Assembly (NCBI RefSeq): GCF_945952365.1
Contig: NZ_CAMFHX010000005.1
Coordinates: 70,832-115,587 of the forward strand
Source: an uncultured Cetobacterium sp.
GTDB lineage: Bacteria; Fusobacteriota; Fusobacteriia; Fusobacteriales; Fusobacteriaceae
Reading direction: 5' to 3'
Length of the DNA stretch: 44,756 nt
Made by a program: the position numbers and the translations under genes. This document shows, in pieces, positions 1-44,756 of this stretch. Below the pieces are notes generated by a model. It was given only the letters and a program-made list of their open reading frames with translations, made no database searches and was not told the origin of the DNA. Position 1 is the stretch's first letter; the number at the start of each line of letters is the position of its first letter.

Positions 1-1091
1 TATCCTTTCATTAGGTTTCTTCCTCTAGAAAGAATCTCTCCATCTTCAGCTATCTTAACCTCTACTCCATCCATTATTTTTCCAGCTGAACCTGGTACAA
101 CTTGATTGATTGGAGTAAATGAAATCATCGGAGCAGTTTCTGTAAGACCATATCCTTCACAAACATCTATTCCTAATGTCTTAAAGTCTCTTGATACTTC
201 TGGATTTAATTTCGACCCTCCTGAAACGAAGAATCTTATATTTCCTCCAAATCCTTCATGAACCTTTTTAAATAGTTTTTTACTGAAATCTTTACTATCC
301 ACTTTTTCTGCGGCTTTAAACAGTGTTTTTATAACTTTATTAGAGTTAATCTTCTCCATTATTTTTTTATGAAGCATCTCCCAAAGTCTAGGAACTCCTA
401 TCATCATAGTTATTTTATAATTATTTAAAGCATCCACCATAGCTTGTGATGATAGCTCTTTTAAAAACGCTATAGTAGCTCCTTGTTGTAATGGAACTAT
501 TCCAGAACCTAAAAGCGGGAATATATGGTGCATAGGTAGTAGTGCTAGAACTCTATCTGATGGTTGATACATATTATATTTATTAAGTCCTTCGATATTT
601 ACTAAGATATTATCAAATGTTAGCATAACACCTTTTGGACTTCCAGTTGTTCCCGATGTATAAAGTATTAGAGCAACTGCATCTCTATCTGGAGCATATA
701 TTACTCCCTCTTTGTTTGCATTTGCCAAATCGATTTTATCAACATTTAAAATTGTTGTAGTCACTCCTGAAATTTGCACAGCTTCTCTTGCTACTTCATA
801 AGTATTTTCTGATACAAATATATATTTTGGTCTACAATCCTCTATAAAATATTGAAACTCAGAAACTTTTGAAGCTGCATCTAAACATACACAAGTTCCC
901 TTTTTATCCCAAATCCCTAAAAAAGCATAAAGTAGTTCTGGTCTGTTCTCCATAAATACTACTGCTTTCCCCTCTTTTTCTAAGTCTAACAGCGAAGCAT
1001 ACTCTTTTGCTCCAGCTATTAACTCTTTATACGAATATTCTTTCCCCTCATAAAATATCGCTGTTTTATTATGATTTTTTACAAATTCCAA
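1..1091 (-). CDS. Long-chain acyl-CoA/acyl-ACP synthetase (AMP-forming), 3' part cut by window edge
   Basis: Visible N-terminal ~363 residues of an AMP-dependent synthetase, which activates a fatty acid to acyl-AMP and transfers it to CoA or ACP. The reading shows the P-loop signature YTSGTTGSPKGV, the GYGLTETAP motif and SGGSKLNPE, all typical of the ANL superfamily. The start is a TTG at 1091, preceded by GGGAGG with a 5-nt gap; the residues after it align with the start of the neighbouring paralogue (EFVKNHNKTAIFYEGKEYSY against NFIYDRKKTAVIYKDKEYSY). The gene follows the fused paralogue on the same strand and is separated from it by a terminator, so it may have its own promoter. The C-terminal part, and any ACP or PlsC domain, lies beyond the window. 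Family assignment is firm; substrate is not known. Confidence 0.9.
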   Translation of the reverse strand, partial: MEFVKNHNKTAIFYEGKEYSYKELIAGAKEYASLLDLEKEGKAVVFMENRPELLYAFLGIWDKKGTCVCLDAASKVSEFQYFIEDCRPKYIFVSENTYEVAREAVQISGVTTTILNVDKIDLANANKEGVIYAPDRDAVALILYTSGTTGSPKGVMLTFDNILVNIEGLNKYNMYQPSDRVLALLPMHHIFPLLGSGIVPLQQGATIAFLKELSSQAMVDALNNYKITMMIGVPRLWEMLHKKIMEKINSNKVIKTLFKAAEKVDSKDFSKKLFKKVHEGFGGNIRFFVSGGSKLNPEVSRDFKTLGIDVCEGYGLTETAPMISFTPINQVVPGSAGKIMDGVEVKIAEDGEILSRGRNLMKG

Positions 1092-1170
1092 TTTTTCCTC
1101 CCAATTATTACAGGTGTTTTTTTAATCTCAGAATGATTATAACATACTTGTGTTATTATTTCAATCAATG

Positions 1171-1209
1171 AAAAACTGAAAGCTGAGAGAAAAATTTCCC
1201 CTCAGCTTC
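1171..1209 (-). terminator. Rho-independent terminator after the acyl-synthetase/ACP/PlsC gene
   Basis: On the minus strand AAGCTGAG (1208-1201) pairs with CTCAGCTT (1187-1180) in a perfect 8-bp stem, followed by a short T-rich run ending at 1171. It lies just past the stop codon at 1225. Confidence 0.75.
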
Positions 1210-1224
1210 ATACCTTATTTATTA

Positions 1225-3738
1225 CTACGAATTTAAACTTTTAACAATCTCTTGCTTTGTAAGTTTTAAAATTTCCTCAATCGTTTTATCTTTCGGAGAT
1301 ATTTCATTTAATATTGTAACACTCATCTCTCCAGATGATGGTTTATTCTGACCGTATGGCATCAACTCGTAAGCCCCTTTTAAAACGAATGGAACTACTG
1401 GAATCTCTAACTCTTTTGATAAAATCGCAAAAGTCTTTTTAAACTCTTGAATCTCTCCATCTCTAGTTCTTGCTCCTTCTGGGAAAATAACTAAATTCTT
1501 TCCATCTTTTAAAACTTTTGCTGCTATTTTTAAAGTTTCTTTTAAATTTTTATTCATATCGACTAAGATTACATTTCCATTTTGTGCTAAGTATTTTTTG
1601 ATTTTTCCTTCAAAATGTATATTTATAGCTAAGAAATATGTATTCTTTAAAACATCTTTTGGTAAAGCTTGTCCAAAAGCAAAAGCATCTAACATACTCT
1701 GATGATTTCCTACATAAATTACTGGTGATTTCTTTTCTAGTTTCTCTGTATTTTTCTTCAATTTTATATAGTATGTAAATAGAGGCTTTAAAAGATTCGT
1801 AATTGGTAAAACAACTTTTGAAGTTGGCATATTTAATTCTACAGGCTCTTCAAATATTTTTTTCCAATTTACTTCGCTCTCTTCAAAGTTCCCACCTTTT
1901 TCTCTCACATACTCACATAGTGCTTCTACTGTTTTTATTCTTGCGAACTCCTCTTCAGCAATATTTACTCCAAATGTATTTTGAATATATGTTATAATCT
2001 CAACTATATCTAAAGAATCCAATCCTAAATCAATCTCTAGATGTGATTCTGGAATTATATGAGCATCATCATGTAAAGTATTTATAAATTTAGATATTTG
2101 TTTAAACTCTTCTGTATTTATCTCTTCTGAAGTTGAAACCTTTTTCTCGGCAGGTTTTGATTTCACACTTTCATTTTCAGAATCATTAACTTTTGCAGTA
2201 ACTCCAGTTATTAAGTCTTTCAACATAAATCTTCTCAATTTACCTAACTTTGTTTTTGGAAGCTCCTCTTTTACAATAACTATATCTAAAATTTTTCTAT
2301 AAGCTGGAGCTGTCATATTATATTTATCAACAACTTCCCACTTAATAGCTTCTTTTGCATTAGCTATTCCTCTCTCCTCTAAAACCTTAAAGTTAGGATA
2401 AACTATTGCTATCAAATGCTTTTGATACTCTGCAACTGCTACCTCTTCTATTAAATCTGTTTCCTTCATAATTTCAGCTTCTACATCTGATGGATTTATA
2501 TTTTTTCCATTTGATAGTACAATCATCTCTTTTTTTCTTCCAACTATTTTCAAATGATCTCCATCAAATTGTCCTAAATCGCCTGTATGGAACCATCCAT
2601 CTTTATCTATAGCTTCTGCTGTAGCTTCAGGTTTATTGTAATACCCCTTCATTACATTTCTACCTTTTACTACAATCTCTCCATCTGTCTCTAGCTTTAC
2701 TTTTACTCCAGGAAGAGGCACACCTACTGTCCCTGGAACAATATTATCAATTCTATTGAAAGATATAATTGGTGATGTTTCTGTTAACCCGTATCCTTCT
2801 AACATTTTAAATCCAAAAGCGTTGAAGTCCTCACATATCTCTTTGTCTAACTTCGCTCCTCCTGAAACTAAGAAGTTTATATTTCCTCCAAAAGCTTCTT
2901 GAATCTTTTTGAAGATTATTTTATTTAAAGGAATTATATTCAATGATTTACAAATATTAAAGAGTTTATAAGTTACAGGGCTACTCTTTATTTTTCCCAT
3001 TATACCCTTATGGAACATCTCCCATACTCTAGGAACCCCTATTACAATAGTGATTTTATACTTTTGTAAATTTCTTTTTATAGCATCTGAAGAAAGCTCA
3101 TCTAAAATAACAACTAAACATCCAAAACTTAGAGGCATCAGTACTGTAAATGATAGAGGTAATATATGATGAAACGGTAATAAAGCTAGTAATCTATCTT
3201 CAGATCCAACCATTTTTATCTCCTCAATAGCTTCAACATTAGACATTATGTTATCAAATGTTAACATTACCCCTTTAGGATTTCCTGTCGTTCCAGATGT
3301 ATATAACATAACTGCTATAGCTTCTTTTTCTAAGCACTCCACAGCTATATTTTCCATCTCTATCTCTTTACTTATATCAATTTCATCTATATTTAAAATA
3401 ACTATCTCTGAATTTGAATCGATTTTTGCTGCTTTTGCAATTTCTATATTTTCATTAGAAGTTATTATATATTTAGGATGAGAGTCATTAAAAACATAAC
3501 TCAATTGCTCTGAGTTATAACTTGCATCTAGATTGGTACAAGTTCCTTTTTTATCCCATACTGCTAAAACAGACCCCATGTATTCTGGTCTATTCTCCAT
3601 AAATATAACTACTCTATCCTCTTTTTCTATATTTAATAAACTTGAATATATTTTAGCCATTTTAATAAGCTCATAGTACGAATACTCTTTATCTTTATAA
3701 ATTACTGCAGTTTTTTTTCTATCATATATAAAATTCAT
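1225..3738 (-). CDS. Acyl-[ACP] synthetase fused to ACP and PlsC-type acyltransferase
   Basis: An 837-residue three-part protein. Residues about 1-540 are an AMP-forming acyl synthetase (YTSGTTGNPKGV near 145, GYGLTETSP, TGDLG, GRKKEMIV). A carrier domain follows, with the phosphopantetheine serine in LGLDSLDIVEI near 573. The C-terminus is a PlsC-like 1-acylglycerol-phosphate acyltransferase with NHQSMLD near 677 and FPEGARTR near 751. The layout resembles Aas, which re-acylates lysophospholipid, but with an extra built-in ACP, so activation, carriage and transfer could occur on one chain at the membrane. The start is placed at ATG 3738, with GGGAGG 10 nt upstream; a TTG three codons earlier sits too close to that Shine-Dalgarno site. 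Its tandem neighbour is a paralogue of the first domain. Confidence 0.9.
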   Translation of the reverse strand: MNFIYDRKKTAVIYKDKEYSYYELIKMAKIYSSLLNIEKEDRVVIFMENRPEYMGSVLAVWDKKGTCTNLDASYNSEQLSYVFNDSHPKYIITSNENIEIAKAAKIDSNSEIVILNIDEIDISKEIEMENIAVECLEKEAIAVMLYTSGTTGNPKGVMLTFDNIMSNVEAIEEIKMVGSEDRLLALLPFHHILPLSFTVLMPLSFGCLVVILDELSSDAIKRNLQKYKITIVIGVPRVWEMFHKGIMGKIKSSPVTYKLFNICKSLNIIPLNKIIFKKIQEAFGGNINFLVSGGAKLDKEICEDFNAFGFKMLEGYGLTETSPIISFNRIDNIVPGTVGVPLPGVKVKLETDGEIVVKGRNVMKGYYNKPEATAEAIDKDGWFHTGDLGQFDGDHLKIVGRKKEMIVLSNGKNINPSDVEAEIMKETDLIEEVAVAEYQKHLIAIVYPNFKVLEERGIANAKEAIKWEVVDKYNMTAPAYRKILDIVIVKEELPKTKLGKLRRFMLKDLITGVTAKVNDSENESVKSKPAEKKVSTSEEINTEEFKQISKFINTLHDDAHIIPESHLEIDLGLDSLDIVEIITYIQNTFGVNIAEEEFARIKTVEALCEYVREKGGNFEESEVNWKKIFEEPVELNMPTSKVVLPITNLLKPLFTYYIKLKKNTEKLEKKSPVIYVGNHQSMLDAFAFGQALPKDVLKNTYFLAINIHFEGKIKKYLAQNGNVILVDMNKNLKETLKIAAKVLKDGKNLVIFPEGARTRDGEIQEFKKTFAILSKELEIPVVPFVLKGAYELMPYGQNKPSSGEMSVTILNEISPKDKTIEEILKLTKQEIVKSLNS

Positions 3739-3825
3739 AAGCTTCAAGCCTCCCTATCGTTCTGACAAATAATAACCTATTTTATAATAACTTACAGTAA
3801 TTGTCTACTTTTTCCTCTTCAGATG

Positions 3826-3854
3826 TTGACTTTTTACTATTTTTAAAGTAGTAT
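3826..3854 (+). promoter_or_regulatory. Sigma70-type promoter for nitroreductase-SIMPL genes
   Basis: TTGACT (3826-3831), 17-bp spacer, TAGTAT (3849-3854). The start codon at 3882 follows an AAGGAGG site. Confidence 0.7.
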
Positions 3855-3881
3855 TGATTTAAAATGCTAAGGAGGTTTTTT

Positions 3882-4460
3882 ATGTTAGATGAATTACTAT
3901 TAAAGACTCGTTCTTACAGAACATTTGATTCAACAGAGATTGATTTTGATACTTTAGAACAAATGATTAATGCCGCTAGATTAGGTGGATCAGCTAGAAA
4001 CAGTCAAACATTAAGGTATACTTTAGTAAACTCGACAAGTTTATGCCACAAAATATTCCCACACACAGCTTGGGCAGGTGCTATTCCTTGGAGCCCTACT
4101 TTAGAAGAGGGACCTAAAGCTTATATTTTAATAAGTAGTTTAAAAGACTCACCTTTACCTCCTGTAACTTTAGGAATGGATATCGGAATCGCTTCTCAAA
4201 ATATTCTTTTGAAAGCAACTGAACTTAATTTAGGTGGATGTTTAATTGGTTCTTTTAATAAAATGGAGATTCCACAAATTGTAGATTTAGATACTGAGAA
4301 ATATGTTCCTCAAATTTTAGTTGCTTTAGGTAAACCTACTGATAAAGTAATTCTTACTGAAGGAAATGAGGGAAATCTAAAGTATCATAGAGATTTAGAA
4401 ACTAATACTCATTATGTTCCTAAGCTACCATTAAAAACTTTAATATTAAAAAAATTCTAG
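3882..4460 (+). CDS. Nitroreductase-family FMN oxidoreductase
   Basis: A 192-residue protein of the nitroreductase fold, which normally binds FMN as a dimer and reduces nitro or quinone-like substrates with NAD(P)H. Visible family marks are an N-terminal RSYRTF motif, the SARNSQ segment where FMN-contacting residues lie, GMDIGIASQNILLKATELNLGGCLIGSF in the second half, and the closing ALGKP. The ATG at 3882 is chosen because AAGGAGG lies 6 nt upstream; an in-frame start six codons earlier would overlap the Shine-Dalgarno site. Only 12 nt separate it from the SIMPL gene, so the two are probably co-transcribed. The physiological substrate is unknown. Confidence 0.88.
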   Translation: MLDELLLKTRSYRTFDSTEIDFDTLEQMINAARLGGSARNSQTLRYTLVNSTSLCHKIFPHTAWAGAIPWSPTLEEGPKAYILISSLKDSPLPPVTLGMDIGIASQNILLKATELNLGGCLIGSFNKMEIPQIVDLDTEKYVPQILVALGKPTDKVILTEGNEGNLKYHRDLETNTHYVPKLPLKTLILKKF

Positions 4461-4472
4461 GAGGTTTTAATT

Positions 4473-5159
4473 ATGAAAAAAATAGTAACTTCTATATTTA
4501 TTTTGGCATCTTCTATAGGTTTTGCTAATGATACGCCAACAATATCTGTTACAGGAACAGGTACTGTCTCTGGAAAGCCTGATACATTTTCACTTATAGC
4601 TACTGTCGAAACTTCGGATAAAGAATCAGAGTCAGCTATCAATCAAAATACAACTATAATTAATAATACTGTAAAACTTTTAAAAAAAGCTGGTTTAAAA
4701 GATAGTAATCTAAAAACTGAAAACTATACTTTAAACTATAGAACTGACTACAATACAAATAATAATTCAAATAGTGATATGAAATATTTTGTTAGAAATC
4801 AAATAACAATCACAAGCAGTGATTTAAAAAATGCAGGTGATATTCTAACAGCCTTAAATAAAGGTGGAGTAAATAATATTGGTGAAGTTAACTTCTATAT
4901 TGCAGATAGAAAAGAGCTTGAAAACAAAGCTTATAAATTAGCTTATGAAGATGCTAAATCTAAAGCTTCTTTAATTGCAAATCTAGAAAACTTAAATGTA
5001 ACTCCTAAAAATATTGATTTAAACTTCAACTCACCTAGAACGCTTCCATTTATGCTTAATGGTTCATTCAAAGGTGATAGTGCTCCTATTCCAGTAACTG
5101 TTCCAAGTAACATTGAAGTTACTGCTAGTTTAAACGTTACTTTCTATATGGAGAAATAA
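4473..5159 (+). CDS. Exported SIMPL-domain (DUF541) protein
   Basis: A 228-residue protein with a cleavable signal peptide (MKKIVTSIFILASSIGFAN) followed by a SIMPL/DUF541 domain over almost its full length (ISVTGTGTVSGKPD at the mature start; AYEDAKSKASLIANLENL near residues 155-172). SIMPL proteins are periplasmic or surface proteins linked in some bacteria to oxidative stress tolerance; the molecular role here is unknown. The ATG follows TAGGAGG. It is the last gene of a two-gene unit with the nitroreductase and is followed by a terminator. Confidence 0.9.
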   Translation: MKKIVTSIFILASSIGFANDTPTISVTGTGTVSGKPDTFSLIATVETSDKESESAINQNTTIINNTVKLLKKAGLKDSNLKTENYTLNYRTDYNTNNNSNSDMKYFVRNQITITSSDLKNAGDILTALNKGGVNNIGEVNFYIADRKELENKAYKLAYEDAKSKASLIANLENLNVTPKNIDLNFNSPRTLPFMLNGSFKGDSAPIPVTVPSNIEVTASLNVTFYMEK

Positions 5160-5179
5160 TTTTTTCAAACAAATTAATA

Positions 5180-5223
5180 AAGCTAGACAAGTTAAAGATT
5201 ATAACTTATCTAGCTTATTTTTT
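5180..5223 (+). terminator. Rho-independent terminator after the SIMPL gene
   Basis: Imperfect 15-nt arms (5180-5194 and 5202-5216, AAGCTAGA...TCTAGCTT) followed by ATTTTTT. It separates this unit from the convergent minus-strand genes. Confidence 0.8.
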
Positions 5224-5226
5224 AGT

Positions 5227-5694
5227 TTAATAATACAAGGTAATTCCTAAATAAAAATCTAATAAGACTTGAAACACAATGGCTAAGAACGCCAATAAGA
5301 CTACGCCTAATAGACTCGTTCCACAATCTTTATCCTCGGGTTCAAACTCACATCTTTGAAGAACTTTCTTAGCTTTATTATAATATATATCATTTGCTTT
5401 AAAACCTATAAATACTCTAATAATAAGAGTTAATATCATTCCAATCATATAAAATTTTGTTTTTATAAGAACTAAGATTGTTAATAAGTTTATTGAGATA
5501 TTTACTATAACTAAAACGATTGCCCAAGTGTACATTTTTCTGTAAGCAAACCATAGAGCTTCAAATAAAAATGCAGCAAAATTAAATTTAATCCTCTCAC
5601 TTCTCCAAGCTTCTAAATAATATTTTGAACTACCTCTTACAAAGTCTTCTAAACTTCCGAGGTGTTTATCTACATAGTCTACTCTATCTCCCAT
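5227..5694 (-). CDS. DUF2628-type small membrane protein
   Basis: A 155-residue protein. The N-terminal half carries the pattern of DUF2628 proteins (YYLEAWRSERIKFNFAAFLFEALWFAYRKMY), then hydrophobic segments at about 60-80, 84-104 and 130-152 predict three membrane spans. Function is unknown. The start ATG at 5694 has AAGGAGGA just upstream. It lies 17 nt after the Eis-like acetyltransferase gene on the same strand, so co-expression is likely. Confidence 0.75.
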   Translation of the reverse strand: MGDRVDYVDKHLGSLEDFVRGSSKYYLEAWRSERIKFNFAAFLFEALWFAYRKMYTWAIVLVIVNISINLLTILVLIKTKFYMIGMILTLIIRVFIGFKANDIYYNKAKKVLQRCEFEPEDKDCGTSLLGVVLLAFLAIVFQVLLDFYLGITLYY

Positions 5695-5711
5695 GGCTCC
5701 TCCTTCAACAA

Positions 5712-6854
5712 TTAAAAGTCTTGGTTAAAATAGTTTACTTTCTCCTTAAATATTCTACTCAACTTCTTCTCTTTATCCTTATTTTTTATGTAAAAACTTT
5801 CTATTTTTTTCAAAGAGTTAAAATCTCTAAATCCATATGCCAGTGTTGCTAAATCTTTTATTACTAAACTGATATCAAAATCACCTTTTGTTTTCTCTAC
5901 ACCATCTTTCGTAAGTTTATATACTCCTGTATTTTCAGATATATAATCATCTTGGATATAGATAGATAGCTCTTCATTCTCAAACAACTCTTTTGAAAGT
6001 CTATGTAAAGTTTTTTCCACTCTCAATATTCTAGCTTGAACTTTATTTTTCAAAGTTTTAGTTATACCATTTTCACTTTTAAAATAATCCTCTAAATATG
6101 TATTTTCAGGTAAAACTATTTCAACTTTAGATGCGTAATCCTTATACCCATAAACAACTGCAAGTAGTGTTTCTAAAGCATCTTTCTCTTTAAACAGAAG
6201 TTCTTTTATAAAAACATTTTCAGTTCTAATCATACTCATATATCCATTTATTTTTCCAGAGATATCATAACTCAAGTATACATTTCCCTCTTCAACAAAT
6301 ATTTCTGACAATATTTCTTTATAGTCCTCTTTCTCTCTAGCTACACTTATATAAAAATCTTTTGAAACCTCTCTATAAAAATCTTTCAATTGAATCAAAA
6401 GATTTTCATTATAGTTTTCCTCTGAAATTTTTTGTACTCTAAACTCTTTTTTCATACTTTCTAATTTTGAAAAAGGTAACTCATACTTCGAAAGTTTCGA
6501 AATAAAACCAAAACCAAATCTTTCATATATATTTTTGTCAATTGGAGTTAAATATAAAAACTCCTCTCCATATTCATAAGCCTCTTTTAAAGTTTGTATA
6601 AGAAGAGATTTCATAACTCCCTCTCCTCTTTTTTCTGGAGCTACTCCTATACCAACTAGATAACGTCCTAAAAATCTATCTCTATCAACCGATAGATGAT
6701 AACTATTTTGAAATAACATCCCTATCGGTTTTTCATTTTCTAGTTGCACTCTTGTCGTTTTCTCTTTGTATATATTTTGAAAATACCACTCTATGTACTC
6801 CCACTCATCTTGAAAAAGATCTCTCCACATTTTTTTTAATTCAATCTCTAACAT
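5712..6854 (-). CDS. Eis-like GNAT N-acetyltransferase
   Basis: A 380-residue protein. Residues about 1-130 form a GNAT fold with the acetyl-CoA motif VGIGVAPEKRGEGVMKSLL and a following YERFGF segment; the rest resembles the second GNAT and C-terminal SCP2-like domains of the Eis family (COG4552), which is longer than ordinary GNAT enzymes. Eis enzymes acetylate amines, including aminoglycosides, but the substrate here cannot be read from sequence. The start ATG at 6854 is preceded by GAGGTG. A hairpin separates it from pepA upstream and the DUF2628 gene follows 17 nt downstream. Confidence 0.85.
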   Translation of the reverse strand: MLEIELKKMWRDLFQDEWEYIEWYFQNIYKEKTTRVQLENEKPIGMLFQNSYHLSVDRDRFLGRYLVGIGVAPEKRGEGVMKSLLIQTLKEAYEYGEEFLYLTPIDKNIYERFGFGFISKLSKYELPFSKLESMKKEFRVQKISEENYNENLLIQLKDFYREVSKDFYISVAREKEDYKEILSEIFVEEGNVYLSYDISGKINGYMSMIRTENVFIKELLFKEKDALETLLAVVYGYKDYASKVEIVLPENTYLEDYFKSENGITKTLKNKVQARILRVEKTLHRLSKELFENEELSIYIQDDYISENTGVYKLTKDGVEKTKGDFDISLVIKDLATLAYGFRDFNSLKKIESFYIKNKDKEKKLSRIFKEKVNYFNQDF

Positions 6855-6869
6855 AATCTTTCACCTCTT

Positions 6870-6915
6870 TATAGAAGAAAAGGTGAGTATAATTCCTTAT
6901 CTCACCTTTCAATTT
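6870..6915 (-). terminator. Likely terminator between pepA and the Eis-like gene
   Basis: Perfect 9-bp stem AAAGGTGAG (6879-6887) / CTCACCTTT (6901-6909). On the minus strand it is followed by TTCTTCTATA, only moderately T-rich; on the plus strand by AATTTTTTAT. Confidence 0.5.
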
Positions 6916-6916
6916 T

Positions 6917-8335
6917 TTATCTATTTTTTACATAGCTATAAAGTGCTTTTACTCCCACACCAGTAGCTCCTTTTTTAACCCACTTCACACTGCTATTAAA
7001 TGATGTTCCAGCGATATCCATATGTATCCAAGGTAACCCTTCAGCAAATCCTTCTAGGAACTTAGCAGCTGTTATAGATCCACCCATTCTTCCACCAGTA
7101 TGCTTTATATCTGCAACTGTTGATTTAAGTTGCTCGTTATACTCATCAAACAGTGGCATTCTCCAAACTTTTTCACCATGTAATCTACTTGCATCCTCTA
7201 GCATTGAATATTTCTCATCACAGTTTGAAAATACTCCCGTTGTTAAACTTCCTAAAGCAACCATTATAGCTCCTGTTAAAGTTGCTACATCCACAATCTC
7301 TGTAACTTTCTCATTTCTTACAGCGTACGTTATTGCATCAGCTAAGGCTAATCTTCCCTCTGCATCTGTATTTATAATCTCGACTGTTTTTCCATTCATT
7401 GATTTTATAATATCTCCAGGTCTGTATGCATTTTCATTTATTGCATTTTCACAAGCTGGAACAATTGCCACTACATTTCTCTCAACTTTTCCTGCGGCAA
7501 TAGCACACATAGCACCTATAACAGAAGCCGCTCCTGCCATATCACTTTTCATTTCAAACATAGAATCTGCTGGTTTTATACAAAGACCACCTGTATCATA
7601 AGTCAATCCTTTTCCAACTAATCCAATTCTCTCATCACTATTTTTCCCATTTAAATACTTCATAACAATCAGTCTTGGTTTTGTAATTGAAGCTCTTCCT
7701 ACAGCTAGTAATAGATTCATATCTAGTTTTTCCATATCATTTTCATCTAGAACCTCTACTTCAAACCCATATTTTGCTCCTAACTCTACAACTCTTTGTG
7801 CTAAAGTAAGTGGATTGATAATATTTGCTGGTAAATCAACTAAATCTCTTGCGATATCTGTAGCCTCTCCTAAGAAAATAGTTTCAGAAATATTTTTTTC
7901 CTCTCCTGCTACGAATAACTCAACTTCTAACTTTTCAGCTTTTTTCTCTTTAAATGTATCAAAAGAGTAGTTTACATTTGATACTATCTCTCCTAAAACT
8001 TCGTGATTTGAAAGAATAGCTTTATCTGAAGATATTAAAACTGATCCCTTCTCTTTAGATAAGAAATCAAACATCACTTCTCTATATACATCAAAAGTGA
8101 ACTCTTCCTCTTTTCCCATTCCAAGTAAAGCCATTGAAATTAAGTTCTCTTTTTCTAAAAAGTCTACTTTTAATATCTCACCTTTTTTTCCTGAGAACTC
8201 TTTTTTATCTATCAATCTCTTTATTAACGCTCTGTTTTCTGCTGAAATATGTTCACAAATCTCTACCCCACCATCAAACACTAAAGCAACATTTAAATCA
8301 TAACTTTTCCCTATCTTGTTAATAACCTTAAACAT
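6917..8335 (-). CDS. pepA: Leucyl aminopeptidase (M17 family)
   Basis: A 472-residue cytosolic metallo-aminopeptidase. The catalytic half contains the M17 signature NTDAEGRLALADA, the metal- and substrate-binding region GKGLTYDTGGLCIKP with MKSDMAGAA, and the terminal GTSFN segment. Length is close to other M17 enzymes (about 480-500). The start has AAGGAGG upstream. It is 36 nt downstream of the DUF2156 gene on the same strand and probably shares its transcript. Removes N-terminal residues from peptides, using two divalent metals. Confidence 0.95.
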   Translation of the reverse strand: MFKVINKIGKSYDLNVALVFDGGVEICEHISAENRALIKRLIDKKEFSGKKGEILKVDFLEKENLISMALLGMGKEEEFTFDVYREVMFDFLSKEKGSVLISSDKAILSNHEVLGEIVSNVNYSFDTFKEKKAEKLEVELFVAGEEKNISETIFLGEATDIARDLVDLPANIINPLTLAQRVVELGAKYGFEVEVLDENDMEKLDMNLLLAVGRASITKPRLIVMKYLNGKNSDERIGLVGKGLTYDTGGLCIKPADSMFEMKSDMAGAASVIGAMCAIAAGKVERNVVAIVPACENAINENAYRPGDIIKSMNGKTVEIINTDAEGRLALADAITYAVRNEKVTEIVDVATLTGAIMVALGSLTTGVFSNCDEKYSMLEDASRLHGEKVWRMPLFDEYNEQLKSTVADIKHTGGRMGGSITAAKFLEGFAEGLPWIHMDIAGTSFNSSVKWVKKGATGVGVKALYSYVKNR

Positions 8336-8371
8336 AAAATCCCTCCTTAGTTTTCTATTTAGTAAATCGTT

Positions 8372-9220
8372 TTAAATACTATATTTTTTCAAAAATTTAA
8401 TCGGTTGATATGATAATTTTGCCTCTCTCAAACCTAAACTTCCAAAATCATCCTCTCTATTTAAAAATTCGACATCTGGAAACTCCTCTCTAGCAAGAAG
8501 CATATTTATCATCTGATAACTTCCCATATATTCGAAATCTCCCTTTTCTATATGAACAACACCCATATTTTCTGTTAACTTCTCGCCAATTGCATAAGCT
8601 ACAATTCTGTTATCTACCTTTAAAACTCCACCTCTCAATTTCAGTTTCTCATAGTTATTTAAAACTCCTTCAATTCCTAGAGTTTCAGATAAGATTATCT
8701 CATCCTCTTTTCTATTTTCACTCCATTTTTGTTGAAAAGCTCTAACCTCTTCAATATTAATATCTGAAATTTTTTCATATGTATACTCATATGTTTTTAT
8801 AAATTTATTCACTTTATTTTTTTTCGAAGAAAATTTTCTTCCTTTTAAAAATGCTAAATCTTCTCTTGAATAGATATAATCAAAGGAATCTCTCTCCTCT
8901 TTCAATTCAAAATCATCCTCTAAAAACTGTGCATACTCCTCAGGAATAAATACTAGTTTTCCATTTTTGTTTTTTATCCATTTAACTGCATCTATTATTT
9001 TTTTCTGATTTCTCTCTCTAGAAATTGGTGCAAAGTAATACTCTTTTCCTTCGTAATAACCTCTTATATAAAGAACATCATCTTGAATTGCGTATTCTAT
9101 ATTTTCGCTAAAACTCCATAAATAAAAATTTGTAAAGTTTAGATCTGATGTCTCAAATCTATTTTCTAAAAATTCGTTAATTTCAGCTCTACTTTCTGTT
9201 AATAACCTCTTCCAGTTCAT
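8372..9220 (-). CDS. DUF2156 (phosphatidylglycerol lysyltransferase C-terminal-like) protein
   Basis: A 282-residue soluble protein matching DUF2156, the tandem-GNAT fold that forms the aminoacyl-transfer domain of MprF (FTNFYLWSF near the N-terminus; KVNKFIKTYEYTYE; YMGSYQMINMLLAREEFPDVEFLNREDDFGSLGLREAKLSYQP at the C-terminus). No membrane domain is present, so this is not a full MprF. Stand-alone members occur widely in Firmicutes and Fusobacteria with unknown acceptor. First gene of a likely two-gene unit with pepA, behind a good promoter. Confidence 0.8.
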   Translation of the reverse strand: MNWKRLLTESRAEINEFLENRFETSDLNFTNFYLWSFSENIEYAIQDDVLYIRGYYEGKEYYFAPISRERNQKKIIDAVKWIKNKNGKLVFIPEEYAQFLEDDFELKEERDSFDYIYSREDLAFLKGRKFSSKKNKVNKFIKTYEYTYEKISDINIEEVRAFQQKWSENRKEDEIILSETLGIEGVLNNYEKLKLRGGVLKVDNRIVAYAIGEKLTENMGVVHIEKGDFEYMGSYQMINMLLAREEFPDVEFLNREDDFGSLGLREAKLSYQPIKFLKKYSI

Positions 9221-9250
9221 TATTCTACACCGCCTTTATATACTATTAAA

Positions 9251-9280
9251 AGTATATAACAATACACAAGCTCTTGTCAA
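9251..9280 (-). promoter_or_regulatory. Promoter for the DUF2156-pepA unit
   Basis: Minus strand TTGACA (9280-9275) and TATACT (9256-9251) with an 18-bp spacer; TATATA is available with 16 bp. Confidence 0.7.
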
Positions 9281-9292
9281 TTAGTTGTAAAA

Positions 9293-9320
9293 TAAAAAAG
9301 AGTCAGACTAATCTGACTCT
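9293..9320 (-). terminator. Terminator after htpX
   Basis: Perfect 9-bp stem AGAGTCAGA/TCTGACTCT (9320-9312 with 9307-9299), CTAA loop region, then TTTTT on the minus strand. Confidence 0.88.
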
Positions 9321-9325
9321 ACCTA

Positions 9326-10162
9326 TTAATTCATCTCTTCTAATCTTCTTATTCTTTCAGCTGTACTTGGATGTGTACTAAATAGATTCGCCATCTTACT
9401 ACCTGCTAACGGAGAAACAATAAACATATTCTCAGTTGCTGGTGCTGCATCCATAGGGATTCTTGTTGCGTATGACTCCAATTTTCTTAAAGCGTTAGCT
9501 AAGTATCTTGGGTGTCCAGCTACTTTTGCACCAAATTTATCAGCTTTATACTCTCTACTTCTTGAAATAGCCATTTGAATCAACATTGCTGCTAATGGAG
9601 CAAATATACTTATAGCTAAAAGTCCAAAAATTCCACCATGATTATCGTCATCATCTCTTCTTCCACCACCAAAAATTGCAGCCCACTTTGCCATATTTGC
9701 CATATATGCAATAGCTCCAGCTAATGTTGCAGCCACACTCTGAATCAAGATATCTCTATTTGAAACATGTCCTAACTCATGGCCTATAACTCCTGCTAAC
9801 TCATTATCATCCATTAACTCTACCAATCCTCTTGTTACAGCTACTGCTGCATGGTGAGGGTTTCTTCCAGTTGCAAATGCATTTGGTTGACTTTCATTTA
9901 TCATATAAACTTTTGGCATAGGTAATCCTGCGCTCTCAGCCAATTTTTTAGTTATCCAATACACCTTATGGTTTTCTGGTAACTCCTGTGCTTTATACAT
10001 AGATAACACAATTTTATCACTAAACCAATATGATACAAAGTTCATCACTCCTGCAAAAACTAAGGCTATTGTCATTCCATTTCTTCCACCTATAGCTCCA
10101 CCTATAAATAGCAATAGGAAAGTCATTACTAGCATTAATATAAATGTTTTAAATCCTTGCAT
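9326..10162 (-). CDS. htpX: Membrane zinc metalloprotease HtpX
   Basis: A 278-residue M48B protease for quality control of inner-membrane proteins. Two N-terminal membrane segments (about 5-25 and 30-48), the zinc site HELGHVSNRD near residue 127, two further hydrophobic segments around 145-165 and 180-200, and the third ligand in REYKADKFGA. All catalytic residues are present and the length is normal (about 280-295). The ATG follows GGAGG. It has its own promoter and terminator, so it is a single-gene unit. Confidence 0.96.
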   Translation of the reverse strand: MQGFKTFILMLVMTFLLLFIGGAIGGRNGMTIALVFAGVMNFVSYWFSDKIVLSMYKAQELPENHKVYWITKKLAESAGLPMPKVYMINESQPNAFATGRNPHHAAVAVTRGLVELMDDNELAGVIGHELGHVSNRDILIQSVAATLAGAIAYMANMAKWAAIFGGGRRDDDDNHGGIFGLLAISIFAPLAAMLIQMAISRSREYKADKFGAKVAGHPRYLANALRKLESYATRIPMDAAPATENMFIVSPLAGSKMANLFSTHPSTAERIRRLEEMN

Positions 10163-10195
10163 TTTAAACCTCCAGATTCTTTTTGACTTTTCTAT

Positions 10196-10224
10196 AAAAT
10201 ACCATACTTTTTATATTTTGTAAA
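10196..10224 (-). promoter_or_regulatory. htpX promoter
   Basis: Minus strand TTTACA (10224-10219), 17-bp spacer, TATTTT (10201-10196). Confidence 0.6.
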
Positions 10225-10248
10225 TAATAATGGAGCTATATATTTCCT

Positions 10249-11841
10249 CTATTTTAGAGACTCCGCAGCTTCCTCTCCTGCTAAACGTCCAAACACTACT
10301 GCTCCACTATATGCTGCACTCGTACTAGTTACTTCTCCAGCTGCATATAATCCTTTTACTACTGCTCCATCGTTATCTAAAACTCTTGTCTTTTCATCAG
10401 CAACAACTCCACCCTTTGTCATATGAACAGCTGATTGGACCTTAGCACCATAGTATGGTCCCTCTTTTTTTAAATTTTCTGTTGAGGCTTTTAATGATTC
10501 AAGTGGAATATTTAATTTTTTTGATAACTCATCTATTGTATCCGCCTTTGTATGTAATTCTAAATCTGTATGTTTTTGTAAACGATAGAATGACTCATAA
10601 AGATTTTGATCATATATATAATAAGCATAACTTCCTGTTTGAGCCTCTATAGACTTAGCTCTTTCCATACTTGTCGGTTTATCTTTTAAGAAGGTCTTTC
10701 CCTCTTGATTAACTAATACATAATCATTTCCTCCACCTGTTAAATCTCTACTAGGAACAAGAATAAATGAAAAAATACTTAATACATCTAGGTTCTCCAT
10801 CTTTAAATTATTTTTTTCAAACACAGGTATAAAATCTCCTGTTGCCGACATCTGATTTGATGTTGCTAACGTTTCAGAGCCAGAAGCATATTTTGCCAAT
10901 AAATCTTTATTATGAGAAAATCCTCCTGTTGCTAATACAACAGCTTTTGCATTTATATCATAAAAGTTATTTTTGTTTTGTACTTTTATTCCTACTACTT
11001 CTCCATTTTTTATAACTAAATCCAATCCCTTTGTTCCTGTTCTAACATCTATTCCAAGCTCTTTAACTTTTTTTTCAAGTCCATCTTGAATCTCTTCTCC
11101 TGCATAAGCATTTTTCTCTGCCATATGATTTCTTAATCCATAGTTATGATTTAACTCTATCCCCATTCCTCTTAGCCATTTATCTAATACAAAAGCCCCT
11201 TCAGCCTGAGCTTTTGTTCTTTCAATAGTATCCATTTTATTAGCTTTATCTTTTATAAAACTTTCCACAGTATCAAAAGTTCCGTTTGCCTTTTGTGCTT
11301 CAGAATTTATCATATCAAAAAAATTCATATCAAACTTTCCGTTTCCACTTAATATATCTAATTTTTCAATCAAAATTATATTGTTCGCTCCCGCTTCTTT
11401 TGCTGAAATTGCTGCTGCTAATCCAGCAGGTCCCCCTCCAACTATAACTATATCTGTATTTACAGCCTCTAAATATGCTATTGGTTGCTCAGGTAAATTT
11501 GTTTTCATAGTTATTGTTCCATAATCTTTTCCTGCAGATTTTAAAGCTTGAGCAACCGCTCTTTTTACTCCTAATGATGTATATGATGCCCCACTAACAC
11601 TATCCACTATTGGAGTTTGTTCTTTTAAAATTCTTTCTTTTAAAATAGGAAAAGCTCTTTTTACAACTGGTGAAGTTTCCTTATGTGAAAGCAATTCTAA
11701 ATCTAAAATCTTCTCCCCTTTAGTTTTTACATTTACTTTTAGCTCTCCACCATACCCATTTCCTTTTCCAATAAACTCTTTTTCACTTTGAGCCATTAAG
11801 AGTGTACTCACTGCCATCAAAAATAAAACCTTCTTTTTCAT
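10249..11841 (-). CDS. Exported FMN-binding/FAD flavoprotein reductase (fumarate reductase-like)
   Basis: A 530-residue protein with a signal peptide (MKKKVLFLMAVSTLLMAQS), an FMN_bind domain (about 25-110) and a FAD-binding fumarate reductase/succinate dehydrogenase flavoprotein domain (dinucleotide motif GGGPAGLAAA near 132-141; GGFSHN and the closing AGEVTSTSAAYSGAV). The segment DSVSGASYTS near residues 78-88 matches the site where ApbE attaches FMN through a threonine. Relatives reduce fumarate, urocanate or other unsaturated acids using electrons from outside the cytoplasm. No heme-binding CxxCH motif is present, so electrons must come from another carrier. The substrate is undetermined. 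Divergently transcribed from aroB-ppx. Confidence 0.88.
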   Translation of the reverse strand: MKKKVLFLMAVSTLLMAQSEKEFIGKGNGYGGELKVNVKTKGEKILDLELLSHKETSPVVKRAFPILKERILKEQTPIVDSVSGASYTSLGVKRAVAQALKSAGKDYGTITMKTNLPEQPIAYLEAVNTDIVIVGGGPAGLAAAISAKEAGANNIILIEKLDILSGNGKFDMNFFDMINSEAQKANGTFDTVESFIKDKANKMDTIERTKAQAEGAFVLDKWLRGMGIELNHNYGLRNHMAEKNAYAGEEIQDGLEKKVKELGIDVRTGTKGLDLVIKNGEVVGIKVQNKNNFYDINAKAVVLATGGFSHNKDLLAKYASGSETLATSNQMSATGDFIPVFEKNNLKMENLDVLSIFSFILVPSRDLTGGGNDYVLVNQEGKTFLKDKPTSMERAKSIEAQTGSYAYYIYDQNLYESFYRLQKHTDLELHTKADTIDELSKKLNIPLESLKASTENLKKEGPYYGAKVQSAVHMTKGGVVADEKTRVLDNDGAVVKGLYAAGEVTSTSAAYSGAVVFGRLAGEEAAESLK

Positions 11842-11873
11842 CCAATCCCCTCCACATTCTTTTCTATGTTCAA

Positions 11874-11902
11874 ATTATATTGTTATTTGTTTATTATGTA
11901 AA
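11874..11902 (-). promoter_or_regulatory. Promoter of the flavoprotein reductase gene
   Basis: Minus strand TTTACA (11902-11897), 17-bp spacer, TATAAT (11879-11874). Confidence 0.8.
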
Positions 11903-11918
11903 CATTTTTTTGCTGAAT

Positions 11919-11947
11919 TTGCTTTTTTCTGATAAAAATATTATACT
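11919..11947 (+). promoter_or_regulatory. Promoter of the aroB-ppx fusion gene
   Basis: TTGCTT (11919-11924), 17-bp spacer, TATACT (11942-11947). A second TATAAT begins at 11950. It is divergent to the flavoprotein promoter. Confidence 0.6.
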
Positions 11948-11983
11948 CTATAATGTAACAACAAAAAATAAAAGGAGAGTTCT

Positions 11984-13963
11984 ATGAAAAATTTAGTTAT
12001 GAAAACCTCTATAAATTCATACGACATTCTTATTGGACAAAATACAATAAATAGACTTAATGAGTTTACTGAAAATTACGACAAAATACTACTTTTAACA
12101 AATAAAACTATTGGCGATTTACATGCTCATAAAGTTTTATCAAATTTACCAAAAAAGAAAACCTATACATATAAAATTGAAGATGGTGAAGTTCATAAAA
12201 ATATGGATACCACAATGGAGATATATTCATTTTTAATAGAAAATAATTTTTCTAGAAATTCATTAATTATCTGTCTTGGTGGTGGAGTGGTTTGTGACTT
12301 AGGTGGCTTTATCGCCTCTACTTTTATGAGAGGATTGGATTTTTTACAAGTTCCAACATCTTTACTAGCTCAAGTTGACGCAAGTATTGGTGGAAAGGTG
12401 GCTATAAATCACACTCTTGGAAAAAATTTAATCGGTGCTTTCAAACAACCAATAGCTGTTATTATTGATATCGATTTTTTAAAAACACTTCCACAATGTC
12501 AGTTTAAATCTGGAATGGGAGAAGTTATAAAACACAGTATAATATCTACTGATAAATCTTATCAGAAATTCCTTATAGATTCATACCGAGAGATTTTAAA
12601 ACTAAAACCTGAAGTTTTAATTGAGATGATTTACGAATCTTGTAAAATAAAAAAAGATTTCGTTGAAAGAGATGAGTTTGAAAAAGCTGATAGAGCATTT
12701 CTAAATCTTGGCCACACTTACGGTCACGCTTTAGAAACACTTTTTGACTATGAATACATGTCTCACGGTGAAGGAGTTGCCAAAGGAATTATATTTGAAC
12801 TTCAAATTTCAAAACTTTTAGGTTTTGTAGATGATAACTATATAAACTCTATTGTTGAACTTTTCAAACTTTATAGAATAGATTCAACTCCTATTAATAT
12901 AGATGAGGAAACTTTGATAAACGTGATGAAAAAAGATAAAAAAAATAGTCATAGTAAAATTAAGTTTATCATAGATAAAAATAGTGTATTTGAAAATCTA
13001 CCTATTGAAAAAGAGACTATTTTAGAAGCGAATAGATATTTTAAAAACAGATTTTTAAAAGGTGTCATCGATATTGGAACTAACTCATGTAGAATTTTCA
13101 TTGCTGAAGTTGAAAAAACTAATAATAAAATTGAGATAATAACTTCAATTTTTAAAGATTTAGAAGTTTCTAGACTTGGAAAAAACTTAAATCAAACTGG
13201 TTTACTTTCTAAAGAATCTATTGAAAAAACATATGAGATTATTAAAAGGTTTAAAGAAAAGTCTGATTCTATGGGTGTTACAGAACTTATCGCTTTTGCT
13301 ACTGCTGCAACTAGAGAAGCAAGTAATGGAATTATGTTTGTTCAAGGGATTAAAAACGAATTTGATATAAATACTCTTGTTATTCCTGGTGAAATCGAAG
13401 CAAAATTAAGCTTCAACGGAAACAGTAATATCTATAGAGAGAAAATTGCTACTATTGACGTTGGTGGAGGAAGTAGTGAAATAACTATTGGAAACTACAA
13501 TGGGATTGATTATATTAAAAGCTTCCCGATAGGAGTTGTAAAATTAACTGAGATGTTCTTTGCTGATGAAAATTACAATGAAGAAACTCTGCTTTCAGCT
13601 CGTAACTATCTTAAAGGATTCTTTAATGAGCTAACTAAATTTAGTCAAAACTCATTTAAAATAATTGGAGTAGCTGGAACAGTAACTACAAATGTAAGCA
13701 TTGTTAAAAGGCTTCCTAAATTTATAGAAAGTGAAGTTAATGGACATGTTTTAACTAAACTAGACTTAGAGGAAAATCTTTTCCTATTTTTAAGTAAAAA
13801 TTTAGACGACCGTAAAAAAATAGTTGGATTAGAACCTAATAGAGCTGATGTAATTATAGCTGGAAATCTTATTTTACTTACACTTTTAGAGATTTTAAAT
13901 AAAACTACTATCACAGTATCTACCGTTGATAATTTAGAGGGCGGTATGGTATTAAACATATAA
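11984..13963 (+). CDS. aroB: Fusion: 3-dehydroquinate synthase (AroB) + exopolyphosphatase/GppA phosphatase
   Basis: A single 659-codon frame. Residues about 1-350 are AroB, the second shikimate-pathway enzyme: GGGVVCDLGG near 97, QVDASIGGKVAIN, the zinc ligand region NLGHTYGHALE and SHGEGVAKG. Residues about 355-659 are a Ppx/GppA phosphatase of the actin-like ATPase fold: VIDIGTNSCRIF, FATAATREASNG, GEIEAKLSF and TIDVGGGSSEI. Both halves look full length and keep their motifs, so both should be active. I see no stop, Shine-Dalgarno site or internal start at the junction. The partnership of aromatic synthesis with polyphosphate or (p)ppGpp turnover is unusual. Confidence 0.93.
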   Translation: MKNLVMKTSINSYDILIGQNTINRLNEFTENYDKILLLTNKTIGDLHAHKVLSNLPKKKTYTYKIEDGEVHKNMDTTMEIYSFLIENNFSRNSLIICLGGGVVCDLGGFIASTFMRGLDFLQVPTSLLAQVDASIGGKVAINHTLGKNLIGAFKQPIAVIIDIDFLKTLPQCQFKSGMGEVIKHSIISTDKSYQKFLIDSYREILKLKPEVLIEMIYESCKIKKDFVERDEFEKADRAFLNLGHTYGHALETLFDYEYMSHGEGVAKGIIFELQISKLLGFVDDNYINSIVELFKLYRIDSTPINIDEETLINVMKKDKKNSHSKIKFIIDKNSVFENLPIEKETILEANRYFKNRFLKGVIDIGTNSCRIFIAEVEKTNNKIEIITSIFKDLEVSRLGKNLNQTGLLSKESIEKTYEIIKRFKEKSDSMGVTELIAFATAATREASNGIMFVQGIKNEFDINTLVIPGEIEAKLSFNGNSNIYREKIATIDVGGGSSEITIGNYNGIDYIKSFPIGVVKLTEMFFADENYNEETLLSARNYLKGFFNELTKFSQNSFKIIGVAGTVTTNVSIVKRLPKFIESEVNGHVLTKLDLEENLFLFLSKNLDDRKKIVGLEPNRADVIIAGNLILLTLLEILNKTTITVSTVDNLEGGMVLNI

Positions 13964-13966
13964 ATA

Positions 13967-13975
13967 TGGTATAAT
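13967..13975 (+). promoter_or_regulatory. Extended -10 promoter, originally for selD
   Basis: TGG followed by TATAAT (13970-13975), just after the aroB-ppx stop. A GAGGAGG ribosome-binding site follows at 14001-14007, but the IS element now lies between this site and selD. No good -35 box. Confidence 0.5.
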
Positions 13976-14017
13976 TTAAAAATTCATTTCAGAATTGATA
14001 GAGGAGGCAAATAACTG

Positions 14018-14045
14018 TTGAAATAAATCTATAGATTTGTATAAA
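14018..14045 (+). promoter_or_regulatory. Promoter in the left end of the IS element
   Basis: TTGAAA (14018-14023), 16-bp spacer, TATAAA (14040-14045); a further TATAAT lies at 14053-14058. It would drive tnpA-tnpB and possibly read into selD. Confidence 0.5.
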
Positions 14046-14075
14046 AATATAGTATAATTTTGTAGAGGTGATTAA

Positions 14076-14222
14076 ATGGAATTTATTTTAATAGGAGAAT
14101 TTGCTAAAAAAATTGGTGTAACTATTCAAACTTTAAGAAATTGGGATAAAACAGGTAAACTAAAACCTAGCCATATTTCTAAAAGTGGATTGATTAAAGA
14201 TGATCTTAGCCAAGAAGATTAG
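14076..14222 (+). pseudogene. IS607 TnpA remnant: MerR-like HTH without the recombinase domain
   Basis: A 48-residue frame with a GAGGTGA ribosome-binding site. The N-terminal 38 residues (IGEFAKKIGVTIQTLRNWD then KTGKLKP) are the MerR-type DNA-binding domain that begins IS607 transposases. It then jumps to a short tail (LIKDDLSQED) ending just past the tnpB start. The tail overlapping tnpB by 23 nt looks like the natural end of TnpA, so the simplest explanation is an in-frame internal deletion of the whole serine resolvase domain. The remaining peptide could still bind the element's ends or its promoter. Confidence 0.8.
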
Positions 14223-15315
14223 ATTAAAACCTAATAAAAATCAGGAGATTCTTCTTTGGCAATCTGTAGGAACGGCAAGATTCATATATAACTGGACTTT
14301 AGCAAGACAGAAAGAAAATTATGAGAGTGGTGGAAAGTTTTTAAGCGATAATGAGTTAAGAAAAGAGATAACAGTATTAAAAAAAACAGAGCTAAGTTGG
14401 TTAAATAATGTTTCAAACAATGTAGCTAAACAGGCAGTAAAAGACGCTTGTAACAGTTATAAAAGTTTTTTTAAAAAGCAAACTGGATTTCCTAAATTTA
14501 AAAGTAAAAAAAAATCTAAACCTAGTTTCTATAATGATACTGATAAACTTAAAGTAAAAGAAAAGCTAGTTTTAATAGAAAAAGTTGGTTGGATTAAAAC
14601 CGCTGAACAAGTTCCAATAGATGTTAAATACACAAATCCTAGAATTAGTTTTGATGGAAAATATTGGTATATCTCTGTAGGAATAGAAAGAGAAAATAAC
14701 ATTTTAGAATTAAGTGATATTTCACTAGGGATAGATTTAGGTGTTAAGGATTTAGCAACTTGTTCTACCGGTAAAGTATATAAAAATATAAATAAGAAAA
14801 AAACTATTAAAAAATTGAAAAAGAAGTTAAAAAGACTTCAAAAACAGGTTTCACGAAAATATGAAAAATCTAGGGAGGTGACAAACCGTTATCATAAGAG
14901 CCAAAATATCGTGAAACTAGAGAAAAAAATAAGGCTCGTTCATAGAAGAATTTCTAATATTAGAAACAATAATCTTCATCAAATTACTAATGAGATAGTG
15001 AAAACCAAGCCATCTCGAATTGTAATGGAAGATTTAAATGTGAAAGGTATGATGAAAAATAAGCATCTCTCAAAGGCAATAGCTGAACAAAATTTCTATA
15101 AGTTTATAACTTATATGAAATATAAGGCTGAATTTAATGGAATAGAGTTTATACAAGTACCTAGATTTTATCCGAGTAGTAAAACTTGTTCAAAGTGTGG
15201 AACTATTAAGAAAGATTTAAAACTTTCTGACAGAGTTTTCAAATGCGAATGTGGTCATATTATGGATAGAGATTTAAATGCAAGTATAAATTTAAGCAAT
15301 TATAGAGTTTCCTAA
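14200..15315 (+). CDS. tnpB: TnpB RNA-guided nuclease of an IS607-type element
   Basis: A 371-residue TnpB, the ancestor-type of Cas12: an RNA-guided DNA nuclease that favours retention of its element. It has the N-terminal helix-turn-helix OrfB region (MILAKKIRLKPNKNQE), the RuvC-like site with Asp in GIDLGVKD (near 178), Glu in VMEDLNVKG (near 275) and Asp in MDRDLNAS (near 357), and a zinc ribbon of CSKC and CEC pairs between about 329 and 352. All catalytic and zinc residues are present, so it is probably active. The start overlaps the tnpA remnant in another frame, suggesting translational coupling. It lies directly upstream of selD. Confidence 0.93.
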   Translation: MILAKKIRLKPNKNQEILLWQSVGTARFIYNWTLARQKENYESGGKFLSDNELRKEITVLKKTELSWLNNVSNNVAKQAVKDACNSYKSFFKKQTGFPKFKSKKKSKPSFYNDTDKLKVKEKLVLIEKVGWIKTAEQVPIDVKYTNPRISFDGKYWYISVGIERENNILELSDISLGIDLGVKDLATCSTGKVYKNINKKKTIKKLKKKLKRLQKQVSRKYEKSREVTNRYHKSQNIVKLEKKIRLVHRRISNIRNNNLHQITNEIVKTKPSRIVMEDLNVKGMMKNKHLSKAIAEQNFYKFITYMKYKAEFNGIEFIQVPRFYPSSKTCSKCGTIKKDLKLSDRVFKCECGHIMDRDLNASINLSNYRVS

Positions 15316-15475
15316 AGAAGAAAACTATAATATGTACCGTTCGTTATGCGGGAATTTAAGCCTTCTGAGAGTTATATACACTAAAGTAGATAAAGTGATT
15401 TATTGAAATAGAATTCTATGAACAAGGAATTGAACCTATAAAACTTTATAGAGTTTTATAGGTTTATGATAACGG
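15316..15475 (+). ncRNA. Right end of the IS element, likely omega-RNA scaffold
   Basis: About 160 non-coding nt between the tnpB stop and the right boundary, where IS605/IS607 elements encode the guide RNA of TnpB. It includes GTTCGTTATGCGGGAATTTAAG-like sequence near 15338-15360, resembling TnpB right ends, and a strong terminal hairpin. By the known rule the guide would be the flank just after 15475, that is ATAACTTATGAAAC..., the start of selD. Exact ends of the RNA are not visible. Confidence 0.5.
15433..15464 (+). repeat. Perfect 13-bp hairpin at the IS right end
   Basis: AACCTATAAAACT (15433-15445), 6-nt loop, AGTTTTATAGGTT (15452-15464). There is no T-run, so it is unlikely to be a terminator; it probably is part of the guide RNA or recombination end. 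Confidence 0.75.
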
Positions 15476-15482
15476 ATAACTT

Positions 15483-16508
15483 ATGAAACTTTTATTAGAT
15501 AGATGTTCAATCGGTGGTTGAGCAAGCAAAATAGGACCGGAGGTTCTTTCGAATTTATTAAAAAATCTTCCGAGTGTGGAAGATAAAAATCTTATCGTAG
15601 GATTTGAAAAATCAGATGACGCTGCTATATACAAACTAACAGATGATATAGCTTTAATACAGACTTTAGATTTCTTCACTCCTATGATTGATGACCCGTA
15701 TATATTCGGGCAAATCGCTGCTGCAAACTCTTTAAGTGATGTTTATGCTATGGGTGGTGAACCTAGAACAGCAATGAACATCGTTTGTTTCCCTGAAAAG
15801 GAGAATATTGAAATCTTAGGTGAGATTTTAAGAGGTGGAGCAGAGAAAATAGCTGAATCAGGTGCTGTCCTAAGTGGTGGACACTCTATTCACGACCCTG
15901 AAATAAAGTATGGATTATCCGTAACTGGATTAGTTCATCCAGATAAAGTTTTTAAAAATTATGGTTCTGAAGATGGAGATGTTTTAATTATTACAAAACC
16001 TTTAGGAACTGGTATTATCTCAACAGCAACAAAAGTTGAGACTTTGTCTGAAGAGGTAAAAAATGAGTGGGTTGAGGTTATGACTACCTTAAACAAATAC
16101 TCTGCTGAGATTATTAAAAACTACCCTGTATCAGCATGTACAGATATTACTGGATTTGGATTTTTAGGTCATGCCTATGAAATGGCTGTAGCATCTGAAA
16201 AAACATTTACATTAGAAGCAGAGCTTATTCCATACATAGACATTGCAAGAGATTTTGCTAAAGAGTTTTATATAAACTCTATGGGACAAAAAAATAGAAA
16301 CTACCTAAACGATAAAGTGGATATATCATCTGTTCCATTCTGGCTACAAGAGATTATGTTAGATCCTCAAACTTCTGGTGGATTACTATTCTCTCTACCT
16401 TCAAAATATGCTGCAGAAGTTATGGAAAAACTGAATAACTTAAAAATAAAATCAGCGTTAATTGGAACTGTTGATAAATTTACTGGAAAATATATTGTAG
16501 TTAGATAA
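15483..16508 (+). CDS. selD: Selenide, water dikinase SelD, a selenoprotein with in-frame UGA (Sec13)
   Basis: Makes selenophosphate from selenide and ATP for Sec-tRNA synthesis. Read from ATG 15483, the sequence is MKLLLDRCSIGG-(TGA)-ASKIGPEVL..., 341 residues. The UGA at 15519-15521 sits exactly where SelD has its catalytic Cys or Sec (GG-U-ASK), so it is a selenocysteine codon and not a true stop; automated calling would start at 15576 and lose the active site. The rest has the AIRS/PurM-like fold (DDAAIYKL, PMIDDPYIFGQIAAANSLSDVYAMGG, LSGGHSIHDPE, TDITGFGFLGHAYEMA). selA follows after 9 nt. The upstream ribosome-binding site is separated by the IS element; the present leader offers only GGAT. 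Confidence 0.95.
15519..15547 (+). promoter_or_regulatory. Bacterial SECIS element in selD
   Basis: Right after the UGA (15519-15521), AGGACC (15533-15538) pairs with GGTTCT (15542-15547) around a GGA loop. The loop starts 17 nt past the UGA and begins with G, as known bacterial SECIS elements do for SelB binding. Confidence 0.8.
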
Positions 16509-16517
16509 GGGGAAAAT

Positions 16518-17909
16518 ATGAATAATAAGCAAACTCTTTTAAGAAACCTGCCAAAAGTAGATAAAATAATTGATCTACTTAAAGAGAAAGAGTTTTTTAA
16601 AGATAAACCATATAAAGAGATTTATGATGCTGTAAATGAAACTATCAATCTTTTTAGAAAAAATATTTTAAATGAAACTATCTCTAGCTACTCGTTAGAT
16701 GATATAGAGATTGAGATTACTAAATTATTATCAAAAAATTTAGAATTCAATCTAAAAAGAGTTATAAATGGAACTGGAACTATTCTACACACAAACCTTG
16801 GAAGAGCTCTTTTCTCTAAAGAGTTAATAGAGCATCTTTCAAACTCACTTACTGGATATAGCAACTTAGAGTTCGATTTGAAAACTGGAGAAAGAGGAAG
16901 CAGATACTCTCACGTTGAAGATCTTATAGCTAAAGTTACTGGAGCTGAAGCAGCTCTTGTTGTAAATAACAATGCTGCGGCTGTTATGCTTTGCTTAAAT
17001 GAGTTCAGTAAAAATACCGAGGTTGTCATATCTAGAGGAGAACTTGTTGAAGTTGGAGGTTCTTTCAGAATCCCTGATATTATGGAGCTATCTAATGCTA
17101 AGTTAGTTGAAATTGGAACTACAAATAGAACTCACCTAGTTGATTATGAAAAAGCTATAAATGAAAATACGTCTATGCTTTTAAAGGTTCATACTTCAAA
17201 CTACCATATCTCTGGGTTCACTAAATCTGTTTCTAATAAAGAGATTGCAGATTTAGCTAGAGAGAAAAATATCATCTCTATGGAAGATTTAGGTAGTGGA
17301 GTTCTTGTTGATTTTTCTAAGTATGGAATTAAAAAAGAGCCAACTATTTTTGATTCTATCGAATCAGGAATGGATTTAATAACTTTCAGTGGTGATAAAC
17401 TTCTTGGCGGACCTCAATGTGGAGTTATCATAGGTAAAAAATCTTTAATAAATAGACTTAAAAAAAATCAATTTTTAAGAGCTTTTAGAGTTTGTAAAAT
17501 GACTATAACTGCACTTGAATTTGTTTTTAAACAATACTGTGATGAAAAAGTTGCAGTTGAAAAAAATCCTACATTAAATAGAATCTTAGAACCATTAGAA
17601 AACGTTTTAGATAGAGCTAATATTTTAAAAAATCTATTAGAAACTCTTAATATTGATTCTGATATCATTAAGACATCTGCAATTATAGGTGGAGGTTCAA
17701 TGCCTGATGCAAGTATTGAAAGCTATGGTGTTCTTATAAAATCTCTAGATTCTATGCAGTTGAATAGATTTTTCTTAAAAGCTTCTACACCAATTGTAGG
17801 CAGAATTCAAAACAACTATTTTATTATAGACTTAAAAACTATTCACAGTGATGAATACTCAATTATTTTAGATAATTTTAAAGCTTTTTTAGAAAGTAGA
17901 AGTTTATGA
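16518..17909 (+). CDS. selA: L-seryl-tRNA(Sec) selenium transferase
   Basis: A 463-residue PLP enzyme that converts Ser-tRNA(Sec) to Sec-tRNA(Sec) with selenophosphate. It shows the SelA features: N-terminal NLPKVDKII, RVINGTGTILHTNLGRALFS, VVNNNAAAVMLCL, and the PLP lysine in TFSGDKLLGGPQ near residue 292. Length matches E. coli SelA (463). GGGGAAAATATG start, 9 nt after selD. The stop overlaps the selB start by 4 nt (ATGA), so translation is coupled. Confidence 0.97.
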   Translation: MNNKQTLLRNLPKVDKIIDLLKEKEFFKDKPYKEIYDAVNETINLFRKNILNETISSYSLDDIEIEITKLLSKNLEFNLKRVINGTGTILHTNLGRALFSKELIEHLSNSLTGYSNLEFDLKTGERGSRYSHVEDLIAKVTGAEAALVVNNNAAAVMLCLNEFSKNTEVVISRGELVEVGGSFRIPDIMELSNAKLVEIGTTNRTHLVDYEKAINENTSMLLKVHTSNYHISGFTKSVSNKEIADLAREKNIISMEDLGSGVLVDFSKYGIKKEPTIFDSIESGMDLITFSGDKLLGGPQCGVIIGKKSLINRLKKNQFLRAFRVCKMTITALEFVFKQYCDEKVAVEKNPTLNRILEPLENVLDRANILKNLLETLNIDSDIIKTSAIIGGGSMPDASIESYGVLIKSLDSMQLNRFFLKASTPIVGRIQNNYFIIDLKTIHSDEYSIILDNFKAFLESRSL

Positions 17910-19762
17910 GAAATTGGGTTATTGGAACTGCGGGACATATCGACCACGGAAAAACAACTTTAGTAAAAATGTTAACAAATATTGATACGGATAATCTGAA
18001 AGAGGAAAAAGAAAGGGGCATGACCATAGATCTTGGTTTTGCCCCTCTCCTTACACCCGATGGAAATACTATCAGTATCATTGATGTTCCAGGACATGAA
18101 AAATTTATAAAAAATATGGTAGCTGGTGCTAAAGGAATAGACTTCGTTCTTTTCCTTATAGCTGCTGATGATGGAATTATGCCACAAACTATTGAGCATA
18201 AAGAGATTTTAAAGCTACTCGGAGTTAATAAAGGTATTCTTGTCTTATCTAAAATAGATTTAGTTAGTGATTCTAGAGTTTCAGAACTTAAAGCTGAAAT
18301 CTCTCAAACGTTTTCAGATGGCTATTTCAACGATTTTCCAATTGTTGAAGTCAGCTCTAAAGATTCTTTAAGTTATAAAAATCTCTACAACCTTATTATC
18401 TCTGAGCTAAACTCTTTTTCAAACTCTGAAAAATATAACTTTGAGACTTCTTCTTTCAGATTGGACATTGATAAAATCTACTCTCCTAAAGGAGTTGGGA
18501 CTATTGTCAGTGGTACCTCTATTGGAAACATAAAAAAAAATGATAGTTTAACTATTTTTCCACAAAATCAAAAAGTTAAAATAAAAGCAATTCAAGTACA
18601 CGGAAAAGAGGTAGAAGAAGTTTTCTCCCACCAAAGATGTGCTCTCAATATTAGTAATATAAATGCAAAAGATATTGCTAGAGGTAATATTCTTACCAAC
18701 AACGCATCTCTTGTTTGCACAAAAATATTGGATGTATTATTCTCTAAAATATCTACTGATAAAATCCCAAAGAACAACACAAAAATAAGATTAAATATTG
18801 GAACTGCTGAATATTACGGAAAACTAAAATATCTTAAAGATGAATATTCGGATGATATTTTTTTCCAACTAATAATGGATGAATATATCTGTATTGACTT
18901 TGATGATATTGGAATACTTAGAAGCCTCGCTCAATCTGAACTATTAGGTGGTATTAGAGTTTTAAATCCAAATGCTGTTTCAACTAAAAAAAACAATGCC
19001 AAATATCTTAAAAAATTAAACTATCTTTTAAATAAAAAGATCAATTTTTCTGAATACCTCTTAGAGGAAGGTTATTTCGTTTCTATTCAAAATTTAAAAA
19101 AAGAGTTCAATTTAAAAGATATCGATGTTTCGAAAGAGAGTGATATCCTTTTATTTTCAGATGAAGATTTATTGATTCATAAAAATAACTTTGAAAAAAT
19201 AAAATGTGAAATTTCACTTTATCTAGATAATTTTCATAAGCAGAACCCACTGAGTAATGGTGTGTCATCAGCTACCATCAACAACATATTTTTTAATAAT
19301 CTCAATTTAATTAAACTGTTTTCTGAAGTCTTTAAAGAGGTAGATGGGTTTATATCTTTAAAAAACTTTAAGGTTAAGCTGTCTAAAGATGAAAAAAAGA
19401 TGAAAGATGAAATCTTCTTCATTTTAAAAAAAGAAAAATTTAATGGGATTAATAAAAAAGATTTAGATAATCTTTTTAAGAATCGATTGTTTAAAAATAT
19501 GTTTATGTATCTTTTAAATAATAAATTTATAATAGAGATAGGTGAGATTTTTATTTTAAATGGTTTCTATAAAGAGGCTTTAACTCAGCTAAACATCTTC
19601 TTTAATAATCATGATAAAATTACTCTTGCTCAATTTAGAAATCTTTTAAATTGTAGTCGAAAAATTGCTTTAATATATCTTGAGGAATTTGATAAAAATA
19701 AGGTAACTACAAAAATAGATGATTATAGAGTTTTACTTCAAAGGAAAAAGAGAGCAGATTGA
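17906..19762 (+). CDS. selB: Selenocysteine-specific elongation factor SelB
   Basis: A 618-residue translation factor that carries Sec-tRNA(Sec) to UGA codons next to a SECIS hairpin. Residues 1-170 are the GTPase domain (GHIDHGKT, DVPGHEKFIKNM, SKIDL), followed by EF-Tu-like beta-barrel domains and the C-terminal winged helices (about 370-618) that bind the SECIS RNA. All G motifs are present. ATGA overlap with selA. It is needed to read the UGA of selD in the same operon, so the operon contains an internal feedback. No selC tRNA lies in the window. Confidence 0.96.
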   Translation: MRNWVIGTAGHIDHGKTTLVKMLTNIDTDNLKEEKERGMTIDLGFAPLLTPDGNTISIIDVPGHEKFIKNMVAGAKGIDFVLFLIAADDGIMPQTIEHKEILKLLGVNKGILVLSKIDLVSDSRVSELKAEISQTFSDGYFNDFPIVEVSSKDSLSYKNLYNLIISELNSFSNSEKYNFETSSFRLDIDKIYSPKGVGTIVSGTSIGNIKKNDSLTIFPQNQKVKIKAIQVHGKEVEEVFSHQRCALNISNINAKDIARGNILTNNASLVCTKILDVLFSKISTDKIPKNNTKIRLNIGTAEYYGKLKYLKDEYSDDIFFQLIMDEYICIDFDDIGILRSLAQSELLGGIRVLNPNAVSTKKNNAKYLKKLNYLLNKKINFSEYLLEEGYFVSIQNLKKEFNLKDIDVSKESDILLFSDEDLLIHKNNFEKIKCEISLYLDNFHKQNPLSNGVSSATINNIFFNNLNLIKLFSEVFKEVDGFISLKNFKVKLSKDEKKMKDEIFFILKKEKFNGINKKDLDNLFKNRLFKNMFMYLLNNKFIIEIGEIFILNGFYKEALTQLNIFFNNHDKITLAQFRNLLNCSRKIALIYLEEFDKNKVTTKIDDYRVLLQRKKRAD

Positions 19763-19778
19763 TAACTGCTCTCTTTTT
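19745..19778. terminator. Bidirectional terminator between selB and the 5'-nucleotidase gene
   Basis: Perfect 9-bp stem AGAGAGCAG (19749-19757) / CTGCTCTCT (19766-19774), with T-run on the plus strand and AAAAA on the other side (T-run on minus). The selB stop lies in the loop. Confidence 0.9.
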
Positions 19779-19798
19779 GACTTCATTCTATCCCTATC

Positions 19799-21280
19799 CT
19801 ATTTAACTATAATTCTATTTTCAAGTTTTGGATTCAACTCTTTCTTCTCTTTTACATAATCTATGAAAATATCAGAATCGATAACTTTTTCTGAATCTAT
19901 CTCGACTGTTCCAACTGGATTTTTTAACATCTCAAACCCATCTCCTCCATTTTTTATATATAGAGGTAATGCAACCGTGTAAACTTTATCTAATATAATC
20001 GGCTTGCCATCTATTTTTACAGATATAACTCTTTCTCCAACTTTATTCTCTGGTTTGTATTCATATTTTAATCCAGATACCTGTAAGAATCTTCCTGATT
20101 TTTTTTCTACGCTACTTACACCATGTTCTATAGCTTCTACTATCGTTTTACCAGTATATTCAAAAGCTCCAACTTTATTTGAAAACGGAAGTAAAGATAT
20201 AGCATCTTTCAACTTGAATTGTCCTGCATCTATATTAGCTCTCAATCCACCACCATTCATAAACCCTATCTCAGTTTTGAAATGATTTCTATACGCATCT
20301 GCAATTAGATTTCCAACATTACTCTCTTCATATCTAGCATGGTGATTCTCTCCAAAACCTGAATCTAATTTAACCTTTGCCTCAGCAATCACAATCCCTA
20401 AATCTTTTTCCAATTTATCCCTATAATAATTTTCTAACTTTAATAACTCTTTATCAGATTCTACAGAGTTATTTAACGGAATAAACGACAAGTTTTGTGA
20501 TATTTTACCATCGTTTTCTTTTATAATTTCAACTTTTACAATAGAACCCATATTTCCTTGAGGTGACACAATTGGCTTTTCACCAACATAAGTTACATAG
20601 TTATACTTTTCAGATTTCTCTTCTGCTAAAATTGAGTTAATCTCTGGAAATTTTTCTAAAATTTCAATATTTAGTTCTGGCTCTGACTGAGTCAGTAAAA
20701 CTATAAAATCTACTTTTTCTTTTTTTAACTTATTTAAATTCTCTTCAATACTCTTAAATATATCAGCTTGATATATCTCTGTTGTTTGAATTGTTGTGCT
20801 CATTCCATCTGTAGTTCCTAGAAAACCTATTTTTAAATCTCCAAACTGCTTTACAATATACTCTTTTGATTTATTGAACGATTCTCCTGAGCTTTCTTTC
20901 AAATTACTTGAAATCCATTCGAAGTTTGATTTATTCACTAAATTTCTAGCTTCTGTCACTCCAAAATCAAATTCATGCTGTCCAAAGTTAGATATATCTA
21001 TCTCAATTTTATTAAAAGCTTCAATCATAGGAAAACCATGATAAATAGCTCCGAATAAAACTCCTCCTCCTAAATCTCCACCTTGAAGAACTAAGGTATT
21101 TTTATTTTCTTCACGAACTTTATCAATTACAGTTTTAGCTCTCGCTACCCCCCCTCTTTCACCGTGTTTATCCACCACTGGGTAAATTACATGTGAATCG
21201 TTAAAATATAATAGTGTTGCCTTTTCCTGAGCCATCACTATCGATGAAAGTAATAAAAAACCACATAAAAATCTTTTCAA
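19799..21280 (-). CDS. Exported 5'-nucleotidase/UshA-like metallophosphoesterase
   Basis: A 493-residue protein with a signal peptide (LKRFLCGFLLLSSIVMAQ). The N-terminal metallophosphoesterase domain has YFNDSH, GGDLGGG and GQHEFDFG; the C-terminal substrate domain has NGGGLRANID and NGGDGFEML. The family hydrolyses nucleotides to nucleosides and phosphate outside the cytoplasm. The motif is GQHE where most family members have GNHE, a change at a metal-site Asn that may alter metal use. The TTG start at 21280 is chosen because GGAGGG lies 7 nt upstream and a signal peptide follows directly; a longer in-frame start would put a charged stretch before it. It has a consensus promoter with a palindrome on the -10 box. 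Confidence 0.9.
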   Translation of the reverse strand: MKRFLCGFLLLSSIVMAQEKATLLYFNDSHVIYPVVDKHGERGGVARAKTVIDKVREENKNTLVLQGGDLGGGVLFGAIYHGFPMIEAFNKIEIDISNFGQHEFDFGVTEARNLVNKSNFEWISSNLKESSGESFNKSKEYIVKQFGDLKIGFLGTTDGMSTTIQTTEIYQADIFKSIEENLNKLKKEKVDFIVLLTQSEPELNIEILEKFPEINSILAEEKSEKYNYVTYVGEKPIVSPQGNMGSIVKVEIIKENDGKISQNLSFIPLNNSVESDKELLKLENYYRDKLEKDLGIVIAEAKVKLDSGFGENHHARYEESNVGNLIADAYRNHFKTEIGFMNGGGLRANIDAGQFKLKDAISLLPFSNKVGAFEYTGKTIVEAIEHGVSSVEKKSGRFLQVSGLKYEYKPENKVGERVISVKIDGKPIILDKVYTVALPLYIKNGGDGFEMLKNPVGTVEIDSEKVIDSDIFIDYVKEKKELNPKLENRIIVK

Positions 21281-21320
21281 AATATTTCCCTCCAAAACCT
21301 TTTTTTCTAAGAAAATAAAC

Positions 21321-21361
21321 AATGTTCACAACATTATATATTCAAAAAAAATCTCTGTCAA
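21321..21361 (-). promoter_or_regulatory. Consensus promoter with palindromic operator for the 5'-nucleotidase
   Basis: Minus strand TTGACA (21361-21356), 17-bp spacer, TATAAT (21338-21333). A perfect palindrome AATGTT-CAC-AACATT (21321-21335) overlaps the -10 end and start site, a position typical of a repressor site. The regulator is unknown. Confidence 0.8.
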
Positions 21362-21704
21362 TTTCATTAACAACATTTATACAATTTAATACATATTTAA
21401 TCAAACTTTTTCAGTCTCAAAAAACGTCTAATAGTTATAATAATAGTTAGAAGAGTAAAGTTTTTAAAAGTTTCAGTATTAAAAAAGCCATCACACAGAT
21501 TCAGAGTTGTTTATTATTAAATAAATTGTGCAATCTAAATCTAACTATTATGAGAAATAGATTTAAAGTTAGTAAGTTTTGTTTTAATTTTTAAGGCATT
21601 GTTTTTACGAGTTTTAAGGTTATTTAAACGGAAGATTTTCAAAGAATTAAATATTTAGTAGAAATAGAGGGATTTGTGATGGTTGCCCTCTATTTTTTAT
21701 TGCA
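21362..21704. other. Gene-free stretch at the distal edge of the defence island
   Basis: No convincing gene. It holds an 11-bp inverted repeat, TAATAGTTAGA (21441-21451) and TCTAACTATTA (21540-21550), 88 nt apart, and the hairpin listed separately. A tiny plus frame (from 21550) has no support. Possibly a decayed mobile-element end. Confidence 0.5.
21662..21698. terminator. Terminator-like hairpin after the Zorya operon
   Basis: Perfect 10-bp stem AAATAGAGGG (21662-21671) / CCCTCTATTT (21686-21695), 14-nt loop. T-run is clear on plus and short on minus; it lies 7 nt past the minus-strand HNH gene stop, so probably ends that operon. Confidence 0.6.
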
Positions 21705-22559
21705 CTAGAACTTTATATATCTACTAAACTTAGGATTAGTTAACATATGGCCATGCATAGGTTTTTTACTATGACAGGTCACACAAACCACTTCTAAATT
21801 TGTTGCTTTATTATTTGATTTTACTCCATCTACATGATGAACATGCAGTTCATTTGTATCTTTTGAACAATCTTTTCCACAATCTTGGCAGATAAACCTC
21901 TTACTTTTTTTATAGTCAAAACTTATTTTACTCCATTCCTCTGCGTACTCATTTAATGGTTGAGAGCTTGAAGTATGAGTTGGTTCTATATAAATCTCTG
22001 TATTGTATTCATCTAAAAATTCTTTTACATTAAAACTGTTAAAAATATGATCTTTCAAATTATATGACGAACTATAACCTTTATAATTTAAATTTCCTAA
22101 ACAATATTTACACACATTTAATTCTAATTCTATATCTCTTTTAACTACTTTTCCATTTAAAGTTTTATTCAATAAGAAAATCCCGTCATTCCTCTGACTT
22201 ACAACATATCTATCATACCTTTTACTTTTGTGCATTTTATCTAAAGCCTGGCACCAAGAAAGATGAAATTTAGGAAAAGATGACATATCATTTTCATCCT
22301 TCACATAATTCCCCATAAAGTCTCTTATATACACAAGCATCTTTTGCCCAGGGAAATCTTTATGTTCTAACGTCTTATCTTTTGCTACAACTAATTCATC
22401 AAATGATATATCTAAACCCTTTGTTTTTATATTACTAAGCTTTAGCTCTTTCATAATAGCTTCTGAACTCTGAAAATTTGGCTTAAAATCCTCTGAAATC
22501 CCCATACTTTTTCTTATTTTTTTAAAAGCTAAAAACTCATTAAAATTAATTAATTTCAT
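21705..22559 (-). CDS. zorE: HNH endonuclease, ZorE-like effector of a Zorya system
   Basis: A 284-residue protein. The C-terminal part (about 220-275) is a zinc-bound HNH nuclease: CQDCGKDC, catalytic HVHHVDG, NNKATNLEVVC, CVTCHSKKP. A separate CKYC pair lies near residue 152. The N-terminal 200 residues show no family I recognise. Third gene after zorA and zorB, which is the order of type II Zorya, where the HNH protein ZorE nicks invading DNA. The ATG at 22559 overlaps zorB by 14 nt and has AGAGGCG upstream; a longer frame would lie fully in zorB. The ZorE name rests on gene order and domain, not on a sequence search. Confidence 0.75.
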   Translation of the reverse strand: MKLINFNEFLAFKKIRKSMGISEDFKPNFQSSEAIMKELKLSNIKTKGLDISFDELVVAKDKTLEHKDFPGQKMLVYIRDFMGNYVKDENDMSSFPKFHLSWCQALDKMHKSKRYDRYVVSQRNDGIFLLNKTLNGKVVKRDIELELNVCKYCLGNLNYKGYSSSYNLKDHIFNSFNVKEFLDEYNTEIYIEPTHTSSSQPLNEYAEEWSKISFDYKKSKRFICQDCGKDCSKDTNELHVHHVDGVKSNNKATNLEVVCVTCHSKKPMHGHMLTNPKFSRYIKF

Positions 22560-23268
22560 TTTTTTCGCCTCTTTCTCTATCATTCTTTGCCAGTATTTGA
22601 TCTATCTTTTGTTCAGCTTTTGTCCTTATTCTAAACTCAACTCTTCTAGACATTTTCTTATCCTCTATACCCTTAGTTATAATTCTTTTACTATATGACA
22701 ATCCATTCGCAGTTACTTTTTCTATCATAAACTTCTCATGCTTTCTCATTCTAGGTAGTGTCATTACATATTGCAAAGTTGTTCTCGTTCTATTTTGTGA
22801 TAGCTCCATATTTTTAAAATAAGAGTCCATAGGAGATGAATTTCTTGTCCACTCTGTTGATGTATGCCCTTCTATTCTCACCTCTTCAATTTCACTTTCA
22901 AACTTTTTAGAATTTAATATTGTTATATATCTTGGGAAAAAATCATTTAATATATTTTTAAACCCATCATTTAATTCGCTACTTCCTTGCTGAAAAAATA
23001 TATCTGGTTCTCTGAATTTTATTGATAATGTTTCTTCATCTATATAAGCATTCCAGTCATTTAAATCGGTTTGGAACTCCTTAAAAAGCTCTTGATAAAT
23101 TGATATCTTTATTTTTCTATAATCTTCGGCTAAGTCAGTCATACCTTGTTTTTCTTTTGCCACCTGTGACATAAAAGATATTGCGATAAACATAAATATA
23201 ATCATCAATCCTGACATTAAGTCTGATATAGACGGCCAAAAGTCATCATTTTGTATGTATTTATTCAT
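22546..23268 (-). CDS. zorB: ZorB, MotB/OmpA-like stator subunit of Zorya
   Basis: A 240-residue protein with one N-terminal membrane segment (about 14-35) containing Asp16 in SISDLMSGLMIIFMF, the position of the proton-carrying Asp in MotB, then a periplasmic OmpA-like peptidoglycan-binding domain (VRIEGHTSTEW near 126; NRTRTTLQYV). In Zorya, ZorA5-ZorB2 forms an ion-driven motor that is thought to sense phage invasion at the envelope. It starts 4 nt after zorA and overlaps the HNH gene. Confidence 0.88.
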   Translation of the reverse strand: MNKYIQNDDFWPSISDLMSGLMIIFMFIAISFMSQVAKEKQGMTDLAEDYRKIKISIYQELFKEFQTDLNDWNAYIDEETLSIKFREPDIFFQQGSSELNDGFKNILNDFFPRYITILNSKKFESEIEEVRIEGHTSTEWTRNSSPMDSYFKNMELSQNRTRTTLQYVMTLPRMRKHEKFMIEKVTANGLSYSKRIITKGIEDKKMSRRVEFRIRTKAEQKIDQILAKNDRERGEKNEIN

Positions 23269-23272
23269 TTAA

Positions 23273-25201
23273 TTACCCTACCTTTTTTGCCAAGTTAATT
23301 AACTTTTGAAGCTCTATAGTCAGTGGAGTATAATCACTAACAAATTTCTCTGAAACAGCTGCTAATTGATTTCCTAAAGACTCTAGAGATGTATTTAACG
23401 TTACTCCTAAAGCTTTATTTATATTTTCAACACTTGTTTGTACATTTGAGTTGTTATTTTCAACCATTACTTGAATATTATCAGATATTTTTTTAGTCAG
23501 TGTAAATCCTTCATTTTCAAATCTAACAATTGCTTTTTCAGTTGCTATAATCTGCTCTTCCATAGCTCTTATATTAAGTTCACTCACCCCTGAAATACTT
23601 GCTGTTAAATCTTTTAAAGATGTTACAACTTCTTCTTGTTGTTTTTTTATACTTTCTGTCGAAATCTGTGTTAACTCTTTAATTGAATTTCTTACTGAAA
23701 CAATTTGATTATTATTCTCATCTATATTTTTCGAAATCCCATTTGATACACTACCTGCTGTTAACAGTAAATCATCCATAGATGATTTTATAGAATTTTG
23801 TATACTATTAATATATCCTATAGATTCTGATGATTTCTCTTCAAAGTGATCTGATAATTTTGATATATTTTCTACAGCTTTTTGATTAACTAAATTTATT
23901 TTTTGTAGTATATTTTCTGATGATTTATTCACTTCTTCAATACTTTTTTCAGTTGTTACGACCACATGATTAGTTATCTTGTCCGTGGCTAAAACTGTAT
24001 GCTCTAATAACTTCGAATCAACGTCAATTATATATCCCTCTACATTTTTTATACTTTCTAATGTTTTTTCTTTTAACTCTGATGTATACACATCTAAATT
24101 TGGAATTAACTCCTTTGCTTCTTTAGATATTTTATTTAAGATTTCGATAGAATTATTTAAAGTTTGCTGCTGAGTATCAAAGGTTACTATTTTATCTCCA
24201 AGTTTATTTGCAATTTCAACTATTGATGAACTTCTTTCATTTATCTCAACAACTAAATCTCTAGCCATGATCATTCCATTATAAAGTTCTACTTGATTCT
24301 CATTTGTTTTTTCAATTGTTTCTTTATAATGAACTTGCCACTCCAATAATTTTTCTACTGCATAATTTAAGTGCTTAAAGTTTTCACCAAATTGCTCTTG
24401 CAGTTGATTATTCAAGTCTCTTATACACTCTTGAATAGCTTCTGTAAAAGCTTTCATATTATTTTCAGCCATATTTTTAGCAAAAATTCTAAACTCTTCA
24501 ATTAAAACATTATTTCCTCTTTCTATCTCTGTACTAATTGCATTGTTTGTCTTTACTAAGTTATCCAGTTGATTCCCCATATTTTCAAGCCCTATATTCA
24601 ATCTTTCCTGAGCAGTCTCTTGAGCTTTTATCATACTCTCTCTTAAAATTTTCATTTGACCTACAAGAGATGTTGGTTTATCTCCTGTTAATTCTTGAAC
24701 TAGAGATTCAATTGCTACTCTACTTACCTCTGATGTTTTCTGTGTATTTTCTTTTATATCGACTATTGCTTCAACAACTTGTTTGTTACTTTGAACAATC
24801 GCTTCTTTCATTTCAAACATTAATGTTGCTATTTTTTCTAAAGAAACCTCTCCAACATTCTCTTTTTCATTTCTTATTGCTTCTTTTATCATCTTTGATT
24901 GAAATGATTTTAAAATATTTGATAAAACTAATCCAACTAAAGATGTAAAGAAGGCAGTTTTCATCCCTTCTAAAAGTTTTGGTATACTTTTGTCTAAGTT
25001 TACAGTGTCAAATTCTAATAATCCCATAAAAATTCCAAAAAATGTTCCTATGATTCCTAATCCTGCTATTAAGTTAGGTATTGTTGTACTCTCTTTCGGC
25101 TTTGAAAGTATTTTCTTTAATGATATTAAAAATAATCCTACCATTAACACTCCAAATACAATATTCGTTGGTTCTAATATTTGTTTAAAAAAACTGTTCA
25201 T
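23273..25201 (-). CDS. zorA: ZorA, MotA/ExbB-like motor subunit of Zorya with long coiled-coil tail
   Basis: A 642-residue protein. Three hydrophobic segments near 13-30, 41-62 and 80-98 (IPNLIAGLGIIGTFFGIFMGLL; GMKTAFFTSLVGLVLSN) form the MotA/TolQ/ExbB-like core. The remaining about 500 residues are a charged helical tail with few prolines, consistent with the long cytoplasmic ZorA tail that transmits the signal to the effector. AAAGGAGA start. First gene of the zorA-zorB-HNH operon; an extended -10 box and a terminator lie just upstream. Confidence 0.88.
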   Translation of the reverse strand: MNSFFKQILEPTNIVFGVLMVGLFLISLKKILSKPKESTTIPNLIAGLGIIGTFFGIFMGLLEFDTVNLDKSIPKLLEGMKTAFFTSLVGLVLSNILKSFQSKMIKEAIRNEKENVGEVSLEKIATLMFEMKEAIVQSNKQVVEAIVDIKENTQKTSEVSRVAIESLVQELTGDKPTSLVGQMKILRESMIKAQETAQERLNIGLENMGNQLDNLVKTNNAISTEIERGNNVLIEEFRIFAKNMAENNMKAFTEAIQECIRDLNNQLQEQFGENFKHLNYAVEKLLEWQVHYKETIEKTNENQVELYNGMIMARDLVVEINERSSSIVEIANKLGDKIVTFDTQQQTLNNSIEILNKISKEAKELIPNLDVYTSELKEKTLESIKNVEGYIIDVDSKLLEHTVLATDKITNHVVVTTEKSIEEVNKSSENILQKINLVNQKAVENISKLSDHFEEKSSESIGYINSIQNSIKSSMDDLLLTAGSVSNGISKNIDENNNQIVSVRNSIKELTQISTESIKKQQEEVVTSLKDLTASISGVSELNIRAMEEQIIATEKAIVRFENEGFTLTKKISDNIQVMVENNNSNVQTSVENINKALGVTLNTSLESLGNQLAAVSEKFVSDYTPLTIELQKLINLAKKVG

Positions 25202-25248
25202 TCGCTCTCCTTTAACTTCTGTAATTTTATTGTGTAAATTTCTAAATT

Positions 25249-25257
25249 ATTATAACA
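25249..25257 (-). promoter_or_regulatory. Extended -10 promoter for zorA
   Basis: Minus strand TGT + TATAAT (25257-25249), 48 nt before the zorA ATG. No clear -35 box. Confidence 0.45.
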
Positions 25258-25289
25258 TAAAAAATGCCACAATAAAAATACTGTGACAT
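25258..25289 (-). terminator. Terminator upstream of zorA
   Basis: On the minus strand ATGTCACA (25289-25282) pairs with TGTGGCAT (25271-25264) with one G-T pair; followed by a T-run. It probably ends the upstream five-gene operon before the zor promoter. Confidence 0.6.
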
Positions 25290-25324
25290 CCTTTTATAAC
25301 AACTCTATATTCTGAACAATCCCT

Positions 25325-25403
25325 CTATTAGAACTTCCTTAAATCTGATTACACCATTTGAAATCCCTCTCTAATCAACAGGTTTAAGAAGTGTTTCTAA
25401 TAG
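25325..25403. repeat. Long imperfect hairpin between the two defence operons
   Basis: The arms CTATTAGAA (25325-25333) and TTCTAATAG (25395-25403) match perfectly, and the pairing continues inwards with small bulges (TTCCTTAAATCTG against the complement of CAGGTTTAAGAA, then ATTA/TAAT), about 25 pairs in all around a 20-nt loop. It would fold as RNA from either strand. It does not look like a terminator as no T-run follows. Confidence 0.65.
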
Positions 25404-25626
25404 GTTTTTAGGGTGTTTTAAAGCTTTTTATAGCATGTTTTTTCCACCCGACTTCTTATAAGACCGTTTTTTTTCGTTGGGCTTAAAATCAAAATAAAAG
25501 CGTCATTTTTATGGACCTTTTTTGAAAATATACCATTTCAAAAAACTCTGTCCTTAAAAACGAACTATTACTTATTTAGTGCTTTAATATGAGTACTTTT
25601 CGAATTAGATTTAGTTATCAATATAT

Positions 25627-28600
25627 CTACATATCCTTCAATATCTCTAATAAAATCGACTTTTTCTCTTCCTCTTTAAGAGCCATACCCATAGATTTAA
25701 TAGTTGCTTCTAACTTCGTCTTCAACATCTTTCCAATCGCTGTATGCTCTTTCATGATCTCCAATACAACTCTCTCTCCATTTGATATAATTTGAACAGA
25801 GTTTTCAGAATCAACATTCTCAACTTTTTCCCTTACAGTTAAAAACTCTTTCATCTTATTTTCAAAATCAGTTATATCCTCTAAGCTCGACCAATTTTCA
25901 TAACTAAATCCTTTTATTTTAGCAGTAATATCTAGTATGAATCTTCTATCTCCAGTATATCTATATTTTTTTAACCATGTTTTAATACCGTTATCTAAAA
26001 TGCTATCCTCTTTTTGCCAACTTTCTAAAGCTTCTTTTAAGTCAATCTCTCCTTTTAACTGGTCTATTATTAAGAGTTTTAGTTGCTCTTCAATTTTTAA
26101 CTTTTCATCCTCTAAATAAGTCATCTCAGAGTTTACTAACGAGATAACTTCATCATAACTTTTAGCTCTAGCTCTTTTAGGTAACTCTTCAAATAAAAAC
26201 TTATATGGATCTTTATCTTGGAATAAACCTTTAAATACTTTTGAAAGTAGTTTACAGTTATCTAAAGAAACTCTGTTTATCAATCTACTTAAAGAGTAGA
26301 AGTAACTCTTTAATCCTTCAACTATACCGTTCTCTATATCTAAACTATCTACAAAGTAGATTCCTAAACTTTTCATCAACTCATTTAAATATCTTTCCTC
26401 TTCTTCACTTTTCTCAACATAAGTCAGATAGTACTTCTCAGGATTTTTTTCGATTTTTTCAATCAGATCTCCACTTAAATTTTCTTTTTGTTTATTTTGA
26501 TTTTCAATTATTAAAAGACTATTTTTATTTTTTATTAAAAGTACACCTAAAAACAAAGTAAAAATACCACTTCTTAATCCATAAGCTCTTTTATCACTTG
26601 TATAATCTAAATATAGCTCTTCTAATTGGCACTCTTCATTTTGTAATCTATTTAAAATTTCATCACTTAGCTCCTGCCATTCATCTTTAAGTATTACCTC
26701 TGTTTCACCAATAGATATAATTTTGCTTAAAACAGTTCTTGCTACTGAATTTATTGCTCCTGTTTCTAGGTAAAAACTGTCTTCTAATAATATTTTATCT
26801 CCTTCTAACAACATTTGAAGAAGTGTCGTCCTAACCTTTTTCATTGGAGTACTTATTTTATCTTTATTTAACAACTCATAGTTTATAGGAATATAATTCT
26901 TAAATTTTTCATTTAAATAATAATATGTCACTTGAAGTAAATCTTTTTCTATTTGAGTTTTTCCTAAGTACGTTATCTCTCTCTCATCTTTAGAGAAATA
27001 CCTATTCAGTTCCTCTTTTAAAGTTTGAATCAACTCCCCTTTATATAAACTATACTCCTCTAAAATAGCCTTATTGTTATAATTTTTCTCCAATAAAACT
27101 AAACATTCAATGGCTTCTAACTCTTTTAAAATTCCATCTATTTTTAAATTAGAATTTTTTATATTTGATACAATAATAATATCTTTTAATTTTAAAGAGG
27201 TCTTTATAGAATCATAATCTAAAGCTTTTGATATATTTGTTAAATAAACAACCCTACCATCTACTTTATCTTTCAACTTATCTAAATAACCTATGTTTGA
27301 ACAATCTAAATATATTTGCTGGAAATATCTTGTTATATCCATTTCAAAATTGTATTTAACAGGATAATAGAAATCGAGCTCTATAAATTTATTCAATGAT
27401 TCAGTTAGATTTAGACTGTGTAATTTGTTTATTACATACTCTTTAATCTCCTTTTGAATATTTATATCGCTATCCTCTACAATCTTGTAATGTCTCTTAT
27501 TTCTTTTAAAACTTATTATATTCTCATTTTCTAAATCTTTTACAATTTTATCTAACTCAATATCATCAATATTTAAAGATAACTTTAAAATCTCCTTTGT
27601 TGGCGGGATTTCAATTGGTCTATTGTATATCTGTAACATACCCAAAGTTTTCAGGAATTTTATATGATTAGAATCTTTTACTAAGTTTAAAGCTTTTTTA
27701 GTATTAAAATAGCTTTTATACTCTAAACTTTCATGATTTAAAAACTTAAAGTTTTCTTCAAAATAATCGTATATTCTATCTAGCCCCACTATAAAATCAT
27801 CTTTTAATACACTCTCTAAACCTTTAACATCTCCAGAACTTAGAAAAGCAAACATAGTTCTTTCATTTTGGGCAATCTTTTGAGATAACTCCGGTAATAT
27901 ATATGCTGTTAAATAGTTTAAAGGATAAAAATTTTTTACTGTTTTATCAACAGTTTCAGTTAACAAATTAGATTCAGTAAGATTTTTAATATAGTTATTA
28001 AACTGTTCTATATTTTGGTTATAAAACGCTTCAAACCCATCTTTTTTATAAACTACTTGTGACAATATACTCAAAGAAGTAACTTTATCATAAGTCATCT
28101 GCTCTTTATGAAATCTTCCACTTACCTTTTCCCATTCAAATATATTATCTTCTCTATTCAATTTATTTGTATACTGGAAAATATCTTTATGAGTTATTAA
28201 AAATAGATATGACAAAGCTTCAGAGTTACAGTATTCTGCCATATCCTGTATCTCTTTTACATCAACTTTGTTTATATTTGATTCCAAATATCTTCCAAAC
28301 TCATCAAAAACATAGATAACACCTTTATATGATGTCGTTTCAATAACTTTCTCCTCAAAATCTTTCAGTAAGTCTACAATTTGGAAATTAGATTCATAGT
28401 TTACAAATTCTTCTCCATAAAAAATCTCTTTATATAACTCTTTAAATATTTTTATAGCATTAGAGTTATTATTTTGAAGCTGAAGCTCTATTTTTTCTAA
28501 GTTTATATCTCTTTTTAATAAAGCTTCTTCAAATTTAAAAATTATATCTGAATAGTTCTTTTTCCAAGATTCAATTTTATCTAAAATTATTTTACTTTCC

Positions 28601-29028
28601 AGATTTAAACTTATATTCAAATCTTCCTTTTTTATAACTTCTAGTATCCCGTGTAGCACTGATTTTTCATAGTTAGAGTATCTATCTTTTGCAAATACTA
28701 CTAAATATTTTTGTTCATTAAGCTTTGAATATATCTCTTTTATTGGGAACTTTTCCTCAGCTCTATTTAAAAATATATCTATCTTACTTTTATTTTCTAC
28801 TGATAAAAGATTTAGTAATACCGAAAGAAAATATGACTTTCCACTTCCATATGCTCCTGATAAAATATATGATCCATTTTTTTTATTCAAAACTCCTTTT
28901 GTAAGTTTTGCTAAAAGCTTTATATTTTTCTCTGTAGGAATATATGAATTAATTTTCTCGTTATCTTTGTAATCTCTCTCAATATTTACTGAAAACCCTA
29001 CTTTTGTAATCTCTATTACTTTATCCAT
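25627..29028 (-). CDS. Large P-loop ATPase of the sulfur-linked defence module (BrxC/PglY-like in outline)
   Basis: An 1133-residue protein with a Walker A site GAYGSGKSYF near 58-67 and a Walker B-like VIYVFDEFGRY near 237. The rest is long, charged and mostly helical with no catalytic motif I recognise. Size, early P-loop and DEFG box resemble BREX BrxC/PglY and Dnd-associated ATPases such as DptH only in outline. The ATG at 29028 overlaps the stop of the DUF4007 gene by 1 nt. Last gene of the five-gene operon. Likely the motor or signal-gating part of the system. No PglZ, methylase or Lon-like BrxL is nearby. Confidence 0.8.
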   Translation of the reverse strand: MDKVIEITKVGFSVNIERDYKDNEKINSYIPTEKNIKLLAKLTKGVLNKKNGSYILSGAYGSGKSYFLSVLLNLLSVENKSKIDIFLNRAEEKFPIKEIYSKLNEQKYLVVFAKDRYSNYEKSVLHGILEVIKKEDLNISLNLESKIILDKIESWKKNYSDIIFKFEEALLKRDINLEKIELQLQNNNSNAIKIFKELYKEIFYGEEFVNYESNFQIVDLLKDFEEKVIETTSYKGVIYVFDEFGRYLESNINKVDVKEIQDMAEYCNSEALSYLFLITHKDIFQYTNKLNREDNIFEWEKVSGRFHKEQMTYDKVTSLSILSQVVYKKDGFEAFYNQNIEQFNNYIKNLTESNLLTETVDKTVKNFYPLNYLTAYILPELSQKIAQNERTMFAFLSSGDVKGLESVLKDDFIVGLDRIYDYFEENFKFLNHESLEYKSYFNTKKALNLVKDSNHIKFLKTLGMLQIYNRPIEIPPTKEILKLSLNIDDIELDKIVKDLENENIISFKRNKRHYKIVEDSDINIQKEIKEYVINKLHSLNLTESLNKFIELDFYYPVKYNFEMDITRYFQQIYLDCSNIGYLDKLKDKVDGRVVYLTNISKALDYDSIKTSLKLKDIIIVSNIKNSNLKIDGILKELEAIECLVLLEKNYNNKAILEEYSLYKGELIQTLKEELNRYFSKDEREITYLGKTQIEKDLLQVTYYYLNEKFKNYIPINYELLNKDKISTPMKKVRTTLLQMLLEGDKILLEDSFYLETGAINSVARTVLSKIISIGETEVILKDEWQELSDEILNRLQNEECQLEELYLDYTSDKRAYGLRSGIFTLFLGVLLIKNKNSLLIIENQNKQKENLSGDLIEKIEKNPEKYYLTYVEKSEEEERYLNELMKSLGIYFVDSLDIENGIVEGLKSYFYSLSRLINRVSLDNCKLLSKVFKGLFQDKDPYKFLFEELPKRARAKSYDEVISLVNSEMTYLEDEKLKIEEQLKLLIIDQLKGEIDLKEALESWQKEDSILDNGIKTWLKKYRYTGDRRFILDITAKIKGFSYENWSSLEDITDFENKMKEFLTVREKVENVDSENSVQIISNGERVVLEIMKEHTAIGKMLKTKLEATIKSMGMALKEEEKKSILLEILKDM

Positions 29029-29915
29029 CAAACTAACTCACTTTCTAGTATTTTTTTTACGACTTCTTTCTCTGAATATCTCTTTGTATCTATAGTTATA
29101 TTTTGTAATCCTGCTGCTCTATCTACAGATAACTCATTTTGGAACTCTAACTCCTGTATAGTTTTCTCAAAATTAAGATAACTCATCTTCACTATTTTAT
29201 TTACATACTCGTAAGCTTCTTTTATTGTTATTTGATTTACAATTCCCATCTTTTTAGATTTTCTATAAAGTAAATAGTATATCATGTAATCAGAAATATC
29301 TTTTCTTTCTATATTTTGAAATTTAAACTCACCATTAATCTCTTTTAAATAATTTAGTCTTACAAATGGAGAAACTATATTTTCTTCTGGATTAACACTC
29401 TCTTTAGAATCTTTATAATATGTTTTTATAAAAACATTTATTGTATCTAAAACCATTCTGCTTGAAAACTTACTTCCATTCTCTATATAGTAAAGCTCTA
29501 TACTCTTTTCCAAACTCTCTTTTGTAAATGTAGCACCTTCAGGTAATGAAAAAGCTTTCTCCCAAACTAGAGCTTTCTCTTTTTCTTTCAAAAAAATATT
29601 TGAATGTAAAATCCATAAACTGTTATTATTTTGTAAGTATGGATCTAATTCAAAAACGACTTTCATACTTTCACTTAACTCTATACTTTTAGCTTTTTTT
29701 TCAAGAATACCTAAAAAATCAGCCCAAAACTTTATAGATTCTACCATCTTACTTCCTACACCCAAGATATCTATTGCATTTATTAAGTTAGCTTTAGAGA
29801 AAAATGAACTTTCTATTTTTTTATTTACATCTTGTTCAAACACCTTGTAAAATAGTTTATTTATCCAGTTCTCTCTGACATAAAAAGAACTATGACCACT
29901 CATTATAATTTTCAT
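29028..29915 (-). CDS. DUF4007 protein of the sulfur-linked defence module
   Basis: A 295-residue protein opening with MKIIMSGHSSFYVRENWINKLFY, the beginning typical of DUF4007, a family known mainly beside PAPS-reductase-like genes in defence islands. FFSKANLINAIDILGVGSKMVESIKFWADFLGI also fits. No enzyme motif is visible; a helical, winged-helix-like composition suggests a DNA- or protein-binding role. The ATG at 29915 is chosen because AGAGGT is 4-5 nt upstream and the extra 14 codons of the longer frame fall in the previous gene. It begins 2 nt after the PAPS-reductase-like gene. Confidence 0.8.
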   Translation of the reverse strand: MKIIMSGHSSFYVRENWINKLFYKVFEQDVNKKIESSFFSKANLINAIDILGVGSKMVESIKFWADFLGILEKKAKSIELSESMKVVFELDPYLQNNNSLWILHSNIFLKEKEKALVWEKAFSLPEGATFTKESLEKSIELYYIENGSKFSSRMVLDTINVFIKTYYKDSKESVNPEENIVSPFVRLNYLKEINGEFKFQNIERKDISDYMIYYLLYRKSKKMGIVNQITIKEAYEYVNKIVKMSYLNFEKTIQELEFQNELSVDRAAGLQNITIDTKRYSEKEVVKKILESELV

Positions 29916-29917
29916 TT

Positions 29918-31561
29918 CTACCTCTTTTTTATTTTTAATGCTGATGCTATTAAACATCCCGAATCAAATTTATCTATACATTTTAAGCAGTTTACACACT
30001 TATTTTCATCTACTATGTATTTTCCGTTGCTAACGTATATAGCTCCTGTCGGACAAGCCGAGTTACACCCTTGACAGTAAAGACAACTATTAAATTTATT
30101 AAACTGCTTTTGAATTTTATTGAATATATATTTATCATCAGTTTTCATGATTGTAACTTTAACTTCCGTTCCCTCAATTCTATAAGATAACTTGAAGATT
30201 GGAGTGTTGCCTCTATCCATTAAAATTATTTCAACCGCTTTGTTTTTTTCAAATATCTTCATAGTTCCAAACGGCTTGAAAAGTTGAATAAAATCTTCGT
30301 TTACAGATTTATTTAATACAAACGTTTTTGAATTTTTCTCATTGATACACTCTTTAGCTTCTACAATTATCTCTGTACTTTTTTCTAATCCATCTCCTCC
30401 TTGTCTTGCTTTCCATTTACCATCTTTAACATAATCCTCATAATCTAACTTCCCTATTCTTTTAGAAAAATCAATTAAAAATGAATACCATTTATCATAT
30501 TCCTCTGAATTATATATTGATGAAAGAAGTTCAGACCATGAACCGTTATTTGGACATACCCAACATCCTACTCTTGCAAATCCTTGTCTATATGAATCAT
30601 TAAAATCTAATTCTTCTGTTAGCATATATAACCAAACATCTAAGTCACACCAATCTATAATTGGAGAAGCTACCATCTGTTTTAATATTTTTGGACTTTG
30701 AGATACTTTTTTATATTTAGATCTAGACGCTGACTCTCCTCTTCTAAGACCTAAAAATGTTATTATATTTTCATCAAAATTTGCAAGTGTTGTTCCCATT
30801 GGTCCAGTTTTAAATATTGAGCAGCACCAGCTTTTAACTCTACTTGGTGGTCCAATCTCTTCACACATTTCGAAGAAATTATTCTCTTCATTTCTCTCTT
30901 CGAAAAATGGTGTAAATGGATTTTCCTCTTTAAACCTCTCTACATATTCATATGACTTAGGCAGTTCTAATGTTGTATCTCCAAATATGTGTAAAATACT
31001 TTGATTATTTAAAGCCAATCTCACCAAATGAGAAACAACTGTAGAATCTTTTCCACCAGAGAAAGATACTAGCATCATTCTATTTTTATATTTTTCTGCA
31101 TTTTCAACGATAAAAGGAATTGCTCCTATGAACTCTCCCTCTTCGTCTCTATTCTCACTTTTTACCAGTATATTAAAACGACTACTGTTTGCTTTTATAA
31201 ATTTATCGAAGCAATCTCTTTCAACTTCTAAATGCTCCTCTGTTATTGAAAACTTCATCACTTCTTTCCTTAAATTTTCAATTTCTGATTGAGTCATTTT
31301 TTTAAATTTTGATGTTGCTATTAAACCAACCATCTCACCGTTAACTATATATCTATTCTGTTTTGTTGCCCAAACTGATTTTTTTAAGAATTTATCATCT
31401 AATCTATCTGGAAACAAGTTCATTAATAACCATTTTTCTTGTAAAAATACTGGTCTTAAATCTTTTGCGATCTCTTTTAATGATGATGTCACACCCTCTT
31501 CTAAAATTACTGGAACATTATCTATTTCATTCCAACAAATTTTAACTTCTTTTTTTTCCAT
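29918..31561 (-). CDS. PAPS-reductase/DndC-like PP-loop protein with C-terminal ferredoxin domain
   Basis: A 547-residue protein. The middle part has the PP-loop SFSGGKDSTVV near 164, which binds ATP and adenylates a substrate, as in PAPS reductase and DndC. Cysteines in WCCSIFKTGP and GCWVCPNNG resemble the Fe-S ligands of DndC-type enzymes. The C-terminus is a 2[4Fe-4S] ferredoxin domain: CLYCQGCNSACP near 492-503 and CVNCLKCIDKFDSGC near 523-537. Dnd family members place sulfur in the DNA backbone with sulfur from a cysteine desulfurase, and such a desulfurase is encoded in this operon. DNA modification is inferred, not shown. GAGG start; spacing 17 nt after the DUF262 gene. Confidence 0.85.
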   Translation of the reverse strand: MEKKEVKICWNEIDNVPVILEEGVTSSLKEIAKDLRPVFLQEKWLLMNLFPDRLDDKFLKKSVWATKQNRYIVNGEMVGLIATSKFKKMTQSEIENLRKEVMKFSITEEHLEVERDCFDKFIKANSSRFNILVKSENRDEEGEFIGAIPFIVENAEKYKNRMMLVSFSGGKDSTVVSHLVRLALNNQSILHIFGDTTLELPKSYEYVERFKEENPFTPFFEERNEENNFFEMCEEIGPPSRVKSWCCSIFKTGPMGTTLANFDENIITFLGLRRGESASRSKYKKVSQSPKILKQMVASPIIDWCDLDVWLYMLTEELDFNDSYRQGFARVGCWVCPNNGSWSELLSSIYNSEEYDKWYSFLIDFSKRIGKLDYEDYVKDGKWKARQGGDGLEKSTEIIVEAKECINEKNSKTFVLNKSVNEDFIQLFKPFGTMKIFEKNKAVEIILMDRGNTPIFKLSYRIEGTEVKVTIMKTDDKYIFNKIQKQFNKFNSCLYCQGCNSACPTGAIYVSNGKYIVDENKCVNCLKCIDKFDSGCLIASALKIKKR

Positions 31562-31578
31562 TTTTACATCCTCATTTT

Positions 31579-33675
31579 CTATCTTTCACTTAAATAGTGA
31601 AGCTCTCTTAACAATGTATCTTTTATTATATTAAATCTATTTTCTAAAACTCTTCTATAGTATGCATTTTGTTGTTCATTTTCCTTCTGCAACAAATCTT
31701 TATTTATCATCTGACCTATTCTAGATATATCTTGTACATCTTGCATATACTTTTCAAACCCCATATCTCTAATTTTCCTATTTGCTTCTTTGCTTATAAG
31801 AGTTCTATTTAAAACACTATTTAAAATATGATTTTTATCGTTTCTTATTTTAGAACTCAGCTCTCCATATTTAGTGCCTGTTCCTAAAGGTATTAAATGA
31901 TGATCTTCCAGTTCTACTGATGCTTCTGTTATCTCAAATGCTTTAAGTTTTTTCGAATGATTCTCTGGTAATAAATCAAATGGTTCTAAACTTAAAATAT
32001 AGTATAATAAATTCTTACTAACTTGAGATGGTGTTTTAGAATCATTTAATAATGTTTCTAAATCTGAGTACTCCTCTACATTTAATACCTTCCCTATATT
32101 TTCACAAACTAATTCTTTAACTTTCAAATCTTCTAAATCCTCTTGAATAATCCATCGGTAAATAGTTTTTAAATCATCTACGGTTCTTATATTTTGACGC
32201 TCTCTGTATCTTCCTATAAATATTGATGTCCAGTACCAATATTCAACTTTATCTAATACTTTTTTATTGTTCCAATTTTTATCTTCAGAAAATATATAAG
32301 CCATAGGTAAAACCATTAATTCAAATGAGAAGTTACCAAATTTCGTTATTCCTAATCTAGTATTAACAAACGCTAATGCTCTCAACAATGAAATAACTGT
32401 TTTTTCAGTTAAAGAATTTATATCTTCTGATGAAATTTCAAAAATTTTATCTCTTTTTATATGTTCTAATTTTAACTTCAACGGATCTTTTACATGAGAA
32501 AAAATTGATAATAAGTTTAAATATTGATTTTTAAATCTCTTATTCAACTCCTCTTGTCCTTCAATCAAACCAAAGTTTATTCCATTCCAACTTCTTTCTT
32601 TAAAATCTTGTGGTAACTCAATTCCTAACTCTACAATTCTTTTTATTCTTTGAGTTAAAGATTCTAATTTAGAATCTTTTGCTGCTTTAGCTACAATTAA
32701 ATCATAATTATCTAAAGGTGTCCCACCTTTATTTATTGTTTCGAATATGGCTATTCCTCTACTTATCTCATTTTTTTCTATTTCAATTATCGAAACCTCT
32801 TGTTCTACTAATTTATCTAAGAAATTTATAATTTTAGTTTTCCATTTCATTGACAATTCATACTTTAAACTATTTTTTCTTGTTTCAAATTCATCTATTA
32901 ATTCTTCTTCATCTACTTCAGAAGAAAAATCCTTAAAATAACATTTTATTTTCTCTATTTTTTTTATGTTTTCGTACTCTTCTATCTCATCTATTATTTT
33001 ATCTGCTCTTTTATTTGCAATCTTTTCCACAACTTTATCCTGAAGTTTATTACTCTCATTTAATCCAAATAGTGGAATAAGATTTTGATCAGAACATAAA
33101 TTTGCAAACTCGTTTATCTTTCCTGAATCAGTTGTTTTTTCAAACTGAAATTTTGGATGGTACCAGCAATTTATATTTTTTGTTTTATGAATTTTATACT
33201 CTTGAATAAAATCTATAATTTCACTTGGTGTATATTTTCTTAAACTACCATGCTCAAAATCTAAATTATTATAACCAAATACATCCTCTGTTTCATCATC
33301 TGAAGTTGAAACTTTTAAAAACCATCTATTCTTTATTTTTCCATATAAATCTGAGTAACTATTCTCCCATTCACCTTTAAATAAATCAACAAACATAGCT
33401 TTTAAAGTTGACATTCTCTGCTGACCATCTAAAAGATACATGCACTCCTCTTTAGCACATTCAACTTCATTTGAATAACATAGCTTTCTATAATTAAAAT
33501 CATTACAGCTTCCTTTTAACAAAAGAATGCTGCTTATAGGTAACTCCACTAAAAATGTCGCAAGTAACTCTTTTTGCTGCTTTGTATCCCATACAAAATC
33601 TCTTTGGAAATTTGGAAGTATTATTCTTCCTTCATCTTCGTCTTCAAATATCTCTTTTAATCTCTTTACCTTCAT
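31579..33675 (-). CDS. DUF262 protein with C-terminal HNH-like motif (SspE/GmrSD-like)
   Basis: A 698-residue protein. The N-terminal domain is DUF262 (ParB/Srx-like NTPase fold): ILPNFQRDFVW near 20-29 and LDGQQRMSTL near 80-90. The C-terminus contains DHHLIPLGTGTKYG near 588-601 followed by N-rich NDKNHILNSVLNRTLIS, which looks like the His-Asn HNH site of the DUF1524 nucleases. DUF262-DUF1524 architecture is that of SspE, the phosphorothioate-sensing nickase, and of GmrSD. It is the probable restriction or effector arm of the module. GAGAGGA start, 19 nt after the desulfurase gene. Confidence 0.82.
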   Translation of the reverse strand: MKVKRLKEIFEDEDEGRIILPNFQRDFVWDTKQQKELLATFLVELPISSILLLKGSCNDFNYRKLCYSNEVECAKEECMYLLDGQQRMSTLKAMFVDLFKGEWENSYSDLYGKIKNRWFLKVSTSDDETEDVFGYNNLDFEHGSLRKYTPSEIIDFIQEYKIHKTKNINCWYHPKFQFEKTTDSGKINEFANLCSDQNLIPLFGLNESNKLQDKVVEKIANKRADKIIDEIEEYENIKKIEKIKCYFKDFSSEVDEEELIDEFETRKNSLKYELSMKWKTKIINFLDKLVEQEVSIIEIEKNEISRGIAIFETINKGGTPLDNYDLIVAKAAKDSKLESLTQRIKRIVELGIELPQDFKERSWNGINFGLIEGQEELNKRFKNQYLNLLSIFSHVKDPLKLKLEHIKRDKIFEISSEDINSLTEKTVISLLRALAFVNTRLGITKFGNFSFELMVLPMAYIFSEDKNWNNKKVLDKVEYWYWTSIFIGRYRERQNIRTVDDLKTIYRWIIQEDLEDLKVKELVCENIGKVLNVEEYSDLETLLNDSKTPSQVSKNLLYYILSLEPFDLLPENHSKKLKAFEITEASVELEDHHLIPLGTGTKYGELSSKIRNDKNHILNSVLNRTLISKEANRKIRDMGFEKYMQDVQDISRIGQMINKDLLQKENEQQNAYYRRVLENRFNIIKDTLLRELHYLSER

Positions 33676-33694
33676 TTTTTATCCTCTCTATGAA

Positions 33695-34822
33695 TTAAAA
33701 TATTTTATTTAATGTTTCTTTTAAGCCTTCTAAATCTTGATTACTATTAAAATATCCAACTGAGAATCTAAGTGTTCCTCCATCCTGAGTTCCTATATGA
33801 TGATGAGCAAGTGGTGCACAGTGCATCCCTCTTCTCGTTATAATCTCGTTGTCATTCATAATCTCTTCTAACTCTTGAGGTGAGTAATCAAACCCAGTTA
33901 TTGATAATACTCCAATATTTTTCTCTTTTTCTGAGTGTATTTTTATATCATATGAATACTCCTCTAAAAGTTCATATAACTTTTTAAAGTTTTGTTCTTT
34001 TTTTGATTTTATATTTTCTATTCCTACTTCTAACAACTCATCTGTTGCAATTTTAAGTCCAATCATTCCTAATATATTTGGACTTCCAGCTTCAAACCTC
34101 TCTGGCAGTTCCTCTGGCATCTCTTCATCTTCAGATTTTATTCCTGTTCCTCCATATAGTAGAGGTTTTAAAGAAATTTTTTTATTGTAGATATACCCTC
34201 CTATTCCTGAAGGACCATATAAATTTTTATGACCTGCAAATACTATAAAATCTGCGATTTCAGAAATCTCTGAAAAATCTAAAACACCTCCTGTTTGACT
34301 TGCATCTAAAACTGTAATTGCATCATATTTTTTTCCAGCTTCAAAAATATCAAGAACAGGTAAAATGTTTCCAAAAACATTTGAAGCATGATTAAGTATA
34401 ATTAAATCTGGTTTTTGTGATAAAAATTGTAAATTCATATCCTCTATATCCAATTCAAATTTTTTAAATTTTAAAATTTTCAGCTCTATATTTTTTTCTT
34501 TTGCTACTTTTTTTATAACTCTGTAAACTGAATTATGTTCGAAAGGCGAAATGTAAATTGTTTTTATATTTTCATAATTTAGTCCTAATATTATCTCATT
34601 ACATGAAAAAGTTGCTGAAGAGTTTAATATTACTTCATTTTTTGTTGAAAATATATTTTTGATGTTATTTATTAAATTTTTCTTTATCTCTTTTGCATTC
34701 TTACTTTTATCTGAACTATTTCTAGTAAAATTAATCCCTATCTCTTTGTATAACTCCATTGTTCCATCATATACTCTATTAAACTTTGGATATGTCGTTG
34801 ATGCATTATCATAATAAATCAT
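33695..34822 (-). CDS. Cysteine desulfurase (NifS/IscS superfamily) heading the defence operon
   Basis: A 375-residue PLP enzyme. It opens with MIYYDNASTTYPK, carries the PLP lysine in FAGHKNLYGPSGIGG near 197 and the sulfur-accepting Cys in RRGMHCAPLAHHH near 332. Takes sulfur from cysteine as a persulfide and hands it to an acceptor. A general role in Fe-S or thio-tRNA work would be possible, but its place as first gene of an operon ending in a PP-loop sulfur-transfer protein makes it the likely DndA/SspA equivalent. AAAGGAGT start. Behind a leader with a terminator-like hairpin. Confidence 0.88.
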   Translation of the reverse strand: MIYYDNASTTYPKFNRVYDGTMELYKEIGINFTRNSSDKSKNAKEIKKNLINNIKNIFSTKNEVILNSSATFSCNEIILGLNYENIKTIYISPFEHNSVYRVIKKVAKEKNIELKILKFKKFELDIEDMNLQFLSQKPDLIILNHASNVFGNILPVLDIFEAGKKYDAITVLDASQTGGVLDFSEISEIADFIVFAGHKNLYGPSGIGGYIYNKKISLKPLLYGGTGIKSEDEEMPEELPERFEAGSPNILGMIGLKIATDELLEVGIENIKSKKEQNFKKLYELLEEYSYDIKIHSEKEKNIGVLSITGFDYSPQELEEIMNDNEIITRRGMHCAPLAHHHIGTQDGGTLRFSVGYFNSNQDLEGLKETLNKIF

Positions 34823-34837
34823 ATTTTTACTCCTTTT

Positions 34838-34870
34838 AAAAAAAAAAGACTGATTTTTATATAAAATCAG
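34838..34870 (-). terminator. Hairpin with T10 run in the leader of the defence operon
   Basis: On the minus strand CTGATTTT (34870-34863) pairs with AAAATCAG (34857-34850) with 5-nt loop, then TC and ten Ts (34847-34838). It ends 15 nt before the desulfurase start, so it lies inside the transcript leader. The position suggests attenuation or protection from read-through. Confidence 0.7.
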
Positions 34871-34934
34871 CCATTTTTGTCATTATTTAATTTCTTCATG
34901 CGTCATTTTATTTTTAGAAAATATTTTTAGTCAC

Positions 34935-34943
34935 ATTGTAGCA
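34935..34943 (-). promoter_or_regulatory. Extended -10 promoter of the five-gene defence operon
   Basis: Minus strand TGC + TACAAT (34943-34935), about 113 nt before the desulfurase ATG. The -35 region is weak. Confidence 0.45.
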
Positions 34944-35032
34944 TATTTTATTTTTCTTAACTACTTGAAATTTTTTTAAATTTTTTTAAATTTTCTTCAA
35001 GAAGTCTAAAAAATGTTCTATTTTAGAAAAAA

Positions 35033-35067
35033 ATTAAAAAAAAGAGGCTAGAAAAACTCTAACCTCT
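35033..35067 (-). terminator. Terminator after the yhhQ gene
   Basis: 10-bp stem AGAGGTTAGA (35067-35058) / TCTAGCCTCT (35052-35043) with one G-T pair, then a run of Ts on the minus strand. Confidence 0.88.
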
Positions 35068-35073
35068 AAACTA

Positions 35074-35778
35074 TTAACATAATGATTTTTTAGAATCCAT
35101 CTTAGTAGCTAAGTATAGGAACGGTGTATCTAAAGCTGCTACTATCCACTTTAAGATATATGTACTTAAGAATATCTCAAACATAACTGAAACTGGGAAC
35201 ACTCCTATAAATGCAAATGTCGTAAATAAAATGTTATCTACTAACTGACTTATCATTGTACTTCCGTTGTTTCTAATCCATAAATGATTCGGAAACTTCT
35301 CTTTTAATTTTTTATATAGATAGATATCTATATTTTGAGAAATAGCATAAGATACTAATCCAACTATCATAAATCTAGGGAACAATCCAAAAATAGATTT
35401 TAAATTACCAAACGTTTCCACTCCATCAACTTCCGGTGTAAACATAAGAGCAAAATTTATCATTAAAGCTACAACTATATTAGTAAAGAATCCAATCCAT
35501 ATAGCTTTCTTTGCATCCTCTTCTCCATACTTCTCTGAAAGAATATCTGTAACAAGGAAAGCACTCGCGTAAGGAATATTTCCTAAAGAAGCGTGTAGCC
35601 CGAATAACTTAACTAAAATCATAACCTCAACGTTTGCTATAAACATAGATATTGGAATCCAAACAAACAATCCAACTTTACCAAAACACTTATATGCTCC
35701 TAAAACTGTTATAAAACTTACCAATAATTTTATTGCCCATAATACTTCATTTTTTAATAATATATCTGCCATAGTCAT
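35074..35778 (-). CDS. yhhQ: Queuosine-precursor transporter, YhhQ/VUT family
   Basis: A 234-residue integral membrane protein with about six spans. Family marks are the SAFLVTDILSEKYGEEDAKKAI segment near 67-88 and the later NNGSTMISQLVDNILFTTFAFIG segment. Relatives import preQ0, preQ1 or queuine for tRNA modification. It starts 2 nt after the nucleoside hydrolase gene and shares its riboswitch leader. The AAAGGGG site lies in the end of the preceding gene. Confidence 0.9.
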   Translation of the reverse strand: MTMADILLKNEVLWAIKLLVSFITVLGAYKCFGKVGLFVWIPISMFIANVEVMILVKLFGLHASLGNIPYASAFLVTDILSEKYGEEDAKKAIWIGFFTNIVVALMINFALMFTPEVDGVETFGNLKSIFGLFPRFMIVGLVSYAISQNIDIYLYKKLKEKFPNHLWIRNNGSTMISQLVDNILFTTFAFIGVFPVSVMFEIFLSTYILKWIVAALDTPFLYLATKMDSKKSLC

Positions 35779-35780
35779 TT

Positions 35781-36746
35781 TTAATACCCCTTTAACACGA
35801 TTTCTGTATCTTTTATATTTTCTGGAAAAACTCTTTTGAAGAATAGATTAAAGAACTCCTTCTCATCTACCTCAGTGTTTATAAATACATTTGGATTTCT
35901 TCTATAGAAATCACCAATATCTATCAAACTCTGCCCCATAGCAGGTCCATCTTCCACACACTCTAAATGTGTCAAAACTCCCTTACATAACTCTGGTTTT
36001 ATAAAATATGCCACTGCTAAAGGATCGTTTATAACACACCCTAAAGTCCTCTCTTGCATCCAGTGGAAATCTACATAAAATCCTGTTACATCATAGATAA
36101 ACTGTGCTACATCATTTTTCATCTGTCTTAGATACTCTCTATAATTTGGTGTTAAAACTATCTTTCTAGTTACATCTAGAGGTATTAGCTCTATCGCCTT
36201 ATCAACATTTTCAAAAACTACATTTACCGATTGAGGATCAACCCAATAGTTAAACTCTGCCACTTGTGAACAGTTACCATTTGTTCTAAAAGCTCCACCC
36301 ATAGAAACTATTCTCTCAGCTTTTTTCAAAATATCTTTTTCCCTCTCCACAGCCTTTGCTAAATTTGTCAACGGACCTAAAGCTATAATCGATACATCTT
36401 CACTATTTTTTAAGGTTTGAATTAAATAATCCACAGCCCCTAACTTTATAGTTTCTTCTGGAATTTCAATCTCAGGTAAAACTTCACCTAAGCCATCCTC
36501 TCCATGTGTATCCTGAGCTGTAACAAGCTCTCTTTTCAACAACTTATTATCTCCTAAATAGATTGGAATATCCTCTCTATTCATTAGTTTTAGAACTTTA
36601 TAGGCGTTTACTCCTCCAAGTTCTACTGGAACATTTCCAGCACAAATCGTAATTCCAATAACATCCAATTCTGGTGATTTTAATGCTAAAATCAGTGCCA
36701 ACGAATCATCAATTCCTGGATCACAATCAATAATTACTTTTTTCAT
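35781..36746 (-). CDS. Nucleoside hydrolase, candidate queuosine hydrolase (QueK-like)
   Basis: A 321-residue enzyme of the IunH family, which splits N-ribosidic bonds. It has the calcium-binding DCDPGIDDSLAL motif at residues 6-17, ALGPLTNLA, and the closing NDPLAVAYF site. Most relatives act on inosine or uridine, but Clostridioides QueK uses the same fold to release queuine from queuosine. Here the next gene is a queuosine-precursor transporter and the leader looks like a preQ1 riboswitch, so queuosine hydrolysis is the best guess. The ATG at 36746 with GGGAGAGG upstream is preferred to an in-frame start eight codons earlier. Confidence 0.85.
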   Translation of the reverse strand: MKKVIIDCDPGIDDSLALILALKSPELDVIGITICAGNVPVELGGVNAYKVLKLMNREDIPIYLGDNKLLKRELVTAQDTHGEDGLGEVLPEIEIPEETIKLGAVDYLIQTLKNSEDVSIIALGPLTNLAKAVEREKDILKKAERIVSMGGAFRTNGNCSQVAEFNYWVDPQSVNVVFENVDKAIELIPLDVTRKIVLTPNYREYLRQMKNDVAQFIYDVTGFYVDFHWMQERTLGCVINDPLAVAYFIKPELCKGVLTHLECVEDGPAMGQSLIDIGDFYRRNPNVFINTEVDEKEFFNLFFKRVFPENIKDTEIVLKGY

Positions 36747-36770
36747 AACCTCTCCCTTTCTGGGACCCAC

Positions 36771-36805
36771 AAAACAAAAAAGGACACGAAAAAAACCGCA
36801 TCCTT
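36771..36805 (-). terminator. Riboswitch terminator in the leader of the queuosine-salvage operon
   Basis: On the minus strand AAGGATGCG (36805-36797) pairs with CGTGTCCTT (36788-36780), 9 bp with two G-T pairs, followed by TTTTTGTTTT. Its first arm starts inside the 3' tail of the aptamer, allowing mutual control. Confidence 0.8.
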
Positions 36806-36842
36806 AGCTGGTTTTTTTTACAGATGGATCTCCCAAACATCT
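36802..36842 (-). promoter_or_regulatory. Candidate class I preQ1 riboswitch
   Basis: Read on the minus strand: stem AGATG (36842-36838) / CATCT (36826-36822), an 11-nt loop TTTGGGAGATC with a C directly before the 3' stem strand (the preQ1-specifying position), then an A-rich tail GTAAAAAAAACC and AGCTAAGGA. The loop TGG can pair with CCA of the tail to make the H-type pseudoknot. The layout and the tail ending CTAAGGA match the B. subtilis preQ1-I aptamer closely. Confidence 0.75.
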
Positions 36843-36867
36843 TGTTTATTAAATTCTTTCGAAAAAA

Positions 36868-36896
36868 ATTATACCATTTTTTTTAGCTTTTTACAA
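36868..36896 (-). promoter_or_regulatory. Promoter of the queuosine-salvage operon
   Basis: Minus strand TTGTAA (36896-36891), 17-bp spacer, TATAAT (36873-36868) with an extended TGG. The -35 box overlaps the stop codon of the upstream hypothetical gene. Confidence 0.8.
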
Positions 36897-37202
36897 TTTA
36901 ATTATGTAATATTTAACTCCATTTACTACAATTGTTTCCTCTTTTTTCTTTCCGATTCTATCAAATTTACTATGAGTGTATCTTCTAACAAGCTTAGCTG
37001 GATAATCTCTTGCTGTTTTCATTGAGATTAACTCAATTGTACCTAACAATTCAACTCTATCACTTGAAACTAAGTAGTCATCTATTCCGTAAGAGAATAA
37101 CACTCCTTTATAGTATCCATCAGGTTTTATCATTTTAAAATTAAAATTCTTTCCTGTTTCTTTAACTAGATATTGCCCTAAAGCAGATATTTTATTTTTC
37201 AT
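36891..37202 (-). CDS. Hypothetical protein, 103 residues
   Basis: No family recognised. A basic, soluble protein without signal peptide or membrane segment. It is rich in beta-type residues, with a pattern of short strands (YYKGVLFSYGIDDYLVSS; RVELLGTIELISMK; VNGVKYYIIKL). It is last in a likely operon with the GNAT and GGDEF/EAL genes (15 nt after the GNAT gene) and its stop codon overlaps the next promoter. Confidence 0.75.
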   Translation of the reverse strand: MKNKISALGQYLVKETGKNFNFKMIKPDGYYKGVLFSYGIDDYLVSSDRVELLGTIELISMKTARDYPAKLVRRYTHSKFDRIGKKKEETIVVNGVKYYIIKL

Positions 37203-37217
37203 TTTTTACCTCTTTTT

Positions 37218-37592
37218 CTATATTTCTTTTAACATTTTTTCACAAAACTTTTTAGTTTTTAAATTCTCTTCAGATATTTCTAACTCAATACTTTTTATAG
37301 CTTCATCTTCCTCTTTCAGGTGAGTCAAAATGAAATATCCTAAGCCTTTATTTTGATATTTTGGTGTTATAAACAGTTTTTTAACTTTAAACTCTCCCTC
37401 TATATCTTTTGCCTCTAAAAATATAGCTCCTATTATCTCATTTTGTAAAACTAAGACTTTTCCAACTGTATTTTCGATAGACTTTTTAAAATCATCTAAG
37501 CTCTCTTTTTTAGAATAACTTCTAAATGCATTTCTATGAATATTGAAAAGCGATTTGAAATCACTTTCAACATAATTTTTTACCTCAAACAT
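37218..37592 (-). CDS. Small GNAT-family acetyltransferase
   Basis: A 124-residue single GNAT domain with the acetyl-CoA motif KKLFITPKYQNKGLGYFIL near 69-87 and a preceding GAIFLEA strand. Slightly shorter than most GNATs (about 140-150). Substrate unknown. It follows the GGDEF/EAL gene by 9 nt and is 15 nt ahead of the hypothetical gene. Confidence 0.82.
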   Translation of the reverse strand: MFEVKNYVESDFKSLFNIHRNAFRSYSKKESLDDFKKSIENTVGKVLVLQNEIIGAIFLEAKDIEGEFKVKKLFITPKYQNKGLGYFILTHLKEEDEAIKSIELEISEENLKTKKFCEKMLKEI

Positions 37593-37601
37593 CGTTCCTC
37601 C

Positions 37602-40385
37602 TTAAATATTGCCATCTTTTAAAATTCTTTCTGGCTTTCCTAAATAGTACCCTTGACCATAATTTATTCCAATCTCTTTTAAAAACTCGTACTGCTCTTT
37701 TCCCTCTATTCCTTCTGCAACAACTTTAAGTTTTAAACTTTTTATCATCTTTGCTAATCCTATATAAACACTTCTTCCTTTATCTGAATTTTCACATATC
37801 GTTGCCATTAAAGACCTATCAAACTTAACTACATCTATTGGCAAAGTGGTTAGTAATCCAACTGTTGAATATCCTGCTGTAAAGTCATCTACAGATATAT
37901 AGATGCCTTTTTCACTTAATTTTTGAAGTTTTAATATCACATTTTTAGCATCTTTTAAAAACATGCTTTCTGTGATTTCAATTTCTAAGTTTTTTCCATC
38001 TAGTGAATACTTTTCTAAAAGACTAAATATATATTCTACAATATCATCTCTTCTAAAAGTTTCTACTGACATGTTAAATGACATTCTGAAGTCATCCTTT
38101 ACTCTTTTCTGAGACAACATTTTTTTTGTTTCTTTTACTGCAAGTTCTGCAATCTTATAATCTATTTTATGAATCATTCCTAGCTCCTCAGCTATCGGAA
38201 TAAACTCTATTGGCGGAACTAATCCTAAATCACTATTATTCCATCTTGTTAAGGCCTCTGCTCCTATTAAATCTTTATTATTCAAATCATATTTACCTTG
38301 AAATACAGCATAGAACTCTTTATCAAAACCTTTCTTTATAAGTATCTCAAGCTTCTTTTTTCTTGCATTTTGATTTATAAACTCATCAGTGGCTTCTTCA
38401 TACCACTCTTTTTTTTCACGTTTTGCAAAATACATAGCCATATCTGCATATTTGAAAGCATCAATCATAGTAACATCATCTTTTTTATAATAATACCCTA
38501 AACTAAATGATATATTATAATTTCTTAATATTGTAGAATCTTTAAATATTTTTTTCAGTTTTCTAAACTTTAACTCTACATCTTCAATACAGTTTAAAAA
38601 TACATAAAATTCATCTCCAGATATTCTGAATACATAATCTTTATTAAATACCTTTTGTAAGCATTTTCCAACTTCAATCAATATCTTATCACCATAGTCA
38701 TGACCATAGGTATCATTTACACTCTTAAAGTTATTTAAATCGAGTAATATAGCACACCCTTCTAACTTTATATTTTCTCTGCAAAATTCATTATACACTC
38801 TTCGACTATATAATCCTGTTAAATCATCTTTTAATAGCTCTTTAGTTGTTTTTTTATGCTTTTGCATTTTTGCCGTTTGATGCATCACTAAAATACTTAA
38901 AAAGAAACAGCTTATTACAATTAAAACAATTATGTTTTTATGAGCTCTTTTCTCATAAAGTTCAGTTTTCCTTCTCGTAATCTCAGAATCTTGCATAAAT
39001 TCATCTATATTAATAAATTCATCTATAACTTTATTAAATATATCCCTTAATATTATGTGTTCTTTTTTCAAGACTATATTCATTGGCACAACATCTAAAA
39101 CTCTCACAGTATACTTAGAAATATCATAATTATCTGCGTTTATAGACAATATTGTATCTATTTTTTTTCTTTTAAAATCTTGATTTATTTTTTCTTCACT
39201 TTCATACCTTTTAATTTTACTATTTATAAAGTACTCAAGAGCTACTTTTTCTTCAATGGAATCTTTTATAACTCCAATTGTTTTATTTGTTTTATTTTCA
39301 CTATTTAAATCCGTTATTTCATATATGTTTAAATCTGATAATTTATTCGTAAACAGAAACTCTTTTTCACGTTCTGAAGTTTTAGAAAGAAGCATCATAT
39401 CAATATATCCGTCTGAAAGTTTTTCTTTCCAAGCTCTCCAATTTGTTTTTCTTAAATTTACGCTTTCGATAACTTGAATATCTGTTTTTTCAGAGATATA
39501 ATTTATAATTCTTGGTGCTATTCCAATATATCTATTTTCTAAAGATGAATAAGTACTAATCTTTTCAATATCTCCATATGCTACTCGAAGCACTGGTAGA
39601 TCTGTCAAATACTGCTTTTCATTTTCTGTTAACAATTTATCTAGTTTATCTTTAAATATTTTTTCTTTTCTTTTTTCAAACCAATTTTTTATTAAAGCTC
39701 CATATTTTTCATCCAAAGAGTTATCAATTATTTTTACTAATTCATCATGCTCCTTTAATAGCCCTAAAGTAGCTTTTGGAAGTCTCCCTAATATTAATTT
39801 ATTTTTTTCGCCGATAGTATTCAAATCAGAATCGACATAAGAAAATGGTCTTTTATCTCCTATATCTGAAACTTCAATATACTTTAAATCGAGACTATTT
39901 TTATCAATCAATCTCTCTAAAAACTTTTGATAAATACTATTTTGAGTTACATACACTTCTAAGCCATTTAAGTCATTTATTGTATCTATTTTCTTATCTC
40001 TTGAAACTACTACTAAGTTCTCCTCAATAATTCCTTGAGTGAATAAAGCATAATTTATTCTATCCTCTGACGGTGTTAAATACGTTAAAATATCTAACTC
40101 ACCATTTTTAAAATTACTATAATTCTCATCCCATTCTCTCTTTTCAATAGCAACATTCATTCCTAAATAGCTTCTAAACATATCTTCAACAATATCATTT
40201 AACGATACTCCATCAATTTTTTCTGATGCAAAATAATTTTTCTGAACTACTCCTACTTTAAATGTTCTCTCTCTAGCTTTTTCAAGATAATCTCTTTCCT
40301 CTTTATTTTTAGGTATATATCTTTCTGTTGAAAATATCATGCTAAAACTTATTAAGAACATAATTAGTATTCTTATCCTATTCAT
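37602..40385 (-). CDS. Membrane sensor with two SBP_bac_3 domains, GGDEF and EAL
   Basis: A 927-residue protein. Signal/anchor (about 5-20), two periplasmic solute-binding type 3 domains (about 40-245 and 262-475), a membrane span near 480-499, a GGDEF domain and an EAL domain. The GGDEF site reads SGDEF near 587, with DLNNFKSVNDTYGHDYGD intact, so some cyclase activity or GTP sensing is possible. The EAL domain keeps EALTRW near 709, LEIEITES, DDFTAGYS, KFDRSL and AEGIE, so c-di-GMP hydrolysis is likely. It should link an outside ligand, probably an amino acid, to c-di-GMP level. The ATG has AAGGGGG just upstream. The next two genes follow closely. Confidence 0.9.
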   Translation of the reverse strand: MNRIRILIMFLISFSMIFSTERYIPKNKEERDYLEKARERTFKVGVVQKNYFASEKIDGVSLNDIVEDMFRSYLGMNVAIEKREWDENYSNFKNGELDILTYLTPSEDRINYALFTQGIIEENLVVVSRDKKIDTINDLNGLEVYVTQNSIYQKFLERLIDKNSLDLKYIEVSDIGDKRPFSYVDSDLNTIGEKNKLILGRLPKATLGLLKEHDELVKIIDNSLDEKYGALIKNWFEKRKEKIFKDKLDKLLTENEKQYLTDLPVLRVAYGDIEKISTYSSLENRYIGIAPRIINYISEKTDIQVIESVNLRKTNWRAWKEKLSDGYIDMMLLSKTSEREKEFLFTNKLSDLNIYEITDLNSENKTNKTIGVIKDSIEEKVALEYFINSKIKRYESEEKINQDFKRKKIDTILSINADNYDISKYTVRVLDVVPMNIVLKKEHIILRDIFNKVIDEFINIDEFMQDSEITRRKTELYEKRAHKNIIVLIVISCFFLSILVMHQTAKMQKHKKTTKELLKDDLTGLYSRRVYNEFCRENIKLEGCAILLDLNNFKSVNDTYGHDYGDKILIEVGKCLQKVFNKDYVFRISGDEFYVFLNCIEDVELKFRKLKKIFKDSTILRNYNISFSLGYYYKKDDVTMIDAFKYADMAMYFAKREKKEWYEEATDEFINQNARKKKLEILIKKGFDKEFYAVFQGKYDLNNKDLIGAEALTRWNNSDLGLVPPIEFIPIAEELGMIHKIDYKIAELAVKETKKMLSQKRVKDDFRMSFNMSVETFRRDDIVEYIFSLLEKYSLDGKNLEIEITESMFLKDAKNVILKLQKLSEKGIYISVDDFTAGYSTVGLLTTLPIDVVKFDRSLMATICENSDKGRSVYIGLAKMIKSLKLKVVAEGIEGKEQYEFLKEIGINYGQGYYLGKPERILKDGNI

Positions 40386-40628
40386 TCATCCCCCTTAATT
40401 ATAAATAGCACACACTAAAACAAATCCTTCGTCATCTTCTATCAAATTTAATCAATTTTTTTCATAACAAAATAGTTTTCTATAAATTATATCTCGAATT
40501 CCATTTTTTTTCTAGGTAAAATATACTTTTTTTTCGACTTTTTACTTTTTTTCTAAAAAATTAATTCATTTTTTGGTTTTGGTTGGTTTTATTCCTCTGT
40601 GAGATATTAATATTTAATTTTTTTATGG
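40386..40628. other. AT-rich intergenic stretch
   Basis: Between divergent genes. No gene seen. A TATAAT on the minus strand (near 40491-40486) may be part of the GGDEF/EAL promoter; no clear -35 box. Confidence 0.4.
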
Positions 40629-40683
40629 TTTTACCTTTCTTTTACCTTTTTTTCATTTTCTCTTTACATAGATAAAGTATAAT
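40629..40683 (+). promoter_or_regulatory. Pho-box-like operator and promoter of the AEP-binding protein gene
   Basis: Repeats TTTTACC (40629), TTTTACC (40640), TTTCATT (40651), CTTTACA (40662), each exactly 11 bp apart, then 9 bp to TATAAT (40678-40683). No proper -35 box, as in promoters activated by PhoB/PhoP. Confidence 0.7.
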
Positions 40684-40715
40684 CATTTTATAAAATAAAC
40701 TATGGGGTGATTTAA

Positions 40716-41762
40716 ATGATTAATAAAAAAATAATTGGTTCACTACTTTTTGCTGGACTTTTAGTTGGGTGTGGAAGTTCTGAGAAACCCTCTGCTGCTG
40801 GTAACAAAAACAAAGAGATAACAGTATATACAGCTTTAGAAAACGAACAAATACCAGAATATTTAGCATCTTTCAAAAAACAATATCCTGATATAAAGTT
40901 AAATATCGTTAGAGAATCTACGGGTGTTATAGTTTCTAGAGTTTTAGCAGAGAAAAACAATCCTCAAGCTGATGTTATATGGGGAACTGCAGCAACTGGA
41001 TTATTAGTTTTAGATGAAGCTAATCTTTTAAAAGCATACTCACCTAAAGGTATAGAAAAAATAAATACAAAGTTTAAAGACAACAGTGGAAAAGATCCTA
41101 AATGGGTTGGAAATAATGCTTGGATGACAGCAATCTCTGTTAACACTATTGAGATGAAAAAACTTGGAATAGAAGAACCTAAAAACTTTGCCGACCTTTT
41201 AAAGCCTGAATATAGAGGATTAATCTCTATGCCAAACCCAGCTTCATCTGGAACTGGATTCTTAACTGTTTCTGCTTTAGTTCAACTTTTAGGAGAGGAA
41301 CAAGCTTGGCAATATATGGCTGACTTAGATAAAAACATGGGAGTTTATACTCACTCTGGTTCAAAGCCTGCAAAAACAGCAGCTTCAGGAGAATATCCAA
41401 TTGGAATCTCTTATGGATACCCTGGAATCAAAATTAAAAATGAAGGAGCACCTATAAATGTTTACTTCCCTTCAGAAGGATCAGGTTGGGATTCAGAAGC
41501 AAACGCTCTTATAAATAAAAAAGATATAAAAGATGAAGCAAAAATCTTCTTAGATTGGGCTATATCTGAAGAAGCAATGGCTATGTATGCTAAGTCATAT
41601 GCAATTGTTTCAAGAGAGATGGATGTTAAACCTCCAAAAGGGTTCCCTGAAAACCCAATATCTCAACTTATTGCAAATGACTTCTCTTGGGCTGCAGCTA
41701 ACAAAGAACGTGTTCTTTCAACTTGGGAAGCTAAGTTCGGTTCAAAAACTGAAAAAAACTAA
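40716..41762 (+). CDS. 2-aminoethylphosphonate ABC transporter, substrate-binding lipoprotein
   Basis: A 348-residue protein with a lipoprotein signal peptide (lipobox LLVGC, Cys19) and a type-2 periplasmic binding fold of the iron(III)/phosphonate group (EITVYTALENEQIPEYLASF; GTAATGLLVLDEANLL; SMPNPASSGTGFL). Usually annotated as a 2-aminoethylphosphonate-binding protein in the PhnS group; the downstream ATPase, fused permease and phnX support that substrate over iron. GGGGTGA start. Ends with its own terminator; the transporter genes have a second promoter, which would favour more binding protein than transporter. Confidence 0.88.
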   Translation: MINKKIIGSLLFAGLLVGCGSSEKPSAAGNKNKEITVYTALENEQIPEYLASFKKQYPDIKLNIVRESTGVIVSRVLAEKNNPQADVIWGTAATGLLVLDEANLLKAYSPKGIEKINTKFKDNSGKDPKWVGNNAWMTAISVNTIEMKKLGIEEPKNFADLLKPEYRGLISMPNPASSGTGFLTVSALVQLLGEEQAWQYMADLDKNMGVYTHSGSKPAKTAASGEYPIGISYGYPGIKIKNEGAPINVYFPSEGSGWDSEANALINKKDIKDEAKIFLDWAISEEAMAMYAKSYAIVSREMDVKPPKGFPENPISQLIANDFSWAAANKERVLSTWEAKFGSKTEKN

Positions 41763-41776
41763 TACTTACTTTAACT

Positions 41777-41808
41777 AGCTACAGAGAAATCTGTAGCTTT
41801 TATTTTTT
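41777..41808 (+). terminator. Terminator after the binding-protein gene
   Basis: Perfect 9-bp stem AGCTACAGA (41777-41785) / TCTGTAGCT (41790-41798), GAAA loop, then TTTATTTTTT. Confidence 0.92.
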
Positions 41809-41816
41809 AACAAAAT

Positions 41817-41882
41817 TTTAACCTTTGTTTTACTCGTGTTTTACTTGGTTTTAATTTGTTTTTAACTCTGATGTAGTATTAT
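41817..41882 (+). promoter_or_regulatory. Second Pho-box-like operator and promoter, for the AEP transporter genes
   Basis: Five repeats at exact 11-bp phase: TTTAACC (41817), TTTTACT (41828), TTTTACT (41839), TTTAATT (41850), TTTAACT (41861), then 9 bp to TATTAT (41877-41882). The same spacing as the operator at 40629-40683. Confidence 0.7.
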
Positions 41883-41912
41883 AACTATAGATGATGAAAG
41901 AGGGAGGATTTA

Positions 41913-42890
41913 ATGAGTTATTTAAAAATAAAAAATATTGAAAAAACTTTCGGTAAATTCAAAGCATTAAACAATATAGATTTCGAAATAGAAAGAGGGG
42001 AGTTTATCTGTTTCTTAGGACCATCTGGTTGTGGTAAAACAACACTGCTTAGAATAATTGCTGGTCTTGAAACTGTGGATAGTGGTGAAATTTTCTTAAA
42101 GGATGAGAATATCACAAAGAAACACCCATCAAAAAGAAATATGTCAATTGTGTTCCAATCATATGCTCTTTTCCCTAACTTAACGGTTGGTGAAAATATA
42201 GCTTACGGAATGAAAAATAAAAAAATACCAAAAGATATAATCAGAAAAAAGGTAGATGAGTCTCTTGAACTTGTTGGTTTAAGAGGACAAGAAAACAAAT
42301 ACCCAAATGAACTTTCTGGAGGACAACAACAAAGAGTAGCTCTTGCAAGAGCAATATCTTACTCACCAGATATTCTTTTACTCGACGAACCACTTTCAGC
42401 ACTTGATGCTAAAGTTAGAGAAAAGCTTAGAAATGATATAAAAGACCTTCAAAAGAAACTTGGAATCACAACTATCATGGTTACTCATGACCAAGAGGAA
42501 GCTCTTTCTATGTCAGATAGAATAATTGTTATGGATAATGCTAAGGTTGTTCAAGTTGGAACACCTCAAGATATCTATGAAAACCCAGCTAATAACTTTA
42601 TTGGTGATTTTATAGGAAAAGTTAATAAGTTTGAAATCAATGGAACAAAAGTTATGGCAAGACCTGAAGATATCTCGTTAGCTGATGAGCATACTGAAAA
42701 CTTCTTTATGGGAACATTGGAATCGTGGGAATATATGGGATCATACTATAGATTAAAAGTTAACAAAAAGAACTATATAATCGAAGTTGATATCTGTAGA
42801 AATAAAATTGCTCATATACCTTTAAAAAAAGACCAGCATATCTTCCTTAAAGTTGAAAGAACTTTAGGAGGCGAAGTTGAATGGAGTTAG
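41913..42890 (+). CDS. 2-aminoethylphosphonate ABC transporter, ATP-binding protein
   Basis: A 325-residue ABC ATPase with Walker A GPSGCGKTTLL near 36-46, Q-loop VFQSYALFPNL, signature LSGGQQQRVALARA and Walker B ILLLDEPLSALD. The C-terminal about 80 residues form a TOBE-like regulatory domain (KVMARPEDISLADE). It powers import of the phosphonate brought by the lipoprotein. AGGGAGG start; it ends 10 nt inside the permease gene. Confidence 0.92.
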   Translation: MSYLKIKNIEKTFGKFKALNNIDFEIERGEFICFLGPSGCGKTTLLRIIAGLETVDSGEIFLKDENITKKHPSKRNMSIVFQSYALFPNLTVGENIAYGMKNKKIPKDIIRKKVDESLELVGLRGQENKYPNELSGGQQQRVALARAISYSPDILLLDEPLSALDAKVREKLRNDIKDLQKKLGITTIMVTHDQEEALSMSDRIIVMDNAKVVQVGTPQDIYENPANNFIGDFIGKVNKFEINGTKVMARPEDISLADEHTENFFMGTLESWEYMGSYYRLKVNKKNYIIEVDICRNKIAHIPLKKDQHIFLKVERTLGGEVEWS

Positions 42891-44602
42891 TTTTTAAAAA
42901 ATCTGAGAAACTACTTTCTGAAAAAGTCAGGGATATAATGGTTTGGGCAATCGTAGCATTTTTCATTGTTACATTGGCCTTTCCTCTAATCACTTTAAGT
43001 ATAAAAGCGACAGAGGATAATGCTGGAAACTTTATTGGATTACAAAACTTTATACAGTATCTAACTAGTCCAGGGGTTATGGCTTCATTCTTTAATACAG
43101 TTAAAATTGCTAGTTTAACTATGATTATAACTTTAATTTTAGGATTTGGGTATTCTTATGGAATGGCTAGAAGTAATATAAAAGGAAAAGGAGTTTTAAA
43201 GTTTCTAATTCTTCTACCTATATTTGCTCCGACTATGTTACACGGTATCTCTCTTGTATATCTTTTCGGAAGAATGGGAGTTATTACAACTGGTTTCTTT
43301 GGAAACTTTCCCGCTATAGCAACTGATATAAATCTTTATGGTCCTACTGGAATTGTAATAAGTGAGGTAATCTACACTCTACCTCAAGCTTACTTGATTA
43401 TATCAATGGCATTACAAAATAGTGACTATAGACTTTACGAAGCTGCTAAAACTCTTGGAACAAGTAAAGTGAAGCAGTTCTTCACTATAACTTTACCATC
43501 TTGTAAATATGCAGTGTTCTCTACTGCGACAGTTTCATTCATTCTTGCTTTCACAGATTTTGGAGCTCCAAAAGTTGTTGGTGGAAACTACAATGTTTTA
43601 GCTACAGATATCTATAAGCAAGTAATTGGACAACAAAACTTAGGAAGAGGAGCAGTTGTAAGTATACTTTTACTTATCCCAGCAGTGATATCTTTCTTCT
43701 TTGAAAAATCTTTAGAGAAAAAGCAAAGAGATACTTTCAATGCAAAGTCGATGAACTACAGAATTGAAAACTCTACTGGAAGAGATATTTTCTTCTACTG
43801 TTTCTGTTGGTTAATTGGTCTTAGTGTCTTAGGGCTTTTCGTTGCAGCAGCAGTTGCATCTTTCGTTAAAATGTGGCCTTATAACTTTGAGCTTACATTG
43901 AATAACTACAAATTCTTTGACTTTAACGGTGGAGCTTTCCACTTCTATAAAAACTCGGTAACTATCGCAATGCTTTCAGCACTGTTTGGAACAGCTATAG
44001 CATACCTTGGTGCATACATCTGTTTAAAGACTGAAAGTTTAACTAAGCTAAGAAATGTTATCAAATTCTTTGCTATCGTACCTTTAGCTCTTCCCGGAAT
44101 GGTTTTAGGTTTAGGTTATATCTTCTTCTTCAATATGGATTATATAAGAGTTCCACTACTTGGTTGGGTAGGTAACCCATTCAATAGTATCTACGGAACA
44201 CTTTGGATTTTGGTTCTTGTAAACATTGTACACTTTTTCTCAGTTGCTTTTATGACAGCATCAACATCTTTGAAAAAGTTGGATAAAGAGTTTGAAATTG
44301 TATCTCTATCTATGGGTGTACCTTGGTATAAAACATTCTTCAATGTGACTCTACCACTTACTAAGCACACTATCGGCGAGATTTTTATATACTACTTCGT
44401 TAACTGTATGACTACAGTTTCAGCAGCAGTTTTCCTATACACATCAAAGACTACTCTTGCTTCTATAGCAATGGTAAACCTTGATGAAGTTGGAGATCAA
44501 GCTAAAGCAGCAGCAATGGGAATCCTGATTGTTGGGACGAACCTTTTAGTAAAAGCAATATATGAATTAATTAAAAAAAGATACTTTGGGAGGAATAAAT
44601 AA
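42881..44602 (+). CDS. 2-aminoethylphosphonate ABC transporter, fused permease
   Basis: A 573-residue membrane protein with about 12 predicted spans. Two binding-protein-dependent transport permease domains in one chain, with EAA-type loops YEAAKTLGTSKVKQFFTITLP near 185-205 and FEIVSLSMGVPWYKTFFNVTLP near 468-490. So one gene supplies both halves of the channel, as in the PhnU/FbpB-type transporters. The ATG overlaps the ATPase gene by 10 nt with AGGAGGC upstream; its stop overlaps the phnX start by 1 nt (TAATG). Confidence 0.92.
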   Translation: MELVFKKSEKLLSEKVRDIMVWAIVAFFIVTLAFPLITLSIKATEDNAGNFIGLQNFIQYLTSPGVMASFFNTVKIASLTMIITLILGFGYSYGMARSNIKGKGVLKFLILLPIFAPTMLHGISLVYLFGRMGVITTGFFGNFPAIATDINLYGPTGIVISEVIYTLPQAYLIISMALQNSDYRLYEAAKTLGTSKVKQFFTITLPSCKYAVFSTATVSFILAFTDFGAPKVVGGNYNVLATDIYKQVIGQQNLGRGAVVSILLLIPAVISFFFEKSLEKKQRDTFNAKSMNYRIENSTGRDIFFYCFCWLIGLSVLGLFVAAAVASFVKMWPYNFELTLNNYKFFDFNGGAFHFYKNSVTIAMLSALFGTAIAYLGAYICLKTESLTKLRNVIKFFAIVPLALPGMVLGLGYIFFFNMDYIRVPLLGWVGNPFNSIYGTLWILVLVNIVHFFSVAFMTASTSLKKLDKEFEIVSLSMGVPWYKTFFNVTLPLTKHTIGEIFIYYFVNCMTTVSAAVFLYTSKTTLASIAMVNLDEVGDQAKAAAMGILIVGTNLLVKAIYELIKKRYFGRNK

Positions 44603-44756
44603 TGAAAAGAGAGATTAAAGCAGTTATATTTGATTGGGCAGGTACTACAGTAGATTATGGATGTTTTGCACCACTTGATGTTTTCGTTCAAGTATTTAAA
44701 GAAAATGGAATCGAAATCACTTACGAAGAAGCTAGAAAACCTATGGGAATGTTAAA
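44602..44756 (+). CDS. phnX: Phosphonoacetaldehyde hydrolase, N-terminal part, cut by window edge
   Basis: The first 51 residues contain AVIFDWAGTTVDYGCFAP, the HAD motif and cap-start characteristic of PhnX, which splits phosphonoacetaldehyde to acetaldehyde and phosphate. GGGAGG lies 9 nt upstream of the ATG. A phnW transaminase would be expected just outside. It identifies the transporter substrate as 2-aminoethylphosphonate. Confidence 0.92.
   Translation, partial: MKREIKAVIFDWAGTTVDYGCFAPLDVFVQVFKENGIEITYEEARKPMGML

Follow-up and report, generated by a model that had tools for sequence, protein, structure and literature searches.

Queuine is a micronutrient contested by gut bacteria and their animal hosts. 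In C. difficile, the genes queK-qrtT-queL (CD1682-1684) lie behind a preQ1-I riboswitch, with QueK acting as a queuosine hydrolase and QueL as a queuine lyase (PMC11477304, citing Yuan et al. 2019). In salvaging bacteria, queK, queL and yhhQ genes have been placed under preQ1 riboswitches (PMC12519234). Two features of these RNAs bear on the present locus: the preQ1 riboswitch of B. subtilis is an OFF switch, in which ligand leaves the terminator free (PMC11625349), and in the type I consensus of class I, bases C8 and U32 build the ceiling of the ligand pocket (PMC8752633).

We analysed a 44,756-nt stretch of DNA (the window) from an uncultured Cetobacterium sp. of the Fusobacteriaceae. Its minus strand carries, between 35043 and 36896 and in this order, a promoter, a pseudoknot aptamer, an intrinsic terminator, a nucleoside hydrolase gene, a YhhQ/QPTR transporter gene and a closing terminator. 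On the observed gene content, orthology, conserved anatomy and pairing potential, we read the locus as a two-gene queuosine salvage operon under a divergent preQ1-I OFF riboswitch, with a probability of about 0.8. The features, in window coordinates, are:

36868..36896, minus strand: sigma-70-type promoter, TTGTAA-17-TATAAT with TG ahead of the -10 box, from the sequence and a promoter search
36807..36842, minus strand: variant preQ1-I-like aptamer, 36 nt
36842-36838 and 36826-36822, minus strand: the two sides of aptamer stem P1
36837-36836, minus strand: aptamer bases U6U7
36835-36833 and 36811-36809, minus strand: aptamer P2, UGG with CCA
36827, minus strand: aptamer specificity C
36821-36812, minus strand: A-rich L3 of the aptamer
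36829..36834, minus strand: aptamer-loop GGGAGA, a sequence with which the Shine-Dalgarno stretch GGGAGAGG also begins
36780..36805, minus strand: intrinsic terminator of 10 pairs followed by a U run, from a terminator search
36789..36797, minus strand: GGUUUUUUU in the terminator loop, candidate antiterminator partner of the aptamer tail AAAAAACC
36759..36770, minus strand: GUGGGUCCCAGA, complementary to the aptamer loop (UUUGGGAGAUCCAU) and, via UCCC, to the Shine-Dalgarno
36749..36756, minus strand: Shine-Dalgarno GGGAGAGG
35781..36746, minus strand: queK-type nucleoside hydrolase, 321 aa, with INDP replacing HDP
35074..35778, minus strand: QPTR (YhhQ/COG1738) queuosine-precursor transporter, 234 aa, of the queK-linked clade
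35043..35067, minus strand: end-of-operon terminator

The promoter, which a sequence-only reading of this DNA had already proposed, lies upstream of the aptamer and has standard spacing, with promoter-like matches at the leader no rarer than chance (1 found against 1.2 expected). The same reading had described a terminator overlapping the tail of the aptamer. An intrinsic terminator is present in the leader (1 found against 0.0 expected), but its stem begins 3 nt downstream of the CCA, and it is instead the antiterminator pairing that overlaps the tail.

Elsewhere in the window, a RAGATH-18 RNA (Rfam RF03064) was found at 15361-15429 on the plus strand, at 54.5 bits (gathering score 44.9), and a row of genes on the minus strand at 25627-34822 resembles a phosphorothioation-linked or BREX-like defence island. 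Its members are:

33695-34822, minus strand: SspA/DndA-like cysteine desulfurase
31579-33675, minus strand: GmrSD_N protein
29918-31561, minus strand: BrxP-like PAPS reductase with a ferredoxin domain
29028-29957, minus strand: DUF4007 protein
25627-29031, minus strand: 1134-aa protein with no Pfam match

The first gene of the operon encodes a nucleoside hydrolase, as had been proposed, matching PF01156 at 287 bits against a cut-off of 34.2. Its best NCBIfam models are RihA, RihC and UriH, all with scores below half of their cut-offs, and the protein therefore falls in none of those subfamilies. A collection scan yielded 27 relatives; the closest named one, from Cetobacterium sp. UBA6069, is 95% identical, and identity to the Clostridium relatives is 57-60%. 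A tree of 46 hydrolases joins the window protein to 22 relatives, picked by identity and shared motifs before the tree was built, in one clade (support 100/99; recovered in 100% of bootstrap trees). RihA, the second hydrolase of the same genome and all distant relatives fall outside it. The Clostridium members of this clade precede an ECF transporter component (PF12822 for L015) and carry RF00522 matches of 49.8-50.7 bits; in L010, L011, L015 and L017 the gene order is queK-qrtT-queL, with a small radical-SAM-like protein following the transporter. Members of the clade also occur in the Psychrilyobacter-type genomes L012, L016, L042 and L043; in L012 and L016 the hydrolase has no adjacent QPTR or QrtT and no recognisable riboswitch, and the next gene resembles a nucleoside diphosphate kinase.

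All 23 clade members have an asparagine, within an INDP motif, at the position where ordinary hydrolases have the general-acid histidine of HDP, and all also share EFNYW/EYNYW-type and FHW motifs. HDP is found in RihA, in two other solved hydrolases and in the second hydrolase of the own genome, with other residues in some of the comparison proteins. Queuosine has a carbon with a bulky side chain, not a nitrogen, at position 7, and for this reason we infer that a proton donor to N7 would lack a partner in this nucleoside. In ordinary group I hydrolases, the histidine before the last calcium-binding aspartate is the leaving-group proton donor; non-standard hydrolases without this histidine are also known (PMC8910321), so the INDP motif supports the substrate but does not prove it. 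A further non-standard group was seen among the distant hydrolases L023, L024 and L028, in which isoleucine replaces the catalytic histidine (LID/IID motif).

The second gene encodes the queuosine-precursor transporter expected from the sequence-only reading, at 186 bits against a cut-off of 50.95 for TIGR00697 ('queuosine precursor transporter'). The substrate of QPTR is not readable from its sequence, and import of queuosine or queuine is our proposal. In many Fusobacteriaceae, queL is followed by a QPTR of its own; the queK-linked QPTRs form a separate clade (100/100) and share about 50% identity with those linked to queL. A queL-QPTR pair occurs alongside a variant-led queK-QPTR in five genomes of the genus (G003, G004, G005, G009 and G010), and the leaders of the queL operons read in G003, G004, G005 and G009 contain a canonical aptamer. 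As a separate observation, the queL leaders L068, L069, L070, L072, L073 and L099 have two tandem terminator-like hairpins after a canonical type I preQ1 aptamer, and for L068 and L099 RF00522 is not reported above its gathering score.

The own genome, which is 98.7% complete, has one copy each of TGT (with the standard preQ1-type GGLAVGE motif), QueA, QueH and a QueL orthologue, the last being 55% identical to the Clostridium protein and unlinked to the queK operon. No QueF was found in it, and only weak, mostly partial matches to QueC. With TGT, QueA, QueH and QueL present and neither QueF nor a convincing QueC, this genome depends on salvage. De novo synthesis was rejected on the missing QueF, partial QueC matches of this strength being expected of other ATP-binding enzymes; a queuine-specific TGT as in Chlamydia was likewise rejected, given the standard bacterial GGLAVGE motif and the presence of QueA, QueH and QueL. 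The window holds the single QPTR of this genome. At its own queL (L066 1935-5912, compared with L068), the leader with the canonical aptamer and the QPTR downstream of queL, both kept in close relatives, have been lost: the thrS-queL gap holds only a hairpin and no second riboswitch, and G005 has the whole leader and transporter. Loss of the queL-linked QPTR makes the queK operon the only QPTR source of the genome, and the operon also carries the sole aptamer of this kind found there.

Sequence comparison thus identifies the hydrolase as a probable queuosine hydrolase (QueK), the substrate suggested earlier, and this assignment is well supported by its queK orthology, the clade-wide loss of the base-protonating histidine, its linkage to a queuosine-precursor transporter and a preQ1-type riboswitch, and a genome with salvage and no synthesis route. 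That RihA, RihC and UriH are the best NCBIfam models might instead point to an ordinary purine or pyrimidine nucleoside hydrolase adjoining a YhhQ gene by chance under a preQ1 riboswitch. We consider this very unlikely, given that all of those scores are under half of the model cut-offs, that the queK clade, the transporter and a preQ1-type riboswitch occur together across two phyla, and that the genome has a separate hydrolase of the HDP type.

The aptamer ahead of these genes reads AGAUG-UUUGGGAGAUC-CAUCU-GUAAAAAAAACCAGC, compared with sequences such as AGAUG-UUCGGAAACCUC-CAUCU-AAAAAAAACUAGG or AGAGG-UUCGUAACCAUC-CCUCU-AUAAAAAACUAGG in the canonical leaders of Fusobacteriaceae and Clostridium. 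A preQ1-I-shaped search pattern, composed after the sequence had been inspected, matched once in the window, the expectation from shuffled windows being 0.06. The variant core recurs, at one copy each and with no mismatch where two were allowed, in 9 of 98 Fusobacteriota genomes, which bears out the aptamer and its specificity C as first proposed; a reversed control pattern had no match in the same search of 98 genomes. All nine cores stand ahead of queK-QPTR, and the core is invariant across two genera although the downstream hydrolases are 70-96% identical. Between the variant and its canonical relatives, two P1 pairs have changed on both sides with 100% of cells paired, and the pairing was destroyed when the partner strand was slid as a control. 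P2 (UGG/CCA) is present and invariant, and hence is not probed by covariation.

The variant has the elements of the H-type pseudoknot of preQ1 class I, namely P1, P2, an A-rich L3 and the specificity C. Relative to the type I consensus (PMC8752633, with PMC11625349 as a second source), it retains G5, U6, U7, the specificity C and the U preceding it, an A-rich L3 and the first C of the tail; also present are the UC before the P1 3' strand and the conserved tail C (C31) that characterise type I. The type I ceiling bases C8 and U32 (CUA tail) are absent, with U8 and CCA in the window and in L039, and on this count we do not file the aptamer as type I. Its P2 consists of three Watson-Crick pairs, like that of the B. 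subtilis type II switch, and the variant fits none of the described preQ1-I types (I, II, III) in full. The label 'preQ1-I-like', used in the sequence-only reading, suits an element that keeps the ligand-contact positions yet departs from the consensus of all three types. The scan with RF00522 suggested there found no match, although comparative evidence indicates that the element is real: the leader gave no score even at E up to 10, at which the Rfam scan returned only chance matches to unrelated families, and a search of the whole own genome with RF00522 returned nothing. The model finds three Clostridium leaders (49.8-50.7 bits), and the canonical Fusobacteriaceae leaders L019, L068 and L099 also lie under its gathering score, which makes RF00522 weak in this phylum. 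What is new here is the switch itself, a variant aptamer that the Rfam model misses.

Loss of C8 and U32, which adjoin the second-preQ1 site (PMC8752633), the invariance of the core over two genera with diverging hydrolases, and the coexistence in one genome of a canonical aptamer (queL operon) and a variant one (queK operon) before different enzymes would all suit a change of the aptamer's ligand from preQ1 to queuine (the product of QueK) or queuosine, in which case each salvage operon would answer to what its own enzyme makes. If so, the variant would be a natural preQ1-I aptamer sensing the finished micronutrient base, and one cell would hold two sensors, one for queuine over queK-QPTR and one for preQ1 over queL-QPTR. 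Such a change seems improbable to us. The class I contacts to preQ1 (G5, U6, the specificity C and the final A of L3) remain in place, together with U7, the U that precedes the specificity C and the first C of the tail. Canonical aptamers also lead queK operons without an adjacent queL in G048 and several Clostridium. The loop change, moreover, has another sufficient cause: its GGGAGA is able to pair with UCCC, which accounts for the change simply and without a new ligand. We favour a divergent preQ1-I-like riboswitch that presumably still responds to preQ1.

In the expression platform, the aptamer tail AAAAAACC can pair with GGUUUUUU on the loop side of the terminator, and the nascent RNA to that point is predicted to fold as this antiterminator; GGUUU is common to all nine leaders, whose terminator stems vary. 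The minimum-energy fold predicted for the full leader pairs GUGGGUCCCAGA with the aptamer loop UUUGGGAGAUCCAU, and across leaders this duplex has an energy of -10.5 to -14.3 kcal/mol, reached by 0.6-4% of shuffles. The UCCC of GUGGGUCCCAGA can alternatively cover the Shine-Dalgarno GGGAGAGG, directly upstream of which GGNNCCCA is kept in 9 of 9 leaders with varying inner bases. Modelled opening of the Shine-Dalgarno falls with the aptamer occupied in each of the eight distinct leaders tested. In six of these, no more than 1% of shuffles match the switch; it is weak in the window (delta 0.25, equalled by 5.5% of shuffles), and in L039 it does not stand out from shuffles (34%). As the leaders are related, these p-values are not independent and are not to be multiplied.

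The modelling suggests that transcriptional attenuation is combined with translational control of the operon. The translational layer is the least certain step of the proposed mechanism, and we put it at even odds; the loop-pairing element is transcribed only after the terminator, and a role for it therefore needs read-through RNA to be common. The strength of the terminator, together with a modelled switch that is weak in the window and does not exceed shuffles in L039, would agree with control by transcription termination alone, the UCCC element and the Shine-Dalgarno resemblance being by-products of a G-rich Shine-Dalgarno. This simpler arrangement is quite conceivable, if somewhat short of an even chance, and it is opposed by the retention of GGNNCCCA, despite variation in its inner bases, before the Shine-Dalgarno of every one of the nine leaders and by a loop duplex that beats 96-99% of shuffles in each leader. 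Pairing of the aptamer loop with the platform was also considered as a general rule of canonical leaders and rejected, being found in L068-L070 only (3-5% of shuffles) and not in other queL or Clostridium leaders.

In the mechanism that we propose, with both layers included, QPTR would import queuosine or queuine, QueK would hydrolyse queuosine to queuine, and QueL, encoded elsewhere, would turn queuine into preQ1. TGT would insert preQ1, and TGT, QueA and QueH would together rebuild queuosine in tRNA. Without ligand, the A-rich tail and CC would pair with GGUUUU and block the terminator, and in read-through RNA the aptamer loop would pair with the UCCC element, leaving the Shine-Dalgarno open. 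With ligand, the pseudoknot would lock loop and tail so that the terminator forms, and the freed UCCC would cover the Shine-Dalgarno in transcripts that escape termination.

The family-level annotation of the hydrolase is that of a purine/pyrimidine enzyme, for which 'queuosine hydrolase' would be the better name, and the INDP signature can tell QueK apart from ordinary hydrolases. The standard model misses the variant aptamer, which sits in genomes that may also carry the canonical form and may offer a compact natural test of loop-base recoding with ligand contacts kept, or of a preQ1 sensor becoming a queuine sensor.

Control of queK-qrtT-queL by a preQ1-I riboswitch is already published for C. 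difficile, and the queuosine-hydrolase reading is largely known there; new here are a divergent aptamer with possible two-layer control and a QPTR in place of QrtT. In both systems a preQ1-class leader precedes the genes for QueK and a queuosine-precursor transporter, QueL is present in the genome and preQ1 synthesis is absent, whereas Cetobacterium has QPTR/YhhQ rather than the ECF component QrtT, an unlinked queL and a divergent aptamer invisible to RF00522. Relative to class I type I aptamers (the Carnobacterium antarcticum type, PMC8752633), the variant likewise has a G-C pair closing P1, a UU that follows P1, UC before the P1 3' strand, an A-rich L3 and the tail C; it differs in the replacement of ceiling C8/U32, in a P2 of three Watson-Crick pairs (UGG/CCA) and in its linked terminator, and its loop is one base shorter than in the canonical relatives compared here. 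With the class I type II attenuator of Bacillus subtilis it has in common a Watson-Crick P2, an A-rich L3 used in the antiterminator and a ligand that would favour the terminator, but it has U rather than A before the specificity C and an extra element able to cover the Shine-Dalgarno. Lastly, the hydrolase resembles the group I nucleoside hydrolases (RihA, 3g5i) in its fold family, the calcium-binding DCDPGxDD and the histidine in the beta3-alpha3 loop, and departs from them in having asparagine rather than histidine before the last calcium-binding aspartate, in an identity of 35% and in a score under half of the RihA family cut-off.
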